NCBI GenBank assembly: GCA_030950925.1 | Contig: JAUZQO010000006.1 | Coordinates: forward strand, 1 to 39,427 | DNA from: Mariprofundaceae bacterium | GTDB lineage: Bacteria > Pseudomonadota > Zetaproteobacteria > Mariprofundales > Mariprofundaceae | Direction: 5' to 3' | DNA length: 39,427 nucleotides | In this document: piece after piece, positions 1 to 39,427 of the stretch | Position numbering within the stretch: position 1 is the stretch's first letter | Layout of the letters: each line of letters starts with the position of its first letter | Position numbers and translations under genes: made by a program | Notes under the pieces: model-generated | The model's database searches: none | What the model was told of the DNA's origin: nothing | What the model saw: only the letters and a program-made list of their open reading frames with translations

Positions 1-117
1 CCAAACAACATGATATTTGTTGGAATAAACAATATTTCTATTCGATTTGAACATAGTTGAAGTATATAGCTTCATATAAACTAATGCAATCGCTTATATC
101 CCCATAGCTGAAGCAAG

Positions 118-145
118 GGGCTTTACGCTACTTTTTAGTAAGCCC
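118..145. other. Imperfect hairpin upstream of lipA
   Basis: GGGCTT and AAGCCC arms, extended by AC/GT with one bulged T, flank a T-rich loop. It could be the end of a gene lying before the window, or part of the lipA leader. Nothing else is recognisable in positions 1-204. Confidence 0.25.
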
Positions 146-204
146 AAGCTTGCCATAGCTTTTGAATGGTTCATAGCCAAGCCAATGATGGCTATCCTTG
201 GCGT

Positions 205-1116
205 ATGAGCCGAAAAGTTATCCCCATCCAAGTTCAATCCGAAGGTTTGCCGATGACAGGCAAGCCCGCATGGTTAAAAGTCCGTGCGCCTATGTCACCT
301 GAATACAAAGAAATTACACAGCTGATGCGTGATTTAAAACTCAACACTGTTTGTGAAGAGGCATCTTGCCCCAATATCGGTGATTGTTGGAAACAAGGTT
401 CGGCAACCTTTATGATTTTAGGACGCGTGTGTACGCGCACCTGTGCCTTTTGTAATGTGGCAACAGGTAAACCCGATGATGTTGATCCTGAGGAAGCCAT
501 CAATCTTGCCAAGGCCGTGGCACAAATTGGGCTGAAACATGTAGTGATTACATCCGTAGATCGCGATGATTTAAAAGATGGTGGGGCAGGTCATTACGCC
601 ACTGTGATTCGTGAACTCAAAGCTCGCCAACCCGAAGTCACCATTGAAATCCTGACACCTGATTTTCAACGCAAACCATCCACCTGTTTGAACACCATCA
701 TGGATGCCAAGCCTGATATTTTTAATCATAACCTTGAAACCGTGCCTCGTTTGTATCGCTCGGTGCGCCCTGGGGCGCGTTATTATACATCCTTGCGCTT
801 ACTCCAACGCGCCAAAGAAATAGATACCCATATCGTCACCAAATCAGGTTTGATGGTGGGTTTGGGTGAAGAACGGGATGAGATTCTACAAGTCATGGAT
901 GATATGCGTGAAGCTGGCATTGATATTTTAACCATTGGACAATATTTGCGCCCGAGTGAAAAACATCACCCTGTCATGAAATATTGGACACCCGAAGAAT
1001 TTGATGAACTCAAATATCTGGCTGAGAAAAAAGGCTTTGGCATGGTCGCTTCGGGCGCGTTGGTGCGCTCATCTTTTCATGCGGATGAAGTCTTTCAGGC
1101 ATTAAAATTGAAGTAA
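205..1116 (+). CDS. lipA: Lipoyl synthase (radical SAM)
   Basis: Inserts two sulfur atoms into octanoyl groups carried on lipoyl domains, the last step of lipoate synthesis for pyruvate and 2-oxoglutarate dehydrogenases and the glycine cleavage system. From the start used here, Cys50, Cys55 and Cys61 (in [12 protein letters not shown]) would bind the auxiliary Fe-S cluster, and Cys76, Cys80 and Cys83 (CTRTCAFC) the radical SAM cluster. The C-terminal RSSFHAD contains the serine that ligates the auxiliary cluster in this family. Length is 303 residues, normal for LipA. The start is uncertain: an in-frame ATG at 166 adds 13 residues, and one at 253 has the best ribosome-binding site (GAAGG, 7 nt upstream) but trims the N-terminus. 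I chose 205 because the MSRK start matches usual family length. It stands alone, with no lipB visible, and converges with ppk2. Confidence 0.95.
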
Positions 1117-1191
1117 GACTTAAAACTATAAAGCGACAGATACACACCGATGAAACAAACAAGACAGTAAACCATCTGCGTTTATCCGTTC

Positions 1192-1267
1192 CTCGTTCCC
1201 ATCGTCCTCGGTGGGAATGCATACGATGCGAGTGATATGCATTCCCACGCAGGAGCATGGGAACGAG
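1192..1267. repeat. REP/REPIN-like double palindrome
   Basis: Two 31-bp arms (1192-1222 and 1237-1267) are inverted copies of each other, differing only in a central block (CGTCCTCG against GCTCCTGC). Each arm is itself a palindrome of the form TTCCCA...TGGGAA. The whole sits in the gap between convergent lipA and ppk2. This two-inverted-copies layout is that of REP doublets (REPIN/BIME). It may also act as a bidirectional transcription stop. No RAYT transposase gene is present in the window. Confidence 0.75.
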
Positions 1268-1327
1268 AAAAAAGTGTAAAGGCAGCATGCTCGATACAAA
1301 CATTCGAGGGTGGTTTTTTTAATCGGG

Positions 1328-2110
1328 TTAATACTTCTTGGGCACAAAGTTTTGAGACTCAATATCGGGGCGTTGATAATCACCTTGCTTCGCCCTTTCA
1401 GGCAACGCAATGGGATCAGGTATCACATCTTCATAAGCCACAGAATCAAGGATATGACTTAAGCAATTTAAACGTGCTGTTTTTTTCACATCAGCATCCA
1501 CGACATGCCATCGTGCTTCCATAATATCCGTATAAAAAAACATTTCATCTTTGGCTTTTGAATATTCAACCCAACGGTTGCGAGATTCCAAATCCATGGG
1601 GCTTAATTTCCAATGTTTACTTGTATCACTGGCGCGTTTCTGAAAACGTCGTTCCTGCTCTTGATCACTCACTGAAAACCAATATTTTAATAGAATAATA
1701 CCCGAACGCACCAACATACGTTCAAATTCAGGGCAGGAGCGTAGAAATTCACGGTATTCCAAGTCCGTACAAAACCCCATCACCCGTTCAACACCCGCTC
1801 GATTGTACCAACTTCGATCAAAAATAACGATTTCGCCCGCCGCTGGGAGATGTTGAACATAGCGTTGAAAATACCATTGTGTTTTTTCACGATTCGATGG
1901 AGCAGGCAAGGCCACAACATTACAGCCACGCGGGTTTAAAGGCTCGGTCAGACGTTTGATGACACCACCTTTTCCAGCGGCATCACGGCCTTCAAAGACA
2001 ATCATCACACGCAAACCTTTTACCTTGATCCAATATTGCCACTTGACCAATTCAACATGTATATCTGATAATGCACTTTCATACTGGCTATTTGAAATAA
2101 CTTTACCCAT
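1328..2110 (-). CDS. ppk2: Polyphosphate kinase 2 family protein
   Basis: PPK2 enzymes move phosphate between inorganic polyphosphate and nucleotides, usually making NDP or NTP from polyphosphate. From the chosen start, the Walker A loop GRDAAGKGG is at residues 41-49 and the Walker B/lid motif DRSWYNRAGVE begins at Asp98, both typical of the family. The length of 260 residues is that of a single-domain PPK2. The ORF is open 63 nt further upstream, but the ATG at 2110 has a good AGGAG site 6-7 nt before it and begins MGKVIS, so I use it. The gene follows rpoC on the same strand, just past a strong hairpin with a T-run. It is therefore either expressed by readthrough of rpoBC or from a promoter I cannot see. 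Whether it prefers ADP, GDP or AMP cannot be read from the sequence. Confidence 0.9.
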   Translation of the reverse strand: MGKVISNSQYESALSDIHVELVKWQYWIKVKGLRVMIVFEGRDAAGKGGVIKRLTEPLNPRGCNVVALPAPSNREKTQWYFQRYVQHLPAAGEIVIFDRSWYNRAGVERVMGFCTDLEYREFLRSCPEFERMLVRSGIILLKYWFSVSDQEQERRFQKRASDTSKHWKLSPMDLESRNRWVEYSKAKDEMFFYTDIMEARWHVVDADVKKTARLNCLSHILDSVAYEDVIPDPIALPERAKQGDYQRPDIESQNFVPKKY

Positions 2111-2130
2111 ATCTTCTCCTATGCCACATA

Positions 2131-2167
2131 GACAAAATCCCACCTCATCCAAAAGGATGGGCGGGAT
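2131..2167 (-). terminator. Rho-independent terminator after rpoC
   Basis: Read on the minus strand, ATCCCGCCCATCC pairs with GGATGAGGTGGGAT across a TTTT loop (2151-2154), with one wobble and a small internal loop, followed directly by TTTTGTC. It lies 26 nt after the rpoC stop and 20 nt before the ppk2 start, so it should end or attenuate rpoBC transcription before ppk2. Confidence 0.75.
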
Positions 2168-2192
2168 CTTCACTCAACAGAAAGGCTCCAGT

Positions 2193-5100
2193 TTAAGCCG
2201 CGTTATCTGATATACTATCTCCGGTTTCCACTTCTTCATCCACAGGCTTGGGAAGGTTACGCATGGCCAAGCCCGTACCTGCTGGCAGCAAACGACCAAG
2301 AATCACATTTTCTTTCAGCCCTGTTAACCAATCCACCTTACCAGCCAAGGCAGCTTCGGTAATCACACGCGTGGTTTCTTGGAACGATGCCGCAGAAATA
2401 AAGGATTCTGTGTTCAATGATGCTTTGGTGATACCCAAAAGCACAGGTTCAAACGTCGCAGGTGGTTTGCCAGCAGCAATCAACTTGCGATTTTGTGCCA
2501 ACGCATATTTACGTTCCACTTGCTCACCACCCACATAAGTGGAAGCCCCAGGATCTGTAATCAATACTTTACGCATCATTTGACGTGTAATCACTTCGAT
2601 ATGCTTATCGTTAATTTTCACACCTTGCAAACGATACACTTCTTGCACTTCATCGGTCAGGTAGTTCGCCAATGCTTCAACACCCAATACACGCAAAATA
2701 TCTTGCGGTGCTGGAGAGCCTTCCATCAATTTTTCACCGCGACGAATACGATCCCCTTCTTGCACAATAATGTGCGATCCTTTCGGAATCTGATATTCAA
2801 TCGGATCAGTTGCATCATCAGGTTCCACATAAATACGACGTTTACCACGAATATCCTTGCCAAAGGCAATTTTACCATCTTTCGCCGCAATAAATGCCAA
2901 ACTTTTCGGTTTGCGTGCTTCAAACAATTCCACTACGCGTGGTAAACCACCCGTAATATCTTTCGTTTTCGATGTTTCACGTGGTAAACGTGCCAAAACA
3001 TCGCCCGCTTTCACTTCGATGGTATCTTCCACATTCAAAATTGCGCCTGGCGACAAGAAATAGCGCGCAGGAACATTGGTACGCGGAATCACAATCGGAT
3101 CAGATTCAGGGTCTTTCGGATCAATCAACTGAACTTGTGGACGCAAAGCAGTTTTGCGTGCTTCTGAATGCTCAATCACAATGCGGTTGGACAAGCCTGT
3201 CACTTCATCGGTTTGCTCACGCACCGTGCGACCTTCTTCCATGTCCACATAACGAACCAAACCATCCACTTCTGCAATCAATGGCATGGTGTATGGATCC
3301 CATTCAGCCAATATAGATCCCAATTTCACGGCTTCACCATCTTGAACCAAAAGATGCGCACCATACGCAACATGATGACGCTCCACTTCTTTACCTTGAA
3401 TATCCAATACAAGCACTTCTGTATGACGGTTGATGACAATATCTGCGCCTTGTGAATCACGCACCACAACGGCATCCATCAAACGAACCGAGCCATTGAA
3501 TTTGGATTCAATGTTGGCTTGTTCTGCCGAACGCGATGCTGTACCACCCACGTGGAAGGTACGCATGGTCAACTGTGTACCCGGTTCCCCAATGGATTGT
3601 GCTGCAATCACACCCACAGCCTCACCCATACAAACAGGTGTACCATGTGCCAAATCACGACCATAACAGGCAGCACATACGCCTTCTTCAGATTCACACG
3701 TCAATACAGAACGGATACGCAATTGCTCAATTTCAACTTCATCAATTTTCGCAACCAATTCTTCATTTAACATGGTACCCGCAGGTACTATTTCTTCCTG
3801 GGTCAAAGGATTGACCGCAGGTGCCAACAACACACGACCCAACGCACGCTCGGACAAGGGTTGAATAATTTCACCACCTTCCACCAATGGCGAAATGGTA
3901 ATGCCTTGCGTTGTCCCACAATCTTGCTCACGAATGACCGCATCTTGTGCCACATCCACCAAACGACGGGTTAAATAACCCGAGTTGGCTGTTTTCAATG
4001 CCGTATCTGCCAAGCCCTTACGTGCGCCATGCGTGGAGATAAAGTATTGTAATACTGTCAAACCTTCACGGAAGTTTGAGGTAATGGGGTTTTCAATAAT
4101 CGAACCATCAGGTTTCGCCATCAAACCACGCATACCTGCCAACTGACGAATCTGCTGAGCTGAACCACGCGCGCCAGAATCTGCCATCATGTAAACCGAG
4201 TTAAAGGTCACCATGGATTCAGTTTTCGTACCATCAGGTGATGTGACTTCTTCCGATGCCAAGTTATCCATCATCGCTTTGGCGACTTTTTCTGTGGTAT
4301 GTGTCCACAAGTCAATCACCTTGTTGTAACGCTCGCCCGCTGTAATCAAACCATCACGGTATTGCGTTTGGACTTCCAACACTTCTTTTTCTGTTTGCCT
4401 GACAGCCGTATATTTTTCTTCAGGAATAATCACATCAGCCAAGCTAAATGATGCACCTGAACGGGTTGCATAGGTATATCCCAAGTTTTTCAAGCGATCC
4501 GCCAACAATACTGTTGATTTATTGCCCGAAGCCACAAAACAATCTTCAATCAATTGAGCCACTTCTTTCTTGCCCAAAATACGGTTGATACTGGAAAATG
4601 GTAATTCATCGGGAAGTACCGTTGAAATAATGGTACGACCCACCGTGGTTTTTTCACGCACACCACGAATACGACAGGTAATACGCGAGTGAATACTGAC
4701 CACACCCGCATCATAAGCACGCATGACTTCATCGGATGATGCGAAAATCATGCCTTCACCGGGTTCAAATGGTTTTTCACGGCTCAAGTAATAAATACCC
4801 AAAATCATATCTTGGGTGGGTACAATCACAGGTTTGCCTGTCGCAGGAGATAACACATTGTTTGATGCCATCATCAACGCACGTGCTTCCGTTTGCGCTT
4901 CAATGGATAACGGCACATGCACAGCCATTTGGTCACCATCAAAATCGGCATTGAATGCTGTACAAACCAATGGGTGCAACTGAATGGCTTTGCCTTCAAT
5001 CAACACAGGTTCAAAGGCTTGAATACCCAAACGGTGAAGGGTTGGCGCACGGTTCAACAACACAGGATGTTGATGAATCACTTCGGCCAAAATATCCCAA

Positions 5101-6323
5101 ACTTCAGGAATCCCTTGTTCGACCAATTTTTTACAGGCTTTAATGGTCGTACCTAAACCACGCAATTCCAACTTATGATAAATAAATGGTTTGAACAATT
5201 CCAAGGCCATTTTCTTCGGTAAACCACATTGATGCAGTTTCAAATTTGGCCCGACCACAATCACCGAACGACCCGAATAATCCACACGTTTACCCAACAA
5301 GTTTTGACGGAAACGACCTTGTTTGCCTTTAATGACATCAGACAGTGATTTCAATGGGCGACGGTTGTTACCTGTAATCGGCTTGGAGCGACGGTCATTA
5401 TCAAACAAGGCATCCACAGATTCTTGCAACATACGTTTTTCATTGCGGGTGATGATTTCTGGTGCGTTCAACTCCAACAAACGACGCAAACGGTTGTTAC
5501 GATTGATAACACGGCGATACAAATCATTCAAATCAGATGTGGCAAAACGACCACCATCCAAAGGAACCAACGGACGGATTTCGGGTGGTAATACAGGAAT
5601 CGCTTCCAAAATCATCCATTCAGGACGGTTGCCTGAGCCCAACATCGCTTCCACAGTTTGCAAACGTTTGGTCAACTTGGTTAATTTAGTCACAGCTTTC
5701 GTGGCAGAAATTTGCGCACGTAAGCTTTGACGCTCTTCATCCAAATCAATGTCTTTCAACATTTCACGCAAGGCTTCTGCACCCATCGTAGCACGAAATT
5801 CTTCACCATATTCTTCAAAGGCTTCGATATATTCTTCTTCTGTAAGAATTTGATACTTATCCAAACTGGTCAAACCAGGGTCTAACACGATATAGGATTC
5901 AAAATATAACACACGTTCAAGTTCTTTTAAGGTTTTATCCAGCAACAAACCAATACGTGATGGCAATGATTTTAAAAACCAAATGTGAGCTACAGGTGCT
6001 GCCAAATCAATGTGTGCCATACGATCACGACGAACTTTGGATTGAATGACTTCCACACCACATTTTTCACAGACCACACCACGATGTTTCAAACGTTTGT
6101 ATTTACCACACAAGCATTCATAATCTTTAATCGGTCCAAAAATTTTGGCGCAAAAAAGACCATCACGTTCGGGTTTAAATGTACGATAATTGATGGTTTC
6201 TGGTTTTTTAACTTCACCAAAGGACCATGAACGAATTTTTTCAGGGCTTGCCAAGCCGACACGAAGACCGTCAAAGTCTTCAATGCTGCTTGGCTTTTGA
6301 AACATATTAAATAATTTTTGCAT
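2193..6323 (-). CDS. rpoC: RNA polymerase subunit beta'
   Basis: Catalytic subunit of RNA polymerase. The 1376-residue protein carries the active-site motif NADFDGDQM at residues 458-466, with the three Mg-binding aspartates at 460, 462 and 464, the same numbers as in E. coli. The N-terminal zinc site has Cys70, Cys72, Cys85 and Cys88 ([19 protein letters not shown]), again the same spacing as E. coli. A second cysteine set (DCGT, then [13 protein letters not shown]) forms the later zinc site. The rudder, bridge and trigger-loop regions appear intact, with no frameshift. It begins 3 nt after the rpoB stop, so the two are co-translated. A hairpin terminator follows. Confidence 0.99.
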
Positions 6324-6326
6324 GAT

Positions 6327-9300
6327 TTATGCCTCTTCGACTGGTTTTTTAACCATTTCAATATCAATACCCAAGGCATTCAATTCCTTGGTCATTACGT
6401 TAAAGGATTCTGGAATACCCGCATCAAATGTCAGGTCACCACGAACAATGGATTCATACATTTTCGTCCGACCTTGAACATCATCCGATTTCACCGTCAA
6501 CATTTCCTGCAAGACATGCGCTGCGCCATAAGCTTCCAACGCCCACACTTCCATTTCACCAAAACGTTGCCCACCAAATTGAGCTTTACCACCCAAGGGT
6601 TGCTGCGTGACCAATGAATAAGGACCTGTTGAACGTGCATGAATTTTCTCATCCACCAAGTGGTGCAGTTTCAAAATATACATCTGACCAATGGTAATCG
6701 GACGATCAAAGGCTTCGCCTGTCATACCATCATACAAGGTGGTTTGACCTGTTTTCGCTAAACCTGCCAACGCCAACATGCGGTACAAATGCTCTTCTTT
6801 GGCACCATCAAATGCTGGCGATGCAATCGGTATGCCCCCTTTCAGGTTATGCACCAACTCATCCAATTCATCTTCGGACATATCTGTGATTTGACCACAG
6901 GCTTTTTCATCTTCAGCATAAATATCCAACAAGAAATCACGAATATCTTTTTTAGCAGCCTTGGCAATCACCATTTCATCCAAACGACGACCCAGTTCAC
7001 CACAAGCATAACCCATATGAATTTCAAGGATTTGCCCGATATTCATACGAGACGGTACACCCAGAGGGTTCAAGCAAATATCAACAGGGCGACCATCGGC
7101 TGTAAATGGCATGTCTTCTTCAGGTACGATGATTGAAATCACACCCTTATTACCATGACGACCCGCCATTTTATCACCAGGTTGAAGTTTACGTTTCACT
7201 GCAACAAACACCTTCACAACCTTAATCACACCTGGTTTAAGTTCTGAGCCTTCACGAACCTTGGAAACCTTTTCTTCAAAACGTTTTTCAAGACGAGCAC
7301 GCTCTGTATCCATCGACGCAAGGATTTCTGCAACCTTGGCATTCACATCATCGGATTGCACTGACACAGCCGACAATTCACGCAATGGCAACGCATCCAA
7401 ACTGGCTTCGTCAATGACTGCGCCAACGTTCAAACCTTTCACTTTCAATGCTTGTTGCCCGATCAACAATGCCTTCAAACGCTCAACCACATTGCCTTCA
7501 AGGATGCGACGTTCATCTTCTTTATCAGCATAAAGTTTTTCAACTTCTGATTCTTCGATGGATTTCGCACGCTCATCTTTTTCATCACCACGACGTGTAA
7601 AGATTTGCACATCCACCACAATGCCTTCATTACCAGGCTTCACACGCAAGGATGAGTCACGCACATCGGATGCTTTTTCACCAAAAATGGCACGCAATAA
7701 TTTCTCTTCTGGGGATAACTGGCTTTCACCTTTGGGGGTGATTTTACCGACAATGATGTCACCTGCTTTGACTTCAGCACCGACGTAGGCAATACCAGTA
7801 TCATCCAAATGACGCAAGGCTTCTTCACCCACATTGGGAATATCACGGGTAATTTCTTCTTCGCCCAATTTGGTATCACGCGCAACGGCTTCAAATTCTT
7901 CAATATGAATGGATGTATACACATCTTCTTTGACCAACTTTTCAGAAATCACAATCGCATCTTCAAAGTTATATCCACGCCAAGGCATGAATGCTGTCAA
8001 CACATTGCGACCCAAGGCCAACTCACCCATGTCCGTAGAAGGTCCATCAGCAATAATATCACCAGGACGAACCATATCGCCCGCTTTCACCGAGGGACGT
8101 TGGTTAAAGCAACTGTTTTGATTGGAGCGACGGTATTTAAACAAACGATACACATCCACGCCTGGCTCGCCTTCAACCTGTGCCTCATCATGCACACGCA
8201 CCACAATGCGACTACCATCCACAGACTCAACCACACCCGCACGACGTGCCACAGCCGACACACCAGAATCTCGTGCCAACGGCGCTTCCATACCCGTTCC
8301 CACCAAGGGTTTTTCAGATTTCAACAAAGGCACTGCCTGACGTTGCATATTGGCGCCCATCAAGGCGCGATTCGCATCATCATGTTCAAGGAATGGAATC
8401 AAGCCCGCGCCCACAGAAATAACCTGTGACGGCGATACATCCATAAATTCAATATCCGCAGGCGCAGCCATGATAAACTCACCATCTTGACGACACTGAA
8501 TAAATTCAGCAACAAAACGCCCGTCTTTATCCACCTTGGCATTGGCCTGAGCCATCACATGACCCGCTTCTTCAATTGCAGACAGGTAAATAACCTCATC
8601 GGTTACTTTGCTATCCACCACTTTACGGTAAGGCGTTTCAATAAAACCAAAGTTATTGACCTTGGCAAACGATGCCAAGGAGTTAATCAAACCAATGTTT
8701 GGACCTTCGGGTGTTTCAATCGGACAAAAACGCCCATAATGCGTAGCATGCACATCGCGCACTTCAAAGCCCGCACGTTCACGCGACAGACCGCCAGGGC
8801 CTAAGGCTGAAATACGACGTTTATGGGTTACTTCTGATAATGGATTGGTTTGATCCATAAATTGAGATAATTGAGAAGAACCAAAAAATTCTTTCACCGA
8901 AGCAATCAATGGTTTCGCATTGACCAAATCGGAAGGCATCGCTTCCGTTAAATCGCTCGATGTTAATCGTTCACGAATCGCACGTTCCATACGAATCAAA
9001 CCGATGCGCATTTGGTTTTCAAGCAGCTCACCCACTGAACGCAAACGACGATTGCCCAAGTGATCAATATCATCCACTTCGCCAATACCATCACGCAATG
9101 CAAGCAAGGTATCGACCGTCATCAGAATATCTTCAACACGCAATGTGCCTTGATCCAATGGCACAGCGTCATTGCTAATTTCCAAACGGCTGTTCAACTT
9201 CATACGCCCTACAGCCGATAAGTCATAACGTCCCTTATCAAAGAACATAGATTCAAACAAAGCCTTGGCTGTTTCAACCGTTGGCGGCTCACCTGGGCGC

Positions 9301-10427
9301 ATCATGCGATAAATCTCAACCTGTGCTTCTTCTTTGGATTGGACTGTATCCAAACGCAAGGTATCGGCCAACCAAGGGCCACGTTGGAATGCATCAATGA
9401 ACAAGCATTCAAATTCAGTAATATCCGCACCTTCAAGGGCTGACAAGGATTCTTCGGTCAATTCATGGTTATGATCGAGTAAAATCTCTCCACCATCTAC
9501 CATAATGGGTTCAGCAATCACTTCACCAATCATGTTTTCAACAGGAACATCCAACCATTCAACGTTGGATTCTGTTAGCTTTTTAATGGCTAAACGTGTG
9601 ATTTTCTTGCCTTCGGTGACAATTTTCTTGTCATCCAAGATAATATCTGTGGCGGCGCGACTACCCAAAAATAAATCGGCATCAAAACGAACTTGATAAC
9701 CTTGCTCCGTTGTACGATACATACGACGTTTGTAAAAACGATTCAGAATATCTTGTGTGGAAAGCCCCAAAGCTTTAAGCACCACACCAGCAGGCATTTT
9801 GCGACGCAAGTCAATACGGAAGTGCATTTTATCTTTGATATCAAATTCAAAATCCAACCATGAACCACGGTAAGGAATAATCCGTGCTTTGAATAAGAAT
9901 TTACCTGATGAGTGGCTTTTACCCGAATCATGGTCAAAAAACACACCCGGAGAACGATGCACTTGCGATACAATCGCACGTTCTGTGCCGTTAATAATGA
10001 ATGAGCCATAATCTGTCATCAATGGAATTTCGCCCATATAAACAAACTGATCCCGCACTTCTTTCACCGTACGTTTGGCATTACGTCCTTCACCATCGCT
10101 TTCAAAGATTTTCAAGCGAAGTTTCACTTTCACAGGCAATGCATAGGTTAAATCACGACGACGACATTCATCTTGGTCATAACGTGGATTCGTATATTCC
10201 AGACCTTCAAAAAGAAGCTCTGCATTTCCGCCATAATCCCAGATCGGGAACGTATTGCGAAACACTGTACCCAAACGTGAACCATCAATATCTGTATCAC
10301 CACCGCCCACACCGACAAAATCACGATAAGAACTGACTTGAAGATCAAGCATGTTCGGCATATCAATCACCGAATCAATGCTCCCAAAATTTTTGCGAAT
10401 GCGCTTCACTGCAACTTGCTTGCCCAT
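6327..10427 (-). CDS. rpoB: RNA polymerase subunit beta
   Basis: Forms the catalytic core with RpoC. At 1366 residues it is near the E. coli length and has no large insertions. The rifampicin-binding cluster lies at residues 517-547. Positions corresponding to E. coli Asp516, His526 and Ser531 are Asp525, His535 and Ser540, all the sensitive form. Asn518 of E. coli is Thr527 here, a mild change not known to me as a resistance allele. The C-terminus contains the conserved [20 protein letters not shown] block (quoted at 20 residues), which contacts RpoC. The gene lies downstream of rplL with a 210-nt spacer holding an attenuator-like hairpin. Confidence 0.99.
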
Positions 10428-10574
10428 ACAGACCTCGAATGAAATTAAACTTGAACAGATTCAAACCACCATCATGTTTTTGAGAATAAACTCATCTCAT
10501 ATATACTCTCAAAAACAGATGACCATCAAAGCTTATTAAAAAGCTCAAGATGCTTAGACGCGAAAAGGCCAACC

Positions 10575-10592
10575 CCCAGTATCACTACTGGG
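10575..10592 (-). terminator. Attenuator-like hairpin between rplL and rpoB
   Basis: CCCAGTA and TACTGGG form a perfect 7-bp stem around a 4-nt loop. On the minus strand it is followed by GGTTGGCCTTTT, giving a short T-run. In E. coli a partial terminator in the same place lowers rpoBC transcription relative to the ribosomal proteins, so the same role is inferred here. The rest of the 10428-10637 spacer shows no gene. Confidence 0.6.
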
Positions 10593-10637
10593 AATCAGCC
10601 TCATCAAGCACTAAGAAAAAATGCGCAATAGCGCGAT

Positions 10638-11012
10638 TTACTTCAACTCTACAGATGCGCCTGCTGCTTCCAACTTAGCTTTTACTTCTTCAGCTTCGTC
10701 TTTAGAAACACCTTCTTTTACAGGTGCTGGAGCACCGTCAACCACTGCTTTCGCTTCTTTCAAGCCAAGCCCTGTTACTTCACGAACAGCCTTGATTGCT
10801 TGAATTTTCTTGTCACCAGCGGCTGTCAAGATCACTGAGAATTCAGTTTGCTCTTCAACAGCAGCTTCGCCAGCAACAGCAACAGCAGCAACAGCAACAG
10901 GTGCTGATGCTGATACACCAAATTTGTCTTCCAAAGCAGTTACCAATTCAGACAATTCCAATACTGTCATGGTTTCAATTGCTTCGATCAATTCTTCTTT
11001 AGAAATAGCCAT
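10638..11012 (-). CDS. rplL: Ribosomal protein bL12 (L7/L12)
   Basis: Multi-copy acidic stalk protein that recruits translation factors such as EF-Tu and EF-G to the ribosome. The 124-residue protein has the usual N-terminal dimer helix region (residues 1-33), an Ala/Val-rich hinge (about 37-52) and the C-terminal factor-binding domain with [15 protein letters not shown]. An AGGAG site precedes the ATG. It follows rplJ by 45 nt, in the normal order, and would be made in excess over bL10. Confidence 0.98.
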
Positions 11013-11057
11013 TTTAAATGAACTCCTCTTGCGGTTATTAAACCTATCGTTTTGTAT

Positions 11058-11576
11058 TTATGCTGCGTCTTTCTGATCGCGAACTGCTGCCAGAACACGC
11101 ACAAATGAACCTGGAATTTCGTTCAAAGTACGAACAAAACCGCTAATTGGCGATTGCATGCTGCCCAACATCTTGGCTAGCAATACGTCGCGAGACGGTA
11201 AGTTTGCGAGTGCTTTAATTCCTGCTGCATCAATGATTTTGCCATCCAGAACACCACCTCTAATTTCTAGAGCTTTATGTTCTTTAGCAAAGTCAGCGAT
11301 TGCTTTAGCCATACCCACTGGGTCTGTACCATAAGCAATTGCAACAGGTCCAGTGAATAACTCTTCAGCGACCTTAAAGCCTGTACCTTCTGCTGCTCGA
11401 CGCGCCAGTGTATTCTTCACAACTTGCAAAGACACACCCGACTGATGAAGGCTTGCACGAAGCTCACCCATTTCAGTCACTGTCAAGCCACGGTATTGTG
11501 CAACAACACCCGCAGTAGATTCAGACCAGGCAGCGTGAAGCTCTTCAACAATACTTTGTTTTTCTTGTTTATTCAC
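11058..11576 (-). CDS. rplJ: Ribosomal protein uL10
   Basis: Base of the ribosomal stalk, which holds the bL12 dimers and sits on the 23S rRNA GTPase centre next to uL11. The start used is a GTG at 11576 (protein begins MNKQEKQ) because a GGGGG ribosome-binding stretch lies about 5-9 nt upstream and 172 residues is the family length. The frame is open to an ATG at 11624, but the extra 16 residues (rich in Cys and Lys) do not resemble uL10. The C-terminal helix that binds bL12 is present. In relatives the uL10-bL12 complex represses this operon by binding its mRNA leader. Confidence 0.96.
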   Translation of the reverse strand: MNKQEKQSIVEELHAAWSESTAGVVAQYRGLTVTEMGELRASLHQSGVSLQVVKNTLARRAAEGTGFKVAEELFTGPVAIAYGTDPVGMAKAIADFAKEHKALEIRGGVLDGKIIDAAGIKALANLPSRDVLLAKMLGSMQSPISGFVRTLNEIPGSFVRVLAAVRDQKDAA

Positions 11577-11779
11577 TTCTACCCCCTTACAAATTCGACC
11601 CGCGCAAGAGAACTTGCACTCCATCTATGCAGGATAGTTTCCCAATTAAGCCGTTAAACTTTTCAGTTATCAGCTCCGACAGTCATGGACGGATCGTTTT
11701 TTTTAACAACAGCCACTTTGAAAGTAGATGTCATCAAACTAGAATGAGGATGCCATAACACAGCACCCTCGAAATTATT
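11577..11779 (-). promoter_or_regulatory. rplJ leader region
   Basis: A 203-nt spacer between rplA and rplJ, the position where proteobacteria carry the L10 leader that binds the uL10-bL12 complex. A short palindrome (ACTTT/AAAGT, near 11714-11726) and an A-rich run are visible. I could not confirm the kink-turn consensus by eye, so this call rests on position. Confidence 0.35.
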
Positions 11780-12466
11780 TTAAAGCGTTGCTGCATCCAC
11801 ACGAACGGCTGCGCCCATGGTTGATGAAAGTACAACACTTTGCATGTAGCGACCTTTCGAAGATGCAGGCTTCATACGATTCAATTCAGAAAACAAGTAT
11901 TCGATATTTTCAAGCAATTGAGCATCGTCAAATGAACGACGACCGATAGGCGCATGGATCACACCCGCTTTGTCCACACGCACTTCAATCTGACCTGCTT
12001 TAATGGCACCCACAGCTTTGGTTACATCCATGGTCACCGTACCCAACTTAGGGTTTGGCATCAAACCTCGAGGCCCAAGCACACGCCCTAAGCGACCAAC
12101 AAGACCCATCATATCTGGGGTTGCAACCACACGATCAAAATCCAAAAATCCACCTTGAATCTTTTCAAACAAGTCGTCTGAGCCAACAATGTCCGCACCA
12201 GCAGCTGTCGCTTCTTCAGCTTTTGCAGCACGTGCAAACACGGCAACACGTACAGTTTTTCCCGTACCGTTTGGTAATGAAATACTACCACGAACCATTT
12301 GGTCTGCGTGACGTGGGTCAACACCCAATTTCACTGCTACATCCACTGATTCATCAAATTTTGCTTTGGGTTGCCCAGTAATCGCTGATACTGCACCACT
12401 TAAATCCAACGCACCTGCGGGTACAGATTCGCGAGATGCTTTCATACGTTTAGAAATTTTCGCCAT
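11780..12466 (-). CDS. rplA: Ribosomal protein uL1
   Basis: Binds 23S rRNA at the L1 stalk, which helps move deacylated tRNA out of the E site. In many bacteria it also represses its own operon by binding the rplK leader. The 228-residue sequence has the family features, including [15 protein letters not shown] in the second domain and the [12 protein letters not shown] segment in domain I. It lies 11 nt after rplK on the same strand, forming the usual rplKA pair. Confidence 0.98.
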
Positions 12467-12477
12467 GATTGTCTCCC

Positions 12478-12906
12478 TTAGCCTTCGACAACCAAACCCA
12501 TCGAACGGGCTGTGCCAGCAATAATTTTTTCACCTGCATCAAGATCGTAACAGTTCAAATCAACCATCTTCGCCTCTGCAATTTCACGCAATTGTGCAGA
12601 TGTCACCGTACCAACTTTATCTTTGTTGGGTACAGCCGAACCTTTTTGAATCTTCGCCGCTTTCTTCAATAAAACAGATGCTGGCGGTGTTTTAATCGCA
12701 AATTCAAAGGTTTTATCCGCAAACACTGTAATCACGACAGGTAAAGGCATGCCTTTTTCCATATCCTGTGTGCGCGCATTAAACGCCTTACAAAACTCCA
12801 TAATATTCAAACCAGCTTGACCCAATGCTGGGCCGACTGGTGGGGCAGGGTTCGCTGCGCCAGCTGCAACTTGCAACTTCACAAACTTTTCAATCTTCTT
12901 AGCCAT
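12478..12906 (-). CDS. rplK: Ribosomal protein uL11
   Basis: Part of the GTPase-associated centre of the large subunit, needed for stringent-response signalling through RelA-type proteins. The 142-residue protein begins [12 protein letters not shown] and contains the proline-rich [16 protein letters not shown] block of the N-terminal domain, the thiostrepton-contact region in this family. The C-terminal rRNA-binding domain is intact. It follows nusG by 231 nt. Confidence 0.98.
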
Positions 12907-13137
12907 TTAGCTTCTCCATCCGGCTTCAAGCATCCTGCTTTTCACCTTTATTCGCAGTTAAACTGCTGCCACATGAATGTGGTCAACCTCGCTTCATGCA
13001 AGGTCACTCAAAAATAAATCAACGATGTCATCCACGCCTTCATGCAATGACGACAAGGGGAGTTCAAGCATTAAACAACCATCGTAGCGTTAGCAACTAC
13101 GCCAAGCGAACGTCACCTAAACAACTACAAAAAAAAA
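12907..13137 (-). promoter_or_regulatory. rplK leader with short hairpins
   Basis: This spacer between nusG and rplK holds three small inverted repeats: GCAGTTAAACTGC at 12954-12966, CCACAT/ATGTGG at 12969-12982, and CGTAG/CTACG at 13083-13101. In E. coli the rplK leader is the binding site of the repressor uL1, and a similar role is likely. I could not match the uL1 target consensus by eye. No gene is seen. Confidence 0.35.
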
Positions 13138-13668
13138 TCAACCTTTTTCAACTTGGACATAATCCAATTCGACAGGCGTTGGGCGACCAAAAATAGAAAC
13201 ACTCACCTTAAGCTTCGCATTGGCTTCATCCGCTTCTTCAACCACACCATTAAACGATGCAAAAGGACCGTCAATCACCCGTACAGCTTCGCCCACATCA
13301 AAAAGAACTTTCGGCTTGGGACGTTCCACACCTTCTTCAATTTGTTTGCGTAATTGATCCACTTGTGATTGAGGTACTGGGCGAGGCTTGTTGCCAGAAC
13401 CCAAGAAGCCACTCACTTGGCGGGTATCTTTCACCACATGCCAAGTATTATCGTCCAATTCCATTTCCACCATGATGTAACCAGGAAAGAACTTTCGTTG
13501 TGATGTAACCTTTTGTCCATTACGAAGCTCTACCACCTCTTCACGTGGCACCAAAATCTCACCAAACTTTTCAGCAAGACCAGCACGCTCAGCATTCTCT
13601 GCGAGCATCAATTGAACCTTATCTTCAAATCCAGAATAAACTTGAACCACATACCAACGTTTTGACAT
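13138..13668 (-). CDS. nusG: Transcription elongation/antitermination factor NusG
   Basis: Binds RNA polymerase across the beta' clamp, suppresses pausing, and links polymerase to Rho or to the ribosome. The 176-residue protein has an N-terminal NGN domain starting KRWYVVQVYSGFE and a C-terminal KOW domain (about residues 122-176) around VGEAVRVIDGPFASFNG. The ATG directly follows the secE stop codon (TAG then ATG, no spacer), so the two genes are translationally coupled. Confidence 0.98.
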   Translation of the reverse strand: MSKRWYVVQVYSGFEDKVQLMLAENAERAGLAEKFGEILVPREEVVELRNGQKVTSQRKFFPGYIMVEMELDDNTWHVVKDTRQVSGFLGSGNKPRPVPQSQVDQLRKQIEEGVERPKPKVLFDVGEAVRVIDGPFASFNGVVEEADEANAKLKVSVSIFGRPTPVELDYVQVEKG

Positions 13669-13854
13669 CTAGATCACCAACTTCACTAACGCACTAAAAC
13701 CAGAATCCACAATCCACAAGAATAAGGATAAAAACAAAACCATCACAACAACCATCAAGGTCGCTTGCATGGTCTCTTTTCTTTCAGGCCAAACAACCTT
13801 TCGTGCCTCAGCACGAACTTCACCAAAAAACTTCGATACTCCGGCAACACCCAT
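13669..13854 (-). CDS. secE: Preprotein translocase subunit SecE
   Basis: Small membrane subunit that clamps the two halves of SecY in the Sec channel. At 61 residues it is the short, single-transmembrane form, with an amphipathic segment (KVVWPERKETMQAT) and one helix at about residues 30-57. The WP motif before the helix is typical. It sits between tRNA-Trp and nusG, the standard order. Confidence 0.96.
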   Translation of the reverse strand: MGVAGVSKFFGEVRAEARKVVWPERKETMQATLMVVVMVLFLSLFLWIVDSGFSALVKLVI

Positions 13855-13946
13855 TGTCCAACCTCTTGTTTCTCAACCCTAAATGCGCTTATTCCGATTA
13901 TACTAGGGGTTATTTAATATTTTTGCATATCTCACTCTAAACAAAC

Positions 13947-14022
13947 TGGCAGGCGAGGAGGGACTCGAACCCACAGCACCCGGTTTTGGAGACCGGTACT
14001 CTACCAATTGAGCTACTCGCCT
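13947..14022 (-). tRNA. tRNA-Trp(CCA)
   Basis: The 7-bp acceptor stem AGGCGAG/CTCGCCT, T-loop GTTCGAG and anticodon loop CTCCAAA are all visible. The anticodon is CCA. Discriminator base G is followed by an encoded CCA end. It lies between rpmG and secE. Confidence 0.97.
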
Positions 14023-14036
14023 ATCTCAAAAACAGG

Positions 14037-14189
14037 TTAAACTTTACCTTCTTTATGCAAGGTATGTTTACGGCATGAGTTGCAATATTTCTTCAATGAA
14101 AGCTTTTCACTCATGGTACGTTTGTTTTTATCGGTTGTGTAGTTACGACGTTTGCAATCTTCACAAACCAACGACAATAGATCACGCAT
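14037..14189 (-). CDS. rpmG: Ribosomal protein bL33
   Basis: Small large-subunit protein near the E site. The chosen start gives a 50-residue protein, the normal size, and has GGAG about 8 nt before the ATG. Upstream codons in the same frame (rich in Gly, Leu and Cys) are not part of bL33. Cys9, Cys12, Cys36 and Cys39 form two CxxC pairs, so this is the zinc-binding (C+) paralogue type. Zinc-independent copies, where present, are usually zinc-starvation genes found elsewhere. It lies between tuf and tRNA-Trp. Confidence 0.95.
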   Translation of the reverse strand: MRDLLSLVCEDCKRRNYTTDKNKRTMSEKLSLKKYCNSCRKHTLHKEGKV

Positions 14190-14212
14190 GCTTATACTCC
14201 AGCGACAACAAA

Positions 14213-14236
14213 GCGGCAGCAGTAAACTGCCGCCGC
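14213..14236 (-). terminator. Strong hairpin between tuf and rpmG
   Basis: On the minus strand GCGGCGGCAG pairs with CTGCTGCCGC (one G-U pair) around a TTTA loop, followed by TTTGTTGT. The 10-bp GC-rich stem begins 21 nt after the tuf stop. It is probably a partial terminator that lets tuf be expressed more than rpmG and the genes beyond. Confidence 0.6.
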
Positions 14237-14256
14237 CCATGTCGGTTACTTTTAAC

Positions 14257-15447
14257 TTACTCGCTAATTTCGGTCACGACGCCAGCGCCGACCGTACGAC
14301 CACCTTCACGAATGGCGAAACGTAATTCCTTATCCATTGCGATCGGAGTAATCAATTCAACATCCATCGAGATGTTATCACCAGGCATCACCATTTCGGT
14401 GCCTTCTGGTAAGGTTACAGATCCTGTTACATCCGTGGTGCGGAAATAAAACTGAGGACGATAACCATTGAAAAATGGTGTATGACGACCACCTTCTTCT
14501 TTGGTCAAAATGTAAGCTTCTGCTTTAAACTTAGTGTGTGGATGAATAGAGCCAGGCTTCGCCAATACTTGACCACGCTCAACATCTTCACGCTTCAAAC
14601 CACGAATCAATGCGCCAATGTTATCGCCAGCTTCGCCCCGATCGAGCAACTTACGGAACATTTCAACACCCGTACACGTTGTTGTTTGCGTATCGCGAAT
14701 ACCCACGATTTCAACATCATCACCCACATTAAGGATGCCTGCTTCAACACGACCTGTGACCACAGTGCCACGACCAGAAATCGAGAACACATCTTCAATC
14801 GGCATCAAGAAATCTTTATTGATCGCACGTTCAGGCGTTGGAATAAACTCATCAACTGCCTTCATCAAACGATGAATCGAAGCTTCACCAATTTCAGACT
14901 GATCGCCTTCCAAGGCTTTCAAAGCAGAACCAATAATCACTGGTGTATCATCACCTGGAAAATCATAAATATCTAACAATTCACGCACTTCCATCTCAAC
15001 CAATTCCAACAATTCTTCATCATCCACCATGTCGGCTTTGTTCAAATAAACAACCAAATGAGGAACATTAACCTGACGAGCAAGAAGCACATGCTCGCGG
15101 GTTTGAGGCATCGGACCATCAGCAGCAGAAACAACCAAAATGCCGCCATCCATTTGTGCCGCACCTGTAATCATGTTTTTCACATAATCGGCATGCCCAG
15201 GACAATCGACATGAGCATAATGACGTGCTTCAGTTTCATATTCAACGTGAGCCGTGGCAATGGTAATGCCGCGTTCGCGCTCTTCTGGAGCACCGTCAAT
15301 ATCAGCATAGTCTTTAAACACAGCACCGCCTGTTAAAGACAAGACCTTAGTAATCGCAGCTGTTAACGTGGTTTTACCATGATCCACATGACCAATGGTA
15401 CCAATGTTTACATGCGGCTTGGTACGTTCAAACTTTTCCTTTGCCAT
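14257..15447 (-). CDS. tuf: Elongation factor Tu
   Basis: GTPase that delivers aminoacyl-tRNA to the ribosome. The 396-residue protein has all the G motifs: GHVDHGKT at residues 19-26, DCPGH at 81-85 and NKAD at 136-139. The switch I segment RGITI is intact, and the C-terminal barrel domains are complete. It lies downstream of four tRNAs in the order of the E. coli tufB locus. Only this copy is in the window; many proteobacteria have a second copy in the str operon. Confidence 0.99.
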
Positions 15448-15508
15448 TTCACATCTCCATCAACATTTTTAAACAACGGCGAAAACCAATCATGCGTTCA
15501 CACCAAAC

Positions 15509-15583
15509 TGGAGCCTAGGGCGGGAATTGAACCCGCGACCTCATCCTTACCAAGGATGTGCTCTACCCCTGAGCCACCTAGGC
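15509..15583 (-). tRNA. tRNA-Thr(GGT)
   Basis: Acceptor stem GCCTAGG/CCTAGGC, anticodon loop TTGGTAA with anticodon GGT, T-loop GTTCAAT, discriminator T and an encoded CCA. Equivalent in position to E. coli thrT, next to tuf. Confidence 0.97.
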
Positions 15584-15612
15584 TTAACAAGGGGGATACC
15601 CACCTTGAAAAA

Positions 15613-15686
<74 letters not shown>

Positions 15687-15717
15687 AAGTCAAGCGCGCA
15701 AGCACGCTTTCAAAAAA

Positions 15718-15802
15718 TGGTGGAGAGGGCTGGATTCGAACCAGCGTAGGCGGAGCCAGCAGATTTACAGTCTGCCCCATTTAGCCACTCTGGAACCTCT
15801 CC
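15718..15802 (-). tRNA. tRNA-Tyr(GTA)
   Basis: An 85-nt class II tRNA with the long variable arm expected for bacterial tRNA-Tyr. Acceptor stem GGAGAGG/CCTCTCC, anticodon loop CTGTAAA with anticodon GTA, discriminator A, encoded CCA. Equivalent to tyrU. Confidence 0.97.
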
Positions 15803-15858
15803 CAAATCAATCGCCTGAAAAAACACAACCCCCATGAAAACACAGGGGTTGCGATATA

Positions 15859-15934
15859 TGGAGCCGACAACAGGAGTCGAACCCGTGGCCTGCTGATTAC
15901 AAATCAGCTGCTCTACCAACTGAGCTATGTCGGC
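15859..15934 (-). tRNA. tRNA-Thr(TGT)
   Basis: Acceptor stem GCCGACA/TGTCGGC, anticodon loop TTTGTAA with anticodon TGT, discriminator T, encoded CCA. It is the first gene of the tRNA-tuf cluster, equivalent to thrU. The cluster promoter should lie in 15935-16025, where an AT-rich stretch with TATTAT is present but no clear -35. Confidence 0.97.
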
Positions 15935-16025
15935 TTTAAACAAAACGACTGGCGGCGCAAGTTAAGAAGAAAAAATATAATATCAAGCATTATTTTCCCT
16001 CCAACCAATCACGCCCTACATTCGT

Positions 16026-17411
16026 TTAAATTTTCAACTTTTCCATGCCTTTTTGAATACGCTTCAAAGCCTCTTCCTTGCCTAATAAACCCAATGTCAC
16101 ATCAATTGGCGGTGAAACAGGTACACCCGCAAGAAAAATTCGTATGGGCTGGGCAAGTTTCCCCATGCTCACAGCTTCGGCTTCACAAATATCAGCAATC
16201 CATTGATGCGCAGTTTCACCTGACCACGTTTCCGATTCAGCCTTGGCAATAAATGCATCCAACAAGACCCGCGTGCCTTCTTTGATATTTTTTTTCACAG
16301 CTTTTTCCTGATATGCTGTCGGTGCAACATAAAAGAACCGCGCACCCTCCACCAAATCAATCAAATTTTTCGATCGCTCTTGCAAACATGCAATAACATC
16401 AGCCAGCATAGGTTTTCCTTGCATATCCACTGCCAATAAACGCGCCACTTCATCCACCAAGTCATCGGCTTTGGATACTTTCATCCAATGGGCATTCAAC
16501 CAGTCCAATTTAGCTTGATCGAAACGCGATGCACTTTTACCCACCGCATTCAAATCGAAAAGATTGGTTAATTGCTCAACAGAAAAGACTTCATCATCGC
16601 CATGCGACCAACCCAGACGCGCCAAGTAGTTGACCACAGCAACTGGCAAATAGCCTTGCTCACGATATTCAGTGATCGCCACCGAACCATGACGTTTGGA
16701 CATTTTCGCGCCATCAGCTCCATGAATCAAAGCAATATGTGCAAACTTTGGCACTGGCAAAGCCAATGCTTCATAAAGTTGAATCTGACGTGGTGTATTG
16801 TTCAAATGATCCGAACCGCGCACCACATGCGTGATCCCCATATCGGCATCATCCACCACCACCGCTAAATTATATGTTGGTGTGCCATCGCTACGCATAA
16901 TAATTAAATCATCCAGCTCTGCATTGGGGAAACACACATCACCCAAGACCATATCGCGCACCCATGTTTCACCTTCATTGGGAGATTTAAAACGAATCAC
17001 AAAGGGCGCATCTTCAGGTCTATCACTGCGCTCACGACAACACCCATCATACATCGGCTTTTGCCCAGCTAGCTTTTGCTTATCACGCATCGCATCCAAT
17101 GCTTCACGCGAGCAATAACATTTGTATGCCTTACCTTCATCAAGCAACTTGTTCGCCGCTGCAATATGTAAATCTTGACGCGCACCTTGATAGACTGGCT
17201 CACCATCCCAATTCAAACCAAGCCACTTCATACCATCCAAAATCACTTGGGTTGCTTCATCTGTCGAACGCTCTTTATCCGTATCTTCAATACGAAGTAC
17301 AAACTCACCGCCGAAATGACGCGCATAAAGCCATGAAAATAAAGCTGTGCGAGCGCCTCCAATATGTAACATGCCTGTTGGAGATGGGGCAAACCGCGTT
17401 TTTACAGTCAT
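16026..17411 (-). CDS. gltX: Glutamyl-tRNA synthetase
   Basis: Charges tRNA-Glu with glutamate. A class Ib synthetase of 461 residues. The HIGH-type motif is in APSPTGMLHIGGART (from residue 8) and the KMSKR motif in GAKMSKRHG (about residue 241). The zinc insert has Cys98, Cys100 and Cys125 at the E. coli positions, but the fourth E. coli ligand, His127, is Glu127 here and there is an extra Cys124. No second gltX copy is visible, so discriminating versus non-discriminating type cannot be judged by context. It lies 42 nt after ileS on the same strand. Confidence 0.97.
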   Translation of the reverse strand: MTVKTRFAPSPTGMLHIGGARTALFSWLYARHFGGEFVLRIEDTDKERSTDEATQVILDGMKWLGLNWDGEPVYQGARQDLHIAAANKLLDEGKAYKCYCSREALDAMRDKQKLAGQKPMYDGCCRERSDRPEDAPFVIRFKSPNEGETWVRDMVLGDVCFPNAELDDLIIMRSDGTPTYNLAVVVDDADMGITHVVRGSDHLNNTPRQIQLYEALALPVPKFAHIALIHGADGAKMSKRHGSVAITEYREQGYLPVAVVNYLARLGWSHGDDEVFSVEQLTNLFDLNAVGKSASRFDQAKLDWLNAHWMKVSKADDLVDEVARLLAVDMQGKPMLADVIACLQERSKNLIDLVEGARFFYVAPTAYQEKAVKKNIKEGTRVLLDAFIAKAESETWSGETAHQWIADICEAEAVSMGKLAQPIRIFLAGVPVSPPIDVTLGLLGKEEALKRIQKGMEKLKI

Positions 17412-17453
17412 TTATTGATCCTTTTTACACATTTTATATTCAGCAATACCATG

Positions 17454-20306
17454 TCACGCACGCGTCACCACATCAAAACAACGCGGGCAAATCTCGTTGT
17501 GAACAGCATGTGATGGCTCAGCAGGTTTACTAACATTCCAACAGCGTGGGCATTTGATACCATCGGCAGGTAATGCACATACGCTCTGTTCTTTTACTGC
17601 CGTAAAGGCATGGAATGGATGAGACTCAGGTGAGACACTAGTTTCAATATCAGCCATAGAAACCACCCCGTTTACTGCTTCTGCAACAATTAGTAACTGT
17701 TCATAACTTTCACCAACAGCATTCGGAAAATCTTTATCTAAAGATGGGACAAAAACCTTCGCCGCAATCGAAGAACCCACAATCTTATCTTTTTTCGCCA
17801 CATCCATGGCAGTATTCACTTGTTCACGCATGGCAAAGAATTTTTCCCATGCTGCCTTATCAATACTTACATCCGATACTTTGGCAAAATTTTGTAAATG
17901 AATACTCTCATCCTTTGAATCAGGTAAGAACTCCCAAATTTCTTCAGCAGTGATCGGTACAATCGGTGCAATCAAACGCACCAAGGTATGGGCAATGTCA
18001 TACAAGGTTGATTGTGCAGAGATACGGCGTGCCGAATCCGAGGCATCACAATACAAACGATCTTTAATCACATCCAAATAGAACCCACCCAAATCAACCG
18101 AACAGAAATTATGAATTTCTTGGTGAATTTGGTGAAAGTGATAGTTTTCATAAGATGTTTGAACATGGTTTGATACTTCTGCCAATCGATGCATTACCCA
18201 TTGATCCAACGGCTTACGCACTTCCACAGGCACGGCATTTGCACCATCAAAACTCTCAAGATTACTCAACAAAAAACGAATCGTATTGCGAATCCTGCGG
18301 TAGGATTCTGAGAGTTGCTTGATGATTTCATCGGAGATACGAATATCTGCCGAATAATCCGCAGAAGCAATCCACAATCGCAGGATATCTGCGCCCATTT
18401 GATTGATAATTTTTTGCGGTGCAACCACATTACCCTTGGATTTGGACATTTTATTGCCATGTTTATCGACCACAAAACCATGCGTTAACACCGCTTTGAA
18501 GGGTGCAACACCGCGTGTACCGATGGATTCAAGCAAGGACGATTGGAACCAGCCACGATGTTGATCCGAGCCTTCTAAATATAAATCCGCAGGCGATTGT
18601 AAATCATCACGCGGCTCTAAAACACAGGCATGCGTTGATCCTGAATCAAACCACACATCCAAAATATCCGTTTCTTTTTCAAAATCAGTACCGCCGCAAT
18701 CAGGGCAACTCGCCGCAGCAGGCAAGAAATCAGCCACTTCCTTGGCAAACCAAACATCTGCGCCTGCTTGTTCGACTTGTTTGGCAATGCCTTCGACGAT
18801 TTCAGGCGTAGTCACAGCGTGAGAATTACACGATGTACATTTGATTGCAGTAATCGGCACACCCCAATTACGCTGACGAGAAACACACCAGTCTGGGCGT
18901 TGCTCAACCATGCCACGAATGCGATTTTCACCCCACTCAGGCGTCCAAGCGGTTTGTTTGATGGCTGCAAGTGCCTTATCACGCAAATTGTTTTTATCCA
19001 TGCTAATAAACCACTGCGGTGTGGCACGAAAAATCAATGGTTTGTGGCAACGCCAACAATGGGGATAAGCATGACGAATTTGATCGCTTGCCAAAAGTGC
19101 GCCACAGCTTTGCAAATACTCAACCATCACGGCATTGGCTTTATATACATGATGCCCTTCGACAATGGGCGTGGCAGGTTCAAAAATACCATGGTCATCG
19201 ACAGGATTAAATGCCTCCAAACCATAACGCAGACCGACTTCATAATCCTCTTGCCCATGACCGGGGGCGGTATGCACACAACCCGTACCTGCATCAAGGG
19301 TGACATGATTTCCGACCAAAATGGGTGCATCTTGATCCAAATAAGGATGACGAAACTTGCGATTTTCGAGATTTTCACCCTTAAAGTGTGAAATAACCGC
19401 ATATTCTGCATTGAGTTCTTTAAAAACATCCTGACAAAGCCCTTCTGCAAGAATCAATACGTCATTTTCTTTCAGATTCTTATTGTCTTTGGCATCGGTG
19501 ATACGCACTGCCACATAATCCAAATCACCACCGACAGATACCGCAAGGTTAGCTGGAATCGTCCAAGGTGTGGTTGTCCAAATCACCACGGATACGTCGC
19601 CCGTTAATGTTGCATCAATATCACTTAAATCTTCACCCGCTTTGAATTTCACATAAATAGAATGTGAGGTGTGATCTTCATGTTCCACTTCAGCTTCTGC
19701 CAAAGCAGTCGCACACGACACACACCAATGCACAGGTTTGGCACCTTTATATAAACCGCCATTGGCCAAAAACTTGCCGATTTCACGCACTGTGTTGGCT
19801 TCAAACTGATAATCCATGGTGACATAAGGATTTTCCCAGTCACCTGTAATGCCCAAACGTTTGAATTCTTCACGCTGAATATCAATTTGCCCCTTGGCAT
19901 ATTCACGGCATTCTGCGCGAAATTCAGAATCTGTAATATCTTCTTTTTTGCGTTTCTTTTTCTTAAATTTTTCTTCAACCTTCAATTCAATGGGTAGCCC
20001 ATGACAATCCCAACCTGGCACATACGGTGCATCAAAACCCATCATGGTACGCGAACGAACCACAATATCTTTTAATACCTTATTGACAGCATGACCAATA
20101 TGAATGGAACCATTGGCATAAGGAGGTCCATCATGCAAAATAAACTTCGGGGCATCTTTACGTGCTTCACGAATTTGCTGGTAAAGCTTGGCTTCTTCCC
20201 ATTTTGCAAGGCGTTTCGGCTCATTCACAGGCAAGTTTCCGCGCATAGGGAAATCAGTTTTCGGCAGGAAAACGGTGTGTTTATAATTAAATTTTTCGTG
20301 ACTCAA
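17454..20306 (-). CDS. ileS: Isoleucyl-tRNA synthetase
   Basis: Charges tRNA-Ile and edits misactivated valine. The 950-residue protein is the eubacterial type, with HIGH at residues 69-72, the CP1 editing domain (about 200-400, with [16 protein letters not shown]), KMSKS at 619-623, and a C-terminal zinc finger made of CPRC and CPRC near the end. The start is a TTG, preceded by GGGAG at 6 nt. The N-terminus it gives ([13 protein letters not shown]) aligns with the E. coli protein, while the first internal ATG at residue 21 would remove conserved sequence. It follows ribF, as in many proteobacteria, but lspA, the usual next gene, is absent. Confidence 0.97.
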
Positions 20307-20359
20307 GGAAAACTCCCATCTTTTATCATATTCAAGGTGCGGGACATGATAGGTAAAGC

Positions 20360-21295
20360 TTAAGAATTTGTCTCACAAGACAAAATATTTCGAGCCGATT
20401 CACAATCGGCTGCAATTTGATGTGCCAAGTCAGCAGCCCCCGTAAAGGTTCGATCCTCACGAATCCGTTGTACAAATTCAACTGTAAATATCTGACCATA
20501 CAAATCAGGCGCATCGTCCAACACATGCGTTTCCAGCAGCAATGTCCGACCATTGAATGTGGGGCGATAGCCCAAATAAGCAGCAGCATCCCATACTTTT
20601 TCAGATGTACTTGCATGCACAGCATAAATACCAACAGGCGGATGTGCCAAACCTGCAACATCTACATTGGCAGTCGGAAAGTTCATTTCCCGCCCCCGCT
20701 TGTCACCATGTAACACTTCCCCTGAAATACTATAACCGCGCCCCAAAAGTTTACGTACCATATCAAAATCTGCCGCCTCAATGGCAGAACGAATCCGTGA
20801 AGAAGAGACGACAGCCCCCAACATCTCAAACGCTGCTGCTTCTGTCACCGTAAAACCTTTGACTTCACCCAACACGCGCAAGTCCTTCACATGCCCCTGC
20901 CTATCATGTCCAAAGGCAAAATCATAACCCACGTGCATGTGTTTGAAATGGAAAGAAGCATACAAAACGTGTGAAAATTTCTCTGCCGACCAAGTTGCCA
21001 GTTCTTGGGTAAACTTCAGTAACAAGACCGCGCCCACGCCTGATTTCTCAAGATACTGCAAACGTTCATGCAGATGACCCAAGCGACGTGGTGACTCTTT
21101 AGGAAACAACACGGCTCGCGGATGCGGTTCAAAGGTCACCACCACCGCAGCACCACCCACAGCTTCCGCATGCCCCTTCAACTCTGCCAACACCTGTTGA
21201 TGCCCCATATGTACACCATCAAAATTACCCACTGTGATGGCTCCACCCAGTATTTGAGCGGCTTCGGCTTCTTCCCATGAATGAAATACCTGCAT
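20360..21295 (-). CDS. ribF: Bifunctional riboflavin kinase/FAD synthetase
   Basis: Converts riboflavin to FMN and then FAD. The 311-residue protein has the N-terminal adenylyltransferase domain with [12 protein letters not shown] (from about residue 22) and the SSSRIR motif (about 164-169). The C-terminal kinase domain has [18 protein letters not shown] and MNFPTAN. Both domains are complete. It is the first gene of the ribF-ileS-gltX run and diverges from pldA across a 126-nt gap. Confidence 0.96.
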
Positions 21296-21392
21296 TTTTA
21301 CCTACCTTTTAATACACACAAATTCAATCGTTGGATAGTTGTAAAGCGACTTATATCGCTATTTAGCGAAGTCAGCTCCTAGACACAAGCAT

Positions 21393-21412
21393 CTTATCCA
21401 CCAGACGATAAG
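21393..21412 (+). other. Stem-loop just before pldA
   Basis: Perfect CTTATC and GATAAG arms around an 8-nt loop, ending 9 nt before the pldA start codon and covering its ribosome-binding region. It could hide the start site or be an operator. The upstream part of the ribF-pldA gap also has AGCGA/TCGCT repeats near 21352-21368. Confidence 0.3.
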
Positions 21413-21421
21413 CTGCGCAAC

Positions 21422-22387
21422 ATGAAACTTTTGGTCTATCTCTTTTTCTTCTGTTTTTTTCTCAACAGCACCGCCTACGCAGCAAGCCTCAATTGCATGA
21501 ACATCCACAACAACCTTGACCGCTTGGACTGCTATGATGAAGCAACTCAGAACACCCAAGCGTCGGTCAATAAATCTGCAACCTTGGCGGCAGATTACCT
21601 TAATCAATCATGGGAACTCTCACCTCAAAACAACAATCCAGTGTTTTCTTTTCGAGCCCACCACCTCAATTACCTGCTACCATTACGTTACACCAGCAAC
21701 ACCAATCCCAACCCACAAAGCCCGACCCATGTCAACACGCTATCCCAACCCACACAAGCCCAAGAGGTTCGTTTTCAATTAAGTTTCAAAACCAAGCTTA
21801 AAAATGACATTTTGGGTAGTTATGTGAACCTTTGGTTTGGGTTCACCCAACAATCCAACTGGCAGCTTTACAATACCTCACAATCAGCACCCTTTCGTGA
21901 AACCAATTATCAACCTGAATTGATACTTTCCATCCCCACTTCTTGGTCTCTCGGAGATACTCACATACCACTGTTAAACCTTGCCTTAAACCATCAATCC
22001 AATGGACAATCGGGGCGTTTTTCACGCAGCTGGAACCGTGTTTACATCGAAACTTCCCTTAGCCACCATGATTTTCTTGCCGATTTACGTGTTTGGACAC
22101 GTTTACCAGAGTCCGCCAATAATGATGACAACCCTGATATTCTTCAATATATGGGCCATGGTGAACTGGGATTAACATGGTTTCAAGATGGCGGCGAAGT
22201 ATCCATTCATAGCCGCTACAGTTTTTCAGGACACAAAGGTGCGGTGCGTGCCAACTGGAGTTTTCCTATCCATGGTCACCTCAAAGTTTATGCTGAATTC
22301 TTCAATGGCTATGGCGAAACATTGATTGATTACAACCATTATCAAAGTGTTGCTTCCATCGGTTTTTTACTCTCAACTTGGCATTAA
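21422..22387 (+). CDS. pldA: Outer-membrane phospholipase A
   Basis: Calcium-dependent outer-membrane beta-barrel that hydrolyses phospholipids that have moved to the outer leaflet. The 321-residue protein has a signal peptide (about residues 1-20, cut after AYA) and a short Cys-containing mature N-terminus with RLDCYDE, as seen in neisserial relatives. The catalytic triad is visible: His191, Ser193 (NHQSNGQS) and Asn205 (SRSWNRVY), with the same spacing as E. coli His142, Ser144 and Asn156. YGETLIDYN near the C-terminus matches the conserved family motif. It ends 18 nt from the end of the convergent Nudix gene. The start has only a weak ribosome-binding site. Confidence 0.92.
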   Translation: MKLLVYLFFFCFFLNSTAYAASLNCMNIHNNLDRLDCYDEATQNTQASVNKSATLAADYLNQSWELSPQNNNPVFSFRAHHLNYLLPLRYTSNTNPNPQSPTHVNTLSQPTQAQEVRFQLSFKTKLKNDILGSYVNLWFGFTQQSNWQLYNTSQSAPFRETNYQPELILSIPTSWSLGDTHIPLLNLALNHQSNGQSGRFSRSWNRVYIETSLSHHDFLADLRVWTRLPESANNDDNPDILQYMGHGELGLTWFQDGGEVSIHSRYSFSGHKGAVRANWSFPIHGHLKVYAEFFNGYGETLIDYNHYQSVASIGFLLSTWH

Positions 22388-22405
22388 TTTCACTTCACCA
22401 CGATG

Positions 22406-22981
22406 CTACACAGCCCCTTGCCAACCAAATGCCAACATCAATGCCAACATGGGTGCGCCTGAGTTTATTTTCCCATTCTGAACCCATGCCAAAGCTTGGC
22501 TACGCGACAGCCAGAAGCGCCGAATATCTTCATGCTCAGTAACAACACCGCCGCCATCACCCACTGGCTTTGACTTATCCACCAAGCCCAAGTAAACCGT
22601 GATATGTTCTGATGAGCCACCTGGCGTGGCGTAATATTTACCCAAGTAGGTCATGGATGTCGGAGCATAACCTGCTTCTTCCACAGATTCGCGTCTCCCA
22701 GCCGCTTCAGCATTTTCATCTTCATCAATCATGCCTGCGACCACTTCAATCAACCAAGCTTCATCCTCACAAACAGCCGCGCCAATACGAAACTGTTCAA
22801 TCAATAAAACTTCATCGCAATTTTCATCATATAAAAGCACCGCCACACCTTTACCACGCTCGATATGCTCTCGCTCCAAGCTCATACGACCACCTGTAAA
22901 ACGCTCATGTTCAATGCTGTATTGATCCAACTGGAAGAAGCCTCGGTACAGCGGGCGTTTTTGTGTGAGTGTGTATTTCAT
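22406..22981 (-). CDS. Nudix hydrolase, ADP-ribose pyrophosphatase type
   Basis: Likely hydrolyses ADP-ribose or a related nucleoside diphosphate sugar. In the 191-residue protein the Nudix box spans residues 83-105, with Gly83, Glu89, Arg97, Glu98, Glu101, Glu102 and Gly104 all present. The usually hydrophobic residue after RE is Ser99. The conserved proline about 16 residues past the box, seen in ADP-ribose-specific enzymes (ATPGGSSE), is present, which favours the NudF type. The start at 22981 begins MKYTL. The frame is open 39 nt further with TTG/GTG codons, so the N-terminus may be slightly longer. It diverges from the response regulator gene. Confidence 0.88.
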   Translation of the reverse strand: MKYTLTQKRPLYRGFFQLDQYSIEHERFTGGRMSLEREHIERGKGVAVLLYDENCDEVLLIEQFRIGAAVCEDEAWLIEVVAGMIDEDENAEAAGRRESVEEAGYAPTSMTYLGKYYATPGGSSEHITVYLGLVDKSKPVGDGGGVVTEHEDIRRFWLSRSQALAWVQNGKINSGAPMLALMLAFGWQGAV

Positions 22982-23037
22982 AACCCTAAGCTTAACCACA
23001 ACTTTCCGAAAGCGCAGCAATGTTCTATGCTATCGGC

Positions 23038-23721
23038 ATGAAAATATTAGTGGTGGAAGACGAAGAGCGAGTAGCGCAATTTATTCAAAAAGGTCTGAAA
23101 GAAGAAGGGCATGCTGTGGATGTCTCTTACGATGGCGAAGACGGTGGTTTTCTTGCCGAAGTCAATGAATACGACCTGATTATTTTGGATGTCATGTTGC
23201 CGAAAAAAAATGGTATTTCTGTTTGTCGTGAAATTCGAGAGCGTGGTGTCATTACCCCCGTATTGATGCTCACAGCCCGTGATAGTATTGAAGACCGTGT
23301 GCGAGGTTTGGATGCAGGGGCTGATGATTACCTGATTAAACCCTTTGCTTTTGATGAATTACTGGCACGTGTTCGTGCTTTGTTACGTCGCCAGTCTGAA
23401 CATAAAACACCCACCTTGCTTATCGCAGACTTGGAATTGGATCCCATGACCCGCCTTGTCACCCGTGGCGGAAAACCTATTCGCCTGACCACCAAAGAAT
23501 ATGCTTTGCTGGAATACCTTATTCGCAATCAGAACAAAGTGCTTTCCCGCACTCGCATCGGTGAGCATGTCTGGGATATGAACTTTGACCCCGAAAGCAA
23601 TGTGATTGATGTTTATATCAGTCATTTACGCAACAAAGTTGATAAAGGTCAAAAAATTGCCCTATTGCACACCATTCGTGGCCAAGGTTACCTTCTAAGC
23701 GATGATAGCCCTCTGATTTAA
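23038..23721 (+). CDS. OmpR-family response regulator
   Basis: DNA-binding regulator of a two-component system. Numbering from the MKILVVEDEE start, the receiver domain has acidic Glu7/Asp8/Glu9, phosphoacceptor Asp51, Thr79 and Lys101. A C-terminal winged-helix domain (about 128-225) carries the RLTTKEYALLEYL and DVYISHLRNKVD segments typical of OmpR/PhoB proteins. An upstream ATG at 23020 would add six residues. The histidine kinase starts 11 nt downstream. It most resembles the CusR/QseB/PhoP group, and no target can be named from the sequence. Confidence 0.93.
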   Translation: MKILVVEDEERVAQFIQKGLKEEGHAVDVSYDGEDGGFLAEVNEYDLIILDVMLPKKNGISVCREIRERGVITPVLMLTARDSIEDRVRGLDAGADDYLIKPFAFDELLARVRALLRRQSEHKTPTLLIADLELDPMTRLVTRGGKPIRLTTKEYALLEYLIRNQNKVLSRTRIGEHVWDMNFDPESNVIDVYISHLRNKVDKGQKIALLHTIRGQGYLLSDDSPLI

Positions 23722-23732
23722 GACTTCGACTG

Positions 23733-25193
23733 ATGTTAAAAAAGCTGCGTTACCACATGCTAGAAACCTTTCAAGGTCGCCTGGCTCTTTTGTATATTAC
23801 CATTGAATTGGCGATCTTGATTTTTTCGGCATTGTTGATTTATATTTTTTTGTCACGTCAAGTGTACCAAAATATGGATGAGGTTCTACTTTCCCAAGCT
23901 CAAGCCATTATTCAGGATTTAGAACATAGCAACAACTTTTATTGGTTCTCTATTCTTGAAGCCTACCAACGTGAAACAGGCGATAGTTTGGAGCTTATTT
24001 CCGCCAATGGCACCATTCAATATGCATCGGACAAAAGCATCATCAATGCTGGTGGCAATGCGGTTAGTTTTGCTTTGGGGCAAGCCATGAATGGATCGCC
24101 TGCTACGTTTATTTCAACCGAGTCACTCTTGGGGAAAAAGAATATGCGCGTGATTTCCATGCCTATTCACCAAGGTCACCATATTATTGCCACCTTGCTC
24201 ATGGCACATAGAAGCAGTGAAATTCAAGCATTTTTTAAACTTTTATACCTCGTCGGTGGCATTTTGGGGGCTATATCCATCATTTTATCATCATGGGCAG
24301 GCTATATGATGGCCAAACGCGCCCTCCGCCCCATCAAAACCATTCAAAAAACTGCGCGTAAGGTCGCACATGGCGATCTAAGCCAACGTTTACCCAATCA
24401 TGCCAAGGAGCGTGAAATTGAAGATTTGATGCAAGACCTAAATTCCATGTTTGAATCCTTAGAGTCCAGCTTCAAATCTCAAAAGCGATTCACAGCCGAT
24501 GCTTCCCATGAGTTACGCATGCCTTTGACCATTCTTAAAGGTGAAATTGAAGTGGCACTTCGCCACCCACGTGATGCCAATGAATACCGCTCCATACTTA
24601 AGCAGCACCTTAAAACAGTTGCGCGTATGCAATATATTGTGGATGATTTACTCACCTTAGCCCGCTCCGATGCAGGCATGCTGGAACTCCAACAACAACC
24701 CGTTGATTTATCTCTTTTACTGCAAGAAGTCGGTCAACAGCACCTTATTTTATTCTCCGAACGCCATATTCATTTGGAAATGGATATTCAGGATGACTTG
24801 GAAGTCATGGGGGATAGCGGACACCTTGAACGCGTCTTCTTCAACCTGCTCGGCAATGCTCATAAATATGCACCTGAACATTCCACGGTTTGGCTCACTA
24901 CCTATGCCCAACAAGAACAAATATCCATCACAGTATGCGATGAAGGACCTGGCATTGCCAAGCAACACCAAGCCCTTTTGTTCAATCGTTTTTATCGCGT
25001 GGATGATTCACGGGCTCGAAAAAAAGGCAGTGCGGGTTTGGGCTTGGCTATTTGCAAACACATTGTTGAAGTCCATCAAGGCAGCATTCATGTCGAAAGC
25101 GATGAAGGCAAAGGTGCATCATTCGTTGTCACCTTACCGCTCATCTCGGTCAACCCCAACCACCAAGCCCGTTTACAACAATTACTTGATTGA
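23733..25193 (+). CDS. Sensor histidine kinase
   Basis: Partner of the preceding response regulator. The 486-residue protein has TM1 at about 17-40, a periplasmic sensor region of about 125 residues, TM2 at about 168-190, a HAMP segment (about 191-243), and a kinase core with the phosphorylated His259 in DASHELRMPL, N-box NLLGNAHKYA (Asn371, Asn375), G1 box DEGPG (403-407) and G2 box GSAGLGLAI (432-440). The H-box has Met where Thr or Ser is usual. Its last 12 nt overlap the end of the convergent PD40 gene. The signal is unknown; the neighbouring phospholipase suggests an envelope cue, but this is inference. Confidence 0.93.
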   Translation: MLKKLRYHMLETFQGRLALLYITIELAILIFSALLIYIFLSRQVYQNMDEVLLSQAQAIIQDLEHSNNFYWFSILEAYQRETGDSLELISANGTIQYASDKSIINAGGNAVSFALGQAMNGSPATFISTESLLGKKNMRVISMPIHQGHHIIATLLMAHRSSEIQAFFKLLYLVGGILGAISIILSSWAGYMMAKRALRPIKTIQKTARKVAHGDLSQRLPNHAKEREIEDLMQDLNSMFESLESSFKSQKRFTADASHELRMPLTILKGEIEVALRHPRDANEYRSILKQHLKTVARMQYIVDDLLTLARSDAGMLELQQQPVDLSLLLQEVGQQHLILFSERHIHLEMDIQDDLEVMGDSGHLERVFFNLLGNAHKYAPEHSTVWLTTYAQQEQISITVCDEGPGIAKQHQALLFNRFYRVDDSRARKKGSAGLGLAICKHIVEVHQGSIHVESDEGKGASFVVTLPLISVNPNHQARLQQLLD

Positions 25194-26216
25194 TGCTTGC
25201 ACTTCAAGCAGTTGAGGCAAGTTCACAGTCCAAACATGAAAACCCGATGCAGAACCCCGCACTTCACGATCTGCTAATATTTTCTTAGCGACCCGACGAT
25301 CCGAATGGAAGTACACCGTGCCATCTTCCGCCAATGAAGGCGCACCATCTTTGCCTTTGTTGTACGTTAAACGGGTGAGCTGTGTGCCTTCATTGGAAAT
25401 TGCCCAAAGCTCCCAGTTGTTTTTATAGCTCACTCCTGTATCCAAACGACCACTACGGTTGGATGTAAAGACAATCCATTTGCCATCATGGCTCCATGTC
25501 GGTTGTGCATCTTTCACATGACCCGATGTCAATTGAGCTAAATTTTTACCATCCAGATCCATCATAAATAAGTGTTGGCTTTTACCCATCAAAATAGAAA
25601 ATACAATACGCTGACCATCCGCCGAAACCGATGCGCCAGCACCATTACTCAAACGTTTTTCCGAACCATCAGGGAAAATATGCACAATATAACTATGCAC
25701 CGCGCCCATATCCCAATTGTTAAAGTGATCCGAAGATAAACCATGTTTTTGTTTGAAACCTTGTGCAATACGTGTGGCAATCACACTGCCATCTTGCAGT
25801 AAAGTCATTTCTTGTAATTTCCCAGTGAGTTCCATTTCACGACGCATCAAACCTTCACCACTGGCAGGTTTTTTCCATAAACTCAACATCCCAGTACGGC
25901 TGGATGAAAACGTAACTTGTTCATCAAACCAAGCAAAGGAAGCAAAGGAAGCAATGTCATCGGTCACTATATTTAAGTAACCACCATTTTGAATCGCACG
26001 GCGTGAAATCGAAGCCTCTTTGCCTTGCATGGTTAAAGTCAGTAAATATTTTCCATCGGGAGAGACTTTGGGGTACATTTCATTTTCTTTATCGGCCAAG
26101 GTCAACAGCAATGCAGTATCACTCTCTTTGACTTCTTGATGAGTAAACAATGATGCTGCTTGCGCCAAAGGAGCCAGCCCAAAACTTAACAAACCGAGCA
26201 TGATATAGGGATACAT
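25182..26216 (-). CDS. Exported PD40 (TolB-like) beta-propeller protein
   Basis: Function unknown. The 344-residue protein has a signal peptide (cut after AQA, about residue 20) and several PD40 units such as PKVSPDGKYLLTL, PTWSHDGKWIVFTSNRSG and PSLAEDGTVYFHSDRR. These build a beta-propeller like that of TolB, which binds proteins in the periplasm. The start has AAGGTG about 7 nt upstream. An earlier TTG is possible but less likely. It begins 10 nt after the stop of the upstream PD40 gene and ends inside the convergent histidine kinase gene (12-nt overlap). No catalytic or haem motif was found. Confidence 0.8.
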   Translation of the reverse strand: MYPYIMLGLLSFGLAPLAQAASLFTHQEVKESDTALLLTLADKENEMYPKVSPDGKYLLTLTMQGKEASISRRAIQNGGYLNIVTDDIASFASFAWFDEQVTFSSSRTGMLSLWKKPASGEGLMRREMELTGKLQEMTLLQDGSVIATRIAQGFKQKHGLSSDHFNNWDMGAVHSYIVHIFPDGSEKRLSNGAGASVSADGQRIVFSILMGKSQHLFMMDLDGKNLAQLTSGHVKDAQPTWSHDGKWIVFTSNRSGRLDTGVSYKNNWELWAISNEGTQLTRLTYNKGKDGAPSLAEDGTVYFHSDRRVAKKILADREVRGSASGFHVWTVNLPQLLEVQASIK

Positions 26217-26226
26217 GGATTTCACC

Positions 26227-27318
26227 TTATTGAATCTCAACTTTCCACAAGCTCCAAGCCGATGAAACGCGTGTTCTTGGGTGTTTTATATCACGGTTGG
26301 AGTGAAAAATCAGTGTATGCATATCTGCCCATGCCACACCACCATCCGCAGCTTCTTCAGCATTGGTGATACGCTTCACTTTTCCCGTATTTAAGTCCAT
26401 CACATAAATGGACGTTTGACGCACACTACCTTCGCTATCTCGATTGGAAACAAAAGCGAGCTGCTTACCATCAGGGCTAAAAGCAGGTTCAAAATCACCA
26501 TAAGTCTGTGTGGTAAGCTGTGTTAACCCTGTGCCATCCATATTTTGCAACCATAAATCATAGTTACCTTCAACACTACGGACAAAAGCAATTTGTTTTC
26601 CATCTGGAGAAATAGCGCCATCAAAAGCTTTAGGCAACATGCTCAGTTCAGAATTTTGACGGTTAAAAATAAATAAAGCAGGTTCATCAAATTTGTTATG
26701 TGTGCCTTTTTCAGTGGCTTTATAGCCCATTTTATACATGAAATAATTGGAGTCATACATGCGCCAAGCTTGACCTACCAATTCACGATGGGTTGGTTTG
26801 GCAAATTCATTGAGTAATTCATTATGGCGAATTTTTTGCAAAGCCGCATCAAAACACCACAGCTTTCCATTCACTGATGCATTCAAGTGTTCAGGAATCA
26901 GACCACCCCGATACAGTCCCATATTGGCAATCGCAACATGTGCATCACCCTGCCCTTGCCACATCCATGCTGACATGGGACCTATCCGATTACTCACATA
27001 ACCAATTTCACCATGTTGCAGTGCCACACCTTCACGCAAGGCTTCGTTCAACATCATTGGATCCACGCGCTTGCCCGCCATATCGGGTTGATCCACTTGC
27101 ACCCGTACAACACTAAATTCATCATGACGAACTTCGTTATAAACAAGAAATTTCCCAGCAATACTTGGGTACACCAAATCTTGGTGTTTCGCAGCTAAAT
27201 ATGACGACACAGGAAACAACTCTGGTTCAACGTTGACACTCTTGGCAACGGCAACTTGGCTTGCTAACATCGATGTTAGCAACGCAACACCCCAAGACAG
27301 CTTGGTTATTTTATACAT
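26227..27318 (-). CDS. Exported PD40 (TolB-like) beta-propeller protein
   Basis: Function unknown. The 363-residue protein begins MYKITK with AAGGAG 5 nt upstream and has a signal peptide cut after AVA (about residue 26). PD40 units include GAISPDGKQIAFVRS and PAFSPDGKQLAFVSNRDS. It is a likely paralogue of the gene right after it: both end with repeated strands matching HSNRD/HSDRR followed by a W-containing tail. The two probably form an operon and act together in the periplasm. A CRP-type palindrome lies about 127 nt before the start. Confidence 0.8.
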   Translation of the reverse strand: MYKITKLSWGVALLTSMLASQVAVAKSVNVEPELFPVSSYLAAKHQDLVYPSIAGKFLVYNEVRHDEFSVVRVQVDQPDMAGKRVDPMMLNEALREGVALQHGEIGYVSNRIGPMSAWMWQGQGDAHVAIANMGLYRGGLIPEHLNASVNGKLWCFDAALQKIRHNELLNEFAKPTHRELVGQAWRMYDSNYFMYKMGYKATEKGTHNKFDEPALFIFNRQNSELSMLPKAFDGAISPDGKQIAFVRSVEGNYDLWLQNMDGTGLTQLTTQTYGDFEPAFSPDGKQLAFVSNRDSEGSVRQTSIYVMDLNTGKVKRITNAEEAADGGVAWADMHTLIFHSNRDIKHPRTRVSSAWSLWKVEIQ

Positions 27319-27444
27319 GAACACTCCTTACACTTAAAAACTACGGGGGAGTCTGTCGGACTTAGAAAATGATAGCGAATTGCGTAGAATTGAGCCAAAC
27401 CAGACAGAACTCGTGGGCATATTCGTGATAAAACTATTCTTTCA

Positions 27445-27460
27445 TGTGATATACATCACC
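27445..27460. promoter_or_regulatory. CRP-type palindrome upstream of PD40 pair
   Basis: TGTGATATACATCACC contains a perfect GTGAT-N4-ATCAC palindrome and matches the CRP consensus TGTGA-N6-TCACA at all but the last base. The window encodes a CRP-family protein whose recognition helix keeps the Arg-Glu pair that reads TGTGA in E. coli CRP. It lies in the gap downstream of the receiver gene and upstream of the PD40 pair. Confidence 0.5.
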
Positions 27461-27465
27461 CTATT

Positions 27466-27843
27466 TCAAGCTACTTGAAAATACCCATCTTTCACTGGAA
27501 TAGATTTTTCATCTCGTTCATTCACCACTTGAAGTAAATGTCGGATAGAAAAAGGTTTTTGAATTAACGATATATTAGTAGGTATCTCATCGAAGCAATA
27601 GCCTGTAATCATAATTTTTTGAATACTGGGCGTGTGAGATTGCAGCATCCTCATCAGCTCCAGACCATTCATTTCAGGCATACAATAATCACTTATCACA
27701 GTTCGAATGTTAGACTGGTGTTGCTGAAAGACTCCCAATGCTTGTATCGGTGAGGAACATGGCAATACGCGATACCCTTGCTGTTTTAAAAAGCTTGAAT
27801 AAAGCCCTAAAATTTCCTCATCATCATCTACAAATAAAATCAC
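27466..27843 (-). CDS. Single-domain response regulator (receiver only)
   Basis: A 125-residue receiver with no output domain. Numbering from the GTG start used here, the acidic pocket is DDDEE (6-10), the phosphoacceptor Asp52 (SDYCMPEMNG), Thr80 and Lys96. The GTG at 27843 has GGAGG 5 nt upstream. The reading frame is open further to an ATG at 27885, but those residues do not fit the fold. It lies downstream of the cyclase on the same strand, separated by a 141-bp palindromic repeat. Single-domain receivers act by binding a partner protein or as phosphate carriers. Whether it regulates the cyclase/GTPase set is an inference from position. Confidence 0.8.
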   Translation of the reverse strand: MILFVDDDEEILGLYSSFLKQQGYRVLPCSSPIQALGVFQQHQSNIRTVISDYCMPEMNGLELMRMLQSHTPSIQKIMITGYCFDEIPTNISLIQKPFSIRHLLQVVNERDEKSIPVKDGYFQVA

Positions 27844-27923
27844 ACCATCACCTCCACAGCTCATCCAACAGCGCCCATGGTACAATCCAAAATAATGGAT
27901 ACCTGTGCTTTATATTACGTGCT

Positions 27924-28064
27924 GATGTTACGCACCTTATAAAAAACAGCGTCACCCCCGAAATCGTGTATCGGGGATCTATGGATTGCAACAAAAGACC
28001 CTCGACACGCGCACTCGAGGGTGACGAGCAGGTGGAAGCATAAGATAACGGCGTGCGTAACATC
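27924..28064. repeat. Two-hairpin miniature repeat, copy 1
   Basis: Bounded by 12-bp perfect inverted ends (GATGTTACGCAC at 27924-27935, GTGCGTAACATC at 28053-28064). Inside are two perfect hairpins, CCCCGA/TCGGGG (27956-27976) and CCCTCGA/TCGAGGG (27999-28021), framed by GTCACCC and GGGTGAC (27951-28025). The same two hairpins, with different loops, occur at 37527-37592. The stop codon of the cyclase gene lies in the bases just past the right end, so insertion may have set that stop. No coding potential. It looks like a MITE or REPIN. Confidence 0.8.
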
Positions 28065-28066
28065 CG

Positions 28067-29116
28067 TTACGTGTTTGTTTTTTTATGATGCCATACATAC
28101 ACACAGGTATCACCAATGCCCTTTAAATTTAAGCTCATCGGTAGACAATCTATAGGCTGATGCAATGCCAAATAACTATCTCTATCCAGCAATATATCAC
28201 CCGCAGGTGCATTGGATTCCAAGCGTGCTGCACGATTAACATGCGGACCAATGGCGGTAAAACAACGACGATGATGTGTACCCAACATGCCCAATACCGC
28301 CTCGCCTGACGCAATACCCACACCGACACCCAGTTGCTCGAGCCCTTGTTTTTGACGTTGTTCATTGAGCGTTTGAACCGCTTTTAGAATCTGTTTCCCA
28401 GCAACAAAGGCATCGTCGATACAACCATGCTCCGAATCCAGAACACCAAACACCGCCATCGCACCATCACCTGTGATTTTATCAATCATACCCGCTTGAT
28501 TGAGTATCGGATCCAACATACACGTCATGTACTCATTCAGCGTTTCAATCACCACCTGTGCATCCTGGCTTTCATTGAATGGTGTAAAGCCACGAATATC
28601 CGTAAACAATGTACTAATCACACGCCGTTCACCTTTGGCCTTGATGCTTAAACCACCTTCAGCATCCCGCCTCACCACTTCAGAGCCCACATAGCGATTT
28701 AAGGTGCGTTGATGTTGACCTTGTAACAGCAGCAAATCATTGGAAATTTGTTGATACTTCTGAAATTTCTCAGTTTCCTCACTCACATCGCAAAAAAGCA
28801 ACCAATCCGAATCATGATCACACAATGCAATCACATCGGTATATTGCCCATCCACCAACTGTATTTGTGACAGCTCGAAATCATCCACCAGCGGCAACAT
28901 GCCCAGCAACACCTCACAAGCTTCCGATACATCTGTTCCCAAGCGTGGAGAAACATCAAAATAATGTTGCCAAGCCCCACCAACCGTAAGAATATCAGAT
29001 CCACCTTTTGTTAATTGCAACCAAGCGGGCTGGAATCGCTGCGTGGCATTTAAAGTCAACCGCTTTGCCAAGATTTCAGGCATCGCATGGCAGGAATGAT
29101 GCAGCCGTTCACTCAT
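28067..29116 (-). CDS. Class III adenylate cyclase
   Basis: Makes cAMP from ATP. The catalytic domain occupies about residues 165-345 of 349. Metal-binding Asp173 (FTDIRGF) and Asp217 (GDG), adenine-selecting Lys213 and Thr287, and transition-state residues Asn294 and Arg298 (VNRAARLE) are all present, so an active adenylate cyclase is expected. The Lys/Thr pair matches the one known from cyanobacterial CyaC. Residues 1-150 form an unrecognised, possibly PAS-like, regulatory part. No membrane segment is seen, so it should be cytoplasmic. The ATG overlaps the GTPase stop (ATGA), implying co-translation. A CRP-family gene 4 kb upstream on the same strand is a likely receiver of its product. Confidence 0.9.
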   Translation of the reverse strand: MSERLHHSCHAMPEILAKRLTLNATQRFQPAWLQLTKGGSDILTVGGAWQHYFDVSPRLGTDVSEACEVLLGMLPLVDDFELSQIQLVDGQYTDVIALCDHDSDWLLFCDVSEETEKFQKYQQISNDLLLLQGQHQRTLNRYVGSEVVRRDAEGGLSIKAKGERRVISTLFTDIRGFTPFNESQDAQVVIETLNEYMTCMLDPILNQAGMIDKITGDGAMAVFGVLDSEHGCIDDAFVAGKQILKAVQTLNEQRQKQGLEQLGVGVGIASGEAVLGMLGTHHRRCFTAIGPHVNRAARLESNAPAGDILLDRDSYLALHQPIDCLPMSLNLKGIGDTCVYVWHHKKTNT

Positions 29117-29610
29117 ACATTTAACATATTTTCAGCAATATTGAAAAATGTTTGTTCCACATTCTCACCTGTTTTGGCACTGCTTTGATACACACTCACA
29201 TATTTCTCATTCAGCTGCTTCACCACCCCTTCAGACATGCACCACTGGTCTTCCAAATCTACTTTATTGAGCAACCAAACACTGGGAATATTGCCCACAT
29301 CCTGTTCAACCCGTTGAAAAATATTTTGTGCCACACTCAAGGTATCGGGGCGGGTTCCATCGGCCACCATGATGACACCTGAAGCACCTCGAAAATAACT
29401 GGACGTAATTTTCTTGAATTTTTCCTCACCATGAATATCCCAAATCATCAAGTTGACTTGCTGCGATTCAAGCTGCACGATTTTTCGATCAATTTTCACA
29501 CCCATACTCGATAAGTATTTTTCCGAAAATTTACTGTACACAAATTGCGCAATCAAACTTGTTTTGCCCACACCCGCAGCACCCAATACACAAATCTTTT
29601 TTTGAATCAT
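29113..29610 (-). CDS. Rab/Ras-like small GTPase
   Basis: A 165-residue protein of the Ras superfamily, unusual in bacteria compared with TRAFAC translation GTPases. P-loop GAAGVGKTS is at 10-18 (Ala at the Ras Gly12 position), switch I contains SSMGVKID, G3 is WDIHGEE (57-63), G4 is NKVD (115-118) and G5 is SSAK (143-146). The catalytic Gln of Ras (Gln61) is Glu62 here, which suggests an altered hydrolysis mode. There is no C-terminal lipidation site. AAGGA precedes the ATG. The 872-residue membrane protein lies 17 nt upstream and the adenylate cyclase overlaps downstream. Both are candidate partners. Confidence 0.9.
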   Translation of the reverse strand: MIQKKICVLGAAGVGKTSLIAQFVYSKFSEKYLSSMGVKIDRKIVQLESQQVNLMIWDIHGEEKFKKITSSYFRGASGVIMVADGTRPDTLSVAQNIFQRVEQDVGNIPSVWLLNKVDLEDQWCMSEGVVKQLNEKYVSVYQSSAKTGENVEQTFFNIAENMLNV

Positions 29611-29627
29611 CGTTGTTTTCCTTTCCT

Positions 29628-32246
29628 CTACGGTTGCTTTATCACTGTAAATACAATACGACTATCCTGCTTCACACCTTGATTTTCACTAAAATCTGTG
29701 ATGATCTGTGATTCAAAAACACCATACTTCTTCAAACCTTGATGAATGGCATGATTTCGCATCATGAGCACAAGTTTTTCAGATCGCTTATAAGCAATAG
29801 CAAGATGCAACCGACTGTCAGGATGCAGCTCAACAGCACGATGGAAAATATTGCTTAGCCGCTTAAGTGCTGCTTCATCTTTGACCGTCAACAACGGGTG
29901 GTTGGCGAAAGTCTGCAAACGTGTCGAGGCCACTTGAATTTGCAACTGCTCCCAACCATCGGCTTGGGCTTTCGCATGCAAAGATTTTATATCAAACGAT
30001 TGAAGCCCTGGAATCACCGCTACCTGAGCTTTCAGGCTTTCAATCCATGCTATATCCGCTTCACCCAGAATACTCAGAACCCCTTGCGAGACTTGTAAAC
30101 GAACACCCTCAGGTGGTTGTAGTGTTGTCATCGCAATTTTCAGAATTTCTTCATCAGAATATATCATGTCAACTTGCTCATCAAAGGTGAACACACCATC
30201 TATATGCAAGGCTTCTCGATGGACAAAGCTAATCCAGCGTTTTGATGCCTGACCACGTGCATGCAGCACCCCATCAGCAAAGCTTAACTGCACACTTGGC
30301 TCGGGATGCAAACGCAACTTCGCCTGCTCCAATACCGCATCTGCATGCCAAATTTGCTTGACTTGATTCTGAAAGGATTGAACCCCTTTTATGTTTAAGG
30401 CTTGTAGGTTTGCAAATGTAATCCAGCGTCCATCGGCTTCACCTTTCACCAAAAGCTTACCTTTGTTCAGAAATAAGTCGACACTGGCAGGCGGCTCCAA
30501 TGCTGCAATCACACGCGCCAAATTCACCTTATTCAATATTTTCAAATCCTTCGCATCAAAACCTAAAATGTATTTCAAAGCAACGGATTTTTTCTGCGCA
30601 TTGGCAATCCAAGAAGCTGATGCAGCACCTTGTGCTTTTAATATATGCTCTTTTGTTATTGATAAATGTACACCACGAGGTGGGTGCAATGCCTGCTGCG
30701 CTAGCTGCAATATATAATCCACTGAATCAAGGCGAAGCACCGCATGATCATCATAGGATGCCATATCCTTTAGCGATGCGAGCCTTGCTTTGGCTTGCTG
30801 CAACCAAGCTATTGTGGCTGAACCTGTCAGCATCACAGCATCACCTTGCACATGCAGTTGAACACTATCAATGGGCTGCCATAACATCATCACACGTTCT
30901 TGAAATGTTTTGGGGGGTTTAGGAACATCAACAGCATCCACGTTCACCAAAGCAATGCCATCCATCCATTGTGTCATCAATTGAAGTTCCGATAACCAAG
31001 CTTGGGAAGCTTTGCCATACACATAAAGCACATCATCTTGAATTTTAAAGGACACACTGCTGGGGGCTTTGGATAAATGCCAAAGTCGTTTTAACATCAT
31101 ACCATGATCCAAGGCATGATAAGGCTGAAAATGATACTGCACGCCAGCTTCGTTTAACTCAAATTTTTTCAATAAACTTGCTGCTTGAATCGCCAAGGGA
31201 TCACGCAACCCATAGATATGATGGATACCTTCATGTTCATCCACATCGGTAATCACTAAGCCTGGCGTTTCTTTCAGGGTTTGTATGTATGATTGCCAGC
31301 GATGTTTTAATGCAAGTTTTTGTTCCACATTCCAGCTTGTCCATCCGACAAAACTTATCACCAGAATAGATAAAGCAATGATGAGTTTGATGGGCGGTTT
31401 TTTTTCGTGATCCACATAATCGACCAGTAGAAGTGGTGCAAGCATATCATGCGAAGCTGAAAAATGAGAGGTATCACCATCAAAAGTTTTTAACACATCA
31501 TGAAATGTTTGAAGTAAATGCTCCAGTGTTTGCCCCAGTGTAACTTGCAAAGAACGGGGCGGGTTACCTCGGCATACAACAGCCAACACACTATAAGGTC
31601 CTTGTTCTATCATTACTTCAAGATCACCCAAACGTAGGCTTTGCACCTCTTGATTTGGAGAGCCTTGAAAAGAGTCCTGAATAAAGTCACCGACAGCCGT
31701 CAGCATACTGGACACCACATCCGCATCTTCGGTGAGTGAAGGATCAAAGGATTCGTGTGCCAACAGTAACCCTGTTTCTTTATGAATCCAAAACACTTGC
31801 TCAACGCGATACAATAAAGTATTCAACATCACCACTTCAGCAAATGACTTGCCTGTTCGAAATGCCTCCCAACGCCACAGCATACTTTTGGGCGAAAAAG
31901 CTTGTTCCAAGGTTTGATTAAGTGATTGTAACATCTCTGAGATAGCATATTGGATGGAACGGCGAATGGCAGGCCCCATCACTGGGAACAAGGCATCTGC
32001 AAAAGCTTTGGGATCATTGGCAATCGATTCGCTCACTGCTGTTTCAACAGCTGGCATCAATGCTTTGCCCAAGCCTTCATCATGCGCCCGTAAATCAAGC
32101 GCTTCAACCAAGACTTCAGAAATTTCCTTGGCATGTAGTTCTTCATTATCGCGCACTTCTTCAATGGCAGAAATACGCGCTTCTTCTTCTTTAAAAAGAA
32201 GCTTGCGCAATTGTTGCATGGGATCATGGTGATTGTGATCTGTCAT
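29628..32246 (-). CDS. Membrane protein with N-terminal domain, six tandem repeats and OmpA-like tail
   Basis: Function not established. Visible parts of the 872 residues: an acidic helical N-terminus (1-130); a domain at about 135-255 (LLYRVEQVFWIHKETGLLL, then SSMLTAVGDFI) that could be roadblock-like; one transmembrane helix at about 285-303; a linker; six repeats of about 55-65 residues starting near 394, 457, 520, 584, 648 and 710, each with a PP-x-SV/GV start, a GVL/LLV strand, a G-x-A segment and a WI/WL pair (WISFVHREAL is one example); and a C-terminal OmpA-like fold (about 785-872) lacking the usual NxxLSxxRA motif. The N-terminus would be cytoplasmic and the repeats periplasmic. 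I recall similar proteins next to Rab-like GTPases in other bacteria, but did not verify that. The gene precedes the GTPase by 17 nt. Confidence 0.75.
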   Translation of the reverse strand: MTDHNHHDPMQQLRKLLFKEEEARISAIEEVRDNEELHAKEISEVLVEALDLRAHDEGLGKALMPAVETAVSESIANDPKAFADALFPVMGPAIRRSIQYAISEMLQSLNQTLEQAFSPKSMLWRWEAFRTGKSFAEVVMLNTLLYRVEQVFWIHKETGLLLAHESFDPSLTEDADVVSSMLTAVGDFIQDSFQGSPNQEVQSLRLGDLEVMIEQGPYSVLAVVCRGNPPRSLQVTLGQTLEHLLQTFHDVLKTFDGDTSHFSASHDMLAPLLLVDYVDHEKKPPIKLIIALSILVISFVGWTSWNVEQKLALKHRWQSYIQTLKETPGLVITDVDEHEGIHHIYGLRDPLAIQAASLLKKFELNEAGVQYHFQPYHALDHGMMLKRLWHLSKAPSSVSFKIQDDVLYVYGKASQAWLSELQLMTQWMDGIALVNVDAVDVPKPPKTFQERVMMLWQPIDSVQLHVQGDAVMLTGSATIAWLQQAKARLASLKDMASYDDHAVLRLDSVDYILQLAQQALHPPRGVHLSITKEHILKAQGAASASWIANAQKKSVALKYILGFDAKDLKILNKVNLARVIAALEPPASVDLFLNKGKLLVKGEADGRWITFANLQALNIKGVQSFQNQVKQIWHADAVLEQAKLRLHPEPSVQLSFADGVLHARGQASKRWISFVHREALHIDGVFTFDEQVDMIYSDEEILKIAMTTLQPPEGVRLQVSQGVLSILGEADIAWIESLKAQVAVIPGLQSFDIKSLHAKAQADGWEQLQIQVASTRLQTFANHPLLTVKDEAALKRLSNIFHRAVELHPDSRLHLAIAYKRSEKLVLMMRNHAIHQGLKKYGVFESQIITDFSENQGVKQDSRIVFTVIKQP

Positions 32247-32281
32247 GCTGTATCTCTCATCAGATTAAACGATTGAATGGA

Positions 32282-32833
32282 TTATGATTCTTTCTTGGGT
32301 AGTGTGAACTCACCATTTAAGCGCATCGCCACTTCATTAAACATATCGGCCAAAGCTCGGCGATCTGCTTTATCATCACGCAACTCATCCGTGGAACGAT
32401 TCAATGATGAATTCAGTGTATCGCGGACTGTTTGGATTTCTCTAAGTAAGGATTTGGACTGATCCAATAAAGCATCGCGCAATTCACTTTTGCCTTGATT
32501 CAGGCTTTGTTGAAGTTGACCATTTTTTTTATCTGCTTCTTTGCTCTTTTTACTTAACTCATCACTGAGTTGCCTCGTATCATCCTCGCGCTCGCCGCGT
32601 TCAAGGCTGATCTGATCCAACAAGCTTCCTACTTCTTGCTTGATATAAAGCTCTAAAGCATCCAAACGATTGGCGGTTTCACCGCGTAATGTGGCAGCTT
32701 CTGCTTGCATCTTTTCTTCCAAACGTACAAAACGTTTTTCATAATCACGCATTTGCGCACCAAAGATAATATCGCGTATTTGATCGATATTGCCTTCGTC
32801 AACTGGAGCTTGAGTTTCTTTTTCATGCGTCAT
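32282..32833 (-). CDS. Coiled-coil protein
   Basis: A 183-residue, highly charged protein without signal or membrane segments. Heptad-like stretches run from about residue 30 to 165, including YEKRFVRLEEKMQAEAATLR and DDTRQLSDELSKKSKEADKK (each quoted at 20 residues). A short N-terminal segment NIDQIRDIIFG may be a docking site. Start MTHEKE is chosen, with AAAGG 8 nt upstream. An in-frame GTG three codons earlier is possible. It is 35 nt upstream of the large membrane protein and is probably part of the same operon, acting as a scaffold. Function is inferred only from context. Confidence 0.75.
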   Translation of the reverse strand: MTHEKETQAPVDEGNIDQIRDIIFGAQMRDYEKRFVRLEEKMQAEAATLRGETANRLDALELYIKQEVGSLLDQISLERGEREDDTRQLSDELSKKSKEADKKNGQLQQSLNQGKSELRDALLDQSKSLLREIQTVRDTLNSSLNRSTDELRDDKADRRALADMFNEVAMRLNGEFTLPKKES

Positions 32834-32940
32834 CTTGCACACCTTTCACCCGATATAATTGGCGATATGAGACCTGACCGCCTTACAAGCTTGCAACACC
32901 TTGTTGAGATGGGACTACTTTTCAAATCAGCACAAGCCAC

Positions 32941-33603
32941 TCAACTCAATAAATTTGCCAAATACATCCGCGAAACCCTGCTATAACCATCGGTCTCTTT
33001 TGTAACCGCACCCGACGCATAAAACTGCCGCATCACCACAGTAACACGCTCTCTTGTGCAGTTGAGCATACGACCAAGTTGACCATGTGACGGTAAAGTC
33101 ACATGAATGGTGTCGCCTTTGCTGTGATGCCAATCTGGTAATGTCATCAAATAAGTACCGAGGCGATGCAACACCGTTGATTGCCCCAAGCGACTGGCAG
33201 CCTTGGTTGTTTCTAAATAACGCTGCAATTGCATTTCATGCACACGGCGTAAAAAACCCATATCCTGCATACATTTTCGCCATAAAACAGGCGAGATTTT
33301 TAATAATTCACTTTTCTCAGTGAGATAGACACTGGCAGTTCTTGCTTGCGCACCCATCAAGCGTAATTCACCAAACAAAGCACCATTTGTTAAACTATAG
33401 AGCAGTGTTTGTGTACCATCATAGCATTCTGTCTGAACGTCAACCTTTCCTGAAACAATAAAGTAAGCATATTCCTCTCGAATATCACCTTCATAAATCA
33501 AACATGTTCCACGCTTTAAACTTATCGGTGTTGCACCTTTGAAATCATCCGCTGTAAATGTTATTTTACCCATACTCCACCCCAAATCAATACGGACATC
33601 CAT
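32941..33603 (-). CDS. CRP/FNR-family transcription regulator
   Basis: A 220-residue cyclic-nucleotide-type regulator. The phosphate-binding cassette keeps Glu79 (GEL) and Arg88-Thr89, matching the residues that contact cAMP in E. coli CRP (Glu72, Arg82, Ser83). There is no cysteine pattern for an FNR iron-sulfur cluster. The C-terminal winged helix (about 170-210) has recognition helix NCTRERVTVVMRQF, with Arg184-Glu185 equal to CRP Arg180-Glu181. AAGGA precedes the ATG by 5 nt. It is transcribed ahead of the coiled-coil/GTPase/cyclase genes. A TGTAA-N6-TTACA palindrome 56 nt before the start suggests autoregulation. Confidence 0.88.
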   Translation of the reverse strand: MDVRIDLGWSMGKITFTADDFKGATPISLKRGTCLIYEGDIREEYAYFIVSGKVDVQTECYDGTQTLLYSLTNGALFGELRLMGAQARTASVYLTEKSELLKISPVLWRKCMQDMGFLRRVHEMQLQRYLETTKAASRLGQSTVLHRLGTYLMTLPDWHHSKGDTIHVTLPSHGQLGRMLNCTRERVTVVMRQFYASGAVTKETDGYSRVSRMYLANLLS

Positions 33604-33658
33604 TGCAATCCTTCCCTTTTAAACAAGCGAATGGTATGTCTAAAAGAATAAGCTTACA

Positions 33659-33674
33659 TGTAATATTTATTACA
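33659..33674. promoter_or_regulatory. CRP-type palindrome before the crp-like gene
   Basis: TGTAATATTTATTACA is a 16-bp palindrome with 7-bp perfect arms (TGTAATA/TATTACA), with the same half-site spacing as CRP sites. It lies 56 nt upstream of the CRP-family start and 22 nt after the arsC stop. Confidence 0.5.
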
Positions 33675-33696
33675 GCTAATATTTTCTAGAAAACCA

Positions 33697-34122
33697 TCAG
33701 GAACAGGTTAAATATTGAGTAATACGCTCCTGAATTTGGTCTCTCACACGGCGAAACTCATGCATTACTTTAGCTTCTGACCCCGTGCCTTTAGCTGGGT
33801 CATCAAAAGGCCAGTGTTCACGTTTACCCTTGATAGAAAAGATAGGGCAATGTTCATCCGCATGCGTACACACAGTCACCAATAAATCCAAAGATTCCAA
33901 CATCTCAATATCAACTATTTCAGATGCTTGCTTTGAAATATCCACACCAGCTTCAGCCATCACTGCAATCGCACGCGGATTTTTACCATGTGCTTCAATG
34001 CCCGCAGAAAACACGTCAAACTGATGACCCCCCAAGTATTTCAACCAGCCCTCTGCCATTTGTGAACGGCAGGCATTACCTGTACATAAAAACAACACAC
34101 GTTTTTTCTTTTTAACATTCAT
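33697..34122 (-). CDS. arsC: Thioredoxin-type arsenate reductase
   Basis: Reduces arsenate to arsenite. Of the low-molecular-weight phosphatase fold, with the CX5R loop CTGNACR at Cys13-Arg19 and the two relay cysteines at Cys85 and Cys92 (VCTHADEHCP). These match the spacing of S. aureus ArsC (Cys10, Cys82, Cys89), so it should couple to thioredoxin rather than glutaredoxin. 141 residues. The start at 34122 overlaps the ACR3 stop (ATGA) and has GAGG 6 nt upstream. The product arsenite would be exported by the ACR3 gene just before it. Confidence 0.94.
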   Translation of the reverse strand: MNVKKKKRVLFLCTGNACRSQMAEGWLKYLGGHQFDVFSAGIEAHGKNPRAIAVMAEAGVDISKQASEIVDIEMLESLDLLVTVCTHADEHCPIFSIKGKREHWPFDDPAKGTGSEAKVMHEFRRVRDQIQERITQYLTCS

Positions 34123-35162
34123 CTTTGACCTCGTTCGTACCAAGATTTACTACGATTCACAATCGCAACCACCGAAAGCATCACAGGCACTTCGACCAAA
34201 ACACCGACGACCGTTGCCAATGCTGCACCCGATTCAAAACCAAACAAAGCAATGGCTGTGGCGACGGCTAACTCAAAAAAATTGGATGCGCCAATCAATG
34301 CAGAAGGTGCTGCAACACAGTGGGCAACGCCCAAGCGTTTGTTGAGTAGATATGCCAAGCCTGATGTGAAATACACTTGAATAGTGATGGGAATTGCCAG
34401 CATAAGAATCACCCAAGGTTGCTCGATAATTTGCTTGCCTTGGAAAGCAAACAACAACACAATCATGCATAGAAGTGCGCCCATACCATAAGGATTGATG
34501 CGCTGTAATACCGATGCTAAACACTGTTTTTTTAATAAATGTTTTCGCCAAAAATAGGCGATAACAACAGGCATAAAAATATACAATAACACCGATAATA
34601 TCAGAGTGTTCCAAGGGATTTGAATCGAAGCCATACCAAGAAGAAAGGCTACAATGGGAGCAAAAGCCACCATCATAATCACATCATTCAATGCCACTTG
34701 AGATAGTGTAAACTGAGCATCTCCACCTGATAATTTTGACCATACAAAAACCATCGCTGTGCAGGGAGCGGCAGCAAGAATGACCAAACCCGCATAATAA
34801 CTATCCCATTGGAGTGGATCTAAAGCATCGGAAAACACATGGTAAATAAAGAACCAACCCAACAGTGCCATTGAAAAAGGTTTCACAAGCCAGTTGATAC
34901 CAACTGTCACCATAATACCATTGCGATGCTGCCAAACTTTATGCAGTGCGCTATAATCAATGTTCAGTAACATGGGTAAAATCATCACCCATATCAAGAT
35001 AGCCACACTTAAATTGATATGTCCGACTTCAAAGCGCGCCAAAGACAGCGTGAATTCAGGCGCTATATTCCCAAATACCATACCGATGAACATGCTTAGA
35101 AAAACCCAAAAGGTTAAATATCGAGCAAACAAGCCCATATTTGATTTATTTTTATACGACAT
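34119..35162 (-). CDS. acr3: ACR3-family arsenite efflux transporter
   Basis: Inner-membrane exporter of arsenite. The 347-residue protein has about ten hydrophobic segments. Cys134 in AAPCTAMVFVWS and Glu324 in VLVEVPVML correspond to the Cys and Glu known to be essential in ACR3 proteins. GGAGG is 6 nt before the ATG. It overlaps arsC by an ATGA and is preceded by arsR with an AT-rich palindromic gap. Some databases call such genes arsB, but the sequence is the ACR3 type, not ArsB. Confidence 0.93.
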   Translation of the reverse strand: MSYKNKSNMGLFARYLTFWVFLSMFIGMVFGNIAPEFTLSLARFEVGHINLSVAILIWVMILPMLLNIDYSALHKVWQHRNGIMVTVGINWLVKPFSMALLGWFFIYHVFSDALDPLQWDSYYAGLVILAAAPCTAMVFVWSKLSGGDAQFTLSQVALNDVIMMVAFAPIVAFLLGMASIQIPWNTLILSVLLYIFMPVVIAYFWRKHLLKKQCLASVLQRINPYGMGALLCMIVLLFAFQGKQIIEQPWVILMLAIPITIQVYFTSGLAYLLNKRLGVAHCVAAPSALIGASNFFELAVATAIALFGFESGAALATVVGVLVEVPVMLSVVAIVNRSKSWYERGQR

Positions 35163-35187
35163 ATCACACCTCCAACGGATGCGTTAT

Positions 35188-35209
35188 CATATCTATAAAT
35201 CTAAATATG
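35188..35209. promoter_or_regulatory. AT-rich inverted repeat, possible ArsR site
   Basis: CATAT (35188-35192) and ATATG (35205-35209) flank an AT-rich core in the 52-nt gap between arsR and acr3. A site here would let ArsR control acr3-arsC from an internal promoter. The match is short and uncertain. Confidence 0.3.
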
Positions 35210-35214
35210 TAAAA

Positions 35215-35529
35215 CTAATGACTTATTTCAGTTTGTAATGCCAAGGCATCCGCTTCCAATTGAGCATCGACTTGATTGAACACTGACTTCAATTGTGTGG
35301 CGACATCACCACTTAGGGCATAATAGATCCACTTGCCTTCCCGTCTGGTTTGCACCAAGCCTGCATGACGTAAAATACCCAAGTGCCGCGAGATGGTGCT
35401 TTGTGGCATGTCCAAAGCACTGACCAAATGACACACACACACAGCATCATGCTGCCCAATGAGAAAAAAAAGACGCAGGCGAACAGGATCGCCCAACGCC
35501 TTAAAAGATGATGATAATTGAGAAATCAA
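35215..35529 (-). CDS. arsR: ArsR-family metal-responsive repressor
   Basis: Represses arsenic genes until As(III) binds. The 104-residue protein has the Cys31-Val-Cys33 pair (AVCVCHLV), close to the ELCVCDL motif of E. coli-type ArsR, followed by a winged helix (MPQSTISRHLGILRHAGLV). The start is a TTG that overlaps the cytochrome b gene stop (TTGA), so it is probably made by translational coupling. No good ribosome-binding site is visible. It lies directly before acr3. Confidence 0.88.
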   Translation of the reverse strand: MISQLSSSFKALGDPVRLRLFFLIGQHDAVCVCHLVSALDMPQSTISRHLGILRHAGLVQTRREGKWIYYALSGDVATQLKSVFNQVDAQLEADALALQTEISH

Positions 35530-36203
35530 GCGCTAGGCTTGATGCGCGCGAGAATGTTATGCCCTTGGCGTTGATGTAAAATCACAGCAAAAATATGGGC
35601 AGCAAGCAATGCAAGCAAGCCATTGACAACCGTTTCATGAATTTCAGCAACAAACTCCACCATAGCAGTTTGTTCCGCAACTTGACTCCAGTTAAAGTAC
35701 AAGAATGTTCCTGTGATAGCCATGATGATCGCCGATAACATAATGAAACCATGCACACTACGCGCCACAGCTTCACCATCTTCAGGTGGCGCAAGTTTCA
35801 TGGATTTCCAACCCGCCATTTGCAACTTGATTTCATCACCCAATTGCTTGCGACCTGCGGCAAAGAGCCAAGGAAATAAATGACGCCAGTTTGCACCTGG
35901 TAAGTTGGTCATGGCAAGTAAGATGCGAATGATTAACAAACCAGCAATCGTCAAACCCAAATACTCATGCACTTCAAAGCCCAAGCTTTCTTCCACGGGG
36001 CCTGTCTGTGCCATACCATGAGATTCATGCGCGATAGCAGGTGTGACCCAGCTTATACTTGCTTCATCATGATCGCCTTCCACCTCAGGCACATCCATCA
36101 ACTCGCCGACTGCCAATTGTGTCATCATGCACAATGCAAAAATACTATGAAAAATACGAATCGGCTTGGCATAACCTTGATCCTGTGTTGTTTTTTCACT
36201 CAT
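35526..36203 (-). CDS. Cytochrome b561-like membrane protein
   Basis: Likely a membrane electron-transfer cytochrome of the bacterial b561 / Ni-Fe hydrogenase b-subunit fold. The 225-residue protein has four hydrophobic segments (about 15-35, 83-102, 148-168 and 188-210) with histidines His19, His79, His151, His189, His203 and His210 that could ligate two b haems. A His/acid-rich loop (about 43-65) sits between the first two segments. It begins 1 nt after the argG stop, using GGGG within the argG 3' end as its ribosome-binding site, and overlaps arsR. Its electron donor and acceptor are not evident. Confidence 0.8.
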   Translation of the reverse strand: MSEKTTQDQGYAKPIRIFHSIFALCMMTQLAVGELMDVPEVEGDHDEASISWVTPAIAHESHGMAQTGPVEESLGFEVHEYLGLTIAGLLIIRILLAMTNLPGANWRHLFPWLFAAGRKQLGDEIKLQMAGWKSMKLAPPEDGEAVARSVHGFIMLSAIIMAITGTFLYFNWSQVAEQTAMVEFVAEIHETVVNGLLALLAAHIFAVILHQRQGHNILARIKPSA

Positions 36204-36204
36204 A

Positions 36205-37422
36205 TTATTTCCCCGCTAATTGATTCATACGCAAACGCAGCGCATTTAATTTAATAAATCCATCTGCATCTTTTTGGTTGTAAGCACCTTCATCATCTTC
36301 AAACGTGCATAAACGTTCATCAAACAAGGAGTTATCGGATTTACGCCCGATAACCATGACATTACCTTTATACAGTTTCAACCTCACTGTACCATTCACT
36401 GTTGTTTGTGACATATCTATCGCTGATTGCAGCATGCGTGTTTCAGGTGCAAACCAGTAACCATTGTAAATCAATTTGGCATAACGCGGCATCAACTCAT
36501 CTTTCAAATGAGCCGCTTCACGATCCACCGTAATAGATTCAATCGCACGATGAGATTTAAGCATAATTGTACCGCCTGGTGTTTCATAACAACCGCGCGA
36601 CTTCATGCCAACATAACGATTTTCCACAATATCAATGCGCCCAATACCATGCTTGCCACCCAAACAATTCAATTCACGCAAAACACCTGCGGGTGTCATG
36701 GTCACATCATTGATCGCAACAATATCCCCGCCTTTGTAGCTTAGTTCGATATATTCAGCGTCATTGGGTGCATTTTCAGGTGAAACAGACCAACGCCACA
36801 TGGATTCAGAAGGCTCGACCCAAGGATCTTCCAAATCATAACCTTCATACGAGATATGCAACAAATTGGCATCCATCGAATACGGAGATTTGCTACCTGC
36901 GCGTTTACGCTCCACTTCAATGCCATGTTTTTCACAATATGCCAACATATCATTGCGTGAATTTAAATCCCATTCACGCCAAGGTGCAATAACTTTCACA
37001 TCGGGCTTTAAGGCATAAAAACCCAACTCAAAACGCACCTGATCGTTGCCTTTTCCTGTTGCACCATGGGCAACGGCATCCGCGCCCTCGATATTGGCAA
37101 TTTCAATCATACGCTTGGAAATCAATGGGCGAGCGATGGATGTACCAAGCAAATACTCACCTTCATAAATAGCATTGGCACGAAACATCGGATAAACAAA
37201 ATCACGCACATATTCTTCTGTTAAGTCATCAATATAAATCGCAGATGCGCCGCAAGCCTCTGCTTTGATACGTGCATCTTCGACTTCTTCACCTTGCCCA
37301 ATATCCGCTGTAAATGTGACCACATCGCATTGATAGGTATCTTGCAACCATTTCAAAATAATCGATGTGTCCAACCCGCCTGAATAGGCTAAAACAACTT
37401 TATTGATACTTGCTTTTGTCAT
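36205..37422 (-). CDS. argG: Argininosuccinate synthase
   Basis: Joins citrulline and aspartate using ATP, the next-to-last step of arginine synthesis. The 405-residue protein has the ATP-pyrophosphatase P-loop SGGLDTS at residues 14-20, the [12 protein letters not shown] substrate segment, and a normal C-terminus. GGAG lies 7-8 nt before the ATG. It follows argF after a 323-nt non-coding gap. argH, the next enzyme, is not in the window. The downstream cytochrome and ars genes seem to be translated from the same message. Confidence 0.98.
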
Positions 37423-37448
37423 ATTATATCTCCGACAGTGTTACTTGA

Positions 37449-37502
37449 TTACTTTAATAAGAATTCTAACAAGGCTTTTTGTGCATGTAAGCGATTTTCC
37501 GC
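37449..37502 (-). repeat. Second copy of the argF 3' end
   Basis: A 54-bp near-exact copy (52 of 54) of the end of argF at 37746-37799. It still encodes ArgF residues 285-301 plus a TAA stop, without an upstream gene. The two differences are transitions at third codon positions, so both copies encode the same residues. It sits on the argG side of a repeat element, as a direct repeat flanking it. It resembles the attachment site left when an integrating element duplicates a gene end. Confidence 0.9.
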
Positions 37503-37637
37503 ACCTTATCAAAAAAACAGCGTCATCCCCGATAAAAGATTTCGGGGATCTATGCTTTGAAATAAAAGACCCTCGATAGAAGCACTCGAGGGTGACGTAC
37601 TTTAGGCGAACATGTATTCATGCCCAATGCGTAACAT
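37501..37637. repeat. Two-hairpin miniature repeat, copy 2
   Basis: Hairpins CCCCGA/TCGGGG (37527-37547) and CCCTCGA/TCGAGGG (37570-37592) match copy 1, framed by GTCATCC and GGGTGAC (37522-37596). The right end, GCGTAACAT, is kept at 37629-37637. The left end is cut short at GCACC, where it joins the duplicated argF sequence. Hairpin loops differ between copies while stems do not. Confidence 0.8.
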
Positions 37638-37670
37638 TTTTACGCGTTACTACATAAGCTTATATTTTTT

Positions 37671-37694
37671 CTCCGTGTCTCTGTGACTCTGTGG
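37671..37694. repeat. Three tandem imperfect 8-mers
   Basis: CTCCGTGT, CTCTGTGA and CTCTGTGG in a row, between the miniature repeat and the argF stop. Low-complexity CTC-GTG strings of this kind are common as dispersed repeats in environmental genomes. No function is seen. The whole gap 37423-37745 contains only this, the miniature repeat and the argF copy. Confidence 0.6.
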
Positions 37695-37745
37695 CAAAAA
37701 AATACATGGAATCTTTAGCGCTGCGTGAATAGTGCATAATATCAG

Positions 37746-38651
37746 TTACTTTAATAAAAACTCTAACAAGGCTTTTTGTGCATGTAAGCGATTTTCCGCT
37801 TCATCCCAAACGACAGATTGTACCCCATCAATCACGCTAGCGGTGACTTCTTCGCCACGGTGTGCAGGTAGGCAGTGCATAAATAAAGCATTCGATTTGG
37901 CAACACCCATCACCGTATCATCCACCATGTAGTGGGCAAAAGCTTGTTCACGTTCCACCTGTTCTTCCTCTTGCCCCATCGAAGCCCATACATCAGTGGT
38001 GACCAAATCGACACCTGCGGTCGCTGCCAAGACATCTTGCGTGACTTCAATGGTGGCTCCCATATCACGCGCCTCTTGAATCACTTGATCTTGAGGTAAA
38101 TAGCCTTTGGGACAAGCCAAATTCAAATGATAGCCAAAAATAGCAGCGCCATTGATCCATGAGTGCGCCATATTGTTACCATCGCCAACCCATGCCACTG
38201 TCTTACCTTGAATTTCATCCCTGTGTTGCATATAAGTCATCACATCCGCCAAAATTTGGCATGGATGTGTCCAGTCGGTGAGTGCATTGATAACAGGAAC
38301 GGATGAATACTTGGCAAAGGTTTCCACCATGCTGTGTTCGAAGGTGCGAATCATCACCCCATCCACCATGCTTGAAATCACCCGAGCTGAATCTTCAACA
38401 GGTTCACCACGTCCAAGTTGCGTGGTGCCAGAATGCAGAAATAAAGCATGACCACCCAATTGATACATGCCAGTTTCAAACGAAACACGGGTGCGCGTGG
38501 AAGCTTTATCAAAAATCATTGCCAGCGTTTTCCCTGCCAATGTATGATGTGGCTTTCCCGCTTTTTGAAAATTTTTAAGCTCAAATGCACGCTCAAGTAT
38601 ACGTTGCCCTTCAAAGGGTTCTAAATCCAACAATGTGAGGAAATGCCTCAT
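37746..38651 (-). CDS. argF: Ornithine carbamoyltransferase
   Basis: Makes citrulline from ornithine and carbamoyl phosphate. The 301-residue protein has STRTR at residues 51-55 (carbamoyl phosphate binding), HPCQ at 129-132, and HCLPAHR at 259-265 (ornithine/catalytic loop). It is complete. Its ATG overlaps the argD stop (ATGA). Its last 17 codons plus stop are duplicated about 300 bp downstream. Confidence 0.98.
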   Translation of the reverse strand: MRHFLTLLDLEPFEGQRILERAFELKNFQKAGKPHHTLAGKTLAMIFDKASTRTRVSFETGMYQLGGHALFLHSGTTQLGRGEPVEDSARVISSMVDGVMIRTFEHSMVETFAKYSSVPVINALTDWTHPCQILADVMTYMQHRDEIQGKTVAWVGDGNNMAHSWINGAAIFGYHLNLACPKGYLPQDQVIQEARDMGATIEVTQDVLAATAGVDLVTTDVWASMGQEEEQVEREQAFAHYMVDDTVMGVAKSNALFMHCLPAHRGEEVTASVIDGVQSVVWDEAENRLHAQKALLEFLLK

Positions 38652-39427
38652 TCCTTGACCTCATTCAGACACTGTTCCAGCAAAAACAAAGCTTCACTGA
38701 TGTCTTCTTTACAAATATTCAATGGCGGCAGAAGTCGTAACACCTTAGGACCTGCTGACAACACCAGCAAACCATGTTGACGACAACATTCAATCAACGA
38801 TGCGACCTCAATATGACACGCCAAACCAAGCAGCAGACCCTGCCCCCGCACCCCTTCAATGCAATCAAAACGTTGCTTCAAGCGTTGCAAACCTTCACGC
38901 AATTGTTGCCCTCTTGCCAACACATTTTCCAAGATATTCTCTTCTTCAATCACAGATAAAACAGTGGATGCAGCGACACAGGATAAAGGGTTGCCGCCAA
39001 ATGTTGAACCATGTGTGCCAGCACTGAATGATGTTGCTATACCTTCTTTTGCCAACATGGCACCAATCGGCACACCTCCGCCCAAGCCTTTGGCTAAGGT
39101 TAATATATCGGGGTGAATATTGGCTTGTTCAAAAGCAAACATGGTGCCTGTACGTCCAATGCCTGTTTGCACTTCATCCAATATCAATAAAACACCGTGT
39201 TGATCGCACAAGGCGCGAACACCTTGTAAGTATTCAACGCTGGCAAGGTTAACCCCACCTTCGCCCTGTAAAGGCTCTAAAAGAATGGCGGCTGTGTGAC
39301 GATCAAGCGATTCAGTGAGTGTCTTCAAATCATTCAGGGGGACATGCTTAAAACCTGCGGGTAGCGGGTCAAAGCCAGTTTTCACTTTATCTTGCCCTGT
39401 CGCTGCAATGGTTTGCATGGTTCGACC
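38648..39427 (-). CDS. argD: Acetylornithine aminotransferase, 5' end cut by window
   Basis: A PLP enzyme that makes N-acetylornithine in arginine synthesis and may also serve in lysine synthesis. The visible 259 residues form the C-terminal part. The frame continues out of the window: the last codons read GRT before MQTIAATGQ, which aligns with the family's interior rather than its start, so the Met at 39418 is not the start. The PLP lysine lies in LTLAKGLGGG, with LILDEVQTGIGRTG before it. It overlaps argF by ATGA. Confidence 0.96.
   Translation of the reverse strand, partial: GRTMQTIAATGQDKVKTGFDPLPAGFKHVPLNDLKTLTESLDRHTAAILLEPLQGEGGVNLASVEYLQGVRALCDQHGVLLILDEVQTGIGRTGTMFAFEQANIHPDILTLAKGLGGGVPIGAMLAKEGIATSFSAGTHGSTFGGNPLSCVAASTVLSVIEEENILENVLARGQQLREGLQRLKQRFDCIEGVRGQGLLLGLACHIEVASLIECCRQHGLLVLSAGPKVLRLLPPLNICKEDISEALFLLEQCLNEVKE

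What the first reader, a model, noticed from the sequence alone, without database searches (positions are those of the whole stretch)
27466..33603. Candidate GTPase-cAMP-CRP signalling module with an envelope-spanning partner
Five genes sit head to tail on the minus strand: CRP-family regulator, coiled-coil protein, large membrane protein with six repeats, Rab-like GTPase and class III adenylate cyclase. A single-domain receiver follows. The GTPase and cyclase overlap by ATGA. All active-site residues of the cyclase and the GTPase are present apart from the substitutions noted separately. The proposal, from gene order, is that the membrane protein senses the envelope, signals through the GTPase to the cyclase, and cAMP acts through the regulator. 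I recall related coiled-coil/OmpA-like/GTPase neighbourhoods in other bacteria, but the pairing with a cyclase, receiver and CRP is not one I can name as a described system.
Basis: partly seen in the sequence, partly recalled or inferred. Interest (0 to 1): 0.8.

Follow-up and report, generated by a model that had tools for sequence, protein, structure and literature searches.

The report
GTPase-switched cAMP signalling module in Zetaproteobacteria
A set of side-by-side genes in a marine bacterium appears to link a cell-envelope sensor to the messenger cAMP through a small Ras-like switch protein, a new output for a predicted but never-tested bacterial signalling system.

Summary
Window 27466-33603 (minus strand) encodes a CRP-type regulator, coiled-coil protein, 872-aa membrane protein, Ras-like GTPase, class III cyclase and receiver. 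The four-gene core matches the predicted, never-characterised 'Group 1 Rup' system (PMC4316618), whose typical outputs are c-di-GMP enzymes or histidine kinases. Here the output is an adenylate cyclase. Its N-terminal region is that of Rup outputs, including their invariant glutamine (Q123).

The core order is kept in every intact locus read in the family (cyclase in about 29 of 74 genomes). In two genera a CRP-type gene lies beside it (17 of 18 loci); elsewhere it does not (0 of 9). All these CRPs keep the cAMP phosphate-binding residues. A CRP-like palindrome precedes the CRP gene in 15 of 18 loci (at most one mismatch; 0.2 expected); the window's is at 33659-33674. The membrane protein's cytoplasmic part is predicted to be roadblock/longin-like, the fold of GTPase regulators and docks, in a GTPase family reported to lack MglB.

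Best reading: envelope sensor → GTPase → cAMP → CRP. Components and CRP site are supported; signal direction and GTPase-cyclase contact are inferred. New variant of a known (predicted) kind.

The parts
33659..33674 (.). CRP-like palindrome TGTAATAAATATTACA in the CRP promoter region, 55 nt before the CRP start codon
   Evidence: 0 mismatches to TGTRAY-N4-RTYACA; 15 of 18 related CRP promoters have <=1 mismatch vs 0.2 expected in dinucleotide shuffles; 6 perfect sites in the genome vs 1 for the reversed control
32941..33603 (-). CRP-family regulator with a conserved cAMP pocket (GEL, R82, T83, R123, T127; E. coli numbering)
32282..32842 (-). cytoplasmic coiled-coil protein with an IRDIIFG motif near the N terminus (start may be ATG 32833)
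   Evidence: relatives in every intact locus; motif in 97 of 99 relatives vs 1.2 expected
29628..32246 (-). 872-aa inner-membrane, envelope-spanning protein
   Evidence: relatives; no Pfam family above cut-off
31497..31844 (-). roadblock/longin-like domain (residues 135-250) of the membrane protein
   Evidence: AlphaFold and Foldseek vs PDB: top hits Ragulator, AP sigma, MglB, TRAPP, Mon1-Ccz1, prob 1.00
31335..31391 (-). transmembrane helix (residues 286-304)
   Evidence: hydropathy maximum 2.03 over 19 residues
30042..31085 (-). six tandem 63-64-aa periplasmic repeats (residues 388-735)
   Evidence: pattern scan and direct reading
29628..30041 (-). C-terminal region in the place of the OmpA-like domain of relatives; not recognisable by sequence here
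   Evidence: OmpA above cut-off in L035, L038 and L040; home-made profile weak or absent in the window's genus
29113..29610 (-). Ras/Rab-like GTPase of the Group 1 Rup type (G3 WDIHGEE, catalytic Gln absent)
   Evidence: PMC4316618
28067..29116 (-). class III adenylate cyclase: PAS-like N-domain (about residues 30-110), helix 113-143 with invariant Gln123 (codon 28748-28750), catalytic domain 166-320
27466..27885 (-). single-domain receiver (probable start GTG 27843)
   Evidence: Pfam; conserved neighbour

Best explanation
The locus is a Group 1 Rup small-GTPase signalling module whose output enzyme is a class III adenylate cyclase, with a dedicated CRP-type regulator. The membrane protein reads the state of the envelope through its periplasmic repeats and C-terminal domain. 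Its cytoplasmic roadblock/longin-like domain, probably together with the coiled-coil protein, docks the GTPase and sets its nucleotide state. The GTPase acts on the PAS-like N-domain and Gln123-bearing signalling helix of the cyclase, changing cAMP output. cAMP loads the CRP, which binds a TGTRA-N6-TYACA palindrome at its own promoter; in the window this lies just upstream of the CRP-to-cyclase gene series, and in relatives it lies between CRP and the receiver gene. Shown: gene content, conserved order, shared output N-domain with its invariant Gln, intact active sites, cAMP-pocket residues, conserved palindrome. Predicted: the roadblock/longin-like fold. Inferred: direction of signal, GTPase-cyclase contact, cAMP as product and ligand, the sensed cue.
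For: Core order kept in all intact family loci; cyclase ortholog in about 29 of 74 family genomes. The N-domain profile of these cyclases hits only Rup-linked outputs among the neighbouring proteins searched, and the Rup-output Gln aligns in 32 of 34 proteins. G3 Gln absent in every cyclase-linked GTPase examined, as described for Group 1 Rup. Roadblock/longin-like fold of the membrane protein. CRP beside the core in 17 of 18 loci of two genera, with GEL/R/T pocket kept wherever readable and the palindrome in 15 of 18 promoters vs 0.2 expected. The window and L026 CRPs have V at the R185 position, and their sites have two TGTAA halves; the other sites as a rule pair a TGTGA half with a TGTAA half.
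Against: No experiment on any Group 1 Rup system was found in the held papers. CRP and receiver are absent beside the core in 9 of 9 loci of other genera, so cAMP may act elsewhere there. The genome has 4 other class III cyclases and 19 cNMP-binding domain matches, so pairing need not be exclusive. No palindrome was found before the receiver in the window. Loci are related, so the palindrome count is not fully independent. No complex could be modelled. The receiver's role is unexplained.
Confidence: 0.62

Rival explanations
1. The module is a real Rup-cyclase system, but the adjacent CRP is only a neighbour with its own regulon (self and receiver); cAMP from this cyclase goes to other cNMP-binding proteins.
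For: CRP is convergent with the core, not in the operon, in most loci, and absent in other genera; many other cNMP-binding domains in the genome; the conserved site lies at the CRP/receiver promoter, and none is clear before the coiled-coil gene.
Against: 17 of 18 loci in two genera keep CRP beside the core, including the window where it has moved to the other side; the cAMP phosphate-binding residues are kept.
Confidence: 0.22
2. The GTPase is controlled by the cyclase rather than the reverse: the invariant Gln of the output N-domain acts in trans as a GAP residue, as proposed in 2014, so the cyclase senses and terminates the GTPase signal.
For: Gln missing in GTPase G3 and invariant in the outputs (PMC4316618).
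Against: In the model Q123 lies in the helix that follows the PAS-like fold, a usual place for a signal-relay residue; the outputs are otherwise different effector enzymes, which suits a downstream role. GAP and effector roles are not exclusive.
Confidence: 0.12
3. The genes are unrelated neighbours brought together by chance.
For: Within this one genome, adjacency and short gaps are the only link.
Against: Same order in every intact family locus, further occurrences in Desulfobacterales and other lineages, shared output domain.
Confidence: 0.02

Closest known systems
Group 1 Rup GTPase systems (Wuichet & Søgaard-Andersen 2014, PMC4316618)
   Same: Coiled-coil gene, membrane protein with a conserved cytoplasmic domain, Rup GTPase lacking the G3 Gln, and an output protein with an N-terminal region carrying an invariant Gln.
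   Different: Output is a class III adenylate cyclase instead of the typical c-di-GMP enzyme or histidine kinase; CRP and receiver neighbours; OmpA domain not recognisable; the unknown membrane-protein domain is here predicted to be roadblock/longin-like.
MglA-MglB and Ragulator/TRAPP-type GTPase platforms
   Same: Predicted roadblock/longin fold beside a Ras-superfamily GTPase.
   Different: Fused to an envelope-spanning protein; no detectable sequence relation to solved structures; GTPase is Rup, not MglA.
Actinobacterial conservons (CvnABCD)
   Same: Operon joining a small GTPase, a roadblock protein and a signalling enzyme.
   Different: Conservons use MglA-type GTPases and histidine kinases; no cyclase.
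Class IIIb cyclases CyaC, CyaB, Cya2
   Same: Catalytic domain similarity and the CyaC-like Lys/Thr adenylate pair.
   Different: N-terminal Rup-output domain in place of other sensor domains (those from my own knowledge).
Ras- and G-protein-controlled eukaryotic adenylate cyclases
   Same: Works-like comparison only: GTPase upstream of cAMP.
   Different: No shared regulatory domains known to me; not a member.

Membership tests
Group 1 Rup system | Ras-like small GTPase lacking the catalytic Gln of G3 | tested here: met
   WDIHGEE; GEE/GED in all cyclase-linked GTPases examined
Group 1 Rup system | coiled-coil gene in the neighbourhood | tested here: met
   relatives in canonical loci; coiled coil itself judged by eye
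Group 1 Rup system | membrane protein with conserved N-domain and inner-membrane helix | tested here: met
   28-row alignment across lineages, TM 286-304
Group 1 Rup system | C-terminal OmpA domain ('often' present) | tested here: not met
   no Pfam OmpA in the window protein; present in L035, L038, L040; not an obligatory feature in the paper
Group 1 Rup system | output protein with N-terminal region and invariant Gln | tested here: met
Group 1 Rup system | output typically GGDEF/EAL or histidine kinase | tested here: not met
   class III cyclase; the paper says 'typically', so a variant, not an exclusion
Group 1 Rup system | placement in the Group 1 clade of the Rup tree | not tested
   no tree with the published set was built
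Class III adenylate cyclase | two metal Asp, Lys+Thr/Asp, Asn and Arg | tested here: met
   D173, D217, K213, T287, N294, R298
Class III adenylate cyclase | makes cAMP | not testable with these tools
   needs an enzyme assay
CRP (cAMP-binding CRP/FNR regulator) | GEL, R82, S/T83 phosphate-binding cassette and R180/E181 of the HTH | tested here: met
   R185 is Val in the window
Roadblock/longin superfamily | characteristic alpha-beta fold | tested here: met
   predicted model only, Foldseek prob 1.00, TM (target) mostly 0.5-0.67
Roadblock/longin superfamily | sequence match to a known family | tested here: not met

The most novel reading that the evidence does not exclude
A bacterial Ras-superfamily GTPase directly gates an adenylate cyclase, under control of a roadblock/longin domain built into an envelope-spanning sensor; and the Rup system is a general exchangeable platform whose GTPase drives at least six output classes (GGDEF-EAL, HD-GYP, histidine kinase, sigma-54 activator, SpoIIE phosphatase, cyclase) through related N-domains.
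Probability: 0.5. Interest if true: 0.85.

Novelty: new variant of a known kind. Interest (0 to 1): 0.68.

Why it matters
Group 1 Rup GTPases are among the prokaryotic GTPases closest to eukaryotic Rab/Ras proteins according to the 2014 survey (PMC4316618), and none had been characterised then. This locus gives a compact version with an easily measured output (cAMP) and a candidate reporter (the CRP palindrome promoter). The predicted roadblock/longin domain suggests where the missing regulator of this family may be: inside its membrane protein. If it holds, control of cAMP by a small GTPase, familiar from eukaryotes, also exists in bacteria with a different architecture.

Tried and rejected
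Chance clustering: rejected by conserved order. The whole six-gene set as one fixed operon: rejected, because CRP is convergent in most loci and absent in other genera, and the receiver is about 220 bp away. FNR-type regulator: not favoured, since the cAMP-pocket residues are kept. Sequence search for the membrane-protein domain in PDB: nothing. Palindrome before the coiled-coil gene: 5 of 23 vs 2.4 expected, not convincing. Rfam elements in 25000-36500: none. Promoter scan: no more than chance. Papers linking Zetaproteobacteria or small GTPases to class III cyclases: none seen in the listed results.

Full report
WHAT IS THERE. The six genes exist as described. Pfam confirms the CRP-type regulator, Ras-like GTPase, class III cyclase and receiver; the coiled-coil and 872-aa proteins match no family above cut-off. 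The GTPase and cyclase overlap by ATGA. The receiver probably starts at GTG 27843, about 220 bp beyond the cyclase. The membrane protein has a cytoplasmic N-region, one strong transmembrane helix (286-304), six repeats with 63-64-aa spacing (388-735; five by pattern, one by eye) and a C-terminal region. That C-terminal region is OmpA-like in relatives, but in the window it cannot be recognised as such.

WHAT SYSTEM IT IS. Wuichet & Søgaard-Andersen (PMC4316618) described 'Group 1 Rup' neighbourhoods: a GTPase lacking the G3 glutamine, a coiled-coil protein, a membrane protein with a domain of unknown function and often a C-terminal OmpA domain, and an output protein (typically GGDEF/EAL or histidine kinase) whose N-terminal region has an invariant glutamine. 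They reported no Rup protein coupled to MglB and no experimental work on the family. The window matches on the first three components. The test for the fourth was the cyclase N-terminus. A profile of it, searched against the neighbouring proteins of 95 loci, hits only outputs in Rup loci: cyclases, histidine kinases and stand-alone 120-131-aa proteins. A profile of the Alteromonas-type GGDEF-EAL N-domains hits the remaining outputs. L102 and L114 are hit by both profiles; a direct profile-profile comparison of the two was weak (probability 11.5%), so their kinship rests on those bridging sequences and on the shared glutamine. In a joint alignment one glutamine column is kept in 32 of 34 sequences, and in the window it is Q123. 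So the cyclase is best read as a Rup output protein.

HOW COMMON. A scan of named genomes gave 372 relatives of the GTPase, of which 80 were kept. Most of the 80, many of them Alteromonadales, have GGDEF-EAL outputs. Others have HD-GYP, histidine kinase, sigma-54 activator or SpoIIE outputs. Class III cyclases occur in 4 of the 80: three Zetaproteobacteria and one Desulfobacterales, the latter with two tandem cyclases. In the window's family, about 29 of 74 genomes have a close ortholog (E below 1e-74), and coiled-coil, membrane protein, GTPase and cyclase keep the same order in every intact locus. Searches with the cyclase N-domain found further Rup-linked cyclases in one class of the same phylum: genus g52 (five genomes hit; three regions read) and family f46. 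The g52 enzymes have a Lys/Asp substrate pair, unlike the Lys/Thr or Lys/Ser pair of the Zetaproteobacteria and Desulfobacterota, which suggests separate recruitment of cyclases. One hit in Desulfobacterota (L189) is an orphan cyclase without the other genes beside it. Nitrospirota hits are stand-alone N-domains beside sigma-54 activators. Counts from the 80-locus list are biased towards the first query sequence.

CRP AND RECEIVER. There, 17 of 18 loci with flanking sequence have a CRP gene beside the core, usually with the receiver gene divergent from it; the exception is L158. In nine loci of other genera there is none. In most loci CRP is convergent with the cyclase; in the window and L026 it lies at the head of the core genes. 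These CRPs keep the residues that hold the cAMP phosphate (GEL, R82, S or T at 83; Asn in L039, unreadable in L157) plus R123 and T127 (E. coli CRP sequence and residue roles from my own knowledge). A first scan with TGTGA-N6-TCACA showed sites at CRP promoters in 15 of 19 (2.5 expected) but not convincingly before the core genes. With the refined TGTRAY-N4-RTYACA, 15 of 18 promoters have at most one mismatch against 0.2 expected in dinucleotide shuffles. The refined pattern was derived from the same sequences, so that figure is optimistic, but the first scan used the textbook motif; two of the loci (L117 and L155) are the same record. The window site (33659-33674) is one of six perfect matches in the genome; the reversed control gives one. 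In the window and L026 the CRP has Val at the R185 position and both half-sites read TGTAA; the other CRPs have Arg and their sites as a rule pair one TGTGA with one TGTAA half. This fits the known R185-G7 contact (own knowledge), but rests on two close relatives.

MEMBRANE PROTEIN. AlphaFold on residues 1-300 with 28 sequences gave mean pLDDT 81. Residues 135-250 fold as helix-strand-strand-helix-strand-strand-strand-helix. Foldseek against PDB returns mainly longin/roadblock proteins at the top: Ragulator, AP sigma, MglB, TRAPP, Mon1-Ccz1, with probability 1.00 and target TM-scores mostly 0.5-0.67. Sequence search finds no relative. This suggests that the 'unknown domain' of Rup systems is a GTPase dock or regulator. 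The own genome has a separate MglB-like roadblock protein elsewhere.

CYCLASE MODEL. The cyclase model has mean pLDDT 72.5, with a poor region around 139-181. Its N-domain has a PAS-like strand order followed by helix 113-143 that bears Q123. Foldseek finds mostly cyclase catalytic domains and a few multidomain proteins, so the PAS assignment rests mainly on topology.

MECHANISM. Best reading: the periplasmic part senses the envelope, the roadblock/longin-like domain and coiled-coil protein set the GTPase, the GTPase acts on the cyclase N-domain and helix, and cAMP acts through CRP at the palindrome. Gene content, order, shared domain, residues and palindrome are shown. The fold is predicted. 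Contacts, direction, cAMP production and the cue are inferred. The 2014 suggestion that the glutamine acts in trans as a GAP residue remains open.

VERDICT. A real, conserved and, as far as the held literature shows, previously undescribed variant of a predicted but untested GTPase signalling system.

Noticed in passing
window 32282-32842 and 29628-32246; related loci: The coiled-coil and membrane proteins share a short N-terminal motif (hydrophobic-R/K/Q-x-hydrophobic-hydrophobic-x-G, e.g. IRDIIFG / VRKLLIG): 97 of 99 and 74 of 103 relatives vs 1.2 and 1.5 expected. Possible common docking motif; the window membrane protein has LRKLLFK.
   Followed up: partly
L119:10499-12659: Desulfobacterales locus has two tandem Rup-linked cyclases; the first lacks one metal Asp (Glu) and the transition-state Arg (Phe), the second is intact; perhaps a heterodimer.
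   Followed up: no
L231, L232, L233: Bacteroidota Rup loci encode a 307-aa protein with the Rup N-domain and a region that looks like a degenerate cyclase without clear catalytic residues, next to a histidine kinase.
   Followed up: no
L100, L110, L120, L190, L229, L230: Stand-alone Rup N-domain proteins (120-151 aa) beside the GTPase, with other outputs (sigma-54 activator, kinase or SpoIIE-type) nearby.
   Followed up: partly
G000:C43:5553-5568 (L221): The palindrome TGTGATAAATATTACA lies near a receiver-domain gene elsewhere in the genome; possible further CRP target.
   Followed up: no
window 33697-35529: Probable arsenic resistance genes directly upstream: low-molecular-weight phosphatase-type ArsC, SBF-family (ACR3-like) transporter, and an ArsR-like regulator (by reading).
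   Followed up: no
window 25182-27324: Two overlapping PD40 beta-propeller (TolB-like) proteins follow the receiver gene.
   Followed up: no
G000 whole genome: A 2-Mb genome with five class III cyclases and 19 cNMP-binding domain matches: rich cyclic-nucleotide signalling for its size.
   Followed up: no
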